Shown here: one piece after another, positions 1 to 64,000 of the stretch | How positions within the stretch are numbered: position 1 is the first letter of the stretch | Layout of the letters: every line of letters begins with the position of its first letter | DNA from: a virus | DNA: 64,000 nt | IMG/VR virus record: IMGVR_UViG_3300045049_000079 | Span: 25,831 to 89,830 of that record | Direction: 5' to 3' (one strand) | Notes under the pieces: generated by a model | What the model saw: only the letters and a program-made list of their open reading frames with translations | Told to the model about the DNA's origin: nothing | Database searches by the model: none | Translations under genes and position numbers: made by a program

Positions 1-77
1 TGATTCTCACAGCTTCCGTCACATTCATTGTTCCATGCTCTACTGAATGCTCTAGACAGTTCTTGTTCAGGTGTCAT
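1..77 (-). CDS. partial hypothetical protein (N-terminal end only)
   Basis: The first 25 codons of a leftward gene run off the left edge of the window. The readable start is MTPEQELSRAF, followed by an Asn/Cys-rich stretch. The ATG overlaps the stop of the upstream gene as ATGA (positions 77-74), which implies translational coupling in one leftward operon. A GGAGGA Shine-Dalgarno sequence precedes it. No family was recognised from this short piece. Confidence 0.6.
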   Translation of the reverse strand, partial: MTPEQELSRAFSRAWNNECDGSCEN

Positions 78-364
78 ACTTCCTCCAAGACAATATCTTT
101 ATTAGACTGCAACAGGTTGTTCACTTTCTCTGTGAGCCACTGTTGTGTATCAGGGGGATAACGCTTCAAGCGAAGACCTTCTTGAAAACTGAAAAACTGC
201 TCCTCGCCAAACCCTTGTACAGTAACCATATATCCTTCCTGTTTCTTAAATTGTCGTGTAAGATACTCTCCATGTGCCCCGACAATCGTGCATTCTTTTC
301 CTAAGTAGGGCTCTCTTGTTGCGCCCACCAATACGCACACAGTACCAACTTGAAATCTAGCCAT
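74..364 (-). CDS. small conserved-type phage protein, 96 aa
   Basis: A leftward gene with GGAG 5 bases before the ATG. The N-terminal half (VGTVCVLVG...GKECTIVG) has the alternating hydrophobic pattern of a small KOW/SH3-like beta barrel. The second half ends in a helix with the LRLKRYPPD...QW pattern. Similar small proteins are common in phage early regions, but I know no biochemical function. It is read from the divergent promoter at 396-425 and coupled to the truncated gene downstream. Folding as an SH3-like barrel is inference. Confidence 0.75.
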   Translation of the reverse strand: MARFQVGTVCVLVGATREPYLGKECTIVGAHGEYLTRQFKKQEGYMVTVQGFGEEQFFSFQEGLRLKRYPPDTQQWLTEKVNNLLQSNKDIVLEEV

Positions 365-395
365 GTTAGCTCCTTAAGTTTGTTCAAACACGCAC

Positions 396-425
396 ATCTT
401 ACACACAAGTGAGTCGTCGTGTCAA
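396..425 (-). promoter_or_regulatory. leftward sigma-70 promoter
   Basis: Reading leftward, TTGACA is followed by an 18-base spacer and TAAGAT. It drives the genes at 364 and below and is back-to-back with the rightward promoter at 472-500. Confidence 0.75.
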
Positions 426-471
426 CACAAATTTCTTACGACTTCTTACGCACACTGACGCAACAAGGGGC

Positions 472-500
472 TTGACGCGTTCAAAATTTGGCACTACAGT
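472..500 (+). promoter_or_regulatory. rightward sigma-70 promoter
   Basis: TTGACG, a 17-base spacer, then TACAGT. It lies downstream of the first possible in-frame start of the next ORF, so it forces the ATG at 526 as the real start. Just upstream are two TTCTTACG/TTCTTACGC repeats (433-451), the complement of a GTAAGAA word that recurs before other early promoters. Confidence 0.75.
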
Positions 501-525
501 GGGCACATCACAACAGGAGATTGTT

Positions 526-1233
526 ATGTCCACCTTCAAGATTGCTGGGAAAAGCTTCTACGAGTATGTTGGTTATCGTCTTAAGAAAGACGGTCTTGGG
601 TATTTGCCGTCTAGTCGCTGGGAGGATGGCAGCACTGACATGAAGACATTCATTAAAGCTGTTGTTCCAGCCTGTGCATACGATTTCCTAGTGTACTGCC
701 ATGAGCTAGGCCACTGCAAGAGCAGGCAGTTTCCCGGTTCTGTGATGGCGTCCTTTCAAGGATTCGTTGACGAGCCGCGCCTGCTTAGCGAATTCAACGC
801 TTGGGAGTGGGCTATTCGATATGTTCGGCGCTTGGGGCTTTCTGTGACGAAGCAGGAGTGGGTGAGCGCACTCAACAAATCCTTCAAGAGCTACACGAAA
901 GCTGCGACGGACAAGCGTAAAGCCAATGATCTTATTGAGAAACTAAATGGCATGCTCGATGTTGATCTCGAGATGGAGTCTGTAACACCAATTCTAGACA
1001 AGTCTAAATTTTCAAACATCAATGTATCGTGGTCCAACACTGTCATCGATTGGAGGGATTCATGGACGAAGCTTGATGACATTTACGGCGGGTGGGTAAG
1101 TGAAAGTCAAGAGAGAGTTCCTAAGAAAACTGTTGCACCTGTTGTACAAAACAAGAAACACAAACCATGGATGGACTTGCTAGACAAGCAAGCTAAGAAA
1201 CATCGTAAACATGATATGAAGCGTTGCTCTTGA
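526..1233 (+). CDS. putative zinc metallopeptidase-like protein, 235 aa
   Basis: An HELGH motif at residues 59-63 matches the zincin HExxH signature, where two His residues bind zinc and Glu is the catalytic base. Glu89 in LLSEFNAWEWA, 26 residues later, is well placed as third ligand, as in gluzincin and ImmA/IrrE-like enzymes. The N-terminal half is hydrophobic and ordered. The C-terminal 50 residues are Lys-rich and probably flexible. The ATG at 526 has AGGAG 8 bases upstream and sits just after a promoter; the ORF itself is open 117 bases further up. It is the first gene rightward of a divergent promoter pair, a typical spot for a host-takeover or anti-defence protein. Protease activity is inference; a bare HExxH can occur by chance. 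Confidence 0.6.
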   Translation: MSTFKIAGKSFYEYVGYRLKKDGLGYLPSSRWEDGSTDMKTFIKAVVPACAYDFLVYCHELGHCKSRQFPGSVMASFQGFVDEPRLLSEFNAWEWAIRYVRRLGLSVTKQEWVSALNKSFKSYTKAATDKRKANDLIEKLNGMLDVDLEMESVTPILDKSKFSNINVSWSNTVIDWRDSWTKLDDIYGGWVSESQERVPKKTVAPVVQNKKHKPWMDLLDKQAKKHRKHDMKRCS

Positions 1234-1259
1234 CAAGCGTATCAATGTTGGTGTACGAT
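1230..1259 (+). promoter_or_regulatory. sigma-70 promoter
   Basis: TTGACA, an 18-base spacer, then TACGAT. The -35 box overlaps the stop codon of the gene at 526. Confidence 0.65.
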
Positions 1260-1302
1260 GACAGCAATTAGCAGATGGCTGCTAACATTCTTAGGAGGGT
1301 GT

Positions 1303-1758
1303 ATGAAACAACTTAAAGTACGTTGCATCGACAGTCTGAATGCAGAGGGCTTCTTAACTGAAGGTCAAGTCTACACAGTAAAGGGCGAATATTGGGGGGG
1401 TGCTGACTATTGGTTAGAAGAGTGTGACATGTCATGGAGCAAGAGTCGCTTTGAGATTGTTGAAGAGGAAACATCACAACAATCACAAGAGGAATACACA
1501 GGTGGCAGCGTCAGCTACTACAGTATTTCCGTTGACAACCCAACCGACCCTGACAAGGCTCCCTACGTAGCAGAGTGTAACGATATCATTGAGGCTCTTG
1601 GCATGAACTACGCTGAAGGGAACGCTTTCAAGGCCATCTGGCGCTCTTGTGCTGCACGCAAGCTTGGCAATGCTAAGAAGGGCTATGACGACGGATTGTA
1701 TGACGCTGAGAAGGTTGTATTTTTTGGCAATAGGATGGTTGCAATGGCTAAGAATTGA
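1303..1758 (+). CDS. DUF3310-like phage protein, 151 aa
   Basis: Two parts. Residues 1-55 form a small beta domain (KVRCIDS...GQVYTVKGEYWG...SRFEIV) like many phage SH3-like modules. Residues about 85-150 have the pattern ECNDIIEALG...GNAFKAIWR...KKGYDDGLYDAEK. This resembles the DUF3310 core (ECIDxIE...GNaxKYlwR...dLxKA), often labelled putative nucleotide kinase without proof. The ATG at 1303 is preceded by AGGAGG and lies after the promoter; the ORF extends further upstream only on paper. The two-domain arrangement is visible; function is unknown. Confidence 0.7.
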   Translation: MKQLKVRCIDSLNAEGFLTEGQVYTVKGEYWGGADYWLEECDMSWSKSRFEIVEEETSQQSQEEYTGGSVSYYSISVDNPTDPDKAPYVAECNDIIEALGMNYAEGNAFKAIWRSCAARKLGNAKKGYDDGLYDAEKVVFFGNRMVAMAKN

Positions 1759-2359
1759 AGGCCGAGTTCATTTTCGATTTCTTGTTCAGTTTCTAGCCAA
1801 AAACTCGATCCTGGTCCGGGAATATGCACCTACTGGGATCAACGAGGCATGTTTAGAATTTCCCCCAACAACATGCCTCTCTTCCCTCTCCCTTCACATC
1901 CTCCACAACACACCTAACAATCTCTTCCCGGCCCCTCTAGACAAGGCTCCGCCCTGCTACCTCTTGGGCTGCATCTTTTAGGCAAAATCCTCCCCTTTCC
2001 CCGTTGTAGAACGTGGCTTAGTTTTCTTCTGGCAATAAAATCCCTACCTTAATCTACTAGGGAATTCGGCATATTCAATAGTACGCCTGTCCTGTAGAGG
2101 CTTCCCTATCAATTCTGATAGGGCGGCTGAACTATGCTATGCGTTAAGCATCTAACAGAAGCTAGAAAGCGCAAGAATTACAATCCAGTTACACCACTAT
2201 AGACCCTGTGGAGCAGTCTGTACAGCAAAATTATCACGCAATTCTCACATTCGTGTGAGAGCATGCCTACAGGGTACTGGTTGCATATACAGCAATGGTG
2301 TGAGAATTCGCGCATATCACGGTTGAGACAAGAAAGATAGGGGTATATGAAAATTTCTA
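1759..2359 (+). other. 600-base non-coding region with hairpins and a pyrimidine-rich stretch
   Basis: No convincing gene. Positions about 1855-2005 are strongly C/T-rich on this strand. A perfect 8-bp hairpin CCCTATCA-ATTC-TGATAGGG lies at 2104-2123. From 2200 to 2310 there are nested inverted repeats: CCCTGT/ACAGGG, a CTCACA-TTCG-TGTGAG hairpin, and AATTCTCACA/TGTGAGAATT. The region ends in a strong promoter. It could be a replication origin, operator cluster or untranslated RNA; the sequence does not decide. Confidence 0.5.
2240..2308. repeat. inverted repeat of TGTGAGAATT with internal TTCG hairpin
   Basis: AATTCTCACA (2240-2249) is the exact complement of TGTGAGAATT (2299-2308). A third half-site, TGTGAGA (2254-2260), pairs locally with the first through a TTCG loop. 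The same word reappears at 63718-63727 (AATTCTCACA). Operator sites for a phage regulator are one reading. Confidence 0.6.
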
Positions 2360-2388
2360 TTGACAGCGACAACCTATACGTTTAAGAT
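2360..2388 (+). promoter_or_regulatory. sigma-70 promoter
   Basis: TTGACA, a 17-base spacer, then TAAGAT. It drives the 230-residue gene at 2480 with a leader of about 85 bases. Confidence 0.8.
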
Positions 2389-2479
2389 TCACTCCATCGA
2401 CGCAGCAGAGACAACAGTTAAAGCGGCGACAAGACAACTAACTTAACGTACACACGCATATACATACAGGAGAAATATC

Positions 2480-3172
2480 ATGGCACTTCGTCAATTTGTG
2501 GTTCGCACCTCGCCCCTGACCCATGAAGCAATGATTGTGGACGCGGCAAGCCGAGACAACGGCCGTCTTCGTGCGATTGTTCAAGGCAAGGAAGTTGAAA
2601 TCGGCATGGACACGTATATGGCTTCCGGTTCTGTTGATCTTCCATCGGCAGAGAAGATTGTGCGAGCGTGGGCCAAACAACACAACATTCCAGAGACGGA
2701 CGTAATGGTGCGAGTTCGACTCCCGAAGACTAATGTTAAGCCTCGTGAAAAAGCGCGCAAGACGAATGATGTGACAGCAACCAACCTGTCCCTTGTCAAG
2801 AGCGCTGAGAAGCCGGAACAAGACTTGACGGCAATGGCTCAAGCGATGCAAAATGCTCACAACGAGCAGAAAGCTTCGGCAAACAATCCTGAGGGTGCAA
2901 CTGTCAAGCGCACTGAGGAAGAAAAGAAGGCAACTGCTGACGGTAAGAAAAAACGTGGCTACACTCGCAAGACTGAGGAGCAATCTGCACGGAGCAAGGC
3001 AGCAATGGCCCGCTACCTCAAGGAGCTAGAAGCTACCAGCCAGCAATCGCCCACGATCATGGAACCCGTCAAGCCCGGTCCCGGCGTTACGCAAGAACAG
3101 ATTGACTCTGCGGTCATGGAGCTTGCGGTTGCGATTGCGAAGGTTCTGAAGGCTAACCCCGGAGCACTGTAA
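2480..3172 (+). CDS. hypothetical early protein with charged disordered middle, 230 aa
   Basis: Start chosen from ACAGGAG 8 bases before the ATG. Residues 1-95 look folded and beta-rich (RQFVVRTSPLTHEAMIVDAAS). Residues about 95-190 are Lys/Glu/Ala/Gln-rich with KKKRGYTRKTEEQSARSKAAMARY, like a nucleic-acid-binding basic linker. A C-terminal helix (QEQIDSAVMELAVAIAKVLK) could mediate oligomerisation. It is transcribed alone between a strong promoter and a terminator, suggesting an abundant product. No family recognised; DNA or RNA binding is inferred from composition only. Confidence 0.8.
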   Translation: MALRQFVVRTSPLTHEAMIVDAASRDNGRLRAIVQGKEVEIGMDTYMASGSVDLPSAEKIVRAWAKQHNIPETDVMVRVRLPKTNVKPREKARKTNDVTATNLSLVKSAEKPEQDLTAMAQAMQNAHNEQKASANNPEGATVKRTEEEKKATADGKKKRGYTRKTEEQSARSKAAMARYLKELEATSQQSPTIMEPVKPGPGVTQEQIDSAVMELAVAIAKVLKANPGAL

Positions 3173-3208
3173 AGCATATCCCTCCCTCGTGCATGTTGAT
3201 GCATGTTT

Positions 3209-3239
3209 GCCAGCCCTAACCCGGCTGGCTTTTTCTTTT
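3209..3239 (+). terminator. rho-independent terminator
   Basis: A 7-bp stem GCCAGCC/GGCTGGC with a 7-base loop, followed by TTTTTCTTTT. It ends the single-gene unit at 2480. Confidence 0.9.
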
Positions 3240-3257
3240 GTACGATACGAAAAGTCC

Positions 3258-3286
3258 TTGACAGCTAAGATTCTTAAGCCTACACT
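3258..3286 (+). promoter_or_regulatory. sigma-70 promoter
   Basis: TTGACA, a 17-base spacer, then TACACT, 36 bases before the next start codon. Confidence 0.75.
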
Positions 3287-3321
3287 GAAGGCTCTTAAGA
3301 ATTCAACACAAGGAGAACACC

Positions 3322-3612
3322 ATGACCAAAGATGAAGCTATTGCCCTGTCTAAAACTGAATTCTGGACCGCTATGTCCTACCGCGAGCGGGCGATGTTCC
3401 AGATGTTTGAAGACAAACTGTGTATGCCATTTGATGTATTTCATGAAGCTTTAGAGAAGACGCTTGATCGTCCTGTTTGGACACATGAATTGGCGATGAA
3501 CTATGATGGCATCAAAAAAGAACTTCTTGGAGAACGGCCTGCACCAACTTTTGAAGATATTCTTAATATGATTCCCGCTGAGAAGCGTGTTATTGTGTTT
3601 GCGGGAGAATAA
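3322..3612 (+). CDS. small conserved-type phage protein, 96 aa
   Basis: AAGGAG lies 8 bases before the ATG. The core reads ERAMFQMFEDKLCMPFDVFHEALEKTL followed by RPVWTHELA. This resembles a widespread small phage protein family (DUF7736-like, from memory) with the LCMPFxxFHEAxE...GRPVWTHE pattern. All helical by eye, no catalytic motif. It is first in a four-gene run ending at 4802. Function unknown. Confidence 0.75.
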   Translation: MTKDEAIALSKTEFWTAMSYRERAMFQMFEDKLCMPFDVFHEALEKTLDRPVWTHELAMNYDGIKKELLGERPAPTFEDILNMIPAEKRVIVFAGE

Positions 3613-3613
3613 C

Positions 3614-3973
3614 ATGCAACTTACACCCATGACCGTCAAGAAATTTCTCTCCGCACCAATCGACGTAAGACTGTGGAACGGAAACTTCAACAAAGCTGTC
3701 GTCAAAGTGAAGAACAACAAAATTGAATATGTACTGGAGCTATCGGACACTCACCTAAGTTTGCGAGAGTTTTCCATAATCAAGAGCGAGCGAGTAGAAT
3801 TTGTTGTGTGGAGAAGTGCGCACACTGGAACTCATGAAGCCTTACCTACCGAACTTGAACCCGTCGTGCAAAAGATGCGCGAGAAAGTAAAGATGACGGA
3901 CGAGTATGCGATGCGGATTTACGGTGAAAACCTCGCTGCCGTTCGAGAGTTTCATGCACAATTTTTGCTGTAA
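3614..3973 (+). CDS. hypothetical protein, 119 aa
   Basis: The ATG at 3614 has GGGAG 6 bases upstream, one base after the previous stop; longer in-frame starts overlap the preceding gene without a ribosome site. The N-terminal half is beta-rich (IDVRLWNGNFNKAVVKVKNNKIEYVLEL). The C-terminal half is helical. No recognised family. It sits in an operon with the genes on both sides. Confidence 0.7.
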   Translation: MQLTPMTVKKFLSAPIDVRLWNGNFNKAVVKVKNNKIEYVLELSDTHLSLREFSIIKSERVEFVVWRSAHTGTHEALPTELEPVVQKMREKVKMTDEYAMRIYGENLAAVREFHAQFLL

Positions 3974-3982
3974 AGGAATAAC

Positions 3983-4309
3983 ATGAACACACAAGAACAC
4001 ATCGCAGAAATGCTGACACTCTTGCGGGATGCAGCCCGTGCTTGGAACAATGAAAATGAAAGCGAATTGGATGCCGTTATGGAACGTGTCGAATGCTTCT
4101 TGATCGATTCTCGCGACAGTGTATATGTGCAGCGTGACCCTCAGTATCCGCCTCGGAAGATCGCCTGTCGTGAGCCCTACAAGGTCGTAGGTACAATTGA
4201 CGACAACACAAAAGTTCTCGGAACCACTCATGGTGAGGTGAAGAAGGTGATTGAGGAAGGGTTTGCAGAGCAGTTTCGCATGATTGGTGAGAAAGAACAT
4301 GGAAAATAA
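3983..4309 (+). CDS. hypothetical protein, 108 aa
   Basis: AAAGGAA lies 6 bases before the ATG. The first 50 residues form an amphipathic helix pair (MLTLLRDAARAWNNENESELDAVMERVECFL). The rest carries PPRKIACREPYKVVGTIDD, likely beta. It overlaps the next gene by 11 bases. No family recognised. Confidence 0.7.
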   Translation: MNTQEHIAEMLTLLRDAARAWNNENESELDAVMERVECFLIDSRDSVYVQRDPQYPPRKIACREPYKVVGTIDDNTKVLGTTHGEVKKVIEEGFAEQFRMIGEKEHGK

Positions 4310-4802
4310 ATTTATAATCGTTATTGAAGCGGACAACAAACGTGCGCATGCAGCCTACACAAAAGGTTTGGAAGACCTTGACCTGTTGTGGCCGCAGATT
4401 GTTGAGCACTCCACACGGCGCGATGCCCGTAACCAAGCTTGGTATGAAAAGGAGTTGGCAATTTACAAGGAACAACAAGTCAAAGCAGAACAAATGCAAG
4501 CCGCCTACGACGAAGAGCTTAAACGTTGGCGGAATTCTATGCGAATGTCTCCACGTCCTGTGGAACCACCCGAACTATACATGGCGCGATCTTACTACTT
4601 GCGTATGGAGCCTCTTAAATACCCGCCACACATCAAATACTACGAAAGCATCCGGGCAGAACTGAAGCGTATGGCAGACCTAGCTGGTGCAGCATTAGGA
4701 CCATACCGCATGACTGAGCATCAAGTTCAGGAGATGATTGCGTGGGAGGATGGCAGTCGTATCGAATCTATCAAGCTAGAAATGCAGAGACAAACAACCT
4801 AA
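4299..4802 (+). CDS. hypothetical coiled-coil-like protein, 167 aa
   Basis: The ATG at 4299 is preferred over an in-frame TTG 15 bases earlier; the only Shine-Dalgarno sequence is a weak GAGAAAG. It is strongly helical, rich in Glu, Lys, Arg and Tyr, with long charged stretches around residues 45-80 and a Pro-rich bend (MSPRPVEPPELYMARSYY). It ends the 3322-4802 gene run. Function unknown. Confidence 0.65.
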   Translation: MENKFIIVIEADNKRAHAAYTKGLEDLDLLWPQIVEHSTRRDARNQAWYEKELAIYKEQQVKAEQMQAAYDEELKRWRNSMRMSPRPVEPPELYMARSYYLRMEPLKYPPHIKYYESIRAELKRMADLAGAALGPYRMTEHQVQEMIAWEDGSRIESIKLEMQRQTT

Positions 4803-4820
4803 AATAATTTCGCTTGCCCA

Positions 4821-4849
4821 TTGACTAACAGCCGTTTCTACTCTAATAT
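4821..4849 (+). promoter_or_regulatory. sigma-70 promoter
   Basis: TTGACT, a 17-base spacer, then TAATAT. It lies inside the apparent N-terminus of the next ORF and so supports the later ATG at 4881. Confidence 0.75.
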
Positions 4850-4880
4850 CTGTTCACTAACCAAAACAGGGAGAGCAGAA

Positions 4881-5087
4881 ATGGCTGACCAACTAACGCT
4901 AGACGAAATCACGATCATGGGTGTAACCCAAGAGGAGTTGTTCGGCTACATCAGGCGCTCATCGTCAGGTAAGGAATGGCCTGCAACGATTGTAAAAGGT
5001 GCTGTAGAATACTCTTTCGATGTTACGTATGAGCTTCCTGTCGAAATGCGAACCTACATTCAAGCTGCGAGGTATGTGAGAAAATGA
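4881..5087 (+). CDS. hypothetical protein, 68 aa
   Basis: GGGAG lies 7 bases before this ATG, downstream of the promoter at 4821-4849. The sequence MADQLTLDEITIMGVTQEEL looks helical, then a beta part (AVEYSFDVTYELPVEMRTY). It overlaps the next gene by 4 bases. No recognised family. Confidence 0.7.
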   Translation: MADQLTLDEITIMGVTQEELFGYIRRSSSGKEWPATIVKGAVEYSFDVTYELPVEMRTYIQAARYVRK

Positions 5088-5272
5088 AAATGAGCAAAAC
5101 AGTTGAAGACGTTATAAATTTTCACCCTGAGATTGTGCAAGGATATCGTGAAGACAATTTGCTAACAATCCTTGTGGCATACTTCATGACTATCGAGAAC
5201 ATCAAGGAAGCGGCTGCAACTCGTCTTGCTAAAGCTTATATCAATTTGCTGTTGAAACACTTGGAGGAATGA
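5084..5272 (+). CDS. hypothetical small helical protein, 62 aa
   Basis: Starts at an ATGA overlap with the previous stop; a second in-frame ATG is two codons later. Fully helical by eye (NLLTILVAYFMTIENIKEAA) and moderately hydrophobic. Its stop overlaps the next start. Translation is probably coupled along 4881-5529. Confidence 0.6.
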   Translation: MKMSKTVEDVINFHPEIVQGYREDNLLTILVAYFMTIENIKEAAATRLAKAYINLLLKHLEE

Positions 5273-5529
5273 TGAACAATGCTATTACAACAGTTAAGCA
5301 TGTGCTATACACCGGGTGTACGCTTTTAACGTATGCTTTCGGCTTGACCCTCTTGAATCAAGCACAAGAGCTTAACGACCTTGCAAAAGCGCTCTCATTA
5401 GCAATCATCGGGTTCTCTGGCTATTTGAGCTACGAGTTAATGACAACGAAAGATTACAAGCTTATGCCTGTGTTGTTGTTCGGTGCTGCCATTGCAACGA
5501 TGATTGGCATGATGTGTCTTTATTACTGA
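5269..5529 (+). CDS. small multi-pass membrane protein, 86 aa
   Basis: Two or three hydrophobic segments: about residues 10-27, 40-55 (LAKALSLAIIGFSGYL) and 65-85 (LMPVLLFGAAIATMIGMM). No charged pore motif or lipobox. ATGATGA at the junction with the upstream stop makes the first or second Met possible. It is one of several small predicted inner-membrane proteins in the early region. Holin-like activity or membrane remodelling are only possibilities. Confidence 0.6.
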   Translation: MMNNAITTVKHVLYTGCTLLTYAFGLTLLNQAQELNDLAKALSLAIIGFSGYLSYELMTTKDYKLMPVLLFGAAIATMIGMMCLYY

Positions 5530-5540
5530 AAGGGGCCAAC

Positions 5541-5666
5541 ATGAAGAAAGCATTTATTGCTGTAGGGCTGGCGTTTGTAGCATTCGTTGCGACAGTGGAC
5601 TATCTACAGGCGTCCTACAAATTACAACATCAACACGAAGAAATTGCTTCGACGTATGAGAAATGA
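5541..5666 (+). CDS. one-helix membrane microprotein, 41 aa
   Basis: A short ORF with AAGGGG 6 bases before the ATG. The N-terminal hydrophobic segment KAFIAVGLAFVAFVATV (residues 3-19) is followed by a charged helix (YKLQHQHEEIASTYEK). It continues the coupled series above and is followed by a terminator, which supports it being the last gene of the operon. Confidence 0.55.
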   Translation: MKKAFIAVGLAFVAFVATVDYLQASYKLQHQHEEIASTYEK

Positions 5667-5785
5667 AATGTGTGTATGCACAGTAAGGATTTCATTTTGG
5701 AATCTGAAACGTGTTCATATCGGCAATTTCGATGCCAAGCCGGGATGCATACACCCTTGGGATCAACGACCTATATTCCCTTTTT

Positions 5786-5820
5786 AGCCCTGCACAGCAA
5801 TGTGTGGGGCTTTTGCTTTT
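5786..5820 (+). terminator. rho-independent terminator
   Basis: An 11-bp stem AGCCCTGCACA/TGTGTGGGGCT (with G-T pairs) around GCAA, followed by TTTTGCTTTT. The rest of the 5667-6047 gap shows no gene; it holds this terminator and the promoter at 5970. Confidence 0.85.
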
Positions 5821-5969
5821 GTGGAGATGGGAAGAGGAAGCGCCGCAGTATGCAATTGCTTATCGTGATAATGAATTTTCTTGTTGGTTGTAGGGCGGCA
5901 CAGCAGGACAAGTCTATATAGAGATGTGCGAAAACCTTGTGTTGATTGCTTTTTCGTGCTTTAAAGTGC

Positions 5970-5998
5970 TTGACATGTGTTTTTGTGTGGTCTAAGAT
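5970..5998 (+). promoter_or_regulatory. sigma-70 promoter
   Basis: TTGACA, a 17-base spacer, then TAAGAT, preceded by AAGTGC. It belongs to a group of early promoters sharing (A)GTGCTTGAC. Confidence 0.8.
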
Positions 5999-6047
5999 GC
6001 TCTACATGGACAGCGCAATAGGGCGCTAACAACACAAGGAGAGCAAC

Positions 6048-6287
6048 ATGCAAGCTATCATCACCAAGTACTACGAACCTACTAACACTCGTGGATCGCG
6101 CATTACTGCAAAATGTGACGCTGGCAGTGTAACGATCCCCTATCCGTACGAACTGTCAGGCGAAGCCGTGCACCGTAAGGCGGCAGAAGCGTTGCGTGAT
6201 AAGCTTGGTTGGAACACTGACTATTACGGCAACATGGCTAGTGGGCAGATTCCTGGCGGTGATTACGTTTTCGTTTTTGTTAAGTGA
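6048..6287 (+). CDS. conserved-type phage protein, 79 aa
   Basis: AAGGAG lies 7 bases before the ATG. The opening QAIITKYYEPTNTRGSRI with a later AAEALRDKLGW is a pattern I associate with a small protein found in many unrelated phages. A beta-rich N-terminus is followed by one helix. No catalytic residues and no assigned role. First gene of the 6048-6970 operon. Confidence 0.75.
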   Translation: MQAIITKYYEPTNTRGSRITAKCDAGSVTIPYPYELSGEAVHRKAAEALRDKLGWNTDYYGNMASGQIPGGDYVFVFVK

Positions 6288-6294
6288 GAACATC

Positions 6295-6537
6295 ATGGCA
6301 GAACAATTCGGAAACTACCTCGTCTCTAACAGTAACGGAAGCCGTAATCAGCAACCATGCGTGACAGTGCGTCGCATCGACGGTGCAATTGTGGCACGAG
6401 TACATTCGCCACACAGCCAGCCCTTGAGGCATCTTCGCAATTGGATTGACTCAGAAGAACGGGCAGAGCTAATTATGAAGCTACAACAGGCAGGCGTTGA
6501 TGAAATTACGATTAACAAGATTCTGCGAAAGGGTTGA
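6295..6537 (+). CDS. hypothetical protein, 80 aa
   Basis: ATG at 6295 chosen because the ORF otherwise runs back inside the previous gene. A TAAGTGAGAA leader gives a moderate ribosome site. Beta-rich first half (VRRIDGAIVARVHS), helical second half (AELIMKLQQAGVDEITINKIL). No family recognised. Confidence 0.65.
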   Translation: MAEQFGNYLVSNSNGSRNQQPCVTVRRIDGAIVARVHSPHSQPLRHLRNWIDSEERAELIMKLQQAGVDEITINKILRKG

Positions 6538-6540
6538 TGT

Positions 6541-6786
6541 ATGGACAAAATTATTTACACACTCATCACTAAAGGTGGCGGAGTTGATGGACGAGATTTC
6601 ATGGACAAAGGTGGCCACGTAATCGCAGCGTCCTACGATCGAAAAGACTTAGAGAAAAATAAAAACCTTCCTTGGTGCGATATAGTTCCACAAGTTGTAG
6701 ATACAGACAAAGCAAAGAAAGTCGCATTGGCTAAGCTTTCACCTATCGACAAACTTGTGCTAGAACTTCCTACTGTAAAGAGGTAA
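6541..6786 (+). CDS. hypothetical protein, 81 aa
   Basis: Begins 3 bases after the preceding stop with a GGGTTGATGT leader. The protein looks like a small alpha/beta fold (KIIYTLITKGGG...VIAASYDRKDLEKN), a pattern of small phage regulators of unknown function. It lies in the operon of 6048-6970. Confidence 0.65.
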   Translation: MDKIIYTLITKGGGVDGRDFMDKGGHVIAASYDRKDLEKNKNLPWCDIVPQVVDTDKAKKVALAKLSPIDKLVLELPTVKR

Positions 6787-6790
6787 CACG

Positions 6791-6970
6791 ATGCTCACCC
6801 TCAAATGGTCCTACGCTACAGGCAACGAATACGATTTCTCATGCAATGACTCGTCAAAGATTGGGCAACTCTATCGCTTGAAGATGCTGGAACAAGGAGT
6901 TGTCAAGGTTGAATTGTGGAGCGACAACACACTTTGTCTTGAGTGGCAGAAACAGGAAGGCGACGAGTAA
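6791..6970 (+). CDS. hypothetical small protein, 59 aa
   Basis: A short ORF between the genes at 6541 and 7047. AGGT lies 6 bases before the ATG. It reads MLTLKWSYATGNEYDF and ends in VELWSDNTLCLEWQKQEGDE: a single beta-sheet domain by eye. Intact frame, tight spacing and shared codon use support it. Confidence 0.55.
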   Translation: MLTLKWSYATGNEYDFSCNDSSKIGQLYRLKMLEQGVVKVELWSDNTLCLEWQKQEGDE

Positions 6971-6987
6971 AATTCTTATGAATGTGC

Positions 6988-7017
6988 TTGACAGGCTTAC
7001 CAAGCTTAAGCAATAAT
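6988..7017 (+). promoter_or_regulatory. sigma-70 promoter
   Basis: TTGACA, an 18-base spacer, then AATAAT. The upstream word AATGTGC matches the group at 5970 and 13914. Confidence 0.7.
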
Positions 7018-7046
7018 AAGCACATAGACAAATAACGGAGGATCAA

Positions 7047-7325
7047 ATGAGAGCTTGGAAACACATTATTAACATTGCCCAATACATCACCGAAGATAAC
7101 AGCAAAGAAGCTGTATTGAAAGCTGCTAACGGTGTTATGTCAGAACTTGCAAGGCTGCCGCAAGACGAGGAAACAGAACATTTCAAATGGGAATTTGAAG
7201 AGATTGCAGAACAAGCTAGGCATGCAAGTGATGACGAAGCGGATTATCTTGTCGATGAATTTAACTATAAACTAAACAATCTCTATGATTGGGCAGATAA
7301 TCGTCGTATTTGGCTGGGGATTTAA
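7047..7325 (+). CDS. hypothetical acidic helical protein, 92 aa
   Basis: CGGAGG lies 7 bases before the ATG. All-helical and acidic (ARLPQDEETEHFKWEFEEIAEQA), ending YDWADNRRIWLGI. The pattern recalls small phage proteins with a helical hairpin, but I cannot name a family. First gene of the 7047-7961 operon. Confidence 0.7.
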   Translation: MRAWKHIINIAQYITEDNSKEAVLKAANGVMSELARLPQDEETEHFKWEFEEIAEQARHASDDEADYLVDEFNYKLNNLYDWADNRRIWLGI

Positions 7326-7327
7326 TC

Positions 7328-7612
7328 ATGCGGCCAATCAAAACAAAATACTACCAAGGGAAGCGTTATCACGATCCTGTGCAAGTGAATAGTGCAAGTG
7401 ATGCTAATTGGGCTGTTGCTAAGTGTGTAGCTCACATGCAAATCAACCATTACGAAGCATCTAGTGCTGAAGTGTATGACGACGAAACAGGAGAGCTACA
7501 CGCGATTGTGACACGAAGCGTTAACGGGCAGATTCGCATTGATTACCGTCGTGACCCTGTTAAATTTGAAACACGCCTAGCCATTGGCGCATTGTTTGGA
7601 AAGGGTAAATGA
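7328..7612 (+). CDS. hypothetical protein, 94 aa
   Basis: The ATG at 7328 is just after the previous stop; an earlier in-frame start would lie inside that gene. The order is helix (ANWAVAKCVAHMQINHYEA), beta hairpin (AEVYDDETGELHAIVTRSVNG), basic stretch (RIDYRRDP). This fits a small alpha/beta protein of unknown role. Confidence 0.65.
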   Translation: MRPIKTKYYQGKRYHDPVQVNSASDANWAVAKCVAHMQINHYEASSAEVYDDETGELHAIVTRSVNGQIRIDYRRDPVKFETRLAIGALFGKGK

Positions 7613-7614
7613 GA

Positions 7615-7779
7615 ATGAATAATTTTCAAACTGTTTGGCTTGAAATTGCCGACCATATCAAAGATGAGTTTGTCCGCAAGTTCGGATATAGCAAATGGTA
7701 TAAAATGTTTGATGAGGCTAAAGACGAAGAAACTGGATTGGACCTATATAAGCGCGCTGTCTCGGAGCTTGCAAAATGA
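7615..7779 (+). CDS. hypothetical small protein, 54 aa
   Basis: A short ORF that begins 2 bases after the previous stop and overlaps the next start (ATGA). Contains FQTVWLEIADHIKDEF and GYSKWYKMFDEAKDEE, an acidic helical protein with several Trp/Tyr. No family. Support comes from coupling on both sides. Confidence 0.6.
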   Translation: MNNFQTVWLEIADHIKDEFVRKFGYSKWYKMFDEAKDEETGLDLYKRAVSELAK

Positions 7780-7961
7780 ACAAACAACAAGCCCACGAGC
7801 TAAAGCTTAAGATTGCCATATTCGCCGAACTCACAGCCATTCTCCATTGGGCACAAGGGGCTGGGCAGGCAGAGCTTGAGAGCGCACTTGCGCAGAGGGA
7901 TCGGGCGAGGGATGATGTTTACAGCTATATAGACTCGCTCGTCTGCAACAGCACAGAATGA
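7776..7961 (+). CDS. hypothetical small helical protein, 61 aa
   Basis: ATGA overlap with the preceding stop. One long helix (QQAHELKLKIAIFAELTAIL) and a second acidic/basic helix. It is the last gene before the leftward endonuclease cassette, whose stop lies 6 bases downstream, so the two units converge tail to tail. Confidence 0.6.
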   Translation: MNKQQAHELKLKIAIFAELTAILHWAQGAGQAELESALAQRDRARDDVYSYIDSLVCNSTE

Positions 7962-7967
7962 AATGAT

Positions 7968-8921
7968 TCAGATTGTAAATTCGGCCGCCATATGCATAAT
8001 GTTTGAAAATTCCCGGATGTGCGCGGCCTCTCTTTTGAAGCCATTTATTTCTGTGTTAATTATTGGTATTTCATTTAAAACTTTCTTTTCAAGTAAGTAT
8101 GCCGCCTCCCCTGACATTTCAAAGAGGTAAGTTTCTTTAATCTTATACCCGGATTCTGAAAGGTATTGTTTGTGTCGTTTAACCCGTTCACCAAAATCTT
8201 TCGTTATTCCAAACCCTACAAACGAATTATGTTCACTTTCGCACACCAATACGTAAAATACTGCGGGTTTAGATCGGTCAAAACCAGACTCGGCGCAACT
8301 TGGACAACCTATGTCAAGTCTAAGGAAGTTAGATTTCATCGGAAACCAGTTTCCATGATCCACACAGTTCATCTTTAATCGCTCGTTGTCTTCGCAAACA
8401 CCTTCACATTTCCACTTTTTGTTCCTCGCATGCTTGTTGGCTTTATATATGAGCTGTTCTTCAGTTAACGCTCGGTATCCACCTAAACATCGACAAGGGG
8501 TGTTGCCTCGCATTAGTGAATTGTAGTTTACCTTAAATACACACCCACCTATCCCGGCCCTGCTGTATTCATCAACTTCGCAAAGCTTGCATTTTACTTT
8601 CCATTCAAGTTTATGCTCTCTACAGAAAATATATTTATCGCCATAAATTCCATTCTCCAATATCTTATTAATCGATACTTCTAGATTATCGGAGCTTTTT
8701 TCTCGGAAACATTCAGGACATCTGCGACCTACTCTAACGTTAGTTAAAGTAGTTGTATTCCATGTGTGCCCAGCTTTACAAATAAAACTCAACTTTGTCT
8801 CAGATGTCAAATTCGTAAACGGCCCTATAAAAGTGTGCCCTTCTAACTCGCATAACTCTTTTATGAATCTCAAATACTCTGGTTGCCGCGCGGCAACTGG
8901 TCTTCCTTTGAGGGTCGTCAT
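7968..8921 (-). CDS. putative homing endonuclease: zinc-ribbon repeats plus GIY-YIG/T5orf172-like nuclease, 317 aa
   Basis: A leftward gene against the early operon. It contains at least three Cys/His clusters: FICKAGHTW...CPECF, VKCKLCEV, and MNCVDHGNWFP...CPSCAESGFD. These match the treble-clef/DUF723-like units seen in the other endonucleases of this genome. The C-terminal domain begins FDRSKPAVFYVLVC, with GFGITKDFGERVKRHKQYL as the YIG-plus-Arg part of a GIY-YIG nuclease. The start overlaps the upstream FDY gene by 4 bases. It would bind a specific site through the ribbons and cut nearby, as known homing endonucleases do. The family is fairly clear; cutting activity is inferred. Confidence 0.7.
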   Translation of the reverse strand: MTTLKGRPVAARQPEYLRFIKELCELEGHTFIGPFTNLTSETKLSFICKAGHTWNTTTLTNVRVGRRCPECFREKSSDNLEVSINKILENGIYGDKYIFCREHKLEWKVKCKLCEVDEYSRAGIGGCVFKVNYNSLMRGNTPCRCLGGYRALTEEQLIYKANKHARNKKWKCEGVCEDNERLKMNCVDHGNWFPMKSNFLRLDIGCPSCAESGFDRSKPAVFYVLVCESEHNSFVGFGITKDFGERVKRHKQYLSESGYKIKETYLFEMSGEAAYLLEKKVLNEIPIINTEINGFKREAAHIREFSNIMHMAAEFTI

Positions 8922-9124
8922 ACACCGTACTCCTCGGCGTATTCTTTCATCAACTTAAAAATCTTAGACAACTTTTTAGACTGTACGAGCTTCGCGACCA
9001 TTGCGGAGTCTTCTTTCTTGGTGTAGTATGTAATCAGTTTGTGATAGCTCTGATCTTGTACAGTGTTAAAACGAACGGCAATAGCGTCAACAGACGCGGA
9101 TTGATAGTCAAACGAGCGTGACAT
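8918..9124 (-). CDS. small FDY-motif protein, 68 aa
   Basis: First gene of the leftward cassette, directly behind a perfect promoter. It begins MSRSFDYQSASVDAIAVRF. The protein at 13450-13647 starts with a matching FDYRNATVSEIVEKF, so the two are paralogues with a conserved head and a diverged basic helical tail (YTKKEDSAMVAKLVQSKKLS). The gene overlaps the endonuclease start by 4 bases, so they are co-translated. Helical DNA-binding or regulatory function is inference. Confidence 0.7.
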   Translation of the reverse strand: MSRSFDYQSASVDAIAVRFNTVQDQSYHKLITYYTKKEDSAMVAKLVQSKKLSKIFKLMKEYAEEYGV

Positions 9125-9192
9125 TGTGTTTCCTTTAGGTTGGGAGTTGAAACAGACTTACGAACGTAACATTGCATTACGCTAATAACAAT

Positions 9193-9221
9193 ATTATATA
9201 CCTAGGACGGTGTATTGTCAA
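9193..9221 (-). promoter_or_regulatory. perfect-consensus leftward sigma-70 promoter
   Basis: Reading leftward: TTGACA, exactly 17 bases, TATAAT. It drives the FDY gene plus endonuclease cassette and points against the early operon. Confidence 0.9.
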
Positions 9222-9251
9222 ATATCAACAGATATGCATAGTAAATATCTC

Positions 9252-9280
9252 TTGTAAACCCGCCCTCGCTGTGCTACATT
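9252..9280 (+). promoter_or_regulatory. sigma-70 promoter
   Basis: TTGTAA, a 17-base spacer, then TACATT. It restarts rightward transcription after the leftward cassette. Confidence 0.65.
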
Positions 9281-9320
9281 GAACACATGGGCTAACACAA
9301 CACACACAACGGAGGAAAAC

Positions 9321-9473
9321 ATGAGCAAGCTTAAAGCATTCATTGCACATATGTTTGAAAGCAAATGGATTTATAACGAGGACGCCTCTGTGCGAGTACA
9401 CAAGGAGACGGGGAAGACGGAATATAGACATTGTGATGGATTTGGCGGCTGGTGGGCAGATGAACCGTTTTAA
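9321..9473 (+). CDS. hypothetical small protein, 50 aa
   Basis: CGGAGG lies 6 bases before the ATG at 9321. The sequence (SKLKAFIAHMFESKWIYNED, then HKETGKTEYRHCDGFGGWW) resembles a short beta-hairpin-rich phage protein. An upstream in-frame start is disfavoured because it would overlap the promoter at 9252-9280. Confidence 0.65.
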   Translation: MSKLKAFIAHMFESKWIYNEDASVRVHKETGKTEYRHCDGFGGWWADEPF

Positions 9474-9482
9474 GAGAATGTC

Positions 9483-9743
9483 ATGCAATTAAACTGGAAA
9501 TCCCCAGCAACACGAAAGCGCATGCAAGAGGCAATCTTCACACTGACGAATCCTCATTTTCCTGATATCAAGTTGATTGACGAGTGGGAAGACACTTCTG
9601 AAGGAGCTTTGCAAGATTTCTGTGCGGAGTATTCTTTCATTCCTTGGTGGACAGGCATTGGTATTATCGAGGCTGCATATTTGCTTGTTGAGACAGCTTT
9701 TGAGAATGGGAATATTGATTCTGACGGAAACGTTAAACTGTAA
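9483..9743 (+). CDS. hypothetical protein, 86 aa
   Basis: Starts 9 bases after the previous stop with AGAGAATGTC upstream. Helical, acidic, Trp-rich (EWEDTSEGALQDFCAEYSFI, then PWWTGIGIIEAAYLLVETAF). No known family. It is in the operon 9321-10396. Confidence 0.65.
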   Translation: MQLNWKSPATRKRMQEAIFTLTNPHFPDIKLIDEWEDTSEGALQDFCAEYSFIPWWTGIGIIEAAYLLVETAFENGNIDSDGNVKL

Positions 9744-9763
9744 TAACAACTAAGGAGTTTCAA

Positions 9764-10396
9764 ATGGCATACCCTGAAAATGATAGTCAGTTTGAAGAAG
9801 CAAAGATTTCCAGTGTTAAGAAATATGAATCCTCGTGGTGCATTGAACGTGATGATGGCTGGAGCTTTTCTGTTGACAGCAATTCTCCTGTTGTGCCGGA
9901 AGTCGGTATGACTGCACGATTCTACGGCAAGGGTATTGGTTATGTTGTGCGCGGGTTGTATCTGGACGGAAAGAAAGTGTTCTATAGATCGGAAGAAGAA
10001 CAAGAGAAGCACTTCGAGCTTGAAACATATGGTAAAGACGCACAAGAATGGCTCAATCGTTGGGATGAAGGGCGTTCTGTTTGGTCTGTCTCGATGGGAG
10101 GATTTGGGCCAGGGTACGAACAAGCTATTCAGATTGCAGCCGTAGAGGTTGTACGATTCCTGCTGGAAAAAGCGTACGATGCTTCATTGTGGAGCAATGC
10201 GGAAGTGTGGAAGGGTGTAAGCAAAGAGATTGAAACGGAGATGTTTAATCGCCTTGACAAGCTTGGTTTGTCCGGGGCGCAGTACGGTGCTTCTGTGAAT
10301 CTTGCAACCGTAATTTATCGTCAAGGGCCAGCTTACGTAAAGAGTGCACCAAGTGACAGACAGATTCAAGTTAGTAAGAATTTTCCAAGCTTGTGA
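9764..10396 (+). CDS. conserved-type phage protein, 210 aa
   Basis: AAGGAG lies 8 bases before the ATG. Residues about 20-75 form a beta barrel-like part (SWCIERDDGWSFSVDSNS...GMTARFYGKGIGYVVRGLYLDGK). Next comes a linker and a block around RSVWSVSMGGFGPGYEQAIQI, a motif I recall from a protein found in many siphophage early regions. The rest is helical. It is the largest early gene in this block; no function is known to me. Confidence 0.75.
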   Translation: MAYPENDSQFEEAKISSVKKYESSWCIERDDGWSFSVDSNSPVVPEVGMTARFYGKGIGYVVRGLYLDGKKVFYRSEEEQEKHFELETYGKDAQEWLNRWDEGRSVWSVSMGGFGPGYEQAIQIAAVEVVRFLLEKAYDASLWSNAEVWKGVSKEIETEMFNRLDKLGLSGAQYGASVNLATVIYRQGPAYVKSAPSDRQIQVSKNFPSL

Positions 10397-10406
10397 TAAA
10401 ATCCCC

Positions 10407-10435
10407 TTGACAACCGCTCGTAATCGTCCTATCCT
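10407..10435 (+). promoter_or_regulatory. sigma-70 promoter
   Basis: TTGACA, a 17-base spacer, then TATCCT, 48 bases before the next ATG. Confidence 0.7.
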
Positions 10436-10483
10436 GTAATAGCTCGCTAACAATCTTATGAATCTTACTTGGAGGAGTGCATC

Positions 10484-10621
10484 ATGCAAACCACAAAGCC
10501 AGCTAAGGAAATTGTAAGGCAATATATGCAGCAGCGTATTACGGAGCGTAGTGCTCCTCCGGGATTGGAAGCGATTAGGACGATGTTAGGGTGGAAATTA
10601 ATAGAGGCTGGGAGGAAATAA
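10484..10621 (+). CDS. hypothetical small basic protein, 45 aa
   Basis: A short ORF with GGAGGAG 8 bases before the ATG and a promoter just upstream. Reads MQTTKPAKEIVRQYMQQRIT and ends LGWKLIEAGRK. Basic and helical. It is first in a run of seven tightly packed small genes to 12078. Confidence 0.6.
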   Translation: MQTTKPAKEIVRQYMQQRITERSAPPGLEAIRTMLGWKLIEAGRK

Positions 10622-10622
10622 T

Positions 10623-10805
10623 ATGGAACGTGACAAGAACGGATATGCAGTGCTGACAGTAGCACGTAAGAAATACTACATCACACCTTATCAGGGATAT
10701 TATGCTGTGCGCGACGTTACAGGCGCTATTGTGCGGATTGACGGCAATCAGCAACTTATCTTCGAGAGTGAAGATGCAGCTATCAACTATTTGAGGCAAC
10801 CATGA
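10623..10805 (+). CDS. hypothetical small protein, 60 aa
   Basis: Begins one base after the previous stop with GGGAGG upstream. A compact beta domain (GYAVLTVARKKYYITPYQGY, then YAVRDVTGAIVRIDG) ending in a helix, which fits a small regulator or structural cap. Overlaps the next start by 4 bases. Unassigned. Confidence 0.65.
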   Translation: MERDKNGYAVLTVARKKYYITPYQGYYAVRDVTGAIVRIDGNQQLIFESEDAAINYLRQP

Positions 10806-11011
10806 GCCGCAACAAACAACAAGGGAAATATGCCGGGAAGCTTGGCAGGAAGCATTATAGGACGCGCTTAGAAGATGCCAAAGTGTCTATTGTGGATTGT
10901 TATTATGAGGAGTGGGCAAGGGATCATAGGGCGCCTAGCAAGGCTGCTAGAGACTTCTTTGGAGGTGGGGATATTGGAATCTTTCGATTGATGCGGATGA
11001 GGGTGTTATAA
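10802..11011 (+). CDS. hypothetical basic protein, 69 aa
   Basis: Overlaps its neighbours at both ends (ATGA, then TAATG). Very basic N-terminus (SRNKQQGKYAGKLGRKHYRTR), then DFFGGGDIGIFRLMRMRVL. Nucleic-acid contact is plausible from charge alone. No family. Confidence 0.6.
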   Translation: MSRNKQQGKYAGKLGRKHYRTRLEDAKVSIVDCYYEEWARDHRAPSKAARDFFGGGDIGIFRLMRMRVL

Positions 11012-11190
11012 TGGACTACAGAGCATTGCTTAAGAAGTACATGCTGTTCTTGCTGTATCGTGAAGGTAGCTGTTTTGTTGATGAAGATGGGCCGGAAGAG
11101 TTGTACGGAGAAGCTAAGCATATGAGTAAGGATGAGAAGCAAGAACTTGCAAGGATTTCTGATGAAGTGTTTGATGAGGATACTTTATGA
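11011..11190 (+). CDS. hypothetical small acidic protein, 59 aa
   Basis: A short ORF whose ATG shares a base with the upstream TAA and whose stop overlaps the next ATG. Sequence: MDYRALLKKYMLFLLYREGS, then an acidic helical tail with EDGPEELYGEAKHMSKDEKQ. Coupling and length fit the neighbouring genes. Confidence 0.55.
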   Translation: MDYRALLKKYMLFLLYREGSCFVDEDGPEELYGEAKHMSKDEKQELARISDEVFDEDTL

Positions 11191-11393
11191 CACGCCTATA
11201 TTATTTTGAAATCAGGGATAAGTACATCGGAGAAGGAAATATCGATGTTCCTGTTAGTTATCACTCTTTGTGCAACGCTAGGTTTTTCATGTCCGAAGAT
11301 TCTGCACAGTTTTGGTGTGATACGTATTGCAAAGACTTTCCAGACGCTGTATTGTGCTCTTTTGAGGCTACAAATTGGCGGAGGGAGGAATGA
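11187..11393 (+). CDS. hypothetical protein, 68 aa
   Basis: ATGA overlap at the start and an ATGA overlap with the next gene. Alternating beta/helix with four Cys (C29, C44, C48, C57) and a WCDTYCKDFPDAVLC segment. This could hold a metal site or disulfides, but spacing does not match a classic finger. Function unknown. Confidence 0.65.
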   Translation: MTRLYYFEIRDKYIGEGNIDVPVSYHSLCNARFFMSEDSAQFWCDTYCKDFPDAVLCSFEATNWRREE

Positions 11394-11818
11394 TGATAGA
11401 GTACGAACCTAGAACAATTGGCAACTTATACGCCATCTCTGTCAACGGAACAATTCTAGCCCACAAGAACGGCGAGCCTCGTACATACAAAAGCCACAAG
11501 AAGGCTTTTAAAGCCTCTCAGAGCCTTGGAAATGGTGCGCATGTGGTTTCTGTCATGCTAACTGTTCCGGAGGCTTTACAGCCTGTTAAAATCGATTCTA
11601 GCACGGTTGCAGAAGTGTTGAGGGAGATTGCTAACCAATATGACACGGGACATCCTAGAATTGCTATCTGTGACTTGCGTTCAGATGTGTATGTTCGTAC
11701 GCTTCGTCATACTCCGCTTGGTGAGAAACCAGTGATCGAGAAAGGAGATAGGGATATGGTGTATGAGTTGCACTTGAAATGGTATTGCGATGTTGCTACT
11801 GTGAGGGACAAGGAATGA
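11390..11818 (+). CDS. hypothetical protein, 142 aa
   Basis: GGGAGG precedes two adjacent ATG codons (11390 and 11393); the second has better spacing. Residues 1-65 are beta-rich (TIGNLYAISVNGTILAHKNG); the middle has a helix (STVAEVLREIANQYDTGH) and the end another sheet. A small alpha/beta domain with no recognised motif. Confidence 0.65.
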   Translation: MMIEYEPRTIGNLYAISVNGTILAHKNGEPRTYKSHKKAFKASQSLGNGAHVVSVMLTVPEALQPVKIDSSTVAEVLREIANQYDTGHPRIAICDLRSDVYVRTLRHTPLGEKPVIEKGDRDMVYELHLKWYCDVATVRDKE

Positions 11819-12078
11819 TTACAGAAAACCAAGTATGCGTGTTGCGTGACATGCTGCACGAAGCTAACACAGACTGGCTCATGTCCCATCTGTCCATCGA
11901 GAAAATGGGGAATAGGCATTTTGTTATTGTTGTGGAAGGGGCGAGTGAGCAGGATGTGGAGGAGTTGTTTTGGGATGCGCAAGCCGCATTAGAACTTACT
12001 GACGAGGACTTGAGCAAGCCTCACACTTGCGGACTGTCGGGTAAATATTATGGAGTTTGCCCATTGTGCAAGGATTGA
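11815..12078 (+). CDS. hypothetical protein with C-terminal Cys/His cluster, 87 aa
   Basis: Starts at an ATGA overlap with AAGGA upstream. The final 21 residues hold HTCGLSGKYYGVCPLCKD, with His and three Cys spaced as a possible zinc knuckle (H-x-C...C-x-x-C). The body is helical and acidic. Last rightward gene before the second leftward cassette. Zinc binding is inferred from spacing only. Confidence 0.6.
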   Translation: MITENQVCVLRDMLHEANTDWLMSHLSIEKMGNRHFVIVVEGASEQDVEELFWDAQAALELTDEDLSKPHTCGLSGKYYGVCPLCKD

Positions 12079-12148
12079 CAGCAGCCGTCCTTCAGGACAA
12101 TTCCCGACAAGGGTGCACAAGCGTCTTTTGTTGTGTGTGGCTTGCGCG

Positions 12149-12817
12149 TTATGCCGTTGCTGGTTCTATGACCATCTCAACTACTCGGATAGGCTCGATA
12201 TTCAATTTAGACTTATGGCCCACTGTGTCGCGCTTATTCCATAGTGGTTGATGCTCAAGAATCATCTGCGCTTCGTAGAATAAGACATCTGGACCGGAAT
12301 CGAAAATGTGAAACTCCATACGGCTAATTTCTGCGATGTCTTTATCCTTAATATGGCTGCTCCACCGAGTAAAGAAGTTATTTGTTTTACCGATATACAG
12401 CACTTCGCCATCACAATCAAAGAAGAAATAACAAACGTAAAGAGCATCCCTCAATGCCCCTTGCACATCTGGCGGAGTTACTAAGTGCTTCAACGGTTCA
12501 GGTTTAATTGACTCTTTTCTGTACCTTGAAGAGATGATTAGTTTCTGATACTGATCTTCAGCACTCTCTAGCTCTGCGTACGCTTTTAACATATCGCGTT
12601 CTGACATCTTCTCCACTACATCGCACCCTAGTTGCTCGTCTAGCGATAGCGAACTTTCATATTCCCTTCTGTCGTACTCTATCCACTTGTCCTCATAAGA
12701 CGGTGCGCGATGATACGCAGCATAAGCCGCAATAATATTCTCGTCCGGTAATTCCCACGCTTGATTGTCGTATAGAATTCTAGCCAGAAAAATCCTCTTC
12801 TGATGTATCGTACTCAT
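12149..12817 (-). CDS. GIY-YIG family endonuclease, 222 aa
   Basis: Catalytic domain at residues about 126-195: LYVCYFFFDCDGEVLYIGKT (VCY in place of GIY, then YIG at 141-143), Arg151 in TRWSSHI, and Glu182 in FYEAQMILEHQPLWNK. This is the UvrC-like arrangement with the tyrosines, arginine and metal-binding Glu all present. Residues 1-110 are helical and probably the DNA-binding part; no zinc ribbons here. The start overlaps the upstream HTH gene by 38 bases. A homing or group-intron-type nuclease is the best reading. Confidence 0.75.
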   Translation of the reverse strand: MSTIHQKRIFLARILYDNQAWELPDENIIAAYAAYHRAPSYEDKWIEYDRREYESSLSLDEQLGCDVVEKMSERDMLKAYAELESAEDQYQKLIISSRYRKESIKPEPLKHLVTPPDVQGALRDALYVCYFFFDCDGEVLYIGKTNNFFTRWSSHIKDKDIAEISRMEFHIFDSGPDVLFYEAQMILEHQPLWNKRDTVGHKSKLNIEPIRVVEMVIEPATA

Positions 12818-13388
12818 TCAATAAACTTTCTTCAATATTAGTAACAACTTCTTTATCTTGAACATCTAACAATTCTTGATTGTAGAGACTGCGCTTGACC
12901 ACTTCCCGACGGATCAACAGTTGGATCAATCCACACGCTTGCATGTATCGTTGTGCTTGCCTTTCACCGACACCGAGCGCATCACTGATGATCGCAGTAG
13001 ACAACTTGTCCAGCTTCGACAGTAGACGATACACAACAGTTGTAGACAACGGACGAGTGTTGCCATTCATGTCCAGGCGCACAACACCATGAAACACATC
13101 TTCAAACGTTGGTGGCAACGTGCATTCCTTCATACTCCACACAACACCGTCGAACAGTTGCACAAGGTCAGCATTGTCCAGCACAACAGGTTTACGCCCC
13201 TTGCTGCGCTCAGGTTCAGGCTTAATCTCATACGTCCACTCTGCATCCGGCTTCCACTTTGGAATCCGCTTCTTCAGCTTCGCGAGTAGTTGCGGCGTCA
13301 TCTCCGCACACTGCAACGGCTTACGCTCGCGCTGATCGTAGTAGGGAGGTTTGCACGCTTCCCACACTGATACGCCATACACTTCCAT
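12780..13388 (-). CDS. winged-helix DNA-binding protein, 202 aa
   Basis: The ATG at 13388 has AGGTG 6 bases upstream; an in-frame GTG lies three codons earlier. The C-terminal third carries LSTAIISDALGVGERQAQRY followed by MQACGLIQLL, a clear helix-turn-helix with an ERQAQRY recognition helix. The N-terminal half is basic with KGRKPVVLDNADLVQLFDG. It sits between the FDY protein and the GIY-YIG nuclease in one leftward operon. Regulator of the cassette or a replication-type protein are both possible. Confidence 0.65.
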   Translation of the reverse strand: MEVYGVSVWEACKPPYYDQRERKPLQCAEMTPQLLAKLKKRIPKWKPDAEWTYEIKPEPERSKGRKPVVLDNADLVQLFDGVVWSMKECTLPPTFEDVFHGVVRLDMNGNTRPLSTTVVYRLLSKLDKLSTAIISDALGVGERQAQRYMQACGLIQLLIRREVVKRSLYNQELLDVQDKEVVTNIEESLLNEYDTSEEDFSG

Positions 13389-13452
13389 TACCGACACCTA
13401 TTATAAGAAGAAACTATAAATCTTGCACAAAAGCAATTACCGACACCTATTA
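13387..13452. repeat. 17-bp direct repeat, 49 bp apart
   Basis: ATTACCGACACCTATTA occurs at 13387-13403 and exactly again at 13436-13452. On the leftward strand each copy supplies a TAATAGGTGTCGGTAAT leader: one overlaps the FDY gene stop, the other carries the HTH gene's ribosome site. A small tandem duplication of the translation leader, or an insertion footprint, would explain it. Confidence 0.8.
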
Positions 13453-13647
13453 ATACACAGAATCCAACTTGGCAGACAATTCAGCAAACTTGTACAAACG
13501 ATAAGCTTCCTCGATCTTGCTAGACATCTCTTTATCATCCTTCCAGTTCTTCCTGATAGCATAGATAAGTTGTTTGCTAGAACTCTTGAACTTTTCGACA
13601 ATCTCTGATACAGTGGCGTTACGGTAATCAAAATTCTTACGTGGCAT
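13450..13647 (-). CDS. small FDY-motif protein, 65 aa
   Basis: Paralogue of 8918-9124: both open with FDY, then two or three residues, A-[ST]-V and a helix ending in F. Here MPRKNFDYRNATVSEIVEKF is followed by basic and acidic helices. It is the first gene after the perfect promoter at 13680-13708 and upstream of the HTH and GIY-YIG genes. The recurrence of this protein next to two unrelated-architecture nucleases suggests a functional link. Confidence 0.7.
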   Translation of the reverse strand: MPRKNFDYRNATVSEIVEKFKSSSKQLIYAIRKNWKDDKEMSSKIEEAYRLYKFAELSAKLDSVY

Positions 13648-13679
13648 ACATTCCTCATAGTGTTGTGTTTAACTATGGA

Positions 13680-13708
13680 ATTATAGTATGAGAGATGTCC
13701 TGTGTCAA
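13680..13708 (-). promoter_or_regulatory. perfect-consensus leftward sigma-70 promoter
   Basis: Reading leftward: TTGACA, 17 bases, TATAAT. Same exact boxes and spacing as at 9193-9221. It drives the second cassette. The rest of 13648-13978 is AT-rich with a palindrome and a rightward promoter. Confidence 0.9.
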
Positions 13709-13878
13709 TTAATTTACCGACTTAAAATAGCATAACTAACCCTGCTAACGCGGTTAGACAAGCATAAGAATGCTGTAAGGTCTAGCACACAAACAACAAT
13801 AAACCAAAGAACAACAAAAATAAGCAATAACTAACTTATTTTAACAAAGTAAACAACCCCTCGCACAACAATCATAAG

Positions 13879-13900
13879 AATTGTACGCTTGCGTACAATT
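13879..13900. promoter_or_regulatory. perfect palindrome, possible operator
   Basis: AATTGTACGC-TT-GCGTACAATT: two 10-bp arms separated by 2 bases, centred 24 bases before the -35 box at 13914. The tight symmetry fits a dimeric repressor or activator site better than a terminator, as no T-run follows. Confidence 0.6.
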
Positions 13901-13913
13901 TGTAAGAATGTGC

Positions 13914-13942
13914 TTGACATGCCTAGAAGTAGCTCCTATACT
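13914..13942 (+). promoter_or_regulatory. sigma-70 promoter
   Basis: TTGACA, a 17-base spacer, then TATACT. Preceded by AATGTGC as at 6988. Confidence 0.8.
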
Positions 13943-13978
13943 CCTTACATCAACTCAACACACAACGGAGCAACGAAC

Positions 13979-14113
13979 ATGTACAACCAAGCATTCAACA
14001 CAGAAATCGAAGCTAACGAATTTGTTGCTTTCCTGCAAAAGCTTGGTAAGCATCCCCGTGTCATCAAAACTGTGACGAAGGTTATTGTAACGTTTGAAAC
14101 TCCAATCATTTAA
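13979..14113 (+). CDS. hypothetical small protein, 44 aa
   Basis: CGGAG lies 9 bases before the ATG at 13979; the ORF runs further upstream only across the promoter. Sequence MYNQAFNTEIEANEFVAFLQ then a beta tail VTKVIVTFETPII. First in the 13979-15148 operon. Confidence 0.6.
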   Translation: MYNQAFNTEIEANEFVAFLQKLGKHPRVIKTVTKVIVTFETPII

Positions 14114-14125
14114 CAGGAGATTGCC

Positions 14126-14308
14126 ATGCTACTCACTCAAATTCTTCTAATCGCCCTCTTCCTTTCCTTTGTAGCCCTCCTCTCATTCTGTGCTGTAGCT
14201 GTGCTGAAAGAGGCTTTCAAGGCTGAGAAAGCACATGAGAATAGCATTCTGTGGGAGGGGCAAAGCTGGGAGGCTAGGAAGCGTCGTTTTCAAGAGATGG
14301 GGATTTAA
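14126..14308 (+). CDS. one-helix membrane protein, 60 aa
   Basis: AGGAG lies 7 bases before the ATG. Residues 4-27 are a strong transmembrane helix (LTQILLIALFLSFVALLSFC), followed by a charged cytoplasmic-type tail (KEAFKAEKAHENS). No lipobox. One of several early membrane microproteins. Confidence 0.65.
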   Translation: MLLTQILLIALFLSFVALLSFCAVAVLKEAFKAEKAHENSILWEGQSWEARKRRFQEMGI

Positions 14309-14309
14309 C

Positions 14310-14489
14310 ATGATTCATAAATTTATCTTGATTCTAATTATAGGAAACACTAGCCACACTGCCGCAGTGACAACCCTAGGAGAATACGAAAGTGTCGAAT
14401 TGTGTCAAAGTGCTGCTAGTGCTGTAAAGAAATATCTTGATGAGAAAGTTTTTTGGGAATACAAATTCATCTGTGCTGCTAAGAATTAA
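14310..14489 (+). CDS. small secreted or membrane-anchored protein, 59 aa
   Basis: The ATG at 14310 follows the previous stop by 1 base. Hydrophobic N-terminus (HKFILILIIGNTSHTAAVTT) looks like a signal peptide or anchor. The mature part has two Cys (LCQSAAS...FICAAKN) that could pair in the periplasm. The motif pattern CxxAxxAVKKYLDEK...F.C recalls short exported phage proteins, but I cannot name one. Confidence 0.6.
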   Translation: MIHKFILILIIGNTSHTAAVTTLGEYESVELCQSAASAVKKYLDEKVFWEYKFICAAKN

Positions 14490-14498
14490 GGAAATTGA

Positions 14499-14597
14499 AT
14501 GACTCTCGACACCGTTCTCCTCGTGCTAGGCATTATTGCTGCTGTGGGCATTGTTGGCTGGCTTGTGTATCTCATATTCTTTAAGGACTATAAATGA
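14499..14597 (+). CDS. membrane microprotein, 32 aa
   Basis: A very short ORF that overlaps the next gene by 4 bases. Almost entirely one transmembrane helix (VLLVLGIIAAVGIVGWLVYL) with a short basic/acidic tail FFKDYK. AAGGAAATTGA upstream is a usable ribosome site. Confidence 0.5.
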   Translation: MTLDTVLLVLGIIAAVGIVGWLVYLIFFKDYK

Positions 14598-14776
14598 AAA
14601 CTTACAAAGTAACTTACGATACAATAGAAGCCTACGATCCAGAATATAGCTGTTGGAAACGTACAGTTGTTAGTGCAGAATCTTATGACGATGGAATTAG
14701 CAATTTTATTGCACAGTATCCCGGCAATAAGATTTTCTCTATCGATGAAGTAGATGAGAATGGCAAGTACATTTAA
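14594..14776 (+). CDS. hypothetical small protein, 60 aa
   Basis: Coupled start (ATGA). A beta-alpha-beta pattern: KTYKVTYDTIEAYDPEYSCW, then SYDDGISNFIAQYPGNKIFS. Length and order fit a small single-domain phage protein; no family recognised. Confidence 0.65.
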   Translation: MKTYKVTYDTIEAYDPEYSCWKRTVVSAESYDDGISNFIAQYPGNKIFSIDEVDENGKYI

Positions 14777-14788
14777 GGATAAATAATC

Positions 14789-15148
14789 ATGGCTAAGAAT
14801 GATAGTGTACAACTCTTGCAAGACAAAATAGCTTTGTTGAAGGAGGCTAGGAGGCTGATCGAGAATCGACAAGAACTTTACATTTGTTATGCTATTTATC
14901 GTTCCACCTCATTAGTGGAAAACACTTACAACAGGTATGTTGCGGCGGATAAGCTATGCTCCTTTATCCAGGATGCGTTAGAGGAATGTTATTATTTCGG
15001 CGAATGGTTTTCAGCTAATAGAAAGGGCTGGAAAGACGACATGGACAGCTTGCGGCAATACAGGCTGCAATGGATCACATGGATGATCGCATGTCTGCAA
15101 GAAGACTTGGAAGCTTTAGCTTCCTCCCTTGCATCCAAGCGCCCCTAA
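14789..15148 (+). CDS. hypothetical helical protein, 119 aa
   Basis: AAGGATAAATA upstream. All helical, opening QLLQDKIALLKEARRLIENR and continuing YICYAIY, a pattern of (L)xEAxxLIxxxxxxxICyAi that recurs in small phage proteins of unknown function. Several Trp and Cys in the C-terminal half. Ends the operon that began at 13979. Confidence 0.7.
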   Translation: MAKNDSVQLLQDKIALLKEARRLIENRQELYICYAIYRSTSLVENTYNRYVAADKLCSFIQDALEECYYFGEWFSANRKGWKDDMDSLRQYRLQWITWMIACLQEDLEALASSLASKRP

Positions 15149-15237
15149 CTCAAGCAGAGCTTTCGTTAGTTGTTGCAATGTCTTGAGGAGGATTTGGCTT
15201 GGAAGAATAAGAAACACAAGAAAGCGTAAGAAAGGGC

Positions 15238-15265
15238 TTGCAATGTGTTGTGGGAGTGCTATACT
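15238..15265 (+). promoter_or_regulatory. sigma-70 promoter
   Basis: TTGCAA, a 16-base spacer, then TATACT. The 16-bp word AAGAAAGCGTAAGAAA lies just upstream (15218-15233) and recurs before the next promoter. Confidence 0.6.
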
Positions 15266-15334
15266 GATGATACTCACTAAAGTTCGTAAGTTAGGTTCAT
15301 GGGCAGCACGAATAGCATTCTTGAGGAGAACATC

Positions 15335-15490
15335 ATGATTGACTTGACACAATTTGTAGGTAAAACTGTTGCAGCAATTAAACTCTCTAGGTCCGGGGCA
15401 AGCCTACTTATCGTGTTCACCGATGGGAGTGAAATCGAGGTGAATGCACAGGAAAACAAAGGTCAATATCCGACACTGCACATTTATTAA
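15335..15490 (+). CDS. hypothetical small beta protein, 51 aa
   Basis: GAGGAG lies 8 bases before the ATG at 15335. The sequence TVAAIKLSRSGASLLIVFTD then GSEIEVNA is a beta sandwich-like repeat, common in small phage proteins that bind DNA or partner proteins. It is a single-gene unit between two promoters. Confidence 0.65.
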   Translation: MIDLTQFVGKTVAAIKLSRSGASLLIVFTDGSEIEVNAQENKGQYPTLHIY

Positions 15491-15511
15491 TAAGAAAGCG
15501 TAAGAAATCTG

Positions 15512-15540
15512 TTGACATGGTGTTTTTTTGTGCCTACAAT
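15512..15540 (+). promoter_or_regulatory. sigma-70 promoter
   Basis: TTGACA, a 17-base spacer, then TACAAT. The 16-bp word AAGAAAGCGTAAGAAA is at 15492-15507. Confidence 0.8.
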
Positions 15541-15582
15541 GGAATCATCGCATCTAAGGATGCAATTCGATAGGAGAACAAC

Positions 15583-15768
15583 ATGAAAGCATCAAAGATT
15601 AAAAATCTTACACGTGTCCGCATTAAAGGAAAGTTGTACGAATGGAATGATGTGTTTGGTGCATACTGGTCTGTAGAAGGGAAGCCTGGAGAGTTACAAG
15701 AAGAAGATTTAAAAGATGTTGACAAGGACAACTTAGATAGTGCAACTTGGAACGAAAACGATCACTGA
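15583..15768 (+). CDS. hypothetical small acidic protein, 61 aa
   Basis: AGGAG lies 7 bases before the ATG. N-terminal basic beta part (SKIKNLTRVRIKGKLYEW), C-terminal acidic tail (EEDLKDVDKDNLDS). First in the 15583-17120 operon. Function unknown. Confidence 0.65.
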   Translation: MKASKIKNLTRVRIKGKLYEWNDVFGAYWSVEGKPGELQEEDLKDVDKDNLDSATWNENDH

Positions 15769-15775
15769 GCCTAAC

Positions 15776-16171
15776 ATGAACAAGCTTCTTCCTCTCTGCA
15801 TCCTGTCACTATTCGTGCTATACGGCTGTGTAGAGTCTTCCAAGTCGTACGCCAGGAATCATCCTCAAGATGGGCTTATGTTGAAGATGTCTTATTGCAT
15901 GGACATGCAGCGATATGAAGGGAAAGGCTTCGAGGATGTGGGCTGTAAAGTGGGACATGGGAATGGTAAGATTGGTGTTAAGAAAGACATAATCAAGAAG
16001 CTTGTACAGCGCATCAACATCTATCGAGACAGCTACGAATACACACAGCTTGTCGGCAAGGATGGGCTTGTAGTGTGGTTTAAGGATGATAGTGTTGGTA
16101 GTAGGGAGAAATCTACAGTGTGGCAGGATGGAAAAGGGAAGCTTTACATTGTGTTTGAGAGGGAGGACTAA
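15776..16171 (+). CDS. putative phage lipoprotein, 131 aa
   Basis: The ATG at 15776 opens MNKLLPLCILSLFVLYGC. This is a classic signal peptide: Lys at 3, a hydrophobic core at 4-16, and a lipobox-like LYGC with Cys18 for lipid attachment. Ser residues at +4/+5 suggest outer-membrane sorting. The mature part has a Cys pair (C37...C56), a basic helix and a beta end (VVWFKDDS...GKLYIVFE). Phage lipoproteins made early often block superinfection by masking a receptor; that role is inference. Confidence 0.65.
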   Translation: MNKLLPLCILSLFVLYGCVESSKSYARNHPQDGLMLKMSYCMDMQRYEGKGFEDVGCKVGHGNGKIGVKKDIIKKLVQRINIYRDSYEYTQLVGKDGLVVWFKDDSVGSREKSTVWQDGKGKLYIVFERED

Positions 16172-16173
16172 AA

Positions 16174-16332
16174 ATGATTTTCGTTATTAACTTTGTTGTG
16201 CTGGCTTTCTTGTCGCTTCTGTGGAAAAAGAGCACATGGTTTAATTTCAGCATTAAAGCACTCCTGTTCGCATTGTCTTGTGCAAATGCTTTCTATGCGC
16301 TACAATCGTTTGGGTATGTTGTGAGGGTGTGA
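16174..16332 (+). CDS. two-helix membrane protein, 52 aa
   Basis: Short ORF 2 bases after the lipoprotein stop. Two hydrophobic segments: FVINFVVLAFLSLLW and SIKALLFALSCANAFYAL, with a basic Trp-rich turn between. Possibly works with the lipoprotein, since the two are adjacent and both envelope-directed. Confidence 0.55.
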   Translation: MIFVINFVVLAFLSLLWKKSTWFNFSIKALLFALSCANAFYALQSFGYVVRV

Positions 16333-16341
16333 GGAGGGATT

Positions 16342-16527
16342 ATGACAACCAAAGTGTTTATGATCGAAAGTGAGCGTGGATGGGGCTCTAAAATTGATGA
16401 AGTGAAAGAGTTTCCTACGTATGATGAAGCTTTAAAGTTCTGCGACGATTACAACAAGAAATGGAATAGCTGGCCTATGGTGCCTGATTGGTACATTGTT
16501 GCTAGAATGGAGGATGAATTCAAATGA
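16342..16527 (+). CDS. hypothetical small protein, 61 aa
   Basis: GAGGAGG lies 6 bases before the ATG. Alpha/beta: VFMIESERGWGSKIDEVKEF, then a helix EALKFCDDYNKKWNSW and PDWYIVARME. Trp-rich. Overlaps the next start by 4 bases. Unassigned. Confidence 0.65.
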   Translation: MTTKVFMIESERGWGSKIDEVKEFPTYDEALKFCDDYNKKWNSWPMVPDWYIVARMEDEFK

Positions 16528-16682
16528 CAGCACATGAATTAGCTAAGAAGCTGCTAGAGATGCAGGATGTTGAGGTTGTGCTTGACATCGATTATAAATC
16601 ATACACTGCTACAGGTGTTTATGAATACACGAACGTTTATGATGATACAGAAATAAGGATTTATTCTGATGAACAACATTAA
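16524..16682 (+). CDS. hypothetical small acidic protein, 52 aa
   Basis: Short ORF coupled at ATGA and overlapping the next gene by 14 bases. Opens TAHELAKKLLEMQDVEVVLD, a pattern seen in small phage proteins with an ELxxxLLxxxDxEVxxD start, followed by a beta strand pair (GVYEYTNVYDDTEIRIYS). Function unknown. Confidence 0.6.
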   Translation: MTAHELAKKLLEMQDVEVVLDIDYKSYTATGVYEYTNVYDDTEIRIYSDEQH

Positions 16683-16836
16683 ATCATACGAGGCAATTGC
16701 ACGGGAAGCTGGGTTTAGACTGCGACACGCTACTAGCGGCTATTATTGGGTATTCCGTTGCCGTGCATCTGCAAGCTTCTACAACACACAAGAGGAAGCC
16801 TGGAAAGCTTGTTGTGAGGAGAATAGTCTATTATGA
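16669..16836 (+). CDS. hypothetical small protein, 55 aa
   Basis: Short ORF overlapping neighbours on both sides. NNIKSYEAIAREAGFRLRHA, then YYWVFRCRASASFYNTQEEAW: a small helix-strand-strand protein with three Cys. The dense overlap with real genes makes it credible. Confidence 0.55.
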   Translation: MNNIKSYEAIAREAGFRLRHATSGYYWVFRCRASASFYNTQEEAWKACCEENSLL

Positions 16837-17120
16837 CAAACGAGAAACCACAAGACACGCTTACGGTTGTGTTCATGACTGTTATTCTGCTGATCGGCTT
16901 GTGGCTGGCAGGGATGATTGCTTACGTGTTCTGGCAAGGTGTTTCTACAGCAGCTAGAGTGAAAGAGGCACAGAAACAGGCGCTAGAGCACACAATCGAG
17001 ATGAATCATTGCAAGACTACTGGCTATGTGTATAAGAGTGATGCAAGAGTGTTTCTCTGCGATGATGGGGAGACGTATCGAGAGGATAGGGTGCAGTACA
17101 CGTTGGAGCGTATCAAATAA
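16833..17120 (+). CDS. single-pass membrane protein with a two-Cys tail, 95 aa
   Basis: Residues 10-33 form a transmembrane helix (LTVVFMTVILLIGLWLAGMI). The following helix and a CKTTGYVYKSDARVFLCDDG segment with two Cys suggest a small disulfide-closed domain outside the membrane. Last gene of the operon before a gap. Role unknown. Confidence 0.65.
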   Translation: MTNEKPQDTLTVVFMTVILLIGLWLAGMIAYVFWQGVSTAARVKEAQKQALEHTIEMNHCKTTGYVYKSDARVFLCDDGETYREDRVQYTLERIK

Positions 17121-17272
17121 GTCTGTTACAAATTAGCTTGATAATGTGCTTGACGTGCTTAGGGTTCCTGTAGCGAACCCATGTCTGATAGGCTAATCTG
17201 GCGCTGCCCGATAGCTTTGCTGTAGCAGAAAAGAGACAGCGAAAGAATATTGGGAATTTGTGCTTAAGGGGC

Positions 17273-17300
17273 TTGTGTTTGGGTGTAGAGCGACTATAAT
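17273..17300 (+). promoter_or_regulatory. sigma-70 promoter
   Basis: TTGTGT, a 16-base spacer, then TATAAT. The 17121-17272 leader zone also holds a GGGTTC/GAACCC hairpin (17162-17180) inside an ATTAGC/GCTAAT pair (17132-17197) and an AATGTGCTTGACG copy with a poor -10. Confidence 0.65.
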
Positions 17301-17340
17301 AAACACATCGAGACAACAACCCCACCTAGGAGCAACTGCC

Positions 17341-17739
17341 ATGAACATGACCCAAGCCACCAAGTACGCATCTGATGCAGGACTGGAATGCGTGTACAAA
17401 AGCATCGGCAAAGTATGGAATGCATACAACAACAAGACTGGTGAGAAGGTTGTCTTTGATGCAAAGATGATTCGCAATCAAAGCGACTACTTTAAAGCGC
17501 TTGTTGACAAGTGCGCTAATCCCACTCACTTGAAAGCATACAATGTCAAAGAGGGTGACACTGGCCAGAGCTACGGCACCATTTGGGCAACTGATGAGCA
17601 ACAAGCCAAGGATAAAGTAGCACAACAGTACGGCTTTGATACGGAAGCTGATTGGTCGTCCTCTATGTACCACACTTCGCATGTTGTGGGTATTGGTGGA
17701 CAGGACAAGTCACACTTGGTTGTGGTTGAAGTAAAGTAA
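17341..17739 (+). CDS. hypothetical protein, 132 aa
   Basis: AGGAGC lies 8 bases before the ATG. Two parts: a helix-strand head with KYASDAGLECVYKSIGKVWN, and a second domain beginning HLKAYNVKEGDTGQSYGTIW with a DEQQAKDKVAQQYGFD helix. The second part resembles small phage beta-alpha modules that sense or bind a ligand. It is a single-gene unit ending at a terminator. Confidence 0.7.
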   Translation: MNMTQATKYASDAGLECVYKSIGKVWNAYNNKTGEKVVFDAKMIRNQSDYFKALVDKCANPTHLKAYNVKEGDTGQSYGTIWATDEQQAKDKVAQQYGFDTEADWSSSMYHTSHVVGIGGQDKSHLVVVEVK

Positions 17740-17767
17740 TCAGACAACTAAATAGCAACACAAATAG

Positions 17768-17787
17768 GCGTCCTACGGGGCGCTTTT
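17768..17787 (+). terminator. rho-independent terminator
   Basis: GCGTCC-TACG-GGGCGC stem-loop followed by TTTTGCTTTT. Ends the whole rightward early block. Confidence 0.85.
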
Positions 17788-18498
17788 GCTTTTGTGCGAG
17801 TGCTTTTCTATGTGTCTGTATGGCGTGCTGCGTAGTGTAATTGGGGACAGAGTGCTATGTAGGTCTATTATTTAGACCGTGTTCAGTTTGACAAAAATTA
17901 GTTGTCGAATGAGAAACTGAAAACCTTGGTCATCAATGAGCCCTATCGAGCATCGATCAACACTCGCCAAACGTGTATTCTGTACAGTGCATACACACAG
18001 ATCGACGTGCAAGCGTGACGAGACAGCGCCTATCAACAGCATGGCAGCAGCTAACGAGGAGCTAGGGCTGTGAGAGGGCGATCCGTGTGAGTAGGAGCGG
18101 ATAGAGGGCCACAGAGGGGCGCTATGGGGTGAGGAGAGGGGATGGGCAGCGGTTGCTACTGGTGACGGGCAGCTATCGTGCGACGGGATGCACAGGTGGA
18201 GGGTAGGCTATTGGCCCGAGTGTGAACAGGTATGTGAAGCTGTACAGTAGTTTGTGTAAAAGGCGTCTCGGTATTCGTGATTTACACAGACTCAGGAAGG
18301 CCCCTAGATGGGCCATAGAGGCGTCATGCACGAGAGTGGCTGTCTCCCACGCAGATATTTTGGAATCCCTACTACGGCCCTTTTCCGGGCTGGGCGGCCC
18401 CATTAAGCCATGAAACCGCCTCAGCGATACTTTGGACCTGACCTTCCCATCTGTCCCAAATAACCACACTTGTCAGAAAATTTTATATCCGAAAAATG
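17788..18498. other. 710-base non-coding region beside the serine recombinase
   Basis: No gene is supported; the open frames here lack ribosome sites and conserved patterns. Positions about 18050-18210 are G/purine-rich on this strand. GGTCTA-TTATT-TAGACC (17862-17878) and a nested inverted repeat (17883-17920) lie at the left. The place, next to a recombinase and between rightward and leftward operons, would suit a recombination site, an origin or a packaging signal. Confidence 0.5.
17883..17920. repeat. nested inverted repeat
   Basis: Outer arms TCAGTTT (17883-17889) and AAACTGA (17914-17920); inner arms GACAA (17890-17894) and TTGTC (17902-17906). The two-layer symmetry around an AT-rich centre is typical of protein-binding or recombination sites. 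Confidence 0.5.
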
Positions 18499-18500
18499 CA

Positions 18501-18530
18501 AAAAGGAGGCGTACCCGAAAGTACCCTCCT
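18501..18530 (-). terminator. leftward terminator of the recombinase gene
   Basis: On the leftward strand AGGAGGGTAC-TTTCGG-GTACGCCTCCT forms a stem with one small mismatch, followed by TTTTTGCATTTTT. It lies 84 bases after the recombinase stop. Confidence 0.8.
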
Positions 18531-18613
18531 AGCAAATATGCAGCAACCTGCGTCAAATTGTAATATTTCTTTCTATACAGACACTTGCACGAGATATTTC
18601 AAGCAAAATCTCA

Positions 18614-19300
18614 TCAAGAAATATTGAGCCTTTCCATCAAATTACACACAGTTTTTGCATACCATGTTTTGCCCCGGTGCGTCTTCGTCCCATATTTGTT
18701 CAAGTCGGCAGCGATGGCATTCACAGACATGCCAGATTTCCGCATACGTTCAATATTTGGACGCATGAACTCTGCGAAGGCATCTGCTTCCATCTGCACT
18801 GCCTGTTTACTTTTTTGCACAGCTTTAGGAATAGCTCTACGTACGCTTGGGATATTTGTACCCAAAGGCTCCCCACGAGCTTTCTTTGCAGCGAGTGCAG
18901 CTTTCACACGTTCTGCGATCTTTCTACGTTCTTCTTGTGCGATCATCGAACGAAGAGAGATTTCCAAAGGGGAGCAGTTGATTCCGGTTTCCACGGACAT
19001 AAATTTGCGACCTTTATCCAGCAATCCATGAATGAACGATTCCCGGCGAGAGAGTCGGTCTAGTTTTGACGTGAGGATATAGCAATTTTTAATACGTTCT
19101 GCTTTCTCAAATGCAGCCTTGAGCACAGGACGACGATCAAGGTCGTATTTACCGCTGACGTATTCTTCGCACACTTCCACGATTTCCAAGTTATGAAGCT
19201 TGCAAAATTGCTGCATATCTTCAAGTTGTGCTTCCAAACCAAGACCAGATCGTTTCTGATCTTCAGTGGATACACGGGCGTAGAGGATTACTTTTTTCAT
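18614..19300 (-). CDS. serine recombinase (resolvase/invertase family), 228 aa
   Basis: YARVSTEDQ at residues 7-15 places the catalytic Ser at position 11. LTSKLDRLSRRES and a later ISLRSMIAQEERRKIAERVK match the conserved catalytic Arg and long-helix regions. The C-terminal 45 residues (KSGMSVNAIAADLNKYGTKT, then RGKTWYAKTVCNLME) are the helix-turn-helix DNA-binding part. At 228 residues it is resolvase-sized, far smaller than large serine integrases. Own promoter and terminator. It breaks and rejoins DNA through a 5-prime phosphoserine link. The substrate is unknown: genome dimer resolution, an invertible segment or a mobile cassette are options. Confidence 0.85.
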   Translation of the reverse strand: MKKVILYARVSTEDQKRSGLGLEAQLEDMQQFCKLHNLEIVEVCEEYVSGKYDLDRRPVLKAAFEKAERIKNCYILTSKLDRLSRRESFIHGLLDKGRKFMSVETGINCSPLEISLRSMIAQEERRKIAERVKAALAAKKARGEPLGTNIPSVRRAIPKAVQKSKQAVQMEADAFAEFMRPNIERMRKSGMSVNAIAADLNKYGTKTHRGKTWYAKTVCNLMERLNIS

Positions 19301-19330
19301 GTTGTTCTCCTTGTTTGAGTTGATAGAAGT

Positions 19331-19359
19331 ATTCTACACCAGAACTTTGACGTACACAA
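19331..19359 (-). promoter_or_regulatory. leftward sigma-70 promoter
   Basis: Reading leftward: TTGTGT, 17 bases, TAGAAT. It serves the recombinase gene (AAGGAG leader). Confidence 0.6.
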
Positions 19360-19385
19360 CAGTGTTTTACACAAATACCACAAAA

Positions 19386-19417
19386 ACAAAAAAGCCCGCC
19401 AACCTTCGTCAGCGAGC
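19386..19417 (-). terminator. leftward rho-independent terminator
   Basis: GCTCGCTGAC-GAAG-GTTGGCGGGC stem with G-T pairs, then TTTTTTG. Ends the leftward operon read from 21638. Confidence 0.85.
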
Positions 19418-19430
19418 CTGCGAGCGACAA

Positions 19431-19634
19431 TCAATCCCTGTCTAGTGCATCTTTAGCATCTTTCCACCCATCATCATAGCCATTTTCATAAGAGTCTTCA
19501 GCATCCTCTAGTTCATAAATCCGTTCCTGAAGGTGCGCTACAATCTCAAGGTAATCCTCATAACGAACATACCTGCCATAAGAAAGAGGAAGTTCGCCAT
19601 GCTCGTTAATGTCGTAACGTGTAATGTCTGTCAT
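19431..19634 (-). CDS. hypothetical acidic protein, 67 aa
   Basis: The ATG at 19634 overlaps the upstream stop (ATGA); a TTG four codons earlier is less likely. Contains GRYVRYEDYLEIVAHLQERI. The neighbouring upstream protein has a matching GEMVRYEDFIRIAGVLEEKV, so the pair are diverged tandem copies. Acidic Asp/Tyr-rich tail. Function unknown. Confidence 0.65.
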   Translation of the reverse strand: MTDITRYDINEHGELPLSYGRYVRYEDYLEIVAHLQERIYELEDAEDSYENGYDDGWKDAKDALDRD

Positions 19635-19948
19635 CAATCCCTCCAAGAAGTTGAAATATCATATCCACCAGAACAATCACAAGACTTATTCTCAGCTTTC
19701 TTAACCTTCTCCTCAAGAACACCAGCAATGCGAATGAAGTCTTCGTATCGCACCATTTCTCCTGTTTCAGACTCTTGCATACTGTCTGATGCATCATAGC
19801 GCTTCACATATTTTGGATCATTCTTACGTGCCTCTGCTTCTCGTTCTAGTGCAATCTCTTTACGAAGACGAAGCCACTCATGAAAATCCATATTTTCCAG
19901 AGTCATGACACCAACCTTCATCAAACTCTTCTTTGTTTCGTCGTTCAT
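19634..19948 (-). CDS. hypothetical protein, 104 aa
   Basis: ATG at 19948, overlapping the SLOG gene stop. Helical N-terminus (TLENMDFHEWLRLRKEIALE), then the MVRYEDFIRIAGVLEEKVKK motif shared with the next gene, and a Cys pair near the end (SCDCSGGYD). Probably a duplicated family; role unknown. Confidence 0.65.
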   Translation of the reverse strand: MNDETKKSLMKVGVMTLENMDFHEWLRLRKEIALEREAEARKNDPKYVKRYDASDSMQESETGEMVRYEDFIRIAGVLEEKVKKAENKSCDCSGGYDISTSWRD

Positions 19949-20499
19949 CAAATCTCCCACCTAAGTTTTTCAGCCCAATATTCCACTTGATCCCTCACAT
20001 CCTGCTCTGTCTGCACAATGTCAATCCCATCTTCAAAACGCTGTTTGAAGCCTTTAGGGAGAAGCATTGTCGTAGGAATGCCAAGAACATACCCTGCAAC
20101 TCCTCCTGCTAGGTCGATTCCCGTTTGTCCACCTGAGATGATTTCCTTAACAGGGTAGTATTCGCTAACTTGTGCAAGAATCCTGTAAACATATTTGTTA
20201 ACCACTTCCTGACACCATGCCCGCTTATGCAGTGTGTAGATTCCATTACCTGCAACATTGATAATCGCAGGGTTATTGTTTCCATTGCGAGCAAGACGTT
20301 TGAACAAAAGTCTAGCATTCTCAATGGAAGGTAACTCAGGATCAAGCTTAAGATATTTATCCCCAGCAGCCTTGTGCGTCAACTTCTCCCCTGCTGTGTT
20401 GTAATCTACAGCAATCGCAATCGTGACATCTCCCTTTGCTGCATTAGCGTACGTGCGAGGGCCGTAGCTGCTGGATGTGTGTTCAAGGATTGTTAGCAT
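19948..20499 (-). CDS. SLOG/molybdenum-carrier-like nucleotide-binding protein, 183 aa
   Basis: ATG at 20499 with GAGG upstream. Residues 121-132 read ISGGQTGIDLAG, the Gly-rich loop of the SLOG/putative molybdenum carrier (YpsA/DprA-like Rossmann) group, followed by LGIPTTMLLPKGF. A preceding part (residues 14-95) reads GPRTYANAAKGDVTIAIAVD and ends in AGNGIYTLHK. The C-terminal helix has RDQVEYWAEKLRW. SLOG proteins bind nucleotides or nucleotide-derived ligands. In a phage this may be a nucleotide-pool or anti-signalling protein; that is inference. Confidence 0.65.
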   Translation of the reverse strand: MLTILEHTSSSYGPRTYANAAKGDVTIAIAVDYNTAGEKLTHKAAGDKYLKLDPELPSIENARLLFKRLARNGNNNPAIINVAGNGIYTLHKRAWCQEVVNKYVYRILAQVSEYYPVKEIISGGQTGIDLAGGVAGYVLGIPTTMLLPKGFKQRFEDGIDIVQTEQDVRDQVEYWAEKLRWEI

Positions 20500-20506
20500 G
20501 CGTACC

Positions 20507-20578
20507 TCAACAATAAATTTCAATCAACATAACACCAATCATATACCCCATGATAAGACCCATTGTGTAGATGTTCAT
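20507..20578 (-). CDS. possible membrane microprotein, 23 aa
   Basis: Tiny ORF MNIYTMGLIMGYMIGVMLIE ending in a Cys. Coupled by ATGA to the one upstream. Almost all hydrophobic. Supported only by overlap and composition. Confidence 0.35.
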   Translation of the reverse strand: MNIYTMGLIMGYMIGVMLIEIYC

Positions 20579-20667
20579 ACGTGCGCCATATCAGGAAGCA
20601 AACCAATTGCTACAGCGAGTGTAATAGCAACAACGATAACACAATAAAAGAAATCACACAGTTTCAT
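20575..20667 (-). CDS. one-helix membrane microprotein, 30 aa
   Basis: Starts 1 base after the upstream gene with a GGAG ribosome site. MKLCDFFYCVIVVAITLAVA and then a short polar end. One transmembrane helix. Without it the 20500-20668 stretch would be an unexplained gap in a dense operon. Confidence 0.45.
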   Translation of the reverse strand: MKLCDFFYCVIVVAITLAVAIGLLPDMAHV

Positions 20668-20668
20668 C

Positions 20669-20878
20669 TCAGTCTCCGTAATTCGTAAGGTCTTCAGCGA
20701 AAGCTTCTTCTGGAGTGTACCCGACATCGTAGTACATCCTCCAGTGCTCACGATCCATCTTGAACAAATCCATAAGGTCTACAAACTTCTCAGAAACCAT
20801 GTGCAGGAAAAGTCTCATGAACCAGTCGTCAAATCCTGTTAGACCCACAAGTGGAAAGTCATCATCTTCGATGTTCAT
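20669..20878 (-). CDS. hypothetical acidic protein, 69 aa
   Basis: Overlaps the HD-domain gene stop by 4 bases. Aromatic and acidic (GFDDWFMRLFLHMVSEKFVD, then MYYDVGYTPEEAFAEDL). The YTPEEAFxED ending is common in small phage proteins. Its coupling suggests it may work with the HD enzyme. Confidence 0.65.
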   Translation of the reverse strand: MNIEDDDFPLVGLTGFDDWFMRLFLHMVSEKFVDLMDLFKMDREHWRMYYDVGYTPEEAFAEDLTNYGD

Positions 20879-21393
20879 TTCGTAAGCTCCTTAAAACGCC
20901 GCATAAAGTAAATATAGGACATATGGCTATCCCATGCAATGATTCTGTTGGGGTATGGCTGATAACCTTCATAGCACACTTCTTTCACACACGGCTGCAT
21001 GTCCCTGCGCTCTGCAAGAAACACACGGATGTCAGCCTCCTTGATACTTGGGTGGAAGGGAAACTTCATACCAAATCGCTTGCACATATCTGCTTCTGCA
21101 CGATGCTCTAGCTCGATGTAGCCTGGGAGCATGCGCTTCAGAGGGCTTGGTACATCTGCCATGAAAGCTTCTACACCATCATGCAGGAGTCCTTCTAGTG
21201 CATGTTCAGGAGGCACAAGCTTGCTTACAAGAACGCAATGTTGAGCTACGGTGTAAACACGATCTGTCTGCCCTGAGAAGCGTGCTGTATGGGACAAGCC
21301 GCGAGCGATGTCTTCAATCCCGTATTGGCTTCTCTCAGGATTCTGATAGTCGAAGAAGCCGCCTTTGAGAAGGCTGATGGATGTGGAGTTCAT
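20875..21393 (-). CDS. HD-domain phosphohydrolase (YfbR-like), 172 aa
   Basis: Metal-binding residues in order: His52 in VAQHCVLVS, His71-Asp72 in LEGLLHDGVEAF, and a further Asp at 80 in MADVPSPLK. This H...HD...D set and the IARGLSHTARFSGQT opening match the YfbR-type 5-prime-deoxynucleotidase group carried by many phages. It probably removes phosphate from deoxynucleoside monophosphates. The ATG at 21393 overlaps the upstream TGA (TGATG); the TTG before it is not needed. Confidence 0.8.
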   Translation of the reverse strand: MNSTSISLLKGGFFDYQNPERSQYGIEDIARGLSHTARFSGQTDRVYTVAQHCVLVSKLVPPEHALEGLLHDGVEAFMADVPSPLKRMLPGYIELEHRAEADMCKRFGMKFPFHPSIKEADIRVFLAERRDMQPCVKEVCYEGYQPYPNRIIAWDSHMSYIYFMRRFKELTK

Positions 21394-21578
21394 CAAATAC
21401 TTTCAATGTAAGTTTTTTCAACTTTAACGGTAAGTTTGCTTGTGTTCCATTCCATATGATAGTTGACGTTGTACCCCCTATCTAGAAGTTTAGCACAAAT
21501 TTTGTCTGTTTTCTTCAGTACACTGCGAAGTTCTTCAGCCAATTTTGCATCTGACTTCGTGTCACCTAACTTGAACAT
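21393..21578 (-). CDS. hypothetical small protein, 61 aa
   Basis: Two adjacent ATG codons follow GGAGGG; the second (21578) has the better spacing. Helical start (LAEELRSVLKKTDKICAKLL), then a beta end (NYHMEWNTSKLTVKVEKTY). First gene of the 21578-19431 operon. Confidence 0.65.
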   Translation of the reverse strand: MFKLGDTKSDAKLAEELRSVLKKTDKICAKLLDRGYNVNYHMEWNTSKLTVKVEKTYIESI

Positions 21579-21609
21579 CATTCCCTCCTAAATTTGTTTT
21601 GACAGCTTC

Positions 21610-21638
21610 ATCATAGCTCAACATCCATAACAATGCAA
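21610..21638 (-). promoter_or_regulatory. leftward sigma-70 promoter
   Basis: Reading leftward: TTGCAT, 17 bases, TATGAT, just after the terminator of the upstream unit. Confidence 0.7.
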
Positions 21639-21653
21639 GCCCTTTGTACAAAT

Positions 21654-21679
21654 AAAAATGCCCCGCACAGAGGCGAGGC
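21654..21679 (-). terminator. leftward rho-independent terminator
   Basis: GCCTCGC-CTCTGT-GCGGGGC stem followed by ATTTTTATTT. Ends the PhoH/ClpP unit. Confidence 0.85.
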
Positions 21680-21686
21680 GAAAATA

Positions 21687-22358
21687 CTACACTGTGATTG
21701 TGCCACAAACATCTACATCGCCATCAATGACGGCTTGCAGCTTCTTGTTACGAGGCTTGCGAGGTTTCTTAGCAGGCTTCATCTGCTCTGCAATAGCTTC
21801 ACGGATAGCATCATCACGCTTGTTAAAACGCTCCATAGCCTCTTCTGCCGTCAGATAAAACTCCTTGCCATCCAGCACACGAGCAATTTCATTCGGCGTC
21901 AGGAAGCCTGCATACACTTCGTTGACAAGGCGATGGATAGCTTTTGTACTGTGCGACACGTTAGCATCCATGTTGCCAGAGTGTCCATAGAAACCATAAC
22001 TAGCGGTATGAATCATGATTGTAGTGTAGGGATTGATGTAGATTTCATGCGCAAGCATCATAAGAATTGTACCAGCGCTGGCTGTATCGCTCTCTACATG
22101 CATCGCAATATGTGCATCAGTGTTGCGCATAGCTTCGATGAGAGGGATGATTGCGTGCAGCGCACCACCGTTTGTGGACAGCTTGATGTGCGCAATGTCA
22201 CCCTCGTTAGCATTGTTGAGATAGTCAACAAGCTGTGCAAATTGACGGACATCGGTGAAGTCATCATCGATAGTGCATTGGTAGATTTGGTTGAGGGGTA
22301 CAGCTTTCACTTCAAATGGCTCAACTTCTCGTTTGAAGAGTTTCATCAGGTCTGACAT
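21687..22358 (-). CDS. ClpP-like serine protease, 223 aa
   Basis: AAGGAGG lies 6 bases before the ATG. The core has STNGGALHAIIPLIEAMR, the nucleophile region SDTASAGTILMML (Ser94) and IMIHTASYG (His117), the order and spacing of Clp protease subunits. An Asp in LDGKEFYLTAEEAMERF is in the place of the third residue. The C-terminal 40 residues are basic. No ATPase partner gene is seen here, so it may use host unfoldases or cut a phage protein by itself. It is distinct from the S49-type prohead protease in the head block and so is not needed as one. Confidence 0.8.
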   Translation of the reverse strand: MSDLMKLFKREVEPFEVKAVPLNQIYQCTIDDDFTDVRQFAQLVDYLNNANEGDIAHIKLSTNGGALHAIIPLIEAMRNTDAHIAMHVESDTASAGTILMMLAHEIYINPYTTIMIHTASYGFYGHSGNMDANVSHSTKAIHRLVNEVYAGFLTPNEIARVLDGKEFYLTAEEAMERFNKRDDAIREAIAEQMKPAKKPRKPRNKKLQAVIDGDVDVCGTITV

Positions 22359-22367
22359 GGTTCCTCC

Positions 22368-23147
22368 TTAATTGTAATAGTACATTTTTACGAATGCGCG
22401 GCACAGGCCAGAACGAACAACATCTTCTGGAGAGAACTCCACAACGCCCACATTTTGTGCGATGCAGCGCATGTCTTCATCGTCAAGATAGTCTGGTTGG
22501 TGCTCTGCCATCTTATCGATGAGGGCTACAGTGTCCATCAGCCCGCTCTTACCCTTCAGGTCATTCTGTTTGTGGTCGCCTGTAAGAACAAGCTGACAAC
22601 CCTCTCCAATACGAGTAAGAATAGCTTCAAGTTCTTCCTTCGTAAGATTCTGACTCTCTTCAACAATCACAAGAGCGTTTTCAATGCTCATGCCACGGAT
22701 GTGCTCAACGCTCAACATCTCCACTTTCTTGCTCGTCAGGCAGTAGCCAAGAAAACCTTTCCCCATAAACTTGCCAAGATGCTCAAGAGTTTGTTTGAAG
22801 AATGGGAGCAGCTTTTCTTCCAGTGTACCGGGGAGTGCACCGTTGCTCTTGCCTGTAGAAACGTTAGCACGTACTAGAAAAATCTTATCAATCTTCTTTG
22901 TGCGGAGGAGTTCAGAGCCGTGGTAGGCAGCGAGGAACGATTTACCTGTGCCAGCAGAGCCAATAGCGAACACCACTTGACGACCTTCTTGCAAGAATTG
23001 TAGAAGTGTTTTCTGCCGAGGATTAGCAGGTTTGATGGTAAGCTGCTTCTGTTGCACAGGAACGACAGTTTCTCCTGCTACAACTTCCACAACAGGTTTT
23101 TCGCCCGTTTTCTGCTTTCGCGTAAGCCTTTTAGCATTGTTGGACAT
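22368..23147 (-). CDS. PhoH-like ATPase, 259 aa
   Basis: Walker A GSAGTGKS at residues 63-70, Walker B VIVEESQN at 160-167, and the PhoH-type LTGDHKQND sensor segment downstream. N-terminal 40 residues are basic and disordered. PhoH-like proteins are common in large phages; bacterial relatives act in RNA metabolism as NTP-dependent RNA helicases, but the phage role is unsettled. Starts at ATG 23147 (a TTG lies one codon before). Upstream promoter and leader hairpin suggest separate control. Confidence 0.85.
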   Translation of the reverse strand: MSNNAKRLTRKQKTGEKPVVEVVAGETVVPVQQKQLTIKPANPRQKTLLQFLQEGRQVVFAIGSAGTGKSFLAAYHGSELLRTKKIDKIFLVRANVSTGKSNGALPGTLEEKLLPFFKQTLEHLGKFMGKGFLGYCLTSKKVEMLSVEHIRGMSIENALVIVEESQNLTKEELEAILTRIGEGCQLVLTGDHKQNDLKGKSGLMDTVALIDKMAEHQPDYLDDEDMRCIAQNVGVVEFSPEDVVRSGLCRAFVKMYYYN

Positions 23148-23208
23148 CAATTATCCTCTTGTAAAAATGTTAATGGGAATGCCCAACAGTGAAGCTAGAC
23201 ATTCCCAT

Positions 23209-23237
23209 AATTTACACTATACAACCCTATCTGTCAA
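23209..23237 (-). promoter_or_regulatory. leftward sigma-70 promoter with 5-prime hairpin
   Basis: Reading leftward: TTGACA, 17 bases, TAAATT. The transcript would begin at about 23202, within TGGGAATG/CATTCCCA (8 bp, 23174-23207), so a stem-loop may cap the PhoH mRNA. Confidence 0.6.
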
Positions 23238-23452
23238 ATAGGCCAAGTAAGATCGGCAGAGTTCTTTACACGCTTCCCCCAGTCGTCTGCAACAATTAGG
23301 TCGATTGAACTATTGTTTTGGTGGAAGCACATAAATTTATTGATATGAAAAATTTCATATTCTCCGTTGTCTTGAATTTCCATGACAACAGCACCCTGCA
23401 CAAGCTTCTTAATATTCACATCCTTGTTAGCAAACTTGACGAGTGTCTTCAT
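23234..23452 (-). CDS. hypothetical protein, 72 aa
   Basis: Overlaps the upstream gene by 4 bases. Beta-rich (VNIKKLVQGAVVMEIQDNGE, then YEIFHINKFMCFHQNNSS). End of the operon from 25229. No known family. Confidence 0.65.
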   Translation of the reverse strand: MKTLVKFANKDVNIKKLVQGAVVMEIQDNGEYEIFHINKFMCFHQNNSSIDLIVADDWGKRVKNSADLTWPI

Positions 23453-23793
23453 TCTTTAGCCTCCGCACCCTTCTTTTTCTCAAGATTATCCATCCGCACC
23501 TTGCGAGCATTGTTCATAATCTCGACACGTTTCTCTTTAGTCATCACACCTTTGCCATCTACAGCAGCTTGAATCTTTTCTGCCGCTTCGCGGATCGTCT
23601 CAGCGTTCTTGATAAAGTTAACTTCAAAAAGCCCGTTGTAGTGTTGGAAAGGGTATGCACCTTCCTGTACGACTTTCCAACCGTTCAAGGTGTGTTTAGC
23701 GATCTCAAATACTACCTCCATAAAGGTAGTACATACAATTTGCTTATACTCGGTAGTACCTTCTTGCGTGTTGATTTCCGTCATGTCAGTCAT
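23449..23793 (-). CDS. hypothetical protein, 114 aa
   Basis: Overlaps its upstream neighbour by 8 bases. Order: beta/helix head (TEYKQIVCTTFMEVVFEIAK then GWKVVQEGAYPFQHYN), then a Lys/Glu-rich helical tail (KEKRVEIMNNARKVRMDNLE). The head pattern (GWxVxxxxxPxxxxxxFEV) recurs in small phage proteins of unknown role. Confidence 0.65.
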   Translation of the reverse strand: MTDMTEINTQEGTTEYKQIVCTTFMEVVFEIAKHTLNGWKVVQEGAYPFQHYNGLFEVNFIKNAETIREAAEKIQAAVDGKGVMTKEKRVEIMNNARKVRMDNLEKKKGAEAKE

Positions 23794-23956
23794 ACTCTTT
23801 CTCCTTTTTCATCTTACGTTGTTTACGTTTAGTTTCAGCTTTACGAGATACGTGCTCATCTTCTAGATAGATGTCTCCGAAGCGGGAGTCTTCAAAGTCG
23901 ATAAGATTTTGTTCGTGTTGCTCGTATTCTTCGATCATTTGTTCAATATCAGTCAT
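23786..23956 (-). CDS. hypothetical acidic/basic protein, 56 aa
   Basis: Short ORF that overlaps genes on both sides. Starts TDIEQMIEEYEQHEQNLIDF, then SRFGDIYLEDEHVSRKAETK and a Lys-rich end. The charge switch looks like a helical adaptor. Same operon as the PcfJ-like gene. Confidence 0.55.
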   Translation of the reverse strand: MTDIEQMIEEYEQHEQNLIDFEDSRFGDIYLEDEHVSRKAETKRKQRKMKKEKEYD

Positions 23957-24102
23957 TTGTTAACGAGAGCGAGGACGGTAAGATTTTGCTTAAGATGATC
24001 TTTGACAAACTGGATAGCTCCTAAATAGTTGTCGTCGAAGTAACTTACGTCTACAGCAGCAAGCTTCTTACCATCACGGTAATAGCAGCGGATGGGCTTC
24101 AT
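23953..24102 (-). CDS. hypothetical small protein, 49 aa
   Basis: Short ORF coupled at both ends (ATGA overlaps). KPIRCYYRDGKKLAAVDVSY, then FDDNYLGAIQFVKDHLKQNL: beta hairpin plus helix. GGAG upstream of the ATG. Same operon. Confidence 0.55.
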   Translation of the reverse strand: MKPIRCYYRDGKKLAAVDVSYFDDNYLGAIQFVKDHLKQNLTVLALVNK

Positions 24103-25229
24103 GGTTTCTCCTTCTGGTCGTTGTTTAAAAGTTTAATAAGTTCGTCAGGTATGGATTTTTCAATCTCATCTTTTACATACGCATTATATTTTCCATAGTG
24201 TTGATTAAAACTGAATCTAAGTTTGTTATCCCTCTTCTCGACATAAAGACCAACAGTGCTAGACCTTTCACTATTCTTAGTAATTGAATACACTAGATAA
24301 CTACCTTGCGCAGAGTAATTTGCATAAGAACCTACACAATGACTCATACACGATCCCTCTTCAGCTATAGCAAATGCATTATCTAACATTGTTGCTGTGT
24401 ACTCGCCAAGTTGCAAAGTTTTAGGGTTTACATTTGATACCCAAGGAAACACAGTTTTTGGATACCGCAACGCATTGATATCCTTTGACATCTGATCGTG
24501 TTCTTCTTTCATGCGTCGCGGACTCCATAGAGGATCAAACGCGCGTCGTAGTTGAGACGCCATAGTTTTAGTGTCTCTTACAAGACGTGATACCTCGTAA
24601 ATCCTATTCTTATTACTCCACTCACCTTTGTAGTAAGCAGTAAGATGTTGCATTGTAGGCACATCAAATTGATGAGTATTTTTCAACAGAGTTGTCGGAA
24701 ACTTGCAATAGTCGGCAAATTGATCTGGCCTAAAATTTTTAGCAAGCACGCGATTTTTATTTGCACTGTTGTTGGCAATTACTTTCCACGCACCTTTCAT
24801 GTCCTTTTTTAATTCTTTCGGACTCTTGCACGAGTATGCCACGACAGGCAGAAGATGGAACAGGCCGTCATCGTACACCTCTTGCATAGCTTCCTTGCAA
24901 GCCCGAATTTTGTGTAAAGCATCTAAGTCGATTCTTCCCGGTCTGAAGCTTGTCTTCACAAGAAGATGACGGTATGGCACCACAAATTTTTTATATTCCA
25001 ACGCCTTGAAGTGTTTGTACATCTTTGTTGGTGCTCGTCCGAACATCTGAGATGCAGCTTTATTGAACTCTTTCTTTTTGTATGGAAGTGTCACACCATT
25101 AGCTTCCGCTACAGCTTCAACCCACTTCTTCCAGTCAGGTGATATACTCGTCCTATAAATTTTCGGGCGATCTGTTGACCATTTTCCAATTTTGATTAGC
25201 TCTGTTGCCTCTTCCCACTCGATTTGCAC
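24099..25229 (-). CDS. PcfJ-like protein, 376 aa
   Basis: The C-terminal part reads EEGSCMSHCVGSYANYSAQG, YLVYSITKNSERSSTVGLYV and NQHYGKYNAYVKDEI, the signature of the PcfJ domain (EG...mxHCVGxY...R.T). PcfJ-like proteins occur in phages and conjugative plasmids; no biochemical role is settled. The N-terminal 280 residues are helical. Start: the promoter -10 box lies at 25262-25267, on top of the longer ORF's TTG start. A GTG at 25229 has AAGGAG exactly 6 bases upstream and is chosen. First gene of a five-gene leftward operon. Confidence 0.7.
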   Translation of the reverse strand: MQIEWEEATELIKIGKWSTDRPKIYRTSISPDWKKWVEAVAEANGVTLPYKKKEFNKAASQMFGRAPTKMYKHFKALEYKKFVVPYRHLLVKTSFRPGRIDLDALHKIRACKEAMQEVYDDGLFHLLPVVAYSCKSPKELKKDMKGAWKVIANNSANKNRVLAKNFRPDQFADYCKFPTTLLKNTHQFDVPTMQHLTAYYKGEWSNKNRIYEVSRLVRDTKTMASQLRRAFDPLWSPRRMKEEHDQMSKDINALRYPKTVFPWVSNVNPKTLQLGEYTATMLDNAFAIAEEGSCMSHCVGSYANYSAQGSYLVYSITKNSERSSTVGLYVEKRDNKLRFSFNQHYGKYNAYVKDEIEKSIPDELIKLLNNDQKEKP

Positions 25230-25261
25230 AACTTTCTCCTTGAAATTTGTTGAGTGATCCA

Positions 25262-25290
25262 ATCTTACTCCCTCAAACTCTGACTGTCAA
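25262..25290 (-). promoter_or_regulatory. leftward sigma-70 promoter
   Basis: Reading leftward: TTGACA, 17 bases, TAAGAT. Back-to-back with the rightward promoter at 25305. It rules out the TTG at 25262 as a start codon. Confidence 0.8.
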
Positions 25291-25304
25291 CAACATTCTT
25301 AAAA

Positions 25305-25333
25305 TTGACAAGATGTTGTTCCGGGTGTACACT
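25305..25333 (+). promoter_or_regulatory. rightward sigma-70 promoter
   Basis: TTGACA, a 17-base spacer, then TACACT. AATTGACAAGAT is shared with the promoters at 29771 and 46140. Confidence 0.75.
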
Positions 25334-25365
25334 TTCAACAGTTAAGAATTAATAAGGAGCATAGC

Positions 25366-25734
25366 ATGAGCGAAGTGGTGCCAGCAAGCCCCAAGCCGCT
25401 ATTTAGTAAGACACATGAACTGAACAAGCTGGTAAGACAGCTTAAGAAGATTAGCGCTAAAGCTGTAGAAGTGTTAGAGCAAGGGCTTTCCAGCGAAGAT
25501 GAACGTGTACGAATGATCGCCGCAGAGAAACTATTGAAGTTCTACATGGATGCTGCTGAGGCTCAGCGGGCTGATGAAATCAAGGCCATGCTGCTCGATA
25601 TCAAGGCTAACGGTCTTATTGGTGGCGGTAGCACGACAGAGGATGACAATACGCCAGCGTTGGATTTTGACAACATCAACCCTGAGTTTCAAGATGTAGC
25701 TGTGGTTGATATGGGCAATGTGAACAAGATTTGA
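25366..25734 (+). CDS. candidate terminase small subunit, 122 aa
   Basis: AAGGAG lies 7 bases before the ATG. Helical N-terminal half: NKLVRQLKKISAKAVEVLEQ, then LSSEDERVRMIAAEKLLKFY, a HEAT-like or helical-bundle pattern of the kind found in small terminases. The C-terminal third is acidic and likely binds a partner. First rightward late gene, upstream of the tRNAs and the large terminase, where a small subunit is expected. No DNA-binding motif can be proved by eye; a regulatory protein is the alternative. Confidence 0.45.
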   Translation: MSEVVPASPKPLFSKTHELNKLVRQLKKISAKAVEVLEQGLSSEDERVRMIAAEKLLKFYMDAAEAQRADEIKAMLLDIKANGLIGGGSTTEDDNTPALDFDNINPEFQDVAVVDMGNVNKI

Positions 25735-25742
25735 TAAAGTAG

Positions 25743-25771
25743 TTGACAAGATAGGATTGTTATGGCATAAT
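25743..25771 (+). promoter_or_regulatory. sigma-70 promoter of the structured RNA
   Basis: TTGACA, a 17-base spacer, then CATAAT. The expected start site (about 25778) coincides with the first base of the tRNA-like stem. Confidence 0.75.
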
Positions 25772-25777
25772 CTGTTT

Positions 25778-26024
25778 TGTTGGGAATGCGCAGGCTGATG
25801 CGCAACTGGCGAGGGTGACACCTGTGAGGGGGGTACTCGTTCGAACTACAAGCATAGGTGTAAAGCCAGAGTTCAGCACTGGCCCCAACACTTGCACGCA
25901 CTGACAAACGACTTCATCAGGTGCAGCACACCCTCTCCCGGAAGCTTCGGCATGCCGGTGATGGATTTAGAGTATGCCTTCAACTCTTACAGAATTGACA
26001 ATGGCTTCGTAAGAGGCCGTTTTT
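25778..26024 (+). ncRNA. structured, tRNA-like non-coding transcript (about 247 nt)
   Basis: Positions 25778-25890 fold like a tRNA with an oversized middle. A 7-bp acceptor-type stem TGTTGGG/CCCAACA is followed by 2 bases and a D-arm-type hairpin TGCGC-AGGCTGAT-GCGCA. A 59-base central domain (with ACACCT/AGGTGT) replaces the anticodon arm. A T-arm-type hairpin GCCAG-9 nt-CTGGC then sits directly against the 3-prime acceptor strand. Further hairpins follow (TGCAC...CTGA/TCAG-GTGCA at 25893-25925), then a terminator. It lacks an encoded CCA and any substantial ORF. The fold is by eye; the class is unknown. Confidence 0.45.
26003..26024 (+). terminator. rho-independent terminator
   Basis: GGCTTC-GTAA-GAGGCC (GNRA loop, one G-T pair) followed by GTTTTTAA. 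It closes the transcript started at 25743 before the tRNA cluster. Confidence 0.8.
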
Positions 26025-26100
26025 AATACGACTCCTTCTCAGGTAATGTCCCCTCCTTACAGAGCTTGAGCGAGTTGAGTCGTACTGAAAACAAAGTTTC

Positions 26101-26174
26101 GCCCCGTTAGTTAAGTGGTATAACGGTTGACTTGTAATCATCTGTCGTCTGTTCGATTCAGTCACGGGGCACCA
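26101..26174 (+). tRNA. tRNA-Thr (anticodon TGT)
   Basis: A 7-bp acceptor GCCCCGT/ACGGGGC, D-stem GTTA/TAAC, anticodon loop CTTGTAA with TGT, T-loop GTTCGATTC, encoded ACCA end. One T-T mismatch in the anticodon stem. Reads ACA. Confidence 0.9.
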
Positions 26175-26255
26175 GAGCCTGACCTCTGATGCATGCAGTT
26201 TTACTGTATTGCTCAAGTCAAATCCCATGGCACACGGGGAGATAGTGTGCTTTAT

Positions 26256-26334
26256 CTGAGTGTATTGTCAGTCAGGTCAGACGGCCCGCCTTGGAAGTGG
26301 GAGGTCGCTAGTTCGAATCTAGCCACTCAGACCA
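26256..26334 (+). tRNA. tRNA-Pro (anticodon TGG)
   Basis: Acceptor CTGAGTG/CACTCAG, anticodon stem CCCGC/GTGGG, loop CTTGGAA with TGG, T-arm GCTAG-TTCGAAT-CTAGC, encoded ACCA. A GCACAC/GTGTGC hairpin (26230-26250) lies just upstream. Reads CCA. Confidence 0.9.
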
Positions 26335-26340
26335 AACAAC

Positions 26341-26423
26341 GGAGAAGTGGTGTAATGGTAGCCACGCTGGTCTTAGAAACCAGTGCCTAGTGCGTGTGAG
26401 TTCGAGTCTCACCTTCTCTACCA
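26341..26423 (+). tRNA. tRNA-Leu (anticodon TAG)
   Basis: Acceptor GGAGAAG/CTTCTCT, anticodon stem CTGGT/ACCAG, loop CTTAGAA with TAG, a long variable arm, T-arm GTGAG-TTCGAGT-CTCAC, encoded ACCA. Reads CTA. Confidence 0.9.
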
Positions 26424-26429
26424 ATCATA

Positions 26430-26504
26430 GCAGGCAGAGTTTTGTTGGTAAAACATCTTCCTTCCAAGTAGAAGTCCTCGGTTCGAAACCGTGTGCCTGC
26501 TCCA
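26430..26504 (+). tRNA. tRNA-Gly (anticodon TCC)
   Basis: Acceptor GCAGGCA/TGCCTGC, loop CTTCCAA with TCC, T-loop GTTCGAAAC, discriminator T (usual for Gly), encoded CCA. One T-T mismatch in the anticodon stem. Reads GGA. Confidence 0.9.
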
Positions 26505-26609
26505 GAATCCTACTACCTTGGGATTGTTAGCCTTACGGCTGACGAGGCTTTCAAGAGAAGCTAATGAGCACGGCGGAATTCCGTGCCACATGAATACAAA
26601 GGAGAATAC

Positions 26610-26801
26610 ATGTCAGAAGAAAATAAGAAATCGTATCACTGGGACAGTGGCAAGGGAAGTCGCCCGCGTTCGTACAGTGTGACACAAGAAGAGTTTGGCA
26701 AGAATTGGGATGCTATCTTCGGTAAGAAGGATAAGGTTCCTGAAGAAGAATCTGGTTGCAGTACTGTAGCATCGGAGTCACCAGAAGCCGCCGAGGGCTG
26801 A
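26610..26801 (+). CDS. small conserved-type phage protein, 63 aa
   Basis: AAGGAG lies 7 bases before the ATG at 26610. Reads HWDSGKGSRPRSYSVTQEEF, then GKNWDAIFGKKDK. The KGSRPRxYSVxxxxFxxNWDxIFGKKD pattern occurs in small proteins of many unrelated phages. Acidic Ser-rich tail. Function unknown. The 26505-26609 leader contains a GCACGG/CCGTGC hairpin; 26802-27073 holds further hairpins and a terminator. Confidence 0.8.
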   Translation: MSEENKKSYHWDSGKGSRPRSYSVTQEEFGKNWDAIFGKKDKVPEEESGCSTVASESPEAAEG

Positions 26802-26945
26802 TAATTCTCGTAACAAATTTGCTCTAATGGACAAGCTCCGACAGGGCATACCCCGCTTCGGCGGGTTAGTGGAGAGGGTGGCTACAAGGTCACTAAAGCT
26901 CACAGGCATGGTTGAGTGGCGCTGTGACACCGAATAATTTAGGAG

Positions 26946-26976
26946 GCTGCACGGCAGGGATGCTGTGTGGCTTTTT
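26946..26976 (+). terminator. rho-independent terminator
   Basis: GCTGCAC/GTGTGGC stem (G-T pairs allowed) with a 12-base loop, then TTTTTG. Upstream at 26852-26865 is a CCCGC-TTCG-GCGGG hairpin. Ends the tRNA/small-gene unit. Confidence 0.7.
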
Positions 26977-27073
26977 GTTGTTTCAAGTTTTGTGGCGAAC
27001 GGATTAGCTATCCTTCTTGGGCTGTACTCTCGAGATAGTCACACTTATTTAACCTAGTACAGAGGACGATTCA

Positions 27074-28315
27074 ATGGGCATCAGTAAGCCTTCCATTTTT
27101 GTTGGTGACATCTTCGACACTAAGAACTACGGCAAAGTAGAAATTTTAGAGTACGTCAAGTCGACGGATATCACAGTAAAGTTCTTGAACACTGGAAGCA
27201 TCCAGAAGACTAATTCATCGCAAGTTAAGAACGGCATTTTGAAAGATAAGACCGTTCGGTTGTACGGTGTGAAGGTGGGCGAGGTGTTTGACACCAGTCA
27301 CTGTGGGAAATGTGAGGTTGTAGAGTACATCCACGCCAAAAAGATTCTTGTTAAATTCTACGAGAGCGGAAAACTCAAGTGGACAAACTCCTCACAACTT
27401 AGTTCAGGAACGGCGTCCGACATTGATCCTTGTGACAGGGTATCGTTGGGAGACATCTTTGAGAACACTGATGGTTTTAAGGCAGAAGTGACGGCTTTGC
27501 ACTCGGGGTCACGCTTCGACGTGCGGTTCGAGGACGGTACTGTTAAGAATGTCAGCATCACAGCGCTTAAGAGTGGGAAGTTCTTGAAGGGTACATGGAA
27601 CTATAGCCAAGATGAAGCTATCGAGGCCATGAAGGTGGTTCACGGTGATCGCTATGACTATAGTCTTGTTGAGTTTAAGGATGTTAAAAGCAAGGTGAAA
27701 GTCCGTTGCTACACTCATGGTATCTTCCAAATATCCTTTGACAATCACGTCAATTCTGCACATGGTGCTCATCCGTCAGGGTGCAGAAAGTGCGCCATCG
27801 AAGCACGTGCAAAAGCTAAGACACTCGATGCAAGTCTGTTTGTAGAAGAGGCAATTGCACTAAACGGCGACAGGTATACGTATAACATGTTTGACTATAC
27901 CACACGAGACAAGAAGATTCAGATTACCTGCAATGACTGTGGTAGTACGTTTAAGCAATCTCCAGAAAAACATCTTGGAGGAAGAGGGTGTCCTTCCTGC
28001 GCTAAAACAGGTTTCGACCAGACGAAGCCGGGTGTTGTGTACGTACTTTCGTGCGAAAACCTTACCAAGATCGGCATCACTAACAAGAAAGCAGAATCCC
28101 GAGCCAAAGATATCAGCACGTCGTATGGTAAAGATTTTACCGTTATACGCGAGTTTCCTATGAGTGGCACACTATGCGCCGCCTTAGAGCGGGCAATGCT
28201 TACATATTTGAAGAAGAATTATGAAAGGCCATCAACAAAGTTCAACGGGTATTCGGAATGTTTTCTTGGGTTGAGGCCGGATGACCTAGTGGAGATGTTG
28301 GAGTGTCTAACGTAA
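27074..28315 (+). CDS. putative homing endonuclease with three N-terminal repeats, zinc ribbons and T5orf172/GIY-YIG-like domain, 413 aa
   Basis: Three tandem repeats at residues about 9-54, 67-112 and 124-169 (GDIFDTKNYGKVEILEYVKS type, beta-rich, DNA-binding in look). Two DUF723-like ribbon units follow at 183-240 and 254-309; the second uses Cys286, Cys289, Cys306 and Cys309. The nuclease begins GFDQTKPGVVYVLSCENLTK and continues IGITNKKAESRAK, like T5orf172. Its last 13 bases overlap the large-terminase start, so the element is placed exactly against terL. Site-specific cutting is inferred from family. Confidence 0.75.
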   Translation: MGISKPSIFVGDIFDTKNYGKVEILEYVKSTDITVKFLNTGSIQKTNSSQVKNGILKDKTVRLYGVKVGEVFDTSHCGKCEVVEYIHAKKILVKFYESGKLKWTNSSQLSSGTASDIDPCDRVSLGDIFENTDGFKAEVTALHSGSRFDVRFEDGTVKNVSITALKSGKFLKGTWNYSQDEAIEAMKVVHGDRYDYSLVEFKDVKSKVKVRCYTHGIFQISFDNHVNSAHGAHPSGCRKCAIEARAKAKTLDASLFVEEAIALNGDRYTYNMFDYTTRDKKIQITCNDCGSTFKQSPEKHLGGRGCPSCAKTGFDQTKPGVVYVLSCENLTKIGITNKKAESRAKDISTSYGKDFTVIREFPMSGTLCAALERAMLTYLKKNYERPSTKFNGYSECFLGLRPDDLVEMLECLT

Positions 28316-29739
28316 AAAAAGATAAAAAGCCAAAGTTCCAGCCTTGCAGCGAAAAGCAACGGCTGGTTTTGAAAGAAAATGAAGTAGATCTGTTCCTCAC
28401 AGGAGGAGGCGCGGGAAGCGGAAAAAGTTTCCTTTCGTTGCTCAAGGCCGCAGGGGTTATACAAGACAAGAACGCTAAAGTGATGATCCTCCGTCTCACT
28501 TATCCAATGCTGAAAGACCTTATCAGCGCATCAAAACAAATTTACCCTCACTTTGGGGGTGTTTGGAAGGCACAAGCCCGTACATGGGTATTTGCCAACG
28601 GCGCGGAAATCGACTTTAAAGCAATGCCGAAAGATTTGCTTGAGGTACAGGGTTGGGAACGCACGCATTTTATCATCGACGAAGCGGCGGAGTGGCAGCA
28701 AGATCAAGTTCTAGCTGTACTTTCTCGTCTACGCAGTGCAACATATACTGGCAAAAAAAGTCTTATGATGTCCTGCAACCCGTCCAAAACTAGCTGGTTA
28801 CGTCCTGTGGTAGATTACTCTCTAGATTCGGAGGGCGTACCTTTGCCGGGAACTGAACACAGAGTTCGTTATTTTGTTGTGCAGAATTCCCACTTTAAAT
28901 GGGCAGATTCCGAAGAAGAGTTGTATGAGAAATACGGTCAAGGTTTGGAGCGAGGTAAAGAGTTCGTCGCCTTGAAATTTAAATTCTGCCCGATGACGTG
29001 CTATGACAATCCAGCCTTGTTGAAAACTGACCCTGGATATGTTGGTCGTCTTCTTTCCCAGCCTCGCGTTAACCAATTGCGACTACTTTATGGGTCATGG
29101 GACGCGGAGGTGCTTGGAAGCTCGATGGTGCGGGAGGACATGTTTGAAATAGTAGAGCATCCACCAATTAATCCGGTTGCCAAATTTAGGGCATGGGACT
29201 TGGCAAGTTCTGTGCCGAACGAAGCTAACGGTTTTAAATGCGACTGGACGGCTGGTGTACTGATGTCAAAAGACGCACTTGGGAATTTCTACATCGAAGA
29301 TGTTGTTAGGTTCCAAAAGCAGATTGATGGTGTGCTGAAGGGTATTAAAGATACCGCATACAAAGACGGGCTGGATGTTACGCAAATTGTACCATGTGAT
29401 CCGGGACAGGCCGGAAAGGTGGCGAATAAATTTTATGTGACTTTTTTAGCGTCTCACGGTATTAGCGTAAAAACTGAAGGTGTGAACCCGCATAGTAATA
29501 AAGTAACACGTTTTAATCCCTTCGCGAGTGTTGCTAACAACAACAGTGTAAAAATTGTAAGAGGAGACTGGAATAGAGACTGGTTTGACGAAGTTTGCTT
29601 TTTCTCTGGAGAAAGAAAAAATGTCGATGACCAAGTTGACGCCACAAGCTCGGCATTCAACCATCTTGCACGTCAAACTGTTATGCCCGTGTTCTCATTG
29701 TCCGTTTTTACACAACCCTCACCAATCCCCTCCCTATAA
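28303..29739 (+). CDS. terL: terminase large subunit, 478 aa
   Basis: Walker A GGGAGSGKS at residues 34-42, Walker B FIIDEAAEW from residue 123, and an SCNPS coupling segment. The nuclease half starts near FRAWDLASS and ends VDDQVDATSSAFN. It packages DNA into the prohead and cuts it. The start is GTG at 28303, inside the tail of the endonuclease gene; GGAG 7-8 bases upstream supports it. The first 20 residues are charged and short, so the original N-terminus or leader may have been altered by the endonuclease insertion. Confidence 0.92.
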   Translation: MSNVKKDKKPKFQPCSEKQRLVLKENEVDLFLTGGGAGSGKSFLSLLKAAGVIQDKNAKVMILRLTYPMLKDLISASKQIYPHFGGVWKAQARTWVFANGAEIDFKAMPKDLLEVQGWERTHFIIDEAAEWQQDQVLAVLSRLRSATYTGKKSLMMSCNPSKTSWLRPVVDYSLDSEGVPLPGTEHRVRYFVVQNSHFKWADSEEELYEKYGQGLERGKEFVALKFKFCPMTCYDNPALLKTDPGYVGRLLSQPRVNQLRLLYGSWDAEVLGSSMVREDMFEIVEHPPINPVAKFRAWDLASSVPNEANGFKCDWTAGVLMSKDALGNFYIEDVVRFQKQIDGVLKGIKDTAYKDGLDVTQIVPCDPGQAGKVANKFYVTFLASHGISVKTEGVNPHSNKVTRFNPFASVANNNSVKIVRGDWNRDWFDEVCFFSGERKNVDDQVDATSSAFNHLARQTVMPVFSLSVFTQPSPIPSL

Positions 29740-29770
29740 TATCACAACAAAACGGATAATGGCACAATAA

Positions 29771-29799
29771 TTGACAAGATTGTTACCTCATGTTATTAT
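29771..29799 (+). promoter_or_regulatory. late promoter flanked by an 11-bp inverted repeat
   Basis: TTGACA, a 17-base spacer, then TATTAT. AAACGGATAAT (29750-29760) and ATTATCCGTTT (29795-29805) flank it, the right arm overlapping the -10 box. AATTGACAAGATTGTTA is identical to the promoter at 46140. Confidence 0.8.
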
Positions 29800-29827
29800 C
29801 CGTTTCAGTAAATAAAAAGGAGCACTA

Positions 29828-31315
29828 ATGGCAGCTAAAAAGCCAAAAGACAATTCGGCTGCTGCTCTAGCGGCTGATGACGGCCAAGCCGTGCCTCGCA
29901 TTTCCCTCGGAGAAAGTGGCTTCGTCGGCCTCCGTACGATTTGGGGGAAAGTTATCGATGATCCGCAGAGAGCGTTTCATTGGCCTAACTTCTATCGCAC
30001 CGTACGGGACATGATGAACGACGCAGTTATTGCGTCCGCCTTCAATACCTACCGAATGCTTCTCTCCCGTGTCACATGGGATGTGCAGCCCCCTGTAGAC
30101 GCCACAGAACAAGAAAAAGAACGCGCAGCATTTATTAAATCCTGCATGGATGACATGGACAGCCTCACTTGGGCAGAGTTCTTGTCTGACGTGATTACAT
30201 ATCTCCCGTATGGTTTTTCCGTGCAAGAGAAAGTCTATCGCCGCCGCCTCTACAAAAACGGCTCGCGCTTCAACGACGGCCTCGTGGGCTTGCGCAAGCT
30301 TTCCCCTCGTGGACAAGACACTATCATTCGCTGGACATTCTCTGAGGATGGGCGCGAACTGCTTGGCTGCGAACAATCCATTGCCAATCTTGAACACGGC
30401 GCGATGTTCATGGATCAAGCTAATGAGCATGGTCTGATTCCTATTAAGCGTGAAAAGTTCCTGCTGTTCCGTGCAGACCCTACAAAGGGCGATCCGACAG
30501 GCAATTCAATCCTGAAGGGGGCATACAAAGCTTGGAAGCAGATGGACATGTTGCGCGACCAAGAACTTCTTGGCGTTGCTAAAGAATCTAATGGTCTTCC
30601 TGTCATCAAGCTCCCGCCTGAATATATGGCAGCAGATGCACCAGACGATATGAAGGCTGTGTACGCCGCTTGTCAGAAGCTGCTTGATACGATTCAAGCG
30701 GGCACTAACAAGGGCATCATCTTCCCTCGCCGCATTGATGAGACAAGCAAAGCTGATCTTTTCGACCTGAGTTTGCTTGAGAAGAAGGGTATCAACGGAG
30801 CTAACATCGATGCTGTTATCAAGCGATATCACAGCGAAATCTACTCTGCACTTGGCGTTGACATCCTTAAAGAAGTCACAGAAATTGGCTCCTTCAGCCT
30901 TGCTGATTCTGATACCAATCTTGTGTCTCTTATGATGAGCCATCGTCTTAACGAGATTGCTGATGTTCTCAACAACGACCTTATCCCGCAGTTATTTAGT
31001 TTGAATGGCTGGAGTCTGGAACGTCTGCCTAAATTTGTTCATGGTGATATCTCTGAAATGTCTGCTGATGAACTTGGCAAGCTCCTGCAACGCACTGGCT
31101 CGATTGGTTTGATTGCTAAGGACATCGCTACGGTTAATCGTCTGCGTAAAGCTTATGGTGTTACTGAGCTTCCTGATGATACTAAGATTGATGACATTGA
31201 GTTTACGATGGAATCTAGTAACTCTGGCGAAGGCATGCAAACACCCTACGATGGAACCGCGAAGAAGCCTACAAAGAAAGATAGTAGCACAGGTAACAAT
31301 GAAAATGCCGCATAA
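29828..31315 (+). CDS. portal protein (DUF935/Mu gp29-like), 495 aa
   Basis: AAAGGAG lies 7 bases before the ATG. The block GLRTIWGKVIDDPQRAFHWP, then RTVRDMMNDAVIASAFNTYR and VQEKVYRRR, is the layout of DUF935-type portals. The dodecameric portal sits at one capsid vertex and gates DNA. Acidic disordered ends (first 20 and last 40 residues). Position right after terL and before the prohead protease confirms the call. Confidence 0.85.
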   Translation: MAAKKPKDNSAAALAADDGQAVPRISLGESGFVGLRTIWGKVIDDPQRAFHWPNFYRTVRDMMNDAVIASAFNTYRMLLSRVTWDVQPPVDATEQEKERAAFIKSCMDDMDSLTWAEFLSDVITYLPYGFSVQEKVYRRRLYKNGSRFNDGLVGLRKLSPRGQDTIIRWTFSEDGRELLGCEQSIANLEHGAMFMDQANEHGLIPIKREKFLLFRADPTKGDPTGNSILKGAYKAWKQMDMLRDQELLGVAKESNGLPVIKLPPEYMAADAPDDMKAVYAACQKLLDTIQAGTNKGIIFPRRIDETSKADLFDLSLLEKKGINGANIDAVIKRYHSEIYSALGVDILKEVTEIGSFSLADSDTNLVSLMMSHRLNEIADVLNNDLIPQLFSLNGWSLERLPKFVHGDISEMSADELGKLLQRTGSIGLIAKDIATVNRLRKAYGVTELPDDTKIDDIEFTMESSNSGEGMQTPYDGTAKKPTKKDSSTGNNENAA

Positions 31316-31323
31316 AGGACAAT

Positions 31324-32160
31324 ATGAACAAACATAAACTTCTGCGGCTTACCGCTTCTTTGCGCAACCGTCCGCATCTTATCTCGAAAGAGGCATTCCA
31401 AGAAATCGAAACAGTGCTTGACGCTCGTAACGCCGGAATGCTCACACTTCCGCAAGAGCCACAACCAGAGGACGACGAAGACGAACTCAGCACTGCTGGA
31501 GACATTGGTGTTATCTCGATTCGTGGACCTCTTACCTACCGCACGACTGGTTGGGAAGGTTTGTGCGGAGGCTTCTCCTACGAGATGCTTCTCGACCAAG
31601 CAGAAGACATGATAGAAGCTGGCGTTAAGGACATTGTGCTTGATGTTGATTCTGGTGGGGGCGAAGCATACGGTTGCTTTGAGGTAACAGATGAACTCCG
31701 TAAGATGTGTGATGCTGCTGGTGTGAGGCTGACTGGCTACATCGACGGTTCTGCATGTTCTGCTGCTTACGCAATCATCTGCGCTTGCGACGAAGTGGTT
31801 ATCAACCCTTTCGCACAGGCAGGCAGCATTGGCGTCCTCATTGCCCTCTACAACGATAGCAAAGCGCTTGAGCAAGCTGGTATCCAGCGTACGTTCGTTA
31901 CGGATGGTACTGACAAAGTTCCTTTCGCTGATGACGGCTCGTGGCGCGAAGGTTTCCTTGCAGACTTGCAAGCGCGTGTTGCAGAACTTGGCGATGCCTT
32001 CCGTGCTCATGTGTCTAAGTACACCGGTTTGTCTGTGAAGGATATCAAGGATACGCAAGCACGAGTGTACAGCGCACAAGATGCCCTGTCAATCGGTTTG
32101 GTCAACAAAATTATGACTCGCTCAGATTTCGTGGATTACATCACTAACGAAAAGGATTAA
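31324..32160 (+). CDS. prohead protease, S49/SppA-like, 278 aa
   Basis: GSACSAAYA places the nucleophile at Ser146; Lys198 in TDGTDKVPF is the general base, as in the Ser-Lys dyad of phage S49 (lambda C-like) peptidases. SDI-type segments DIVLDVDSGGGEAYGC and ISIRGPL frame the ClpP-like fold. It would trim scaffold and portal during head maturation. The N-terminal 58 residues are an extra helical/acidic region. Confidence 0.9.
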   Translation: MNKHKLLRLTASLRNRPHLISKEAFQEIETVLDARNAGMLTLPQEPQPEDDEDELSTAGDIGVISIRGPLTYRTTGWEGLCGGFSYEMLLDQAEDMIEAGVKDIVLDVDSGGGEAYGCFEVTDELRKMCDAAGVRLTGYIDGSACSAAYAIICACDEVVINPFAQAGSIGVLIALYNDSKALEQAGIQRTFVTDGTDKVPFADDGSWREGFLADLQARVAELGDAFRAHVSKYTGLSVKDIKDTQARVYSAQDALSIGLVNKIMTRSDFVDYITNEKD

Positions 32161-32162
32161 AG

Positions 32163-32723
32163 ATGCTGGACGCACTTAAGAAGAAGTTGGGCATTAAGCC
32201 TGTAACCCCGGAGGCTTCGCAAGAAGTCACAACTACAGGCGCTCTGCCTGAACAAGAAAAGGAAGAAACGATGAGTGTAGAACAGACTCAAGGAATTGAG
32301 CTTGCTGCGCACGAAGCCATCGTAGCTCAACTTGCTGAACTTACTGCTGAACTGGCAGAGGTTAAAGCTGGCGCTGAAGCTATGAAAGCCGAGTACGAAG
32401 AAAAACTGTCGGCATATGCTGCTGCTGAAGCACAAGCAAAAGCTGATGCGCTGGCTGCAAAAATGAATGCACGCAAAGAAAAAGCGGAAGCTGCTATGGG
32501 CACCGAGAAAGCTGTTGCGTTTATGGCTGCTACTGAACAAATGGACGAATCGCAGTTTGAGTCGTTCCTTGCAATTTTCAACACCAATGCTACTGCCGAG
32601 GCAAAGAGTGAGATGTTCCAAGAAGTCGGCGTTGAGACTAAGGCAGACGCTAAAGAGGAGCCGAAAGTCGAACATTTTAATAAATATATCCCTAAGAAAT
32701 CCGCTAAGAAGGAATCGAAATAA
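32163..32723 (+). CDS. capsid scaffold-like protein, 186 aa
   Basis: Follows the protease by 2 bases. Residues about 40-110 are an Ala/Glu/Lys coiled coil (LAELTAELAEVKAGAEAMKA, then EYEEKLSAYAAAEAQAKADA), and the C-terminus is short and basic (KKSAKKESK). This composition and place match separately encoded scaffolds, removed by the protease after assembly. An in-frame ATG at 32272 could give a shorter form, as in lambda Nu3. Confidence 0.7.
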   Translation: MLDALKKKLGIKPVTPEASQEVTTTGALPEQEKEETMSVEQTQGIELAAHEAIVAQLAELTAELAEVKAGAEAMKAEYEEKLSAYAAAEAQAKADALAAKMNARKEKAEAAMGTEKAVAFMAATEQMDESQFESFLAIFNTNATAEAKSEMFQEVGVETKADAKEEPKVEHFNKYIPKKSAKKESK

Positions 32724-33118
32724 TGACTAAACTGGCTACTCGTGGCAATAAACTCTCGGGCGTACTGGCCTTTGAAGAAATGCCGGACAAAGGTGTCTGC
32801 CGCCGTGCTGTGACTGTTACCGTTGCGGCCGGTATGGATGTTGGAGCTGTTCTGCAATTTGACGGTACGAGCAAATATAAATGGGTTGCTAACGCTGACG
32901 TTGCAACACTGAATTCTGACGTTGTTGTGCTGATTGAGAGCGTGCTGGATGTCCCGTCGCTGACTCCCGGCGATTACACACTGGTGGTTCTGCGCACCGG
33001 GCATGCTGGCGTTGTGGATAAAGGTTTGCTTTATAAGGATACCGTCACTTCGGCTAACCAAGCTATCGTTCAAGCAGCCCTTAAAGCTAAAAATATTCAC
33101 GTCCGTACTGGCGTCTAA
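32723..33118 (+). CDS. head decoration protein (lambda gpD-like), 131 aa
   Basis: Start shares a base with the scaffold stop (TAATG). Pattern: GVLAFEEMPDKGVCRRAVTV, AGMDVGAVLQFD, NSDVVVLIESVLD and TLVVLRTGHAGVVDKGLLYK. This resembles the gpD/HDPD family of trimeric outer-capsid cement proteins. It sits between scaffold and major capsid genes, the usual order. Confidence 0.75.
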   Translation: MTKLATRGNKLSGVLAFEEMPDKGVCRRAVTVTVAAGMDVGAVLQFDGTSKYKWVANADVATLNSDVVVLIESVLDVPSLTPGDYTLVVLRTGHAGVVDKGLLYKDTVTSANQAIVQAALKAKNIHVRTGV

Positions 33119-33137
33119 TAAATAAAGGAACACTCTC

Positions 33138-34190
33138 ATGAGCATGACTATTCGCGACTACTTCTCGTCGTTTAAAAACGCGGACTTCGTTGATTCGATT
33201 TCGCAAATCCCCCTGCAAGCTGGCTACATTAATAGCCAAAATCTGTTCTCGACTAAATCGACAAACCAACTGGCTGTCGTTTTTGATCGCGATTACGCAA
33301 ACATCACCCTGCTCCCGCAAGTGAATCGTGGTGCAAAAGCATCTACGGATAACCATGAGCGCAAAGTAGATACCTTCGCTTTGAAACTGGCATACTTCAA
33401 GCACGAAGATCGCCTGACGAACGAAGATATCCAAAGCTGGCGTGCTCCGGGCTCGACCGATTCGGAAACGTATGGCCGTGCTACCGCAGAGAAAATGACC
33501 GACATGGCGCGTGCATGGCAGCAGACTCAAGAGTATATGAAGCTGCGCGCTCTGCAAGGTCAATTCAAGACGCCCGATGGTGTTGTTGTTGCCGATATGT
33601 ACAATGAATTCGGTATCACGCAGCAAACCATTGACTTCACTCTTGGCACTTCGACCACAAACGTTGACTCGGTTATTCGTCAACTGAAAAAGGCGGTTGC
33701 AACCAACGTTATGAACGGTGGCGCAATCGGTGGTGTTAAGGTTCTTGTCGATGCTACATTCTTTGATAAGCTTATCAGCCACCCGGCCATCAAGAACGCC
33801 TACCAGTTCTTCATGGCTAACGGTGCTGGCAACCAAGCACTGCGTGACGACCTGACGACCTACGAACAGTGGGGCATCATGGACCACTTCACGCACCGTG
33901 GTATCACGTTCGTGTCGTATGACTTCACGTTCAATCTGCCAAACGGCACTACTGAACTGGCATTTGCTGACAGCACTGGCATCGCGTATGCTGACGGTGT
34001 TCGTGACCTGTTCCGTGGCTACTGCGGACCTTCGGCAAAACTTAGTGAGGCCAATCAACCCGGCCAAGAAATCTTCGTCCGCAATTACGTCGATCCGAAG
34101 GATGAGTATGTTGAGTTTGAAATGGAAGCATCGCCGCTCTATTTCTGCACCCGTCCGGCATCGTTGATTAAAGTTGTGTCGAGCAACTAA
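33138..34190 (+). CDS. major capsid protein (lambda gpE-like), 350 aa
   Basis: AAAGGAAC lies before the ATG. Residues 1-60 and the segment FALKLAYFKHEDRLTNEDIQ with TYGRATAEKMTDMARAWQQT match the Phage_cap_E family (HK97 fold). DGVRDLFRGYCGP and the C-terminal YFCTRPASLIKVVSS fit the P-domain and A-domain ends. C/G-ending codons are more frequent here than in early genes, as in many highly expressed phage genes. Followed at once by a terminator hairpin. Confidence 0.92.
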   Translation: MSMTIRDYFSSFKNADFVDSISQIPLQAGYINSQNLFSTKSTNQLAVVFDRDYANITLLPQVNRGAKASTDNHERKVDTFALKLAYFKHEDRLTNEDIQSWRAPGSTDSETYGRATAEKMTDMARAWQQTQEYMKLRALQGQFKTPDGVVVADMYNEFGITQQTIDFTLGTSTTNVDSVIRQLKKAVATNVMNGGAIGGVKVLVDATFFDKLISHPAIKNAYQFFMANGAGNQALRDDLTTYEQWGIMDHFTHRGITFVSYDFTFNLPNGTTELAFADSTGIAYADGVRDLFRGYCGPSAKLSEANQPGQEIFVRNYVDPKDEYVEFEMEASPLYFCTRPASLIKVVSSN

Positions 34191-34199
34191 AGAAACATG

Positions 34200-34217
34200 A
34201 CCCTCTTCGGAGGGTTT
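34200..34217 (+). terminator. terminator-like hairpin after the capsid gene
   Basis: ACCCTC-TTCG-GAGGGT with a short TTTAAATTT tail. It may attenuate readthrough from the capsid gene. Confidence 0.7.
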
Positions 34218-34224
34218 AAATTTC

Positions 34225-34253
34225 TTGACTTTGTGAGCTTCTTATTGTACAAT
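34225..34253 (+). promoter_or_regulatory. sigma-70 promoter of the endonuclease gene
   Basis: TTGACT, a 17-base spacer, then TACAAT. It lies in the upstream extension of the next ORF and sets the start at 34287. Confidence 0.8.
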
Positions 34254-34286
34254 AGTAATATTGAGGCTCACAATATAAGGGAATTT

Positions 34287-35207
34287 ATGACTAAGGCTCT
34301 AACCCAGGAAGAGTTTATCAAGAAGGCGAAGATGGTTCACGGAGACGCCTATTCATATGATAAAACAAATTACATCCGCTCTAATCTAAAAATTATTGTT
34401 ACTTGTCCCAAAGAGGGGCATGGTGATTGGGAAGTAACTCCAAACAATCATTTGAAGAGAAAATGCCCTAAGTGCGCATGCACCTTCACAAATGCAAAAG
34501 AGGCATTCTTGCCAAAAGCAAGTGCACAGTTTGGTGATTTATATGATTATTCAGAGGTTGTCTACACGCGCTCTACAGAAAAAGTGAAAATCAAGTGTCA
34601 CGAGCACGGCTTCTTTTATGTCACCCCATCTAACCACTTGAACGGTTTTGGTTGTGCCAAGTGCAGCTATGAACGAATGGCTAAGAAAAAGACAAAAAGT
34701 CTTGAAGAGTATATCACCGAAGTGCAAGCTGTTCACGGAGATAGGTATGGACTTGACAAGATATCCTACTCTCACTGCTTTGACAAAGTCACCATCATTT
34801 GTCACGAACACGGGGAATTTAGCGCACTGGCGAACTCTTTTCTGCAAGGGCACGGATGCCCTTCTTGCATGGAAGGCGGGTTCAATCAGATGAAAGCTGG
34901 GTCGTTATACGTGATGACAGATGGAGACATTTGCAAAATTGGCATCACAAACCAATCAGCAGCGATACGTGCAGAGCACATCAACAAAATGTCGAAATTA
35001 TCGTTTTCTTCTGTATTTGAGAAGAGGTTTGAAGACGGCTCTGTCCCTTTAAACATCGAGACGATTCTACTGCGAGAACTTCGTGCAAAGTATAAATCTA
35101 TTGAAATGAAATTCAATGGCAGTTCTGAGTGCTTCTACTGCGTAGATATATCTGCTCTCCTGTCCAGAATAGAAGAACTAATAAAGGAACTAAATGCCCA
35201 TTATTGA
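34287..35207 (+). CDS. putative homing endonuclease: three zinc-ribbon units plus T5orf172/GIY-YIG-like domain, 306 aa
   Basis: The ATG at 34287 has AAGGGA upstream. Three ribbon units: VTCPKEGHGDWEVTPNNHLK with CPKC, IKCHEHGFFYVTPSNHLNGF with CAKC, and IICHEHGEFSALANSFLQGH with CPSC. The nuclease starts GGFNQMKAGSLYVMTDGDIC then KIGITNQSAAIRAEHI. It lacks the three N-terminal repeats of the copy at 27074. It sits between the major capsid gene and the next structural gene and overlaps that gene by 14 bases, so insertion is precise. Own promoter. Confidence 0.75.
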   Translation: MTKALTQEEFIKKAKMVHGDAYSYDKTNYIRSNLKIIVTCPKEGHGDWEVTPNNHLKRKCPKCACTFTNAKEAFLPKASAQFGDLYDYSEVVYTRSTEKVKIKCHEHGFFYVTPSNHLNGFGCAKCSYERMAKKKTKSLEEYITEVQAVHGDRYGLDKISYSHCFDKVTIICHEHGEFSALANSFLQGHGCPSCMEGGFNQMKAGSLYVMTDGDICKIGITNQSAAIRAEHINKMSKLSFSSVFEKRFEDGSVPLNIETILLRELRAKYKSIEMKFNGSSECFYCVDISALLSRIEELIKELNAHY

Positions 35208-35661
35208 TCTTACCTCCCCTGTCGGTAAGCTGCGCTACCGTCTTGGTGATTATCTTGATATCCCACGCCTTCCTGATGAAGTGTATGAAAGCGCCTTGAC
35301 GGATACCAACAACAATCTTCGCGCAGCAACAATCTTGTGTGGGCAGTACATTCTTGCTGGGCTTGCATTTGACACTCAGCAGAAAATGGGCATCGTTGAA
35401 GTGTATGGTCAGCAAGCCTTTAACCAATATCTTCAGTTCTTGAAGCTTGTTATCAAAGAGCCGGCTCTTAATCACACTTGCCCAATCCCCTACGTTGCTG
35501 GTGCAGATGAACTTCATCCTATTCTGCAATTCAAAGAGGACTTCACTAACGCGCAGAATCGCCCAACTTCAGACGAGCGACTTCACCAAATTGCTATTGG
35601 CCCCTTTGATCCTTACAGTGGAGATGTGGCTAATCTTGCACCTCCTGAGATTCCATCATGA
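35194..35661 (+). CDS. head-tail connector protein, 155 aa
   Basis: AAGGAAC lies 5 bases before the ATG. Helical (KLRYRLGDYLDIPRLPDEVY, then CGQYILAGLAFDTQQKMGI), the layout of gpFII/gp6-type adaptor proteins that cap the portal. Placed after the capsid gene as expected. Overlaps the next gene by 4 bases. Assignment rests mainly on position. Confidence 0.55.
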   Translation: MPIIDLTSPVGKLRYRLGDYLDIPRLPDEVYESALTDTNNNLRAATILCGQYILAGLAFDTQQKMGIVEVYGQQAFNQYLQFLKLVIKEPALNHTCPIPYVAGADELHPILQFKEDFTNAQNRPTSDERLHQIAIGPFDPYSGDVANLAPPEIPS

Positions 35662-36056
35662 TTACAGGATTTGACAGGGTTGTTGCCAATATGGTGAATA
35701 AATTCGGCACAACGGCATACGTTAGTGTAGCCGTCTCTGAAGTTTATGACCCACTCACATCGGAAAACGTCGTCACTTATCAGGACTACCCCGTCAACGC
35801 AATGTTGTTCGATTACGTGCGTAAGAATGAAGGTGAGGGTGAAGCACAAAACACTCTCATCAGAACAGGTGACAAACAAGTGTACATTCAGCCTCCGCAG
35901 AAGACTGATATTGGCCTAGCACTGCCTCACCTCTCTGCAAATAGGGACTTCTTCAAGATTAATGACAAGATTTATAAGATTGTCACAGTGAAGCAATTGA
36001 ACCCGTCGCAGCAACAAGTTAACTGCATTTTGTACGAACTGTACATCCGTGAATAA
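35658..36056 (+). CDS. head closure or connector protein, 132 aa
   Basis: Starts at an ATGA overlap. Beta-rich (YVSVAVSEVYDPLTSENVVT, then DYPVNAMLFDYVRK and KQVYIQPPQK), like the small beta-barrel stoppers (SPP1 gp16/HK97-type). Completes the head-tail joint. Inferred from fold type and position. Confidence 0.55.
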   Translation: MITGFDRVVANMVNKFGTTAYVSVAVSEVYDPLTSENVVTYQDYPVNAMLFDYVRKNEGEGEAQNTLIRTGDKQVYIQPPQKTDIGLALPHLSANRDFFKINDKIYKIVTVKQLNPSQQQVNCILYELYIRE

Positions 36057-36079
36057 ACAACAAATTAAAGGAAATAGAA

Positions 36080-36523
36080 ATGGCTGCTTGGACAGATTAC
36101 GCTGAAAATAAAATTGTTGACGCGGTGTTCCGTGGTCAACCTCTTAACGCACCTGCAACATTCTATGCTGCGTTGCTCACCACTGCTGACAACGACGCTG
36201 GTACGGCCCGTGTGGAAGTGTCTGGTGGCTCCTACGCTCGTGTAGCTATTACTTCCTCGCTTGCTAACTGGGCTGGCACGCAAGGCGCTGGTACGACGGT
36301 TGCTTCGACAGGCGCTTCGGGAACTACTTCTAATAACATCGCTATTCAATTCCCAGCACCCACAGCTAACTGGGGTACGGTTGTCGGTATGAGCCTTTTT
36401 GATGCTGCAACAGGTGGCAATGAATGGGTGTACGGAGCACTTGCAACGCCTAAAACTATCAACAGTGGCGATGGCGCCCCTTCGTTCACAATTGGCTCGC
36501 TGTCGATTCAAATTGATAACTAA
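36080..36523 (+). CDS. small structural protein of the fibre module, 147 aa
   Basis: AAAGGAA lies before the ATG. Segment VFRGQPLNAPATFYAALLTT, then VEVSGGSYARVAITSSLANW, is typical of a short phage tail-fibre or virion protein family (AALLT...EVSGGSYAR). Gly/Thr/Ala-rich. It heads the fibre block and may be the collar by which fibres attach. Confidence 0.6.
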   Translation: MAAWTDYAENKIVDAVFRGQPLNAPATFYAALLTTADNDAGTARVEVSGGSYARVAITSSLANWAGTQGAGTTVASTGASGTTSNNIAIQFPAPTANWGTVVGMSLFDAATGGNEWVYGALATPKTINSGDGAPSFTIGSLSIQIDN

Positions 36524-36533
36524 GAGGTGATCC

Positions 36534-38567
36534 ATGCAATTCTATGATCGCCTAAAGTTTACTACAACAGGTACAAGCGCTGCAAGTCTTTCTGACGGTA
36601 CTGCTGTGCTTGGTTGCCGGAACATTGCTAAGGTTATTACTGACACTGCTGGGCAAGTTAATGCCCTTCTGGTCACTGCACAAAACGTCCCCTTTACGAT
36701 TGAAGACGGTACAGGTAAGTGGGAAGATTCGTTGTTTAATCTTGGTGGTACTGCTGCTTCCCCTACTTTGACGCGCGTTCAGGTGTTGGCAAGTTCTGCT
36801 GGCGGCACAACGCCTGAGACATTTACGGGCGCAACGCTGACAGTGTTCAACACGGTGCCGGGCAAGATTCTTTCCTGCATCCCTGTTGATAGCTTTCCTA
36901 CGACATTTTCTACGACCGTTCCGCTGACGCAAATCGGCACGGCTCACATGCCTCGCTACACAGTGGCAGGCAATTTGACATTCACTGCTGCTGCCAATGC
37001 TGTGCGCGGAGCGTTTGCAGAATACCCGATGATTTCGGATGGTGCAAGCACGCTTGTTATGTCTAACTTTGTTGAGCATGAAAGTTCAACAGGAGTCCCC
37101 ACAGCAGCCGGTGTTCCGTTCACTCTGATGTTCTGGAATGATGGCTATACATATTGGTGGAGCGGCAGCAAAGCTGCATACCAAGGCACCGACACGATTG
37201 CTCCGGTTATGGCTGGTACGCTGTCGTCGTCAGCAATTACTACTTCTGGATTCACTCTCTCGTGGTCTGCTGCGAGCGATAACGTTGCTGTTACTGGCTA
37301 TGAAGTTAGCACTAACGGCGGCTCGACCTATACAAACGTTGGTGGCGTTCTTACGTGGACCGCTACGGGACTTACGGCAAATACAGCATACTCGTGCGCA
37401 GTCCGTGCATACGACGCTGCCAATAATAAAGCAGCCCCGATCACTGCCACAGTGACAACTGCGCAGGTTGCGGATAGTACACCGCCTGTTATGACAGGTT
37501 CGTTGAGTACAAGCAGCATCAATCAGAGTGGATTTACTGTAAGCTGGTCTGCTGCAACTGACAACGTTGGTGTCACAGGCTATGAAGTTAGCGTCAATGG
37601 TGGTTCGAGCTACACTGACGTTGGCAACGTTCTGACGGTTACGGAAACAAATCTGGCAGCAGGAACAACGTATCAAATTGCAGTTCGTGCATATGATGCT
37701 GCAAACAACAAAGCTACTCCGCTGACGACAAGTGTAACTACTTCCGCTGCCACTGCTCCGAATGCCCCTACTATTGGTGCAGCATCGCCGGGTGACACTC
37801 AAGCAACTGTCACGTGGACGGCACCTACTAACAATGGCGGTAGTGCGATTACTGGATACACAATTACGTCCACGCCGGGCAACATCACTGCTACAGCAGC
37901 AGCCGGAGCAACTTCTGGCACTGTCACTGGCCTAACTAACGGAACATCTTACACGTTCACTGTCCACGCAACTAACGCAATTGGTAACTCGCCTGAATCG
38001 GCGGCATCCAACAGTGTTACTCCCGCAGCGGCTGCAACGAACGTCCGCCTTAATCGTGTGATTCAAAACTGTACTGAATCGTCCGGTACACCGTGGAAGT
38101 ACACCGGTGCAGGCGGAAGCGGCACAGACGGTACGGTTGGTGCAGTGTCGATGGTGAGTAAACCTAGCGGTGTGAATGGTGCAGCAATCTTCAAGGTTGA
38201 ATCTGTTGCTAACGGATTTATGGTGCAGATTGGCACAGGCAACACTGTTAATGCTTACTCTAACAATGATTGTATCTGGAACAACGCTGGAACATATGCG
38301 GTTATCCCTTCTGGTGGCAGTGTTGCATCGCCGCTCCAGAATACGGTTACTGCGGCAACAGGTGACTGGCTGAAGATTGAGCATACCAATGCCAACACCG
38401 CTGCTGACTTTACGGTTACAACTGTCTGGAGTGTGTCGAAAGATAACGGCAACACTTGGACGCAGCTTTACACGAAGAACAATGGTCGTCTGCTGGCATA
38501 CTATGCAAAAGTTGTTCCTGCCGGTGCATCGGTTCTTAGCTGCCTCTCGGCAACAGGGTACGCATAA
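36534..38567 (+). CDS. virion protein with three fibronectin type III repeats, 677 aa
   Basis: The N-terminal 220 residues are beta-rich and include a tail-associated-looking fold (NALLVTAQNVPFTIEDGTGKW). Three FN3 domains follow at about 222-312, 315-405 and 410-498 (TTSGFTLSWSAASDNVAVTG, QSGFTVSWSAATDNVGVTGY, ATVTWTAPTNNGGSAITGY). The C-terminal 180 residues carry a concanavalin-type or sandwich domain. FN3 repeats on virions are thought to bind host-surface carbohydrates. The first two repeats are near copies, pointing to internal duplication. Confidence 0.7.
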   Translation: MQFYDRLKFTTTGTSAASLSDGTAVLGCRNIAKVITDTAGQVNALLVTAQNVPFTIEDGTGKWEDSLFNLGGTAASPTLTRVQVLASSAGGTTPETFTGATLTVFNTVPGKILSCIPVDSFPTTFSTTVPLTQIGTAHMPRYTVAGNLTFTAAANAVRGAFAEYPMISDGASTLVMSNFVEHESSTGVPTAAGVPFTLMFWNDGYTYWWSGSKAAYQGTDTIAPVMAGTLSSSAITTSGFTLSWSAASDNVAVTGYEVSTNGGSTYTNVGGVLTWTATGLTANTAYSCAVRAYDAANNKAAPITATVTTAQVADSTPPVMTGSLSTSSINQSGFTVSWSAATDNVGVTGYEVSVNGGSSYTDVGNVLTVTETNLAAGTTYQIAVRAYDAANNKATPLTTSVTTSAATAPNAPTIGAASPGDTQATVTWTAPTNNGGSAITGYTITSTPGNITATAAAGATSGTVTGLTNGTSYTFTVHATNAIGNSPESAASNSVTPAAAATNVRLNRVIQNCTESSGTPWKYTGAGGSGTDGTVGAVSMVSKPSGVNGAAIFKVESVANGFMVQIGTGNTVNAYSNNDCIWNNAGTYAVIPSGGSVASPLQNTVTAATGDWLKIEHTNANTAADFTVTTVWSVSKDNGNTWTQLYTKNNGRLLAYYAKVVPAGASVLSCLSATGYA

Positions 38568-39256
38568 TGCAGTCTACAATTATTGGCACTCCCCACTTGA
38601 AGTTTAATGACCCTTCTAAATTTAATGTAGTTTGTGATGGCAATTCTTTGACGGCAGGTAATGGAGGGGGTGGCAATCCATACCCCTCTCTGTTGGCGTC
38701 AATGAGTCCTCTAAACGGGAAAAGTACGGTCACTAATACGGGCGTAAGTGGCAACACAACTCAACAGATGACTGCTGCCGCTCGTCCAGACCCTTACTGG
38801 GTTGCTGGCAAAACTAACATTCTGGTTGTATGGGAAGGTACAAACAGTATTGCGCCTGCTGGTGGCAACGTAACTCCTCAACAGGCGGCTACTGATATGC
38901 AGAACTACATTTCCGCACGCTTGGCCCTCCACCCGTGGTTAGTGGTACTTGTGAACTGCCTACCTCGTCAAGAGTCTTCGCAATCGGCCTCGTTCACTCT
39001 GAACAACAAGCTCAATACGTATAACACCCTCCTAGCAGCGAACTACAAAACATGGGGGGCCAAAGTATTAGTAGATGTTCGTCAAGCTGGCAGTCCTTTT
39101 GCATTTACAGACTACACCGATGCGGCTTTCACAACTGCATTCAACACAGGGCTGTGGGCGTCCAGTGATACGCCCCATATTCACTTGAGCGGGTACGGCT
39201 ACAACAAAATTGCACAGATGGTGGCAGCGGGCCTCAAACAGTTGCCCATTAGGTAA
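38567..39256 (+). CDS. SGNH-family esterase, 229 aa
   Basis: All four SGNH blocks are visible: DGNSLTAG (Ser27), GVSGNTT (Gly59/Gly62 region), WEGTNS (Asn92), and DTPHIHLSGYGY (Asp201, His204). The enzyme would remove acyl groups from a sugar polymer. It starts at a TAATG overlap with the fibre gene, so the two are made together and may be virion-attached. No signal peptide. Likely deacetylates O-antigen or capsule during adsorption; that is inference. Confidence 0.8.
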   Translation: MQSTIIGTPHLKFNDPSKFNVVCDGNSLTAGNGGGGNPYPSLLASMSPLNGKSTVTNTGVSGNTTQQMTAAARPDPYWVAGKTNILVVWEGTNSIAPAGGNVTPQQAATDMQNYISARLALHPWLVVLVNCLPRQESSQSASFTLNNKLNTYNTLLAANYKTWGAKVLVDVRQAGSPFAFTDYTDAAFTTAFNTGLWASSDTPHIHLSGYGYNKIAQMVAAGLKQLPIR

Positions 39257-39265
39257 GGATAAGAT

Positions 39266-40018
39266 ATGCCAGCATTTAACGCTATAGGTGTGAATGCTAT
39301 CGGGACAGCTACAGGCAATAGTGCTGCAAGCGCTGCTTTAAGCTGTATCGCGACAGCATCTTCCACAGTAACAACAAACTTAACAACCGCCATCAGGCTT
39401 GGTGCAACTGTAGCGGCATCTGCGGCAATTACTGCTTCTTTGGCCGCTGGTGGTGCAAGATTTATAGCAAACCCTGCTTCGACTTCAACCGCTTCAGCAA
39501 ACCTTGCTACACAAATCTTAATGCAGGCTAATGCCTCGTCCTACCCAGTGCTTTCGGCAAATCTGGCAACGCAAATTTTGATGCAAGCCGGTTTGCACTT
39601 AACTGCTGCGGTGAATGCTGATTTAACTCCCGGACAAGCTGCGCCAAATTTCACGCCAAGCGCAGCTAGGACGATTTTTGTTATGGCATCGTCACCTGTG
39701 TTCACAGGTAGCAAGTGGTGGAATCTGACGGATACTAAGAAGCCTAGGGGGCTGAAAGACCCTAATGCCACTATCGATATTACGTTTGATTGGTCAGACT
39801 GGCTTAATGACATTGGCCCTGCAATCATTTCAGATGTGACTTTCACAGTAGTTGGTACGGATACTGCCCAAGTGTTCCACGACAATACAACGGCTACTAT
39901 CTTCCTGTCAGGAGGTGTCAATGGAAATCCTTCCACAGTGGCATGTAAAATCCAAACAAACACAACACCGTCGCGCACTGATGAACGTACCGTGTACATT
40001 GATATTGCTGACGAATAA
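39266..40018 (+). CDS. fibre-tail adaptor-type protein, 250 aa
   Basis: Residues about 1-125 are an Ala/Thr/Ser-rich stalk containing two exact SANLATQILMQA repeats. Residues about 130-250 form an adaptor domain: GSKWWNLTDTKKPRGLKDPN, then DITFDWSDWLNDIG and TDERTVYIDIADE. The same domain closes the 938-residue protein at 42923. This matches the fibre-tail adaptor type in which a DPD..hDhxxDWsxWL core anchors a fibre to the tail. Confidence 0.6.
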   Translation: MPAFNAIGVNAIGTATGNSAASAALSCIATASSTVTTNLTTAIRLGATVAASAAITASLAAGGARFIANPASTSTASANLATQILMQANASSYPVLSANLATQILMQAGLHLTAAVNADLTPGQAAPNFTPSAARTIFVMASSPVFTGSKWWNLTDTKKPRGLKDPNATIDITFDWSDWLNDIGPAIISDVTFTVVGTDTAQVFHDNTTATIFLSGGVNGNPSTVACKIQTNTTPSRTDERTVYIDIADE

Positions 40019-40038
40019 CATACGAAGCGAGGGTAACA

Positions 40039-42864
40039 ATGCTGACATATAGTTCCAATCTTAAAGCTATTCTTGACACAGCAACTACTAAGCTTGATTG
40101 GGCTAACAAGTTGCAAAATGCATTAGGTCAGGTGCGAACCCTAAGATGCTTCCGGGATGCTAATAGCGCAGCAACCGACCCTGTTTCTACAGGTATTGAG
40201 TTTCTGAATATGAAGTCTTCTGGAGCACTTAAAATCACATCGGGCAATATTACCGGGTTCGGTAAGCTGTCCAATATGACGATCCATAATGCTGTTGACC
40301 TTTCTACTGGCGCTTCTGTTCTGCGTCTTGAGGGCAATGGCTATTGGGTGCAAGGTACGCTGGGACTTCCTAGCTCGGGTTGCGACTATCTACTGCCGAG
40401 TAATCCTACCGGGTTGCCCAACACAGGTTATGCTTTTGCTACAGGCGCAGGTACAAAAGCCCCGCGTCTTCTGGCATCTGGCACAGGTCCGAAAGCTCCA
40501 CCAATTCAGTCTACAACACCAACCATCATTGAATTGGTTGATTGGACCGATCCTGCAAACCCTGTCGTCGTCGGCATTGCCACCTTCAAAGAAGTGAATC
40601 GGCAAGATGATTGGGTGTTTCAGGATGCTGAGATGGCGGCTGAAATTGGTGACGTGGCTGTCTATCAAGTCGATAACACAATCAAATGGACAAGCCCAAT
40701 TGCACCACGCCGGTTTGAACTTGGCGGGTTACTGCTGATTGCGTCGAATTATAATACCGAAAATGGTGTAACGCAGCTTGAGCAAATGCTTCTGTCGTTT
40801 AAGCCTTACGGACGATGGGCGACGTATCCGGGGATGGATACGTTTGTGCGAGCCAAATGGCCTATAATCGACAATACAACGTCACCTCCGACATATGGAC
40901 CTTGCTCCAATCCAGATACAGCAGACCGTACCATTCCACCGCCGTTTAAGATTAATCTATACACTCAGACTGGATACAACAACGGTTCACCAAATCGAAC
41001 TCCAGCCTTCACGCACGAGTGGAAAGCATTTAACGATAAGCCGACGCTGCCTATCAATTCTCCGCAACTGTCCGAGGTGCAGACAACAGATGAGCCGTCG
41101 ATCCCACGCTTCAATTGCGGGATGATGCTTCCTTGGCAGAATATCCGCACGCGTCTTTCGTCCAAAGCTGGTAAGTATTTCCCAGGCGTTGAGACATATT
41201 CGTACGATCACCCAGTTTTTGGCACTCACGGCGGACCAAGCTCCAATGCATTTCACCCGTTGGCTGCATACAGATATGGGCAAGCTGACAGTATGGCGCA
41301 CTGGTATGTGTTGCCACCGTATCCGTTGAAAAACGACCAAGCCAAGGATGACGCTTATCTGACAGCTTACGAGTCTCGTCCGCGTGACCCTAATATGTTT
41401 ACAAACCGCGATCACTATCCTTGGTATCGTGCAATGGGTTACAAATATCAGCCCGGAAGCTTGTCTGGACATGATTGGGTGACTGGTAAAGGGGGTCAGC
41501 GTTTTGATCGTTCCCCGTCTCCTTCTGTGTTGGCAATCTATGCTGCTAACCAGAATTGGAAGCGCCCTGAAGGTAATGTGCCTATTCGTGATTTGATCGA
41601 AGGTTGGGGTATGGCATATTTTAACCATTCCAACCATTGGGTGAAGAATGTCCAAACTTTTGAATCCTTGCCGAAAGCTGACATGCTTGCAGGTAAATGG
41701 TTGTTTGTTGGTGCATACTATGGTATTGAAACTGCTTATGCAGCATTAGGTCAGCCGAGTGGTCCGCAAGTCTCTATTGATATCTGCGGCCTTATCAACG
41801 GGCGAAGCCGCACAGCGTTTCATAATGACCCTGAAGGGTACATGTACTATTCGGGTTGGCAACGAGATTCACTGCACAGCTATTGCAATGCTGGCTGGTG
41901 GGCTATGATGTTGAATAGCCCAATGCACGCCATCGCGGTAAAACACGACTTTGATACTCAGTGGATGAGTTCTCTTGGTGATGCTCGCCCTACTACAGAC
42001 CCTAGAACTTATTACGGTCAACGTATCCATGCTTGGCGTATTTTGGCGCATGTGATGGCTTGGAAATGCGCCACAGAGCACCCGTTGGGGTATTCGAGGG
42101 AAGAGATTGAAGCGCGCTTACAAATTGAACTAGAACTTCTTTACGACAGGATTTCCAAGCCTGCCTTCATCGATAACGAGCAAACTATTTGGTCGGCGGC
42201 TATCCGCAATCTCGGGACTGGAGTTAGTGTCAATCCTGCTGGGGACATGTATCAAACAGCCGGTGGCTCACTAGGGCTCTATATGGTTCATACGTTGACA
42301 TTGATGCGGCAAGTTGGGATGTGGGCTGCAATGCGCAAACGTAGCGACAAATGTAAGACTGCACTAGATATGATGATCCGCAATCTTGACCGTTTTGTCA
42401 TTGATTACGTCATGGACACCGATTGTAGAGACGCGTATTACGCTCTGGCTATTGTTGGTAAACCGTCTGCGTCTCAGTACACAGTTGCAGATGTCCCTGC
42501 TGACTGGGTAGCGCAAAAAGCAATGTTGGATCAATACTTACCGCCTTTGCCACCAGCAACAGACCCGAATACTGCTGCAACTTATCCATCACCTCAAAGA
42601 TTCAAAAGATTCCTTACGTCTTACAGTGATAGAGCAGATGAACAAACAGGTTGCCCACACTTGTATATGCAGTATTTGAAGGCACGTCGTGATTATTGGC
42701 CCGATTATCCTAATGCACGTCTGAACGATGCTATTGCAAAACTTCAGGCAGAGTATGACGCTTACTTAGTCAAGAGGGCGGCAGGACAAGCTTATCCGAT
42801 GTCCTATTTGTTCCCTTCACACGGCCCGTTGCTGCCGCCGACTGAAGTTGGTCCGAAAGACTGA
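40039..42864 (+). CDS. large virion-associated protein, putative surface-digesting enzyme, 941 aa
   Basis: No close family recognised. Residues 1-270 are beta-rich, with GSTP-rich loops of a fibre base. From about 370 to 880 the chain is helical, His/Trp/Tyr/Asp-rich, with segments WYVLPPYPLKND, NPWYRAM-like HYPWYRAMGYKY, RTAFHNDPEGYMYYSGWQRD, AWKCATEHPLGYSREEIEAR, reminiscent of alpha/alpha-toroid hydrolases or lyases. No signal sequence. It lies among fibre genes, so a polysaccharide depolymerase is the leading idea. Catalytic residues cannot be named safely. Confidence 0.5.
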   Translation: MLTYSSNLKAILDTATTKLDWANKLQNALGQVRTLRCFRDANSAATDPVSTGIEFLNMKSSGALKITSGNITGFGKLSNMTIHNAVDLSTGASVLRLEGNGYWVQGTLGLPSSGCDYLLPSNPTGLPNTGYAFATGAGTKAPRLLASGTGPKAPPIQSTTPTIIELVDWTDPANPVVVGIATFKEVNRQDDWVFQDAEMAAEIGDVAVYQVDNTIKWTSPIAPRRFELGGLLLIASNYNTENGVTQLEQMLLSFKPYGRWATYPGMDTFVRAKWPIIDNTTSPPTYGPCSNPDTADRTIPPPFKINLYTQTGYNNGSPNRTPAFTHEWKAFNDKPTLPINSPQLSEVQTTDEPSIPRFNCGMMLPWQNIRTRLSSKAGKYFPGVETYSYDHPVFGTHGGPSSNAFHPLAAYRYGQADSMAHWYVLPPYPLKNDQAKDDAYLTAYESRPRDPNMFTNRDHYPWYRAMGYKYQPGSLSGHDWVTGKGGQRFDRSPSPSVLAIYAANQNWKRPEGNVPIRDLIEGWGMAYFNHSNHWVKNVQTFESLPKADMLAGKWLFVGAYYGIETAYAALGQPSGPQVSIDICGLINGRSRTAFHNDPEGYMYYSGWQRDSLHSYCNAGWWAMMLNSPMHAIAVKHDFDTQWMSSLGDARPTTDPRTYYGQRIHAWRILAHVMAWKCATEHPLGYSREEIEARLQIELELLYDRISKPAFIDNEQTIWSAAIRNLGTGVSVNPAGDMYQTAGGSLGLYMVHTLTLMRQVGMWAAMRKRSDKCKTALDMMIRNLDRFVIDYVMDTDCRDAYYALAIVGKPSASQYTVADVPADWVAQKAMLDQYLPPLPPATDPNTAATYPSPQRFKRFLTSYSDRADEQTGCPHLYMQYLKARRDYWPDYPNARLNDAIAKLQAEYDAYLVKRAAGQAYPMSYLFPSHGPLLPPTEVGPKD

Positions 42865-42922
42865 GGCGAGCTATGAAATTTTATTTGCAGATGTGTTCTG
42901 CGTTAACCTATGAGGATGTATA

Positions 42923-45739
42923 ATGGCAACTATCACTACACTCAAGATTGGTAGCGCAGCTTCGGGTCGAGACTTTCCTACTGTCAATGCAGCTTGGGCG
43001 TCCACGCCTAATGACTGGGTTGCCGCTGATGTAGCCTACATTTTCGAAATGTACAATGATTCCGAGTTTGTTCCAACAGCTGTTTGGAACTTTACCGGAA
43101 GGAACATGGACGCCACTCACAATTTAGTGGTTCGTCCAGCAGCAGGGCAAGGTTTCAAAGATAATCCAAATCTTCTAACCAATGCTCTGCGGTATAATCA
43201 AGCCAACGGTGTTGCTGTCAATTTTAACTTCAGCTACGCCACACACATCACAGTTGGGGACTACGTAACTGTTGATGGGTTGCAAATCAAATCTGCGGGT
43301 GTAGGGGGTGCCTGCTCAGTGTCCGTGGTAGGCACAACTACAACAGGAAAACTTAACAATAGTTTGATTGAGTTTTCTGGCAATAACAGCTACGCGCGAG
43401 CTATTCAAGTTAAGTCAGGTTCGGCAAGAAACACATACGTTATCCTGACAGGTCTAGCTTGCGAAGGTTTGCATTTCAATGCATATGGTGTTTCTCCGTA
43501 CGCTGAGAACATCACTGTTGTGAGGTTGTCTAATCTTGCTGCACCAACGATGCCCGCTTACGGTAGCGATATTGCAGGGGCTAAACTGACAAACTGCGCA
43601 GGATTTGGTTGCAGTGCATTTTCGACACGTTCGGATTTCACAGGCTCTAACAACGCCAGCGATGGCAATATTCTGTTTGGTATTAACAACAAGACCAATC
43701 TTGTTTATTCGAGTCAGTTCATTGACACTGTTGCTGACTTCAAAGTTAAAGCTGGTTCGGGACTGATTGATGCAGGCACAGCGCCTAGCACAGACAACAT
43801 TACAACAATCTCAGGTGTTCGTCAGCAAGGCACTTCTGCTGATATCGGCGCTTGGGAGACACCTTCGTCTATTCAGGCACCTACAGCAACTGTTACGAAT
43901 GTAGCAACAACTAATCAAAATGTTGTAATTACAGGTACGACGACGGGCAGCCCCACTAGCGGTACAGCGTCCTTGGCTGTGACGGCGATGGCCTACAACT
44001 CCGGTGTTGCACAAGGTCCGGTAAACCTAACGTTTGGCTCTGGTACATTCACCGCAACGTTCCCTTCCGTGACGGCAGGCCGTTATTCGCTAAGCTTTTC
44101 TGTCGCTAATGCGTATTACAACATTGCGGGAACTAACCCGCTCGGCACTATTGATGTTGTCGGACCACAAGCACTCAGCTTAGTGCAGGATGATGTAACT
44201 CCTGGGCAGATTCTTACGATTCATGGTACTGTGCAAAATGCCACGTCTGGTCAGTTGATTGTCCCTGCATCTGTAAGTAATCCGGGTGTCGCAAGTCCAA
44301 GTGTTGCTGTAACTATCAATACGAGCGTTACACCGAACACGTTTACAGTCTCTACAGGGTTGGCTCCGGGAACCTATGACGCACCTATCCTGTTATTTAC
44401 AGGTCCGGGCGGAACTAGCTTACCGCAATCTGGCACGCAAGGTGTCGTGGTAGTTGGCCCGAGGGCACTGACAGTTGTTCAAGACCCTGTGGACGGGCAA
44501 ACACTCACAATCCACGGTACGGTTGAAAAAGCGACGGCAGGTCAACTTGTAGTCCCTGCGGATGCAACAAATCCTAATGGTGCAATTACTCAAACAGTAG
44601 CTGTAACTATCGACACCACAGTGACGCCAAACACATACACTGTAAGCGTCGATCTTCCTGGCGGTAATTATGATGCACCTATCCTAACCTTCTCCAATTA
44701 TCTTGGGTCGAGTCAGCCCCAACTTGGCACATCGGCTGTTTCGATTATGGCGATTAGTGGATATCCGCAAGCGCCTATGCCTGACACAACGGTAGCTGCT
44801 GATACGACTCCTCCTGTGATGGTTGGATCGCTCACAGTAACAGGTATAACGTCAAATGGGTACACAGTCTCTTGGCAAGCTGCTACGGATAATGCTAGTG
44901 TCGCAGGATACGAAATTGCAACTGACGGTGTAAACTATGCTCCTATCGGTAATGTTCTAACATACACCACGTCGTCTGCCAATCCGTCGTCTACGTATAA
45001 CGTTAAAGTGCGGGCAGTTGATACGTCGTCAAACAAATCTGATCCACTCAACGCAATAGTCACAACTCTTGCAGCAGTAGATGCGACGCCTCCTGTAATG
45101 ACTGGGGCGATTGCTGTAAGCAATGTTATTGCCACACAGTTTGATATTGCATGGCAGGCTGCTACGGACAACGTTGCTGTCTCCGGTTATGAGTATAGCC
45201 TGAATAGTGGGACGTGGGTAGATGTTGGAACTAACCTCACTACGTCAGTTGTAGGCGTTACTGCAAACACAACGTACACTGTGCAAGTACGGGCATACGA
45301 CCCTTCTGGTAACAGGTCGGTTCCACTCAGCACAACAGTAAAAACTGCCAACTACGTTCAGTTTAACGGATTCACACCCTCTGTTGCTAGAACGATTAGC
45401 GTCAAGTCGCTTCCCCCGTTATTCACAGGTGGCAAGTGGTGGACACTGACAGATATTAAACGTCCTCGTGGCCTTAAAGACCCGGATGCAATTATCGATA
45501 TTACGTTCGATTGGACAGACTGGCTTGCAGATATTGGCGGCCCTACAGTGTCGGCGGTTACGTTTACTCTGAATGGTTTGAGCAGCGTGGGCACATTCTC
45601 TGACGGAGATAAAACTACAGTGTTTGTTGCAGGCGGAACGGCTGGCAGTAGCGCAGCAGTATCATGCATGATTACAACCTACACAAACCCTCCACGGACA
45701 GATCAACGTACCGTGTATATCGACATTGCGGAGGAATGA
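42923..45739 (+). CDS. tail fibre with beta-helix head, Ig/FN3 stalk and adaptor tail, 938 aa
   Basis: Residues 1-325 look like a right-handed beta-helix (THNLVVRPAAGQGF..., repeated short strands, ending TSADIGAWE as in pectate-lyase-type folds). Residues about 330-605 are Ig-like repeats (ALSLVQDDVTPGQILTIHGT, ALTVVQDPVDGQTLTIHGTV). Two FN3 repeats follow (TVSWQAATDNASVAGYE, DIAWQAATDNVAVSGYE). The last 120 residues are the adaptor domain shared with 39266. This is an inverted order, with the adaptor at the C-terminus. Beta-helix heads often cut polysaccharide. Confidence 0.7.
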   Translation: MATITTLKIGSAASGRDFPTVNAAWASTPNDWVAADVAYIFEMYNDSEFVPTAVWNFTGRNMDATHNLVVRPAAGQGFKDNPNLLTNALRYNQANGVAVNFNFSYATHITVGDYVTVDGLQIKSAGVGGACSVSVVGTTTTGKLNNSLIEFSGNNSYARAIQVKSGSARNTYVILTGLACEGLHFNAYGVSPYAENITVVRLSNLAAPTMPAYGSDIAGAKLTNCAGFGCSAFSTRSDFTGSNNASDGNILFGINNKTNLVYSSQFIDTVADFKVKAGSGLIDAGTAPSTDNITTISGVRQQGTSADIGAWETPSSIQAPTATVTNVATTNQNVVITGTTTGSPTSGTASLAVTAMAYNSGVAQGPVNLTFGSGTFTATFPSVTAGRYSLSFSVANAYYNIAGTNPLGTIDVVGPQALSLVQDDVTPGQILTIHGTVQNATSGQLIVPASVSNPGVASPSVAVTINTSVTPNTFTVSTGLAPGTYDAPILLFTGPGGTSLPQSGTQGVVVVGPRALTVVQDPVDGQTLTIHGTVEKATAGQLVVPADATNPNGAITQTVAVTIDTTVTPNTYTVSVDLPGGNYDAPILTFSNYLGSSQPQLGTSAVSIMAISGYPQAPMPDTTVAADTTPPVMVGSLTVTGITSNGYTVSWQAATDNASVAGYEIATDGVNYAPIGNVLTYTTSSANPSSTYNVKVRAVDTSSNKSDPLNAIVTTLAAVDATPPVMTGAIAVSNVIATQFDIAWQAATDNVAVSGYEYSLNSGTWVDVGTNLTTSVVGVTANTTYTVQVRAYDPSGNRSVPLSTTVKTANYVQFNGFTPSVARTISVKSLPPLFTGGKWWTLTDIKRPRGLKDPDAIIDITFDWTDWLADIGGPTVSAVTFTLNGLSSVGTFSDGDKTTVFVAGGTAGSSAAVSCMITTYTNPPRTDQRTVYIDIAEE

Positions 45740-46137
45740 TGAAATCTTGTTCTGTTATTGTTCTCAACGAAGCATTGGACAAGAACGATGTTACGTTTGC
45801 TGCAAAGCCTCGTGTAGAACTTAAAGCCGTCCCGTACGGCTTGTTCAAGAAGCAAATCGTTCGGACTCAAGCTGAAGTTGGACAAGAGGCGTTTGCCATG
45901 TTTGAGGCACCTACAAACCTCCCTGCGGAAATCGCGGGGATGGCTTTCTTCTTGACAGTTTCCAATACTGCTGGAGTGGTGTTTGAAGTCAAGGGAAAGG
46001 TTAGTGCGGATGTCAAAGGCTTTGTATCTTTCAAGATGAAACCGCTTGATGTTGGTTTCTACTCGTACTCTGTTGCTGTACGTTCTGACGGATATTCTCA
46101 AACGATTCTTGAAGGGACGTACGTTGTTCAGGCTTAA
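45739..46137 (+). CDS. hypothetical small beta-sandwich protein, 132 aa
   Basis: GGAGG precedes two ATG codons (45736, 45739); the second has good spacing. Beta-sandwich pattern (VTFAAKPRVELKAVPYGLFK, then FFLTVSNTAGVVFEVKGKVS, FKMKPLDVGFYSYSVAVRSD). Resembles a small Ig-like or baseplate-upper type protein. It closes the fibre module. Confidence 0.6.
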   Translation: MKSCSVIVLNEALDKNDVTFAAKPRVELKAVPYGLFKKQIVRTQAEVGQEAFAMFEAPTNLPAEIAGMAFFLTVSNTAGVVFEVKGKVSADVKGFVSFKMKPLDVGFYSYSVAVRSDGYSQTILEGTYVVQA

Positions 46138-46139
46138 AA

Positions 46140-46168
46140 TTGACAAGATTGTTAGCTGGTGCTATAAT
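46140..46168 (+). promoter_or_regulatory. perfect-consensus late promoter
   Basis: TTGACA, 17 bases, TATAAT, with the extended AATTGACAAGATTGTTA word found at 29769. Confidence 0.9.
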
Positions 46169-46189
46169 TCTGATCTATAAGGGAGATGT

Positions 46190-46633
46190 ATGGGAAGCTT
46201 CGCTGATTCTCTCAAGTCTAACATTCAACGTGTTCAACAAGAAGTTAACACCAAGATTAACTTTGTTGCTTACACTCTGTTCTACAAAATCGTAAACAAC
46301 TCTCCTCATGTTGGCGATGGTCCATATGTTGCAGGGCATTTCGTTGCTAACTGGTGGCCTGCTGTTAATTCTTACGACACGTCCATCACATCTGCTACGA
46401 GTGACGGTGGAGACAGTTTAGCCAGGATTGATAGTATTGTCAAGCAGTCGAGTGCGTTCTTTCAGAAGGATGGCTTCGTAAGCTTGTCTAACAATCTTAA
46501 CTATGCATTCCGTGTCGAGTACGCTGCTTGGCCTGCTGGTAAAGACCCTGTCAGCGGTTGGACGTGGACAGGCTTGCGGAGGTACTACGCCCCTGTGGCT
46601 GTCAGTTTCGTTAATATGAAGGGTCTTATCTAA
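46190..46633 (+). CDS. tail completion protein (HK97 gp10-like), 147 aa
   Basis: GGGAG lies 6 bases before the ATG. Opening ADSLKSNIQRVQQEVNTKIN, then FVAYTLFYKIVNNSPHVGDG and VAGHFVANWW, is the HK97-gp10/lambda-Z-like minor tail family pattern (KIVxxSPVdTGxlxxNW). It joins tail to head. Overlaps the next gene by 1 base. Confidence 0.75.
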   Translation: MGSFADSLKSNIQRVQQEVNTKINFVAYTLFYKIVNNSPHVGDGPYVAGHFVANWWPAVNSYDTSITSATSDGGDSLARIDSIVKQSSAFFQKDGFVSLSNNLNYAFRVEYAAWPAGKDPVSGWTWTGLRRYYAPVAVSFVNMKGLI

Positions 46634-47025
46634 TGAACATTCGTCAAGAAGTGGAAGTTGCGCTTAGGGCGTATGCTACAGACAAGAACATTCCTATTGC
46701 TGTAGAGGGAGTTCCTTTCACGAAGCCTTCTTCGGGCAATTGGATTGAGCTTGTATTCTTGGGGTCTAATACGATGAACCCAACGATTGATGGCTCAAGA
46801 ATTCGTAAGACAGGTGTGTTTCAGATTAACTGTTACACGCCAAGCGGAAAGGGGATGAAAGCGCTTGATACACTCTCTGACGAGATTATTGCACTGTTCC
46901 CTTTCAACCAACGCGATTTGTTCCAAACCTTCTATGTTGAACAAACACCTAATGCTAGTCAGGCAATGATTGATGCGGCGTTCTTGTGGTGTGCTGTGAG
47001 GGTGAAATATAGGCAGGAGATGTAA
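46633..47025 (+). CDS. tail terminator protein (gpU/DUF4128-like), 130 aa
   Basis: Segment MNIRQEVEVALRAYATDKNI, then FTKPSSGNWIELVFLGSNTM and TGVFQINCYTPSG, fits the small alpha/beta tail terminators that cap the tube at the head end. Position between tail completion and tube genes agrees. Length is normal. Confidence 0.7.
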   Translation: MNIRQEVEVALRAYATDKNIPIAVEGVPFTKPSSGNWIELVFLGSNTMNPTIDGSRIRKTGVFQINCYTPSGKGMKALDTLSDEIIALFPFNQRDLFQTFYVEQTPNASQAMIDAAFLWCAVRVKYRQEM

Positions 47026-47076
47026 GAATCTTATAACCTGCAATTTTTAGTAAATTTAATAAACAAAGGAAATAAA

Positions 47077-47526
47077 ATGTCTGGCTCTCTTGCTATTTCG
47101 GCAGCAACAACTTCTATTAGTATCTCTACCGCCCTCCCTGCAACATACGATGCAACTGGTTTTGCAGCTTGCACATGGATTCCTATTGCAGAGGTCAGCC
47201 AATTAGGCGTATTTGGGGGTAAGGCCACGATTATCAAACATATCCCTATCGACGTTGCGAACGTTGTGAAGCGCGCTGGGAGTGTGGATTATGGTACAAT
47301 CTCGATGACTCTTGCAAAACACGCAGGTACAGATTATACTGCACTGCAATCTGCTTTTGCATCGCGCGCTCCGGCTGCATTCAAGGTGCAGTATCCGGGA
47401 ACACTTGGAAAAGATTATTTTTCCGGGATTGTCACATCGTTGCAGGTCAACGTGGGTACAGCAGACAAGATTCTTGAAAACACTATCGATATTGAACTCG
47501 ATAACGCAATCGTTAGCGGGTCGTAA
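47077..47526 (+). CDS. major tail tube protein, 149 aa
   Basis: AAAGGAA lies before the ATG. Pattern: TSISISTALPATYDATGFAA, TWIPIAEVSQLGVFGGKATI, HIPIDVANVVKRAGSVDYGT, and a final ENTIDIELDNAIV. This is the siphovirus tube family layout. It forms hexameric rings around the tape measure. Followed by a hairpin terminator. Confidence 0.85.
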   Translation: MSGSLAISAATTSISISTALPATYDATGFAACTWIPIAEVSQLGVFGGKATIIKHIPIDVANVVKRAGSVDYGTISMTLAKHAGTDYTALQSAFASRAPAAFKVQYPGTLGKDYFSGIVTSLQVNVGTADKILENTIDIELDNAIVSGS

Positions 47527-47531
47527 TAAAT

Positions 47532-47548
47532 AAGGGCTTCGGCCCTTT
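47532..47548 (+). terminator. hairpin terminator after the tube gene
   Basis: AAGGGC-TTCG-GCCCTT then T. The T-run is short, so partial termination is likely. Confidence 0.65.
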
Positions 47549-47658
47549 GTAGGGATACGTTGTGAAACGCTCCCTGCGAAATGCAACAAGAGACAAGGGA
47601 CTTCATATCCCCTCTCTTAGCATTCTTAAGACCATTGAGAATATTAAGAAAGAGGATT

Positions 47659-48480
47659 ATGGCCTTAACACAAGAAGAATTCATCAAACGCAGTACTGAT
47701 ATACACAATAATTTTTACGACTATTCCGTAACAATATTCAAGAAAGTGTACGAGGACGTAGAAATAATTTGTCCCGTCCATGGTGTGTTCTCACAACTCG
47801 CTAGGAGGCATTTGATGGGCAAGGGTTGCCATGCATGCGGGTTAATAACAATAGGCAGAATGGGGCAGCAAAGAGCCGCTGAAAAGTTTGTACGAGAAGC
47901 ATCTAGCATGCCGCAACATGCTGGTAAGGGTTATTCGTACGAAAAGACTGTGTATGTAAAATCAAAAGAAAAAGTAGTTATTACGTGCCCCGCACATGGC
48001 GATTTTAGCATTACTCCCCATAGCCATTTGCAAGGTCAGGGGTGCAGTAAGTGCGCAAATGAGCGCAGAACTAAACACACGTTTAAATCTGTAGCAGAAT
48101 CAGTCTTTTATGAGCTTGAAAACGGATTTACTCCTTATAAACCTGGCGTGCTGTACATTTTGAAATGTGGAAATGTCGTCAAGATTGGCATATCCAATAA
48201 TGACCCCCGCTATCGCAGCGAGAGTGCTTCAAAGACATCCGGTTATGATTTCAAAGTGAGGACAGTCTACATGTTTGACAGTGGCCGTATCGCACAAATT
48301 GTGGAAACTGAAATTCTCAGGCTGTTAAGAAAGATGTACAAACAACCTTTGCATAAATTCGACGGATACACAGAGACGTTTTTAGATGTAGATATGCCAC
48401 ATCTGCTACACAGTCTTGAGACTATTCTTTCTGTAATCGAAGGGCAAAATAGCCCTAACCCCGCTTCACAAGAAGCATAA
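47659..48480 (+). CDS. putative homing endonuclease: two zinc-ribbon units plus T5orf172/GIY-YIG-like domain, 273 aa
   Basis: ATG at 47659 after AGAGGA; the ORF start at 47581 has no ribosome site. Two ribbon units: IICPVHGVFSQLARRHLMGK with CHAC, and ITCPAHGDFSITPHSHLQGQ with CSKC. The nuclease starts NGFTPYKPGVLYILKCGNVV then KIGISNNDPRYRSESASK. It opens ALTQEEFIKRSTDIHNNFYD, close to the ALTQEEFIKKAKMVHGDAYS opening of the copy at 34287, so these are recent relatives. Lies between tube and chaperone genes. Confidence 0.75.
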   Translation: MALTQEEFIKRSTDIHNNFYDYSVTIFKKVYEDVEIICPVHGVFSQLARRHLMGKGCHACGLITIGRMGQQRAAEKFVREASSMPQHAGKGYSYEKTVYVKSKEKVVITCPAHGDFSITPHSHLQGQGCSKCANERRTKHTFKSVAESVFYELENGFTPYKPGVLYILKCGNVVKIGISNNDPRYRSESASKTSGYDFKVRTVYMFDSGRIAQIVETEILRLLRKMYKQPLHKFDGYTETFLDVDMPHLLHSLETILSVIEGQNSPNPASQEA

Positions 48481-48501
48481 TATAAATAAAGGAACTCTAC
48501 C

Positions 48502-48918
48502 ATGACTTTTGAACTTAATTCGCTAGCCCTCTCGGAAGAAACTACTGTACAGCTTCTGCACCCTGTCACTGAAGCCCCTCTGTTCGCACCTGTAGGAAAA
48601 GGTGAAGACCCTGAGTCGAAACCTGTACAAGTAACCGTCAAAGGCACTGCTTCGCAAGCGTATCGTAAAGCTGTTGACACTATGATGAAGCGCGCTGCTA
48701 AGCGAGGCAAGCGTGAAGCGACGCCTGAAGAAGTTCGTGAACAGAGTGTTGACTTCCTCGTCGCTCTTTCGGTTAAAATTGACAACATGACTCTTGACGG
48801 TGAACCTGTCGATAATGCAGATGCGTTCCGTAAGATGTACTCTGATGCACGGTACGACTGGGTGAAAGACCAAGTTAACAATGCTATTTCGAGCGTTGAA
48901 GGTTTTTTGGCTCGGTAA
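48502..48918 (+). CDS. tail assembly chaperone (short form, lambda G-like), 138 aa
   Basis: AAAGGAAC lies before the ATG. Contains SEETTVQLLHPVTEAPLFAP, then KGTASQAYRKAVDTMMKRA and DNMTLDGEPVDNADAFRKMY, a typical siphovirus chaperone. It ends after a T6 slippery run, and the downstream -1 frame continues the coding. The short form is made most of the time. Confidence 0.8.
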   Translation: MTFELNSLALSEETTVQLLHPVTEAPLFAPVGKGEDPESKPVQVTVKGTASQAYRKAVDTMMKRAAKRGKREATPEEVREQSVDFLVALSVKIDNMTLDGEPVDNADAFRKMYSDARYDWVKDQVNNAISSVEGFLAR

Positions 48919-48947
48919 CGAGTGTCCTGACGCTATATTGCCGTCAG
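48903..48947 (+). other. programmed -1 ribosomal frameshift site
   Basis: T-TTT-TTG (48903-48909) is a standard slippery heptamer in the right frame (GGT TTT TTG). Two hairpins follow: CTCG-GTAA-CGAG (48911-48922) and CTGACG-9 nt-CGTCAG (48927-48947). Together with the missing start codon of the next ORF this gives the lambda G/GT-type fusion. Confidence 0.85.
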
Positions 48948-49403
48948 TTGGCATTCTTGGGAGCAATACCTGACAAAAGCAAAAAAAGCCGTATCGAGCA
49001 AGCCCAAGGGACTTCCTTGGGTGAGCGTGATGAAGACGGCAACTTAATCAAAGCGATAGCAGAGATTCAATTGCCCCCTGTCCCAGCGGAGCTTGAGTAT
49101 TTGCTATCGCTTTATTTTCTTTCCGGGCAGTGCATTCATACAGGAATGAGCATCACGCCTTTAACCTGGGTCGAGATTGAAGCATTTATCAGAGTTAACA
49201 AACTCAAGCTCATGTTGTGGGAAGTGGAGCTTATTAAGAAAATGTCTGAAGCGTATTGTGCAGAGTCTCACAAGGCTACAGACCCTCAGCGCCCTCCTCC
49301 TTATAAAGAGGTGAAGGAAGACGACGAAATCGATAAGATCGCTGCTGCTATGAGAATGAGAGAGCAGATGCAACTTTTGAAAGGGAATAGAAATGGCTCT
49401 TGA
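48909..49403 (+). CDS. tail assembly chaperone C-terminal extension, made by -1 frameshift
   Basis: This frame has no ATG or ribosome site near its start; its first good Met is far inside. Shifting at 48903-48909 fuses 136 residues of the short form to 164 residues here, about 300 in all. The extension has EIQLPPVPAELEYLLSLYFL and helices to the end (MRMREQMQLLKGNRN). As in other siphoviruses, the long form would recruit the tape measure, which begins 11 bases before this frame's stop. Confidence 0.8.
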   Translation, partial: GSVTSVLTLYCRQLAFLGAIPDKSKKSRIEQAQGTSLGERDEDGNLIKAIAEIQLPPVPAELEYLLSLYFLSGQCIHTGMSITPLTWVEIEAFIRVNKLKLMLWEVELIKKMSEAYCAESHKATDPQRPPPYKEVKEDDEIDKIAAAMRMREQMQLLKGNRNGS

Positions 49404-52400
49404 GGCATCCAGCCTAACAATCACCGTAGTCAGTCAAGGAATTCAGGATGCTACGAAAGCACTCAACGACCTCGCCTCTGCTGGCGAGGCTGCGGAGAAT
49501 AAAACTTCTAACATTGGCAGTAGCACGAAATCTTCTGGTGACGCTGCTAAGAAAGCAGCAGAGGGTTTTTCTGCCCTGACGCAAACTGTCAATAACGCTG
49601 TTGCCTCGCAAGATGCCTCAGCAGCGACCCTAAAGAAAATCCAATCTCAAATTGAGAAGATGGACTACTCCAACTGGATTACCTCCGGCAAGCAAGCCGC
49701 TGCTGTACAGCGACAGATTGAGCAAGCCGACTACGATGGCTGGGTACAGCGTGGCAAAACTCAAAAGCAAGCCGAAGAGTTTATCACAACGCTGAAACGT
49801 CAAGCCGATACTGTTGGTATGACAACAAAAGAACTCCGCGAGTACAACGCTGAAATTCTTAGAAGTCGTGCTGCACAGTTGGGTGTGTCTGGTCAAGCCG
49901 ATGAGTACATTAACAAACTTAAAGGTGCAAAAGGTGCCCACGAAGGGTTGAGCCTTGCTACGGCAGGCACATCTCGCGAACTGCTCGTGCTGACACACGA
50001 ACTTGCCACAGGCCAGCTTAACCGCTTTTACGGCTCTCTGCTAGTCCTCGGTGAACGTATGAACGTTATGCCTCCTATCTGGAAAGCACTCGGCACTGCT
50101 GCTGAAGGTATGGGCGTTTCGTTTGGTGTTCTCCTTGGTGGCATTGTCGCTGTTGGTGTTGCTCTTGGCGTTGCAATCATGACCTACAGCAAGAGTGCCA
50201 CAGCCCTCAAAGATATGAACAAAGAACTTGTTCTGACGGGGGGTTATGCAGGCGCAACAGGCGACGCCCTCTACTCTATGGCTAACCAAATCGGTGCAGC
50301 CTACGGCGAGTTCGGCAAAGCCCGTGAAGCAGTTATTGCTCTGACAGCTACTGGTAAGTTCACAGTAGATCAAATCAATCTGATCGCTGAAGCTGCTGTC
50401 GGCATGGCTAAGTATGCAGGTGTTTCAGTTGAGAAAACTGCTGCTGCATTTGAAAAGCTTGCTGGCAATCCTTTGAAGATTACTGACAAGGGTTTCAAAG
50501 ATGTGTCTAACGCAGCTATGCAGCTTGACGAGCAGATGCACTTCCTTGAGCCTACAGTGCTTGCACATATCATGCATCTTGAGCGCCAAGGCGAACATGC
50601 TTCAGCATCTCGTGTTGCTATTGCAGCCCTCGCAGAAGAAGAGAAGAAACGTGCAGATGAATTGAAAGCGCAATTGACACCTCTTGGATCGTTGCTGGAC
50701 TCTCTGGCACAGAAAGCTTCTAATTTCTGGAATAACTTGCTACATAAAGGCAGTATGACAGATCAGATTGAAAAAGCTAAAGAAGATTTGCAGCATGCCA
50801 GAGACAATGGTGTTGGCCCCACTCGCATAAAAGAGTTGGAAAACGAATTGGCAGCGTTGCAGAACAAGGTTATTCAAGACAACTACGATGCTGCTGAACA
50901 GGGTCACAAGAAGACAATGGATCGGCTGGCTAATGAGCAGTTGACCTACATGCGCAACTTGATGGAACGCTCTAAGGGCGAAGAGAATCTTCAACAGCGT
51001 CTTGCTCGTTTTGACAACATCATTGCGCAACAGCGTGAGAAGGCTAAGAATGATCCGGCGTTTGCTGCAATGGCTAAGGACTTTCTGTCTGACGACGCGG
51101 TTGCACAGATGCGCAAACAAGTTGAGCGAGACAGTATCAAAGCTGCTCCTAAGCCTCATACAGAAGGTTTATCGAATCTGGATAAAGTTATTAGCCAGAT
51201 TAACGAAGAATACGAAGTTCAAAAGCGTGGTGTTGATAATCAAATCAAGCTGATTGACTTCAAAAACAAGTACGGCTTGAAATCTGATGAAGATACACAG
51301 AGCGAGAAAGAAGACCTTCTCGACAAGGCTATGAATCTTGAAAAAGATCATCTTGAGAAAGCCCTGAAGGAGATTGACAATTTCCACTCCAAAGATGTTC
51401 GCTTGATGAATGACGCTGCAACAAAGAAGGCGAACATCAAGAAGCAGCTCGACAAGGTAATGAGCGACATTCAGTTGAAGCAAGACGAGAACGCTCTTGT
51501 ACCCGATGTCAATTTCGCAGCGGATCAGGCCAAACAGCAGAAAGAGCAAGATCAAATCCTAAAACAAATTGAGCGTCAAACAAAAGCTGTTCAGGCTCAA
51601 GTGGATGCCTATAACAAGCTACCTGATGCTGTTAAAGCTGTCGGTGTGCGTCAGAAGGAAATGGCAAGCGAAGTTGAACAAGCTAAGATTGATTCTCTGC
51701 AAGTTGAGAAAGACTCTCTGCAAAGTAATGATCTGATTGAGCAGGCGATGAACAAACGTCGAATTGACCAGATTGACAAAGAGATCGCTGCCCGTAAAGC
51801 TCTGAAAGCTGTTGACGTTGCCAAAGAAGCTAACGACAAACAGAACAACACAGCACTCAACCGTTCCTCCGCCCTTACCAAAATCGCCACAGAGCAAGTG
51901 AAGATGTGGAAAGACACTGGCAACGAGATTGAACGTGCTTTGACAAGCGCTTTCGGCAATGCTGGTGCTGCTGCTGGCAAGATGTTCAAATCGTTCGCTG
52001 AAGGGCAAGCTTCCCAAGCGGAAATTCTTGACAAAATTCGTGTTGTCAAAGAAAAAGATGGCTTGACAGAGTACGAGCGTCAGAAACAAATCAATGATCT
52101 GCAATTGCAAGGCGCACAAAGCCAAATTGGTTCCTATGCCGGCATGGCAGACGCAGCTTCGATGTTCTTTGAAAAAGGCTCGACAGGCTATCAAGCAATG
52201 GCTAAAGCTGCGCAAATCTTGCACACAGCAGAAGTTGCGCTTAGTGTCATCAAAGGTGTCAACGCAATCCTGACACAAGGTGAAGGCGATCCTTACACGG
52301 CATTTGCACGTATGGCTGCAATGACAGCAATCGTGGCAGGGCTTGGTGTTGCAATCTCGGGTGGCGGTCATGGGGGAGGATTCTCTGCCGCTGACCAACA

Positions 52401-54306
52401 GCGTATTCAAGGCACTGGAACAGTTCTCGGTTCTCCGACAATCACTGACGGCACAAAAGTTATCCTTGCGGGTGAGAAAAGCAATTCGATTGAGAACTCT
52501 CTGAAGATCGCAGAGAAGAATTCAGGTCTTGGCTTGGCTGTACAGAACGATATGTTGATTGCGTTGCAGCAGTTGAATAACAATATCACTAGCTTCGCGG
52601 AGCAACTGGTACGAAACACTGACTTGTCGAATCCGAATATCAACCTGAATAGCAATAATGGCTTCGGCAAAACTGCTGTCACCACAACTTTAGTATCTGC
52701 TGCGACCGCAATCCTTGGACCTATTGCTGGAATTACCACTTACATTGCAACAAAGATTCCAGTTATTGGAAACTTGCTTGGCAAACTTGGCACAAGTATT
52801 TTTGGTGGCAAACAGTCGTTGGATGACTCTGGCTTCACTATTGGTAAGACTAACCTGGGCAACGTGATGACAGGTGGACTTAATGCGCAATCTTACGCGA
52901 ACATCACAACATCTGGCGGTTGGTTCAGCAGTGACAAGCATGAGACTAAACTTTCTTCACTGGGGAAAGACACAAACGATCAGATTTCGCAAGTAATCTT
53001 GAGCATGTCTGACACCCTCAAAGTCGCCGCAAAAGGTCTTGGAATCGATGGAGATGCCTTCAACAATAAACTGAAAGGCTTTGTCATCGACATCGGCAAA
53101 GTGAGTTTCAAAGGTATGTCTGGAGACGAGATTCAAAAGACTCTTCAGAATGTCTTTTCCAAGCTTGGCGATCAGATGGCTCAATACGCATTCTCCGATC
53201 TTCAGAAGTATCAAAAGATTGGCGAAGGGTTGATGGAAACAGTTGTTCGTGTGGCAAATGACTTACAGCAGTTCAACGACGTGATGAAAGTGCTTGGACG
53301 TTCTGTCCCGCAAGCGGCTTACGGAATTGCTCAAGCCGAAAAGCTCGTTGAAAGTTTTGGTAGCTCTGATGCTTTGACGAAAGCTGTCAAATCGTACGAA
53401 GATGCAATCTACACAGATAATGAAAAGCTCGCCCCTGTGATTAAGTCTGTTCAGGATTCGCTTGCTTCCATGGGTCTGTCCAGCATCAAGACGAAAGAAG
53501 ACTTCAAGCTAGTTGTTGATAGCCTTGATCTGACATCTGATGCTGGCATTGCACTGTTTAATAAGCTGATGACCCTTGCCCCTACATTTGGTACAGCAAT
53601 TGATGGGCTTTCCAAAGCTAATCAAACTACCAAAGATTCGATGCAGAGTGTTATCGACAAGCTGAAGCAATTCTCTGACAACATCAAGAAGTTCCGTGAT
53701 GGGTTGGTGTTGAGTGCAAACTCTCCATTCACTCCTGCACAGAAGCTTGCAGATGCTGCTAGTCAGTTTGAGAACACAATCACCAAGGCAATGAAGGGGG
53801 ATAGTAACGCTCAAGGTGAAGTGACCAATATCGCTCAGTCGTATTTGGATGCTGCTCGCACGATGTTTGCCAGTAGCGACGCTTACACAGAAGTATTTAA
53901 TAAAGTGGAAGCTGAATTGGCTAAGGTGCAAGGGTTTGCTGATAATGGTGTCTCCGACACGCAGAAGCAACTGAACACCATGAACGATCAGTTGACAAGC
54001 TTGAATACTTTGAATGGCACCGCATCGGATATTCTCGCGAGCCTTAATAACTTGGTGAATGGTACTGCTCCTGCTACCACAGCTACGAGCAATGAAGCAA
54101 CTAATGCAGAACTGTTGCAAACTCTAAAAACTATTGTTGGAACTCTCCAGCAAAGCGATCAGAACAACGTCGATGCTCTTAGCCGTGCTGCTGCTGCCAC
54201 TTACGATGGTCATGCAACCACTACGGACGTTCTCAAGAACGGACTTAAGGCGCTTGCCAAGGATGCTAGAAACTCTGGTGCTCTGTACCACAAAGTAGAA
54301 CGATAA
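49393..54306 (+). CDS. tape measure protein, 1637 aa
   Basis: The longest gene. The first 200 residues form coiled coil (ASSLTITVVSQGIQDATKAL type). Hydrophobic segments lie at about residues 230-275 (GMGVSFGVLLGGIVAVGVAL) and about 970-1000, and a Gly-rich patch SGGGHGGGFSAADQQRI follows. The rest is long helices. It fixes tail length; at the usual roughly 1.5 angstrom per residue this suggests a tail near 250 nm. The membrane-like segments may help DNA cross the inner membrane. Overlaps the chaperone by 11 bases. Confidence 0.93.
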   Translation: MALEASSLTITVVSQGIQDATKALNDLASAGEAAENKTSNIGSSTKSSGDAAKKAAEGFSALTQTVNNAVASQDASAATLKKIQSQIEKMDYSNWITSGKQAAAVQRQIEQADYDGWVQRGKTQKQAEEFITTLKRQADTVGMTTKELREYNAEILRSRAAQLGVSGQADEYINKLKGAKGAHEGLSLATAGTSRELLVLTHELATGQLNRFYGSLLVLGERMNVMPPIWKALGTAAEGMGVSFGVLLGGIVAVGVALGVAIMTYSKSATALKDMNKELVLTGGYAGATGDALYSMANQIGAAYGEFGKAREAVIALTATGKFTVDQINLIAEAAVGMAKYAGVSVEKTAAAFEKLAGNPLKITDKGFKDVSNAAMQLDEQMHFLEPTVLAHIMHLERQGEHASASRVAIAALAEEEKKRADELKAQLTPLGSLLDSLAQKASNFWNNLLHKGSMTDQIEKAKEDLQHARDNGVGPTRIKELENELAALQNKVIQDNYDAAEQGHKKTMDRLANEQLTYMRNLMERSKGEENLQQRLARFDNIIAQQREKAKNDPAFAAMAKDFLSDDAVAQMRKQVERDSIKAAPKPHTEGLSNLDKVISQINEEYEVQKRGVDNQIKLIDFKNKYGLKSDEDTQSEKEDLLDKAMNLEKDHLEKALKEIDNFHSKDVRLMNDAATKKANIKKQLDKVMSDIQLKQDENALVPDVNFAADQAKQQKEQDQILKQIERQTKAVQAQVDAYNKLPDAVKAVGVRQKEMASEVEQAKIDSLQVEKDSLQSNDLIEQAMNKRRIDQIDKEIAARKALKAVDVAKEANDKQNNTALNRSSALTKIATEQVKMWKDTGNEIERALTSAFGNAGAAAGKMFKSFAEGQASQAEILDKIRVVKEKDGLTEYERQKQINDLQLQGAQSQIGSYAGMADAASMFFEKGSTGYQAMAKAAQILHTAEVALSVIKGVNAILTQGEGDPYTAFARMAAMTAIVAGLGVAISGGGHGGGFSAADQQRIQGTGTVLGSPTITDGTKVILAGEKSNSIENSLKIAEKNSGLGLAVQNDMLIALQQLNNNITSFAEQLVRNTDLSNPNINLNSNNGFGKTAVTTTLVSAATAILGPIAGITTYIATKIPVIGNLLGKLGTSIFGGKQSLDDSGFTIGKTNLGNVMTGGLNAQSYANITTSGGWFSSDKHETKLSSLGKDTNDQISQVILSMSDTLKVAAKGLGIDGDAFNNKLKGFVIDIGKVSFKGMSGDEIQKTLQNVFSKLGDQMAQYAFSDLQKYQKIGEGLMETVVRVANDLQQFNDVMKVLGRSVPQAAYGIAQAEKLVESFGSSDALTKAVKSYEDAIYTDNEKLAPVIKSVQDSLASMGLSSIKTKEDFKLVVDSLDLTSDAGIALFNKLMTLAPTFGTAIDGLSKANQTTKDSMQSVIDKLKQFSDNIKKFRDGLVLSANSPFTPAQKLADAASQFENTITKAMKGDSNAQGEVTNIAQSYLDAARTMFASSDAYTEVFNKVEAELAKVQGFADNGVSDTQKQLNTMNDQLTSLNTLNGTASDILASLNNLVNGTAPATTATSNEATNAELLQTLKTIVGTLQQSDQNNVDALSRAAAATYDGHATTTDVLKNGLKALAKDARNSGALYHKVER

Positions 54307-54321
54307 GAAAGGAAATGATAC

Positions 54322-55788
54322 ATGGTAGACTTTACTGCTTGGCTCAGTAATCCTACCGCTTCTCGTATTGTGTTAGTTGAGGTGAATGTGAAGAGCAACG
54401 GACAGGAAACTGTCCGTTTTCTCTCCACACGGCCTTACGTTACCTCTCCTACAGATATTCCCGCTAACCAGTATTACGATCCAATCGTCGTAGAAGGTAT
54501 TCAATACACTGAAGTGTTGGATATCGCTGGTACTGGCGGGATGTCTGGTGGGGACATCAGCGTAGCCAACTACAATGGAGAGCGGGATGGCTGGCTTGAT
54601 GATGTGTGGGACAATCGAAGCATCAAAGCTTGGATTGGCGATCCTTCGTGGGCTAGAAGTGATTTCCAACTTATCTTCAACGGCATTGTTGCAACGCTCC
54701 ACAGCAACTCTCGGGACACGCTAACGCTTGTTCTTCGCGACAAGCTTCAACAATTGAATGCTCCGGTAACGGATCAGAAGATTGGTGGCACTGGCACGAA
54801 CAAGGATAATGTTGTAAGCCTTACGTTTGGTGAAGCGCATAATGTCACACCACAGCTTTCTGATGCCTCTTTGCTGAAGTATCAAGTGCACAATGGTCCG
54901 ATTGAGGGCATCTTGGAAGTGCGGGATAACGGGCAGCCTGTCAGCGTGAGTGTTGATACCACAACAGGAACTTTCAGGCTTAATCAAGCTTCGGCTGGTG
55001 AAATTACTGTGTCAGTACAAGGGGATAAGAACTCTACGTACAACAATACAATCTCCACAGTTATTCAACGTCTCGTTACAGGGTTTGGTAACTCCCTTTC
55101 ACGCTTCACTTCTGCTGATTTAGATATAGCTAATCTTGCAGCATTTGATACGCAATGTCCGCAACCAATAGGTATCTTTGCAGACGGGAATACAAATCTT
55201 CTGACGCTTTGCCAAGATATTGCAGCTAGCGTAGATGCACGCCTTGTGATGTCTCGTGCAGGGCTTTTGCGTCTTATTCAAGTTAGTGTTCCCGGCTCTG
55301 GAACGGCTGTCCCTATTGGGCCTGCTCAGATTCTTGAGAAGTCGTTGGTCATCCAAGACAGGCCGCTTGTTAAAGCTGCTGTGACACTCGGATTTGACAA
55401 AAACTGGACTGTGCAGGATAATCTTCTTACGGGAATTCCCGACGCACATAAGACGATGTTTGCCACAGAATGGCTGACATCAACGTCTACAAACCTGCAA
55501 GCCAAAGCTGATTACAAGCTTAACGACGCGCCTCCACAAACTGACACAATGCTTAAGCGGCGCACTGACGCTGATGCTGAAGCTAATCGTCGTGTTGCTG
55601 TCTGGAGTGTCCCACGCACAGTGTTCCAATTTGAAGGTACGGCTGATTTGATTGGCTCGCTATCTCTTGGCTGTGCTGCAACGCTTACGCATCCTCGTTT
55701 TGGTTTGTCGGCAGGTAAGACAGGTACGATTGTTTCTCTTTCTCCTAATTGGTTCAAAGGCACAATCACTGTACAGATTTTAATTTAA
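54322..55788 (+). CDS. putative tail-tip/baseplate protein, 488 aa
   Basis: AAAGGAAATGATAC upstream. Beta-rich with VEVNVKSNGQETVRFLSTRP, IDW-type strands and a long C-terminal half. WIGDPSWARSDFQLIFNGIV, then NNRDTLTLVLRDK-type strands, recall tail-tip proteins that lie between tape measure and central fibre. The order after the tape measure fits a distal-tail/hub component. Family name is uncertain. Confidence 0.6.
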   Translation: MVDFTAWLSNPTASRIVLVEVNVKSNGQETVRFLSTRPYVTSPTDIPANQYYDPIVVEGIQYTEVLDIAGTGGMSGGDISVANYNGERDGWLDDVWDNRSIKAWIGDPSWARSDFQLIFNGIVATLHSNSRDTLTLVLRDKLQQLNAPVTDQKIGGTGTNKDNVVSLTFGEAHNVTPQLSDASLLKYQVHNGPIEGILEVRDNGQPVSVSVDTTTGTFRLNQASAGEITVSVQGDKNSTYNNTISTVIQRLVTGFGNSLSRFTSADLDIANLAAFDTQCPQPIGIFADGNTNLLTLCQDIAASVDARLVMSRAGLLRLIQVSVPGSGTAVPIGPAQILEKSLVIQDRPLVKAAVTLGFDKNWTVQDNLLTGIPDAHKTMFATEWLTSTSTNLQAKADYKLNDAPPQTDTMLKRRTDADAEANRRVAVWSVPRTVFQFEGTADLIGSLSLGCAATLTHPRFGLSAGKTGTIVSLSPNWFKGTITVQILI

Positions 55789-55798
55789 AGGATAATAA

Positions 55799-58700
55799 AT
55801 GGCAACAGTAATTGGGGATCGTGACGTACTGCTGTTGGGCAGTTCGCAGCGTGCGCTTAATCCGCTCAACTCAGGAATTCTCCTGACGACAAGCGCTCCA
55901 GCATTTAAAGTTGATACGAGTGGTAATCCGCTTCCTTCCTCGATTACTGTTAAAGCCAGCTTGATCGGTATTACAGGATTTGTCAATTTCAGTGCCACAG
56001 GTGCTACTGTTACCGATCATGGCGATAACACTGCAACACTTGCATACTCGTCACTGACAGGTGCTTCGTGCACTGTGACAGCTAACATCACTGTAAATGG
56101 TCAAGCGTTTACTAGCAGCGTCACTCTTGCTAAAGTTACCGACGGGGCATCCGGCACTTCAGGCACAAGCGGTAATCAATATGCGACAGCTTACTTGTAT
56201 CAGTGGGCACCAAGCACTCCTGCGCTTCCCACTGGAACGTCGGGCTACACTTGGTCCACTGGAGTAAACAGTACATATTCTGCTTCGGATGGTTGGAGTA
56301 CCACTGTACCTGCTAATCCCGGTACGCCTGGATTGAAATTGTATGTAGCGAGCACACAAGTTACGGCCAGCGCTGGCACAACTTCTACAGTGGTTTCTTA
56401 CTCCACTGCATCTGTACAAGCATGGACGCAGAACGGAGCCAATGGTACGAACGGAACTAATGGCACAAATGGTGCAAACGGAGTCCAATCTGTAAATGCA
56501 CGAGTTTATCAATGGGCTGCGACTATTCCTGCCGCCCCTGCTGGTTCACCAACGTACACATGGAGCAACGGCAACATCAGCGTTATTCCTTCTGGATGGT
56601 CTTCCACACCCGGAACTGCGCCATCTCAAGGCATGACATTGTGGGCCGCTCAAGTGTTTGTCACAGATACAGCAACGGCCACTCAGACAACATTTAATTG
56701 GTCTAACAGTGCTGTTGTTGCTGTTGGTTATTCTGGCTCTAATGGCGCTGCTGGCGCTTCTGGAGCTTCTTACGTCACAGCCTATTGCGCGTCGTCCACA
56801 GGAACCACTAGCACTGCTCCTGCACAAACAACTGGCAAGACAAGCCTGCCTGCTACCAATGATGGTGGCATCGCAGGAACGTGGGCTGCAACGGTTCCTA
56901 CTTTGTCTACAGGGCAATACCTCTATCAGTCTGACGGTATTTATGATCCGAGTACGAATAAGGTCACTTGGTCGATTCCTTATTGGTCGTCGCTGAAGGT
57001 TGGCAGTTTGTCGGCTGTGTCGGCTAATACTGGCAGACTTACGGTTAGCGATGTTATTTCGGATGCTGGTGGTAATTGGTCGCTCGACAGCAACGGACAC
57101 ATGATTGCCAAATCAATTGATTTGCAAGACAGTGCAGGAAATACTTTCTTGTCTGCGGGTGTTCCGTTACCAGCCTCGCATTTTGGCGGCACGCTCGGCG
57201 GCGACAACCTGATGAACAACAGCAGCTTCGAGGTACAAGACTCCTCAAATGTACCTCTAGGCTACCGGGTCTATAACAATGGTGGGTCGGCCAGCGTGTC
57301 GTATTTGATTGTACCCGGTCGCACTGGCGGAAAAGCGTTTGCTATTCGTGCGACCGCAACAAGTAGCACAACGTTCGGTCTTACATCAAGCAATCTGTAT
57401 GCCGATCCTGGGGTAACTGGCGGTATTCAAGGCGGCTGGCAACCGAACAAGACCTACATCGTTTCGTTCAAGGCTAAGAAGGTCAATGGCGCCAACATGA
57501 ACACCATGTGGCTCCAGTGGAATACCGCGCCCGCCACAGCGACTTGGGTGACCCGTCCAAACCTCACGACAAGCTGGCAGACCTACACCGCTCGGATCAC
57601 ATGGGGCTCTTCAGTAGAATCTCAAGGGCAGTTGTATCTGGATACAATCAACGGCGTTGGGCCTGTTGTCTCTGGTGACGAATTCTGGATTGACGAATTA
57701 ATTATCCAAGAGGGCGACGTTTATTCCGAGTGGTTCCAAAGCTCCCGCGAAGCCAAAGCGACGGCGGACAGCGCTATTAACACACTCAATACGATCGCAG
57801 ACGACAATACGTTATCTAAGGGTGAGAAGTCTGCTGCAATCGCCGCATGGAACGCTGCGGACGCTGAATGGAATACACTTCTAACGCAAGCTGACTCGCT
57901 CGGCGTAGACAGAAGCGCTTATAACACTGCACACCAGAACCTCTCCAACTACCTGCTGTCGATCAGTCCTTCGTGGTCGGACACAACAACAGACTCGCCG
58001 ATTGTGGGATCGACGTGGCGTAGCAATTGGACTTCGTATTACAATGAGAAGCAGAAGCTTATTAATGCGCTGGCAGCAAAGGCGTCAACTTTGTCTACGT
58101 GGAACGGCGTGAGCGGCGCAGGTAAACCGCAGGATAACGCGACGAACGGCAATGTCATCAACGGCGACCCGAATTTCGTGAATGCCTCGCTTTGGACGGT
58201 TTGGCAGAACACGAGTAATGCGAACATTCAGTTCAACTACGCTGCCAACGCACCGGGGCAAACGGCGCCGACGTGCGTTCTGCCGACCAATCCGGCCGGC
58301 ACGGGCAACGCCGAAGTGTGGCTACTGGAGAACAAGCGCTATCCGATCAGCGCAGCCAAAACGTACCGCCTGGCTGCTTACATTTACAGCAGCAGCGGCA
58401 ACGACCGCATGTTCTATCTGGCCGTCGATTTCTATGACGTCAGCGGAAATCGGCTCGGCACTAGCTGGGGCGGTACGTGGTCGGGTTACCCGGTAAGCGG
58501 CGTCCCAACTTCGAACAGCACGTTCAACCGATACAAGGGTGATTTCGGCGCCAATACGTCGTACGCCATTCCTGCCGGTGCGGTTACGTGCAGCGTGGGC
58601 ATCATCCTGAACTACAATCCGAGTGGATATAACGGTGGCGTGATGGCGGCACAAGGCTTCGTGTTCACCGACATCACGGACGGCGCAACAATTGGTTTAA

Positions 58701-59875
58701 ATCTTGGTGGACAATTCACCTCGTCCAACGCTTCCACATACATTGCTAACGCTGCAATCCAATCAGCAATGATTAACGATCTGCGCACAAGCAATTACGC
58801 AGAAGATGGAAGCGGTAATCCTACTTCTGGTGCGAAGATGGCATCCGGTGGGACAGCTATGAAGGTTGCCTCGGATAACCTGCAAATTGGCTCGCGGGTA
58901 TTTACGGATTATTGGTTCCGTCTGCTGCAAGGCATTGATGGTAGCTATTCTGTTGGCAGGGTTATCTGGCGTGGTAACAATGATGTATCGACGCGCGGCG
59001 GTGCGCCGAACATCAACTGCCTTTCCATGACTTCACAAATGTCGCTGAATTCGAATTCGCGACAGATTGCTATATTCGGCTACACGTTGACGCCTACCAG
59101 CTACAACAGCTATACGGACAATCTCGACGCAATGTCTCAGATTCATGTTCAGCTTTTCGACAATGCGACCGACGCCAGCCCAGCATCTGAAGCTTATGAA
59201 GTATGTAATTCTCGTACCTACGATGGCAATGCGGGCGCGGTTCGTGGCACTGTTATTTGCTGGAAGTTGAGCCCATATGAAACCGTGTACGGGTACGCCG
59301 GATATGTTCGTGCTCGCATATCCAACAGCTACGGGTGGTCGGCGACAAAGGACTTTGGCCCAGCTACAAGCTTTGGCGGCACTCTCCCAAATGCGACTAT
59401 TACAGGCACTGGTGGTTCGTCTGGTGGTGGTTCGGGCGGTACGTCAGGCGGCGGCGGCGGTGCATGCCCTGCCCCATGGGTCAAAGTGAAGCTGGTTAAT
59501 GGCAAAGAAGTCAATGCTAGCGAATTGCATAATGGTGCTCGTGTTATGGCTGTTGATGACAACACGATGGAATCACTTCCTAACGGTGGTGTTCTGCGCG
59601 ATGTTCACACAATTTGGTCTAAACGGTATCGCTTGAAGTTGACAAATGGTGAGGCTACGGAGTGGAGTGCTAATCACCGCTTCGCTGTCGTTGATCGTGG
59701 CTGGGTTAATATTCAAAATCTTCGTCCGGGCGATCATATCATGGGTTTGAAAGAATGTACCGTCGAGAGTGTGCTGTTTGTTGGTGAAGGTGAAGTTGTG
59801 TCCTACCGAGTAGAAGGCGCAGGTACGTATTTTGCTGGAAACATGCTCTGCCATAACCTGAAAACTCCCAGCTAA
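55799..59875 (+). CDS. tail-tip/central fibre protein with C-terminal Hint domain, 1358 aa
   Basis: N-terminal 400 residues: repeated TVSAGTTSTVVSYS-type modules with collagen-like GTNGTNGTNGANG stretches. Residues about 470-640 and 780-960 are two carbohydrate-binding-like beta-sandwich domains (NLMNNSSFEVQDSS; NGDPNFVNASLWTVW), joined by a helical DUF-like linker. After a Gly/Ser linker (GSSGGGSGGTSGGGGG) the last 136 residues are a Hint domain: Cys1223 at the start, block-B His1293 in SANHRF, and a His1352-Asn1353 end (LCHN) five residues before the C-terminus. Hint domains self-cleave. The middle codes at much higher G+C than its surroundings. Confidence 0.8.
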   Translation: MATVIGDRDVLLLGSSQRALNPLNSGILLTTSAPAFKVDTSGNPLPSSITVKASLIGITGFVNFSATGATVTDHGDNTATLAYSSLTGASCTVTANITVNGQAFTSSVTLAKVTDGASGTSGTSGNQYATAYLYQWAPSTPALPTGTSGYTWSTGVNSTYSASDGWSTTVPANPGTPGLKLYVASTQVTASAGTTSTVVSYSTASVQAWTQNGANGTNGTNGTNGANGVQSVNARVYQWAATIPAAPAGSPTYTWSNGNISVIPSGWSSTPGTAPSQGMTLWAAQVFVTDTATATQTTFNWSNSAVVAVGYSGSNGAAGASGASYVTAYCASSTGTTSTAPAQTTGKTSLPATNDGGIAGTWAATVPTLSTGQYLYQSDGIYDPSTNKVTWSIPYWSSLKVGSLSAVSANTGRLTVSDVISDAGGNWSLDSNGHMIAKSIDLQDSAGNTFLSAGVPLPASHFGGTLGGDNLMNNSSFEVQDSSNVPLGYRVYNNGGSASVSYLIVPGRTGGKAFAIRATATSSTTFGLTSSNLYADPGVTGGIQGGWQPNKTYIVSFKAKKVNGANMNTMWLQWNTAPATATWVTRPNLTTSWQTYTARITWGSSVESQGQLYLDTINGVGPVVSGDEFWIDELIIQEGDVYSEWFQSSREAKATADSAINTLNTIADDNTLSKGEKSAAIAAWNAADAEWNTLLTQADSLGVDRSAYNTAHQNLSNYLLSISPSWSDTTTDSPIVGSTWRSNWTSYYNEKQKLINALAAKASTLSTWNGVSGAGKPQDNATNGNVINGDPNFVNASLWTVWQNTSNANIQFNYAANAPGQTAPTCVLPTNPAGTGNAEVWLLENKRYPISAAKTYRLAAYIYSSSGNDRMFYLAVDFYDVSGNRLGTSWGGTWSGYPVSGVPTSNSTFNRYKGDFGANTSYAIPAGAVTCSVGIILNYNPSGYNGGVMAAQGFVFTDITDGATIGLNLGGQFTSSNASTYIANAAIQSAMINDLRTSNYAEDGSGNPTSGAKMASGGTAMKVASDNLQIGSRVFTDYWFRLLQGIDGSYSVGRVIWRGNNDVSTRGGAPNINCLSMTSQMSLNSNSRQIAIFGYTLTPTSYNSYTDNLDAMSQIHVQLFDNATDASPASEAYEVCNSRTYDGNAGAVRGTVICWKLSPYETVYGYAGYVRARISNSYGWSATKDFGPATSFGGTLPNATITGTGGSSGGGSGGTSGGGGGACPAPWVKVKLVNGKEVNASELHNGARVMAVDDNTMESLPNGGVLRDVHTIWSKRYRLKLTNGEATEWSANHRFAVVDRGWVNIQNLRPGDHIMGLKECTVESVLFVGEGEVVSYRVEGAGTYFAGNMLCHNLKTPS

Positions 59876-59889
59876 TTAAAAAGGAAAAT

Positions 59890-60405
59890 ATGAGTAATAT
59901 TGATATCCAGACAGCGCTTGCTAATGAAGCTCGTCGCCAAGAACTTCGCTCTAGCATCGCAGAACTAAAGGGCCGCATGGACGCAACAGCCTCGGCTGTG
60001 CAGCGGCTTAACAGTGTTAATAGCGATAGCCAAATTGCTCTCACGGAGAAGCAGGCTGAACTGGCGGCTCTGGAAGCCGGTGCTGGTCCAGGCATTACAG
60101 CCGATTACGGCCCTAAGTCTACAATCACACAATTGATTGAGAAGGAGCGGTTTGCTGCCAAGTCTGCCACGATAGATTTTGTTAAAGCTAATCCTGCTTG
60201 CACTGAAGCTGATGCCGCCGCTGCTTGGAATCAGGCAGCTTTAGCAAGTCATCCAGAGTTTGCATCTGTTATTCAGGATGGGATGATTATGTCTGCTCTG
60301 TATCGTGGGAACATGGTGGCTGCTGGGCTTATCACAGAAAACACTTGGGAAGCCCATCGTCAATTCATTCTCAATACACCAGTTGACACATTGAATACGC
60401 TGTGA
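59890..60405 (+). CDS. tail-associated coiled-coil protein, 171 aa
   Basis: AAAGGAAAAT upstream. Residues 10-60 form coiled coil (EARRQELRSSIAELKGRMDA). The C-terminal half has AAAAWNQAALASHPEFASVI, a helical bundle. Placed between tail-tip and the next tail protein. Possibly a chaperone or fibre-attachment protein. Confidence 0.6.
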   Translation: MSNIDIQTALANEARRQELRSSIAELKGRMDATASAVQRLNSVNSDSQIALTEKQAELAALEAGAGPGITADYGPKSTITQLIEKERFAAKSATIDFVKANPACTEADAAAAWNQAALASHPEFASVIQDGMIMSALYRGNMVAAGLITENTWEAHRQFILNTPVDTLNTL

Positions 60406-60411
60406 TGATTT

Positions 60412-60440
60412 TTGACTAAAAGCAATTCCAATGTTATAAT
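60412..60440 (+). promoter_or_regulatory. late promoter with inverted repeat over the -10 box
   Basis: TTGACT, a 17-base spacer, then TATAAT. CAATGTT (60429-60435) and AACATTG (60445-60451) are exact complements that overlap the -10 box and the start site. Confidence 0.8.
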
Positions 60441-60468
60441 CCTTAACATTGTTATTAGAGGATATTGA

Positions 60469-61290
60469 ATGTCTAATCTACGAGTAATTTATAATAATGC
60501 GGCAGACAGGGCAACACTATCCTCTTCTGCCACAGCTTCGGGGTTGTCTGTCTCCAATCTTCTTACAGATGTTAAGTCGAAAGTTTGCAGAAGTACAGGC
60601 AAGACACTCACTATCACTGCCACATGGGCTAGTGCTGAACTGATTGATGGAATTGTATTGGCTTTCACCAACGGCACCCCAACAGCAACAATGGAAGTGG
60701 TGCTGTACACCAACTCTGCTGACACCGCTCCTGTGTATGACTCTGGCGCTGTTACGTGCTGCCCTCAACAAGCTGGTGCGTGGGCTACAGGCACAGGAGT
60801 TAACAGCTTTGCGTATGGTGGTGGTGTGTACGCTCGCGTGTGGCTCCCTAGTAAGATTAGCGCACAGAAGGCTGTCATCACGATTACAGACAATGATAAC
60901 ACATCGAGCTACTTTGAAGCAAGCCGATTGATTATTGGCTCTAGTTGGAATCCTTCTGTTGTGGATGTACAAGGCACTACGTTGCAGGTTGTAGATACGA
61001 GTACTCACACACGGACAGATGCAGGAGACTTGTACACGTATGTTGGCACAAAGCACCGTAAGCAGGCTATCAATCTTCCTAGTATTGAGACAGCTTCGCG
61101 TAAGCAGCTTTGGGATATTATGTTTGGAAATGGGCTGTCAAAGCCAATCTTCTTGAGTTTGTATCCCAACAATTCTGACGCTAATACAGAGGCTGCACAT
61201 ATGATCTATGGGAAGCTTGTGACTACGCCGTCGATGCAAACCCCATACTTTTCATATTTCTCTGCCACTGTTGAGATTGAGGAGGTATGA
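60469..61290 (+). CDS. tail protein, 273 aa
   Basis: AGAGGATATTGA upstream. Beta-sandwich pattern (LTITATWASAELIDGIVLAF, TATMEVVLYTNSADTAPVYD, FAYGGGVYARVWLPSK), then helix/strand (IETASRKQLWDIMFG). Resembles discoidin-like sugar-binding or distal tail proteins. Located just before the lysis cassette. Confidence 0.6.
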   Translation: MSNLRVIYNNAADRATLSSSATASGLSVSNLLTDVKSKVCRSTGKTLTITATWASAELIDGIVLAFTNGTPTATMEVVLYTNSADTAPVYDSGAVTCCPQQAGAWATGTGVNSFAYGGGVYARVWLPSKISAQKAVITITDNDNTSSYFEASRLIIGSSWNPSVVDVQGTTLQVVDTSTHTRTDAGDLYTYVGTKHRKQAINLPSIETASRKQLWDIMFGNGLSKPIFLSLYPNNSDANTEAAHMIYGKLVTTPSMQTPYFSYFSATVEIEEV

Positions 61291-61291
61291 C

Positions 61292-61798
61292 ATGAAATGG
61301 GAAGATGCCAAGAAGATTATAAAATCCGGCGACATCGTAGCATGTTCTCACCAACCTTGGGCAACAATTTCAGATATCCAATCTCACATAGTTCGTATTG
61401 TAACCCAATCAGAATATAGCCACGTCGCAGTGGCATGGCTTCCTCCTGACGGCGATCCACACGTAATTGAAGCTGTTGTACCTTGTGTGACACTATCTCC
61501 GTTGGAACGGTATCTGGATTACGGATTCTTCTTGATCCAAATTCCAGACAAGCCAATGACTCAAGAAGAGGAATCTTACGGGATGTCTAAGCTTGGGGAA
61601 GAGTACAGTAAGCTTGAGGCCATCGAAGGGCAGTTTGATTTACTAGCAATCGGCGGGTCTGATCGTTGGGAGTGTGCGGAGCTAACAATCTGCATGCGAA
61701 GACTATCAGGGCTTGAGCTTGGAGCCAAAGCAACACCAGCAGCAGTAGTACAGCGCGCCCTTTCTTTGGGCTACTCAATGCAGTTCATCGAAAGGTAG
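61292..61798 (+). CDS. permuted papain-like (YebB/NlpC-P60 type) peptidase, 168 aa
   Basis: ATG at 61292; GGAGG lies 9 bases upstream. Order of catalytic-type residues: His44 in SEYSHVAVAW, Glu60 in HVIEAVV, then Cys128 in RWECAELTI. That His-then-Cys order, with an N-terminal GDIVA strand, is the permuted NlpC/P60 arrangement of YebB/YiiX proteins. It would cut peptide or amide bonds in peptidoglycan or lipid-linked substrates. It sits between tail and lysis genes, so it is either tail-attached or an accessory lysin. Confidence 0.65.
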   Translation: MKWEDAKKIIKSGDIVACSHQPWATISDIQSHIVRIVTQSEYSHVAVAWLPPDGDPHVIEAVVPCVTLSPLERYLDYGFFLIQIPDKPMTQEEESYGMSKLGEEYSKLEAIEGQFDLLAIGGSDRWECAELTICMRRLSGLELGAKATPAAVVQRALSLGYSMQFIER

Positions 61799-61800
61799 AT

Positions 61801-62082
61801 ATGGATTTTAATATGCTTCTAGGACCAGTGCAAGCCCTGTTGGGCGCCTTGTGCGCAGTGTTGTGGGCAAATCTTACAGAGACGAAGAAGAAGGCTGAGA
61901 AGGTGGAAAATGACTTGGCACAGTACAAAGTGCATGTAGCAGAAACGTACGCCTCTAGTACAGAGTTGAAAGAGGCGCTTCGAGACATCAACAAGGCATT
62001 TGAGGCTTATGGTACAAAACTTGACGCCCGCCTTGACCGTATCGATGAGCGTCTAAACAAGATGATTGAGCAGAGGGAATAG
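61801..62082 (+). CDS. membrane-anchored coiled-coil protein, 93 aa
   Basis: Starts 2 bases after the previous stop. An N-terminal hydrophobic helix (MLLGPVQALLGALCAVLWAN) then a long charged coiled coil (TKKKAEKVENDLAQYKVHVA). This is the topology of an i-spanin or a holin-accessory protein. It directly precedes the endolysin. Spanin identity is unproven. Confidence 0.55.
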   Translation: MDFNMLLGPVQALLGALCAVLWANLTETKKKAEKVENDLAQYKVHVAETYASSTELKEALRDINKAFEAYGTKLDARLDRIDERLNKMIEQRE

Positions 62083-62083
62083 C

Positions 62084-62617
62084 ATGGAAATCACACTTGC
62101 ACAATTACAAGCCATCATGCCATATGCTAAGGACAAGGCAAGTGTGTTTCTTGGTCCGCTTAACGCAGCAATGAGTGAGTTTCAGATCAACACTCCGTTG
62201 CGTGTGGCGGCATTCTTGGCTCAGATAGGGCACGAGAGTGGGCAGCTTCAATATGTCAAGGAGTTGGCATCTGGAGAAGCATACGAAAAGAGACGTGACC
62301 TTGGTAACATTGAGCCGGGGTGGGGTATTCGCTTCAAAGGACGGGGACTGATTCAGGTAACGGGCTACTACAACTATTGCGCAGCAATGGTAAAGCTTGA
62401 CTTGGATTGTGTGACACATCCCGAGCTATTAGAACAACCTATCAATGCTGCTAGGGTTAGCGCGTGGTGGTGGGCTGACAGAGGGTTGAGTCAATTGGCT
62501 GATGCAGGAACTGAAGACTCGTTCAAAACAATCACTAAACGAATTAATGGCGGGACGAACGGATGGGATGATCGTCTTGCACTATACAAAAAGGCAAGAG
62601 AGGTGTTGGGATGTTAA
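62084..62617 (+). CDS. endolysin, glycoside hydrolase family 19 (chitinase-like), 177 aa
   Basis: ATG at 62084 (GAGGGAATAGC upstream). GHESGQLQYVKE holds the catalytic Glu51 and second acid Glu60. RGLIQVTGYYNY is the GH19 signature, with GIRFKGRG before it. It hydrolyses the glycan backbone of peptidoglycan. No signal or SAR sequence, so a holin is needed. Its stop overlaps the next start (holin-like gene) by 7 bases. Confidence 0.85.
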   Translation: MEITLAQLQAIMPYAKDKASVFLGPLNAAMSEFQINTPLRVAAFLAQIGHESGQLQYVKELASGEAYEKRRDLGNIEPGWGIRFKGRGLIQVTGYYNYCAAMVKLDLDCVTHPELLEQPINAARVSAWWWADRGLSQLADAGTEDSFKTITKRINGGTNGWDDRLALYKKAREVLGC

Positions 62618-63075
62618 ATCTTACAAAAATGAAAGCTGTGTGGGAAGTGTTTCAAGCTGGAAAGTCTGTGGCAGACCCGAAGGCTTGGAAGATGCATCAA
62701 GTGTCCGCGAACGCCATTGCAGCTTTGCTGTTCGCTATTGTACAACTTGCCAAGGCTTGCGGCTATGATTTCGGAATTGATATGCAGACTTGTGCTGACA
62801 TTGCTATTGGCATCTTGGCTATCGCAAACGTCGGCCTCACCGTTGCCACAACCAAACACATTGGACTGCCCGCGACAACCGTACGAGAAGCCGAACAGAC
62901 TCTGCCAAGCCCTGAACAGCCTGCCAAAGAAGAGTCCGCCCCAGTGCAAGTTGAAGACGCACCTCCTGTTCAACGAGGAAGCGTTCATTCGTCAATTGAT
63001 GATGACGTACGAGCAAGAGCAATCCAGTGGGCCAGAGAGCATTCAGCCACAAACGGTTTGGCAAATGATGCGTGA
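62611..63075 (+). CDS. holin-like membrane protein, 154 aa
   Basis: Begins inside the endolysin stop. Two hydrophobic helices at about residues 33-50 (NAIAALLFAIVQLAKACGY) and 58-78 (CADIAIGILAIANVGLTVAT) with a long charged, disordered C-terminus. This fits a class II-type holin. The tail is translated in another frame too (see the next entry). Confidence 0.65.
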   Translation: MLNLTKMKAVWEVFQAGKSVADPKAWKMHQVSANAIAALLFAIVQLAKACGYDFGIDMQTCADIAIGILAIANVGLTVATTKHIGLPATTVREAEQTLPSPEQPAKEESAPVQVEDAPPVQRGSVHSSIDDDVRARAIQWAREHSATNGLANDA

Positions 63076-63121
63076 TAACCTGAAAGGTGTTGACTTGATT
63101 GTGCAATGCCGCATACAATAA
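62765..63121 (+). CDS. possible overlapping gene in the +1 frame, 118 aa
   Basis: A second frame is open across the holin-like gene's end and runs 46 bases past it, stopping just before the terminator. It begins MISELICRLVLTLLLASWLS, a signal-type sequence, has a Pro-rich middle, and ends NEEAFIRQLMMTYEQEQSSG then VWQMMRDNLKGVDLIVQCRI, which reads like a real helical protein. There is no clear lipobox or strong ribosome site. It could be an Rz1-like outer spanin, or the tail alone (from 62998) could be a separate gene. Confidence 0.35.
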   Translation: MISELICRLVLTLLLASWLSQTSASPLPQPNTLDCPRQPYEKPNRLCQALNSLPKKSPPQCKLKTHLLFNEEAFIRQLMMTYEQEQSSGPESIQPQTVWQMMRDNLKGVDLIVQCRIQ

Positions 63122-63186
63122 AAGCGTGAAAGCCGTTCAGTGGCCTCCACGCTTTCCTTGGCACTTATGGTAGAGTGCGCTTCTTC

Positions 63187-63224
63187 GCCCCTTCACTTAA
63201 TTGTGTTGGGGCATTTTTATTTTA
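63187..63224 (+). terminator. strong rho-independent terminator of the late operon
   Basis: GCCCC-TT-CAC...GTG-TT-GGGGC stem followed by ATTTTTATTTT. A second hairpin (AAAGCGTG/CACGCTTT, 63122-63157) lies upstream of it. Confidence 0.9.
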
Positions 63225-63509
63225 AGCTGCTGCTTTTGCTTTCGGGAACGCTTGGATAGCGTTGTAGAACTCCACAGCAGCATTCACGATCTGCGTCACC
63301 AGTGCCAGAATGTTAGCAAAGGGGACAGGGCCATTAGCAGCCGTATAAATAGCTTGCACTGCTGCCAGCACAAACTTCAGCTTGTCAGCGCCGTTACCAG
63401 CGCCGAGAACGGCTTCAGCAGTTTTCACTTGATCCGTGATGACAGGGATCAGCGTAGCCGTCACTTTGTTGATGTACTGGATGTCGGCGATGATGTTGTC
63501 GATGTTCAT
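63222..63509 (-). CDS. hypothetical protein, 95 aa
   Basis: Leftward, convergent with the late operon; its stop abuts the terminator. AGGAAAC lies before the ATG. Ala/Val-rich helices (LIPVITDQVKTAEAVLGAGN, FANILALVTQIVNAAVEFYN) with a mildly hydrophobic centre. Similar short proteins occur near phage structural genes; a membrane role is possible but not shown. Confidence 0.65.
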   Translation of the reverse strand: MNIDNIIADIQYINKVTATLIPVITDQVKTAEAVLGAGNGADKLKFVLAAVQAIYTAANGPVPFANILALVTQIVNAAVEFYNAIQAFPKAKAAA

Positions 63510-63623
63510 TTGAAAGTTTCCTTAGATAAATTGGTAGAAATGCTTCGTTTGTGCTGCATGGCCTGATGGCTCTTGTTCTGTCTGATTCTGTGGAAATGTT
63601 CTGTTCCAGATCAGATGTTTGTA

Positions 63624-63652
63624 AGTGTATGCCTACATTTTATGTGCGTCAA
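63624..63652 (-). promoter_or_regulatory. leftward sigma-70 promoter
   Basis: Reading leftward: TTGACG, 17 bases, TACACT. It drives the gene at 63509. The neighbouring 63661-63728 stretch holds TGTGAGGAAT and AATTCTCACA, like the element at 2240-2308. Confidence 0.7.
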
Positions 63653-63747
63653 GAAATATGTGTGAGGAATCACGCGCAATTACAACATCGTATACCTGAT
63701 CTTTTAGTAATATTTCAAATTCTCACACTTGATTTGTAGCAACTTGC

Positions 63748-64000
63748 TTAATTGTCAACAGCCTTGCTCAGAGCATCCAAAGTTTCCGCCTCGGCAACGA
63801 TGTCTTTGGTTTTTGCGTTGAAGCGGGCTTTCACGAACTTAGTGATGATCTTTTTATCAATCTTCAGTTCAGAAGCTGCCTCTTCCATAAGAGACTTGAA
63901 ATCTTGTTTCTGATCGTCTAGTTCTGCCAGAACACCAATGCCACGTTGCAGAAAGCCTGCCAGCTTGGTTACATCAACAGTTCCGATATCGAGGGTAATT
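63748..64000 (-). CDS. partial DsbA-like/hypothetical protein (C-terminal end)
   Basis: A leftward gene that runs off the right edge. The readable 83 residues include FLQRGIGVLAELDDQKQDFK, SLMEEAASELKIDKKIITKF, and VKARFNAKTKDIVAEAETLD. All helical. The layout (SLxEEAxxELKIDKKxxxK) recalls T4 DsbA-type double-strand DNA-binding or late regulator proteins, but this is a guess from spacing. Lies upstream of the 63509 gene on the same strand. Confidence 0.6.
   Translation of the reverse strand, partial: ITLDIGTVDVTKLAGFLQRGIGVLAELDDQKQDFKSLMEEAASELKIDKKIITKFVKARFNAKTKDIVAEAETLDALSKAVDN

Follow-up and report, generated by a model that had tools for sequence, protein, structure and literature searches.

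Two leftward units in the 64-kb window (the whole stretch of viral DNA analysed, 64,000 nucleotides) each encode a small protein, FDY, directly behind an exact sigma-70 promoter and end in a nuclease gene. The same arrangement is found in related phages with other nucleases, and both the architecture and the modularity of these cassettes are well supported by sequence comparison. They may be autonomous elements resembling free-standing homing endonuclease genes (HEGs), with FDY as their dedicated expression controller, a reading that is given an even chance here. Cassette 1 by itself is very probably a selfish nuclease cassette, while the role of FDY as expression controller is put slightly below even. 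The features are as follows.

7968-8921, minus strand: nuclease 1, with CapR-type zinc domains and a C-terminal GIY-YIG-like domain (Pfam, PHROG)
8918-9124, minus strand: FDY1, a predicted three-helix protein of 68 aa (dN/dS 0.07 against G001)
9125-9192, minus strand: cassette 1 leader (5' UTR), kept in 13 clade A cassettes
9165-9181, minus strand: putative RNA hairpin CGTAAT-GCAAT-GTTACG, supported by covariation, with an invariant GCAA loop start
9193-9221, minus strand: cassette 1 promoter, exact TTGACA-N17-TATAAT, kept at clade A copies in relatives
12149-12817, minus strand: nuclease 2, GIY-YIG (PF01541, 1.1e-6)
12780-13397, minus strand: partner gene, phrog_3360 (4.6e-19), a family with no assigned function
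13450-13647, minus strand: FDY2, a predicted three-helix protein of 65 aa, clade B (family alignment, profile match, model)
13680-13708, minus strand: cassette 2 promoter, an exact TTGACA-N17-TATAAT consensus pair

The original prediction placed zinc ribbons in the first nuclease and gave the second an unrelated N-terminus. The ribbons are borne out as CapR zinc domains (PF21817, 5.8e-8); the protein also matches the phage endonuclease family phrog_681 (6e-38), and its start codon overlaps the FDY1 stop (ATGA). The second nuclease does have an unrelated N-terminus, is assigned to GIY-YIG by its Pfam match, and shares 41% identity with gene 3 of the L119 cassette. A partner gene is present as proposed, but the winged helix ascribed to it has no Pfam match; its product is probably DNA-binding. 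Its position is taken by unrelated genes in relatives, and its homologue in related Pseudomonas phages is a separate replication-region gene. In units of the cassette 2 type, FDY is separated from the following gene by 52-85 nt. Cassette 2 would be a three-gene variant consisting of FDY, an exchanged and probably DNA-binding gene, and a GIY-YIG nuclease; these genes may form a resident operon and not a mobile cassette.

Three exact TTGACA-N17-TATAAT pairs are present in the window, against 0.05 expected per window in shuffled sequence, and shuffled windows never attained three. The third (46140-46168, plus strand) lies upstream of a neck-protein-like gene, so that the cassette promoters are, as first noted, the only leftward perfect pairs. 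The promoters of intact FDY copies score 12/12 in 17 of 33 cases and at least 10 in 32 of 33; among random 160-nt windows, 2.6% reach that level. Sense nucleases that lack FDY have scores of 6-8.5, with a single exception at 11. The FDY-promoter DNA is conserved above its flanks, and this conservation stops near the -35 box.

FDY1 and FDY2 are 27% identical in the family alignment. Profiles built from single clades match each other (probability 98.9%, E 2e-17, 66 columns), and the two proteins, modelled separately, are confidently predicted to form the same three helices (pLDDT 90-92). Because the clade profiles match and the models agree, the N-terminal likeness noticed at the outset is considered real, and these alignments and models indicate that FDY1 and FDY2 are homologous. 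Across the cassettes FDY is 60-77 aa long with a modestly positive net charge (0 to +5), and dN/dS values of 0.07-0.24 in most pairs show purifying selection on its sequence. Neither Pfam nor PHROG has a family for FDY, and no Pfam model, HTH_3 included, gives an accepted match; Foldseek against PDB and viral models finds nothing significant and no fold match backing nucleic-acid binding. Designed armadillo proteins, which appeared as a profile match, were set aside as helix-repeat similarity. Nothing credible was found by tblastn in 50,697 phage records, whether the query was FDY1 or FDY2 (E up to 1) or one of two further members of the family (E up to 10). An FDY profile had no match in six named Pseudomonas relatives, a set with no positive control, and FDY had none in genome contigs of bacteria and archaea.

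The FDY copies number 34, come from about 20 related uncultured phages, and are scattered over many positions with up to four per genome. A nuclease gene follows within the same unit in 30 of the 34, directly in 25 (usually overlapping or abutting, frequently through ATGA or TAATG) and after one intervening gene in five. At least six nuclease classes are represented (among them CapR-GIY-YIG, several HNH families, GIY-YIG with a NUMOD-like part, and plain GIY-YIG); they match the homing-endonuclease families phrog_681, phrog_655, HNH_3 and GIY-YIG, and a single FDY clade partners at least four unrelated classes. The profile check of FDY neighbours that had been suggested therefore recovers a repeated nuclease link with few stand-alone copies, and the claim that promoter and FDY are constant while the nuclease varies extends to the relatives. 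The four copies lacking a nuclease are the G007 FDY, which stands alone behind an exact promoter, one copy and one remnant upstream of a gene for a 424-aa protein (G008 and G001, respectively), and one upstream of a gene for a 242-aa protein (G011). FDY accompanies none of 16 sense-orientation, embedded phrog_681 relatives, and all eight phrog_681 genes of FDY cassettes lie outside those 16. The CapR-GIY nuclease tree separates an FDY-linked clade from FDY-less members (100/100), a topology that also fits a direct FDY-nuclease partnership.

Occupied and empty alleles of one site are found at the helicase-X locus. In G001 and G005 the site is vacant; elsewhere it is occupied by FDY with CapR-GIY, with HNH_3/AP2, or with another HNH-family protein; in some relatives FDY-less nuclease-like genes lie downstream of the helicase gene. 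Since the empty sites have no FDY, FDY travels with the nuclease and is not a resident of the locus, and the proposed comparison of relatives with and without a cassette has it arriving together with the nuclease at this locus. Genome comparison thus establishes the architecture, its repetition, nuclease swapping, occupied and empty sites, and the absence of FDY from embedded sense relatives. At the insertion edges of the two cassettes in the window, relatives have flanks that are too diverged (for cassette 1, too diverged for alignment to an empty site) or a different gene content. A 64-nt block beside cassette 2, conserved with G005, was considered as an empty site and is a terminator-like sequence instead.

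A covarying hairpin is present in the 5' leader of 13 of the 14 clade A FDY copies; the remaining copy has no hairpin and carries a terminator-like sequence in its leader. All six pairs of the stem are maintained (100% of cells paired), five of the six are changed on both sides, and the result is matched by 0 of 500 shuffles. The case for RNA rests on this covariation because the folding of single clade A leader sequences gives weak z-scores (mean -0.6). The repeat was also considered as a DNA operator, which is ranked below RNA because of the wobble pairs, the covariation of the arms and the fixed loop. Over 949 kb a covariance model of the leader matches at FDY leaders only. A leader-pattern match without FDY, L109, is probably due to chance, and no curated Rfam model matched 7.5-14.5 kb of the window up to E 5. 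The hairpin is present in clade A regardless of the downstream nuclease, and clade B and C copies lack it even where their nuclease is of the same type. In several clade C leaders, strong inverted repeats lie across the expected start site. FDY distance correlates with leader distance (r 0.66; 0.78 in the HNH set), partly through linkage of these physically adjacent elements; its correlation with the HNH catalytic part is lower (r 0.54), and that with the HNH C-terminal (specificity) half is r -0.03.

In the preferred reading, phages of lytic type would carry cassettes in which a consensus host sigma-70 promoter and a leader precede FDY and then a nuclease, usually translationally coupled to it. 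FDY would act at the beginning of the transcript that encodes it, in clade A through the RNA of the leader hairpin and in clade C through the inverted repeat that surrounds the start site. It would keep expression of a nuclease with so strong a promoter down to a safe burst, like C proteins or the self-repression of I-TevI. Embedded HEGs would need no FDY because their transcript is borrowed from the host gene. A more tentative extension holds that FDY is the first dedicated controller family of homing endonucleases and that the promoter-leader-FDY module is portable and has been adopted by different nuclease families. The hairpin RNA would then be the FDY target in one clade, and the nuclease families would gain independence from host transcription, also in antisense positions. 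The earlier statement that FDY serves the nucleases stands as an association, but the evidence favours expression control over help in cleavage.

FDY could instead be an accessory subunit of the nuclease, helping it to find its target or to dimerise, or shielding the resident genome, and not a regulator, which is considered unlikely. The FDY-linked CapR-GIY nucleases do form one clade distinct from FDY-less relatives, all eight strong phrog_655 HNH genes found among these phages come with FDY, and the start-stop overlap implies joint production. Against this, one FDY clade pairs with four or more unrelated classes, FDY distance tracks the cis element and not the HNH specificity half, and FDY clades are swapped inside a nuclease clade: in G002, the nuclease that follows a clade B FDY is sister to one that follows a clade A FDY (98/93). 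The frequent ATGA or TAATG overlaps, and unrelated short ORFs before HEGs in the Vibrio phages VPMCC14 (53 aa, overlapping) and ICP1 (19 aa), would agree with FDY being mainly a translated leader that couples or sets nuclease translation, its product having little function of its own. This is improbable in view of the low dN/dS, the specific predicted fold, and the spacing after FDY in cassette 2-type units.

That homing nucleases merely land downstream of an ordinary, strongly promoted phage early gene is very improbable: FDY is missing from empty helicase-X sites and thus comes with the nuclease, it occupies many differing positions, and the conserved FDY-promoter DNA ends near the -35 box, although the stand-alone G007 copy, the copies before non-nuclease genes, and the clustering of HEGs near particular genes (PMC10448857) count in favour of such a gene. 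The least probable reading is that the units act in defence, or against competitors, with other phages or satellites as their target; CapR-type domains in the ICP1-PLE conflict offer a precedent (PMC10448857). PADLOC gives only a marginal match (a GIY-YIG stretch, 1e-3), no immunity gene is apparent, and nuclease swapping and empty sites are the behaviour of homing elements. The original prediction had left selfish and defence-like systems side by side; the homing-endonuclease families favour the former, and a defence role, with no meaningful defence-family match, is unsupported.

The usual account of homing endonucleases is of single genes that regulate themselves or rely on transcription from the host. 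In these phages, one portable control module would be common to several unrelated nuclease families; it would consist of a dedicated protein, joined in one clade by an RNA element. If true, this would explain how such genes are expressed early despite lying antisense to their neighbours, and annotators would have a marker by which to recognise a hidden class of mobile elements. Whether a selfish nuclease can be tamed by a small partner protein becomes a testable question.

The C proteins of restriction-modification systems are small, encoded by a first gene that overlaps the nuclease gene, and have a strong promoter of their own and a cis element at the start. FDY resembles them as a small protein whose gene comes first and overlaps the nuclease gene, behind its own strong promoter and with a cis element at the start. 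It differs in its three predicted helices, which have neither a Pfam match nor a PDB neighbour of the HTH_3/XRE type, and in that the clade A element behaves as RNA; no methyltransferase was noticed, the examined unit genes matching nucleases or nothing of known function. Free-standing phage HEGs (seg and mob of T4, T5orf172-CapR of ICP1) have nuclease families in common with the FDY cassettes (phrog_681, phrog_655, HNH-AP2, GIY-YIG) and are likewise intergenic, beside replication genes and patchy in presence. Those of T4 lack promoters or have middle or late ones, with no early ones, and the only antisense one, segD, has no known promoter (PMC2988022), whereas FDY cassettes have an exact sigma-70 promoter, are often antisense, and add a dedicated small protein. 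In I-TevI, as would be the case in the FDY cassettes, feedback and an RNA structure in cis hold down HEG expression (PMC2988022). I-TevI is its own repressor and its hairpin masks the ribosome site, whereas the cassettes have a separate protein and the clade A hairpin lies at the 5' end, distant from that site. Nuclease 1 also has the PF21817 domain family in common with CapR of PLE satellites; PLE CapR is a stand-alone repressor, whereas in nuclease 1 the domain is joined, as it is in HEGs, to a GIY-YIG-like part.

The original prediction described a pair of leftward units spanning 7968-13708, both carrying an exact promoter and a small FDY protein, held that their nucleases differ, and suggested a modular selfish or defence-like system. 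Both promoters and intact open reading frames are present, and the difference is confirmed. Nuclease 1 (7968-8921) matches phrog_681 and has CapR zinc domains (PF21817), nuclease 2 (12149-12817) is a GIY-YIG protein, and the gene between FDY2 and nuclease 2 (12780-13397) matches phrog_3360, of unknown function. Exact TTGACA-N17-TATAAT pairs number three in the window, two of them leftward, against a mean of 0.05 in shuffles. The window belongs to a virus record of 89,830 bp, whose distant kin include Pseudomonas phages phiK7A1 and PAK_P5 (portal about 40% identical).

9193-9221, leftward: exact promoter of unit 1
8918-9124, leftward: FDY1, intact ORF
13680-13708, leftward: exact promoter of unit 2
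13450-13647, leftward: FDY2, intact ORF
46140-46168, + strand: third exact promoter, TTGACAAGATTGTTA..TATAAT, upstream of a neck-protein-like gene

Exact promoters of the TTGACAAGA type recur as a family in relatives, where the structural strand carries most of them. Three more CapR/phrog_681-type endonuclease genes of the window (27074-28315, 34197-35207 and ~47581-48480) lie in sense orientation amid structural genes, without an FDY partner; one immediately precedes the terminase gene.

FDY is a genuine protein family, judging from profiles and predicted structures. Viral-contig scans place its relatives in some 20 distinct uncultured phages, with up to 4 copies per genome; the sample consists of uncultured contigs throughout. 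The clade A (FDY1 type) and clade B/C (FDY2 type) profiles align at a probability of 98.9% (E 2e-17), and the same three helices appear in two models (mean pLDDT 92 and 90) from differing alignments, the second holding zero clade A rows. No match to Pfam, PHROG, PADLOC or PDB folds held up. Values of dN/dS, 0.07-0.15 in most closely related pairs and 0.24 in one (another pair being too close to judge), show that FDY is under selection.

The link between FDY and nucleases is strong. The suggested pairing was borne out by the neighbors of 34 distinct copies: a nuclease adjoins in 25 and lies one gene further on in 5. In 25/34 the nuclease gene begins at the FDY stop or close to it, commonly with an ATGA overlap; the five with an intervening gene are followed by a GIY-YIG gene and are all of clade B type, unit 2 included. 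The classes behind FDY are CapR-GIY-YIG, HNH of phrog_655, a small HNH-like protein, GIY-YIG with a NUMOD-like part, plain GIY-YIG, HNH_3 with AP2, and a second HNH-family protein with AP2. An exact promoter stands before 17 of the 33 intact copies, and 32 of the 33 have one of 10/12 or better, a score of 10 being reached by 2.6% of random 160-nt windows. Sequence comparison demonstrates this cassette architecture and the exchange of nucleases. The four copies without a nuclease are a solitary one with an exact promoter (phage G007), one in G008 and a remnant in G001, both upstream of a 424-aa phrog_4756 protein, and one in G011 upstream of a 242-aa protein. On visual inspection the 424-aa protein, of unknown function, looks like the palm of a family A polymerase.

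L076:9042-10640: 424-aa phrog_4756 protein, FDY gene upstream
G001, ~53.5-55.0 kb: 424-aa phrog_4756 protein, FDY remnant upstream

Among phrog_681 nucleases of the same phages, 16 are sense with their surroundings and none of these has FDY, while the other eight are all FDY cassettes. Promoter scores of the FDY-less genes are at background, save one at 11. A catalytic-domain tree separates FDY-linked from FDY-less nucleases with 100/100 support; within the linked half, FDY clades A and B/C are intermixed, and in G002 the FDYs ahead of two sister nucleases (98/93) come from different clades. At least one G002 cassette, immediately after a helicase gene, is co-oriented with its neighbor, so orientation alone is not the rule.

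Occupancy of the site between this helicase gene and gene X varies among relatives. The proposed comparison of relatives with and without cassettes gave an empty site, without FDY, in G001 and G005 (helicase stop, 58-60 nt holding the next gene's promoter, gene X) and filled sites in others. The insert is FDY+CapR-GIY-YIG in G002, FDY+HNH_3-AP2 followed by gene X in contig L128, FDY plus another HNH-family protein in L132, and a long nuclease-like gene without FDY, then gene X, in G004 and G011. The L128 right junction, AATTCTAGTTGAC, is similar to the empty site's helicase end. Empty and occupied sites together indicate that FDY is not resident there and comes in with the nuclease.

A leader of about 70 nt, beginning right after the -10 box, is common to 13 of 14 clade A copies. 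Alignment demonstrates its predicted structure, a six-pair stem with a GCAAY loop, then a conserved AAGTCTG-like stretch: 77/77 cells are paired, 5/6 pairs have changed on both sides, and 0/500 shuffles match it. Wobble pairs and the fixed, asymmetric loop favor RNA over a DNA operator, and we infer that the element probably acts as RNA. A covariance model matches at those 13 leaders only, among 949 kb. Leader presence tracks FDY clade rather than nuclease class. Distances between FDYs correlate with those between leaders at 0.66 (13 copies) and 0.78 (HNH set); the correlation falls to 0.54 for the HNH catalytic part and vanishes for the HNH C-terminal half (-0.03). The 14th copy has a terminator-like hairpin inside the leader. 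In the G001 copy L001:7682 such a hairpin (GGGCGCCTTTGAGCGCCCTTTTT) lies between promoter and FDY start codon, which suggests attenuation. Strong inverted repeats cross the expected start site in several clade C copies; their signal is lost on removal of the stretch that should be untranscribed, so this may be a DNA element.

Rather than an active homing cassette, unit 2 may be a resident operon with a possible tie to replication. Clade B units occupy an equivalent position in G000, G004 and G010; the GIY-YIG gene is kept between phages (41% identity to L119), and the middle gene is swapped for unrelated genes. The corresponding region holds FDY and the 424-aa gene in G008, and in G005 a replication-initiation-like gene next to short repeats, a possible origin region.

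G005 (contig L064), ~4300-5600: GAGATGCATTT-type repeats adjoining the replication-initiation-like gene (HTH_36, phrog_270)
Window, 12096-12130: terminator-like sequence at the convergent end of unit 2
Window, ~13740-13765: CTAACCGCGTTAGC..GGTTAG, a conserved repeat element preceding the clade B promoter

The terminator-like sequence lies within a 64-nt block that is 90% identical in G005 despite differing surroundings. The repeat element has this place in G000, G004 and, partly, G010.

In the mechanism we propose, host polymerase would fire the promoter early in infection, FDY would be the first product, and the nuclease would be made through translational coupling, with further expression held down by FDY or the leader. 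During coinfection the nuclease would cut the allele without the cassette, which would then be copied in. The proposed early promoter use contrasts with the homing endonuclease genes (HEGs) of T4, whose endonuclease-specific promoters are of the middle and late kinds with no early ones among them, and whose sole antisense HEG is without a known promoter (PMC2988022). For HEG-rich phages such as ICP1, an FDY-like partner protein is absent from the searchable open-access description (PMC10448857). CapR-type HEGs of Vibrio phages have short ORFs upstream, unrelated to FDY.

L138:1328-2742, antisense to both neighbors: VPMCC14 CapR-type HEG with a 53-aa ORF overlapping its start
L143:1341-2784: ICP1 CapR-type HEG with a 19-aa ORF upstream

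The VPMCC14 pair repeats the layout of the FDY cassettes with another small protein.
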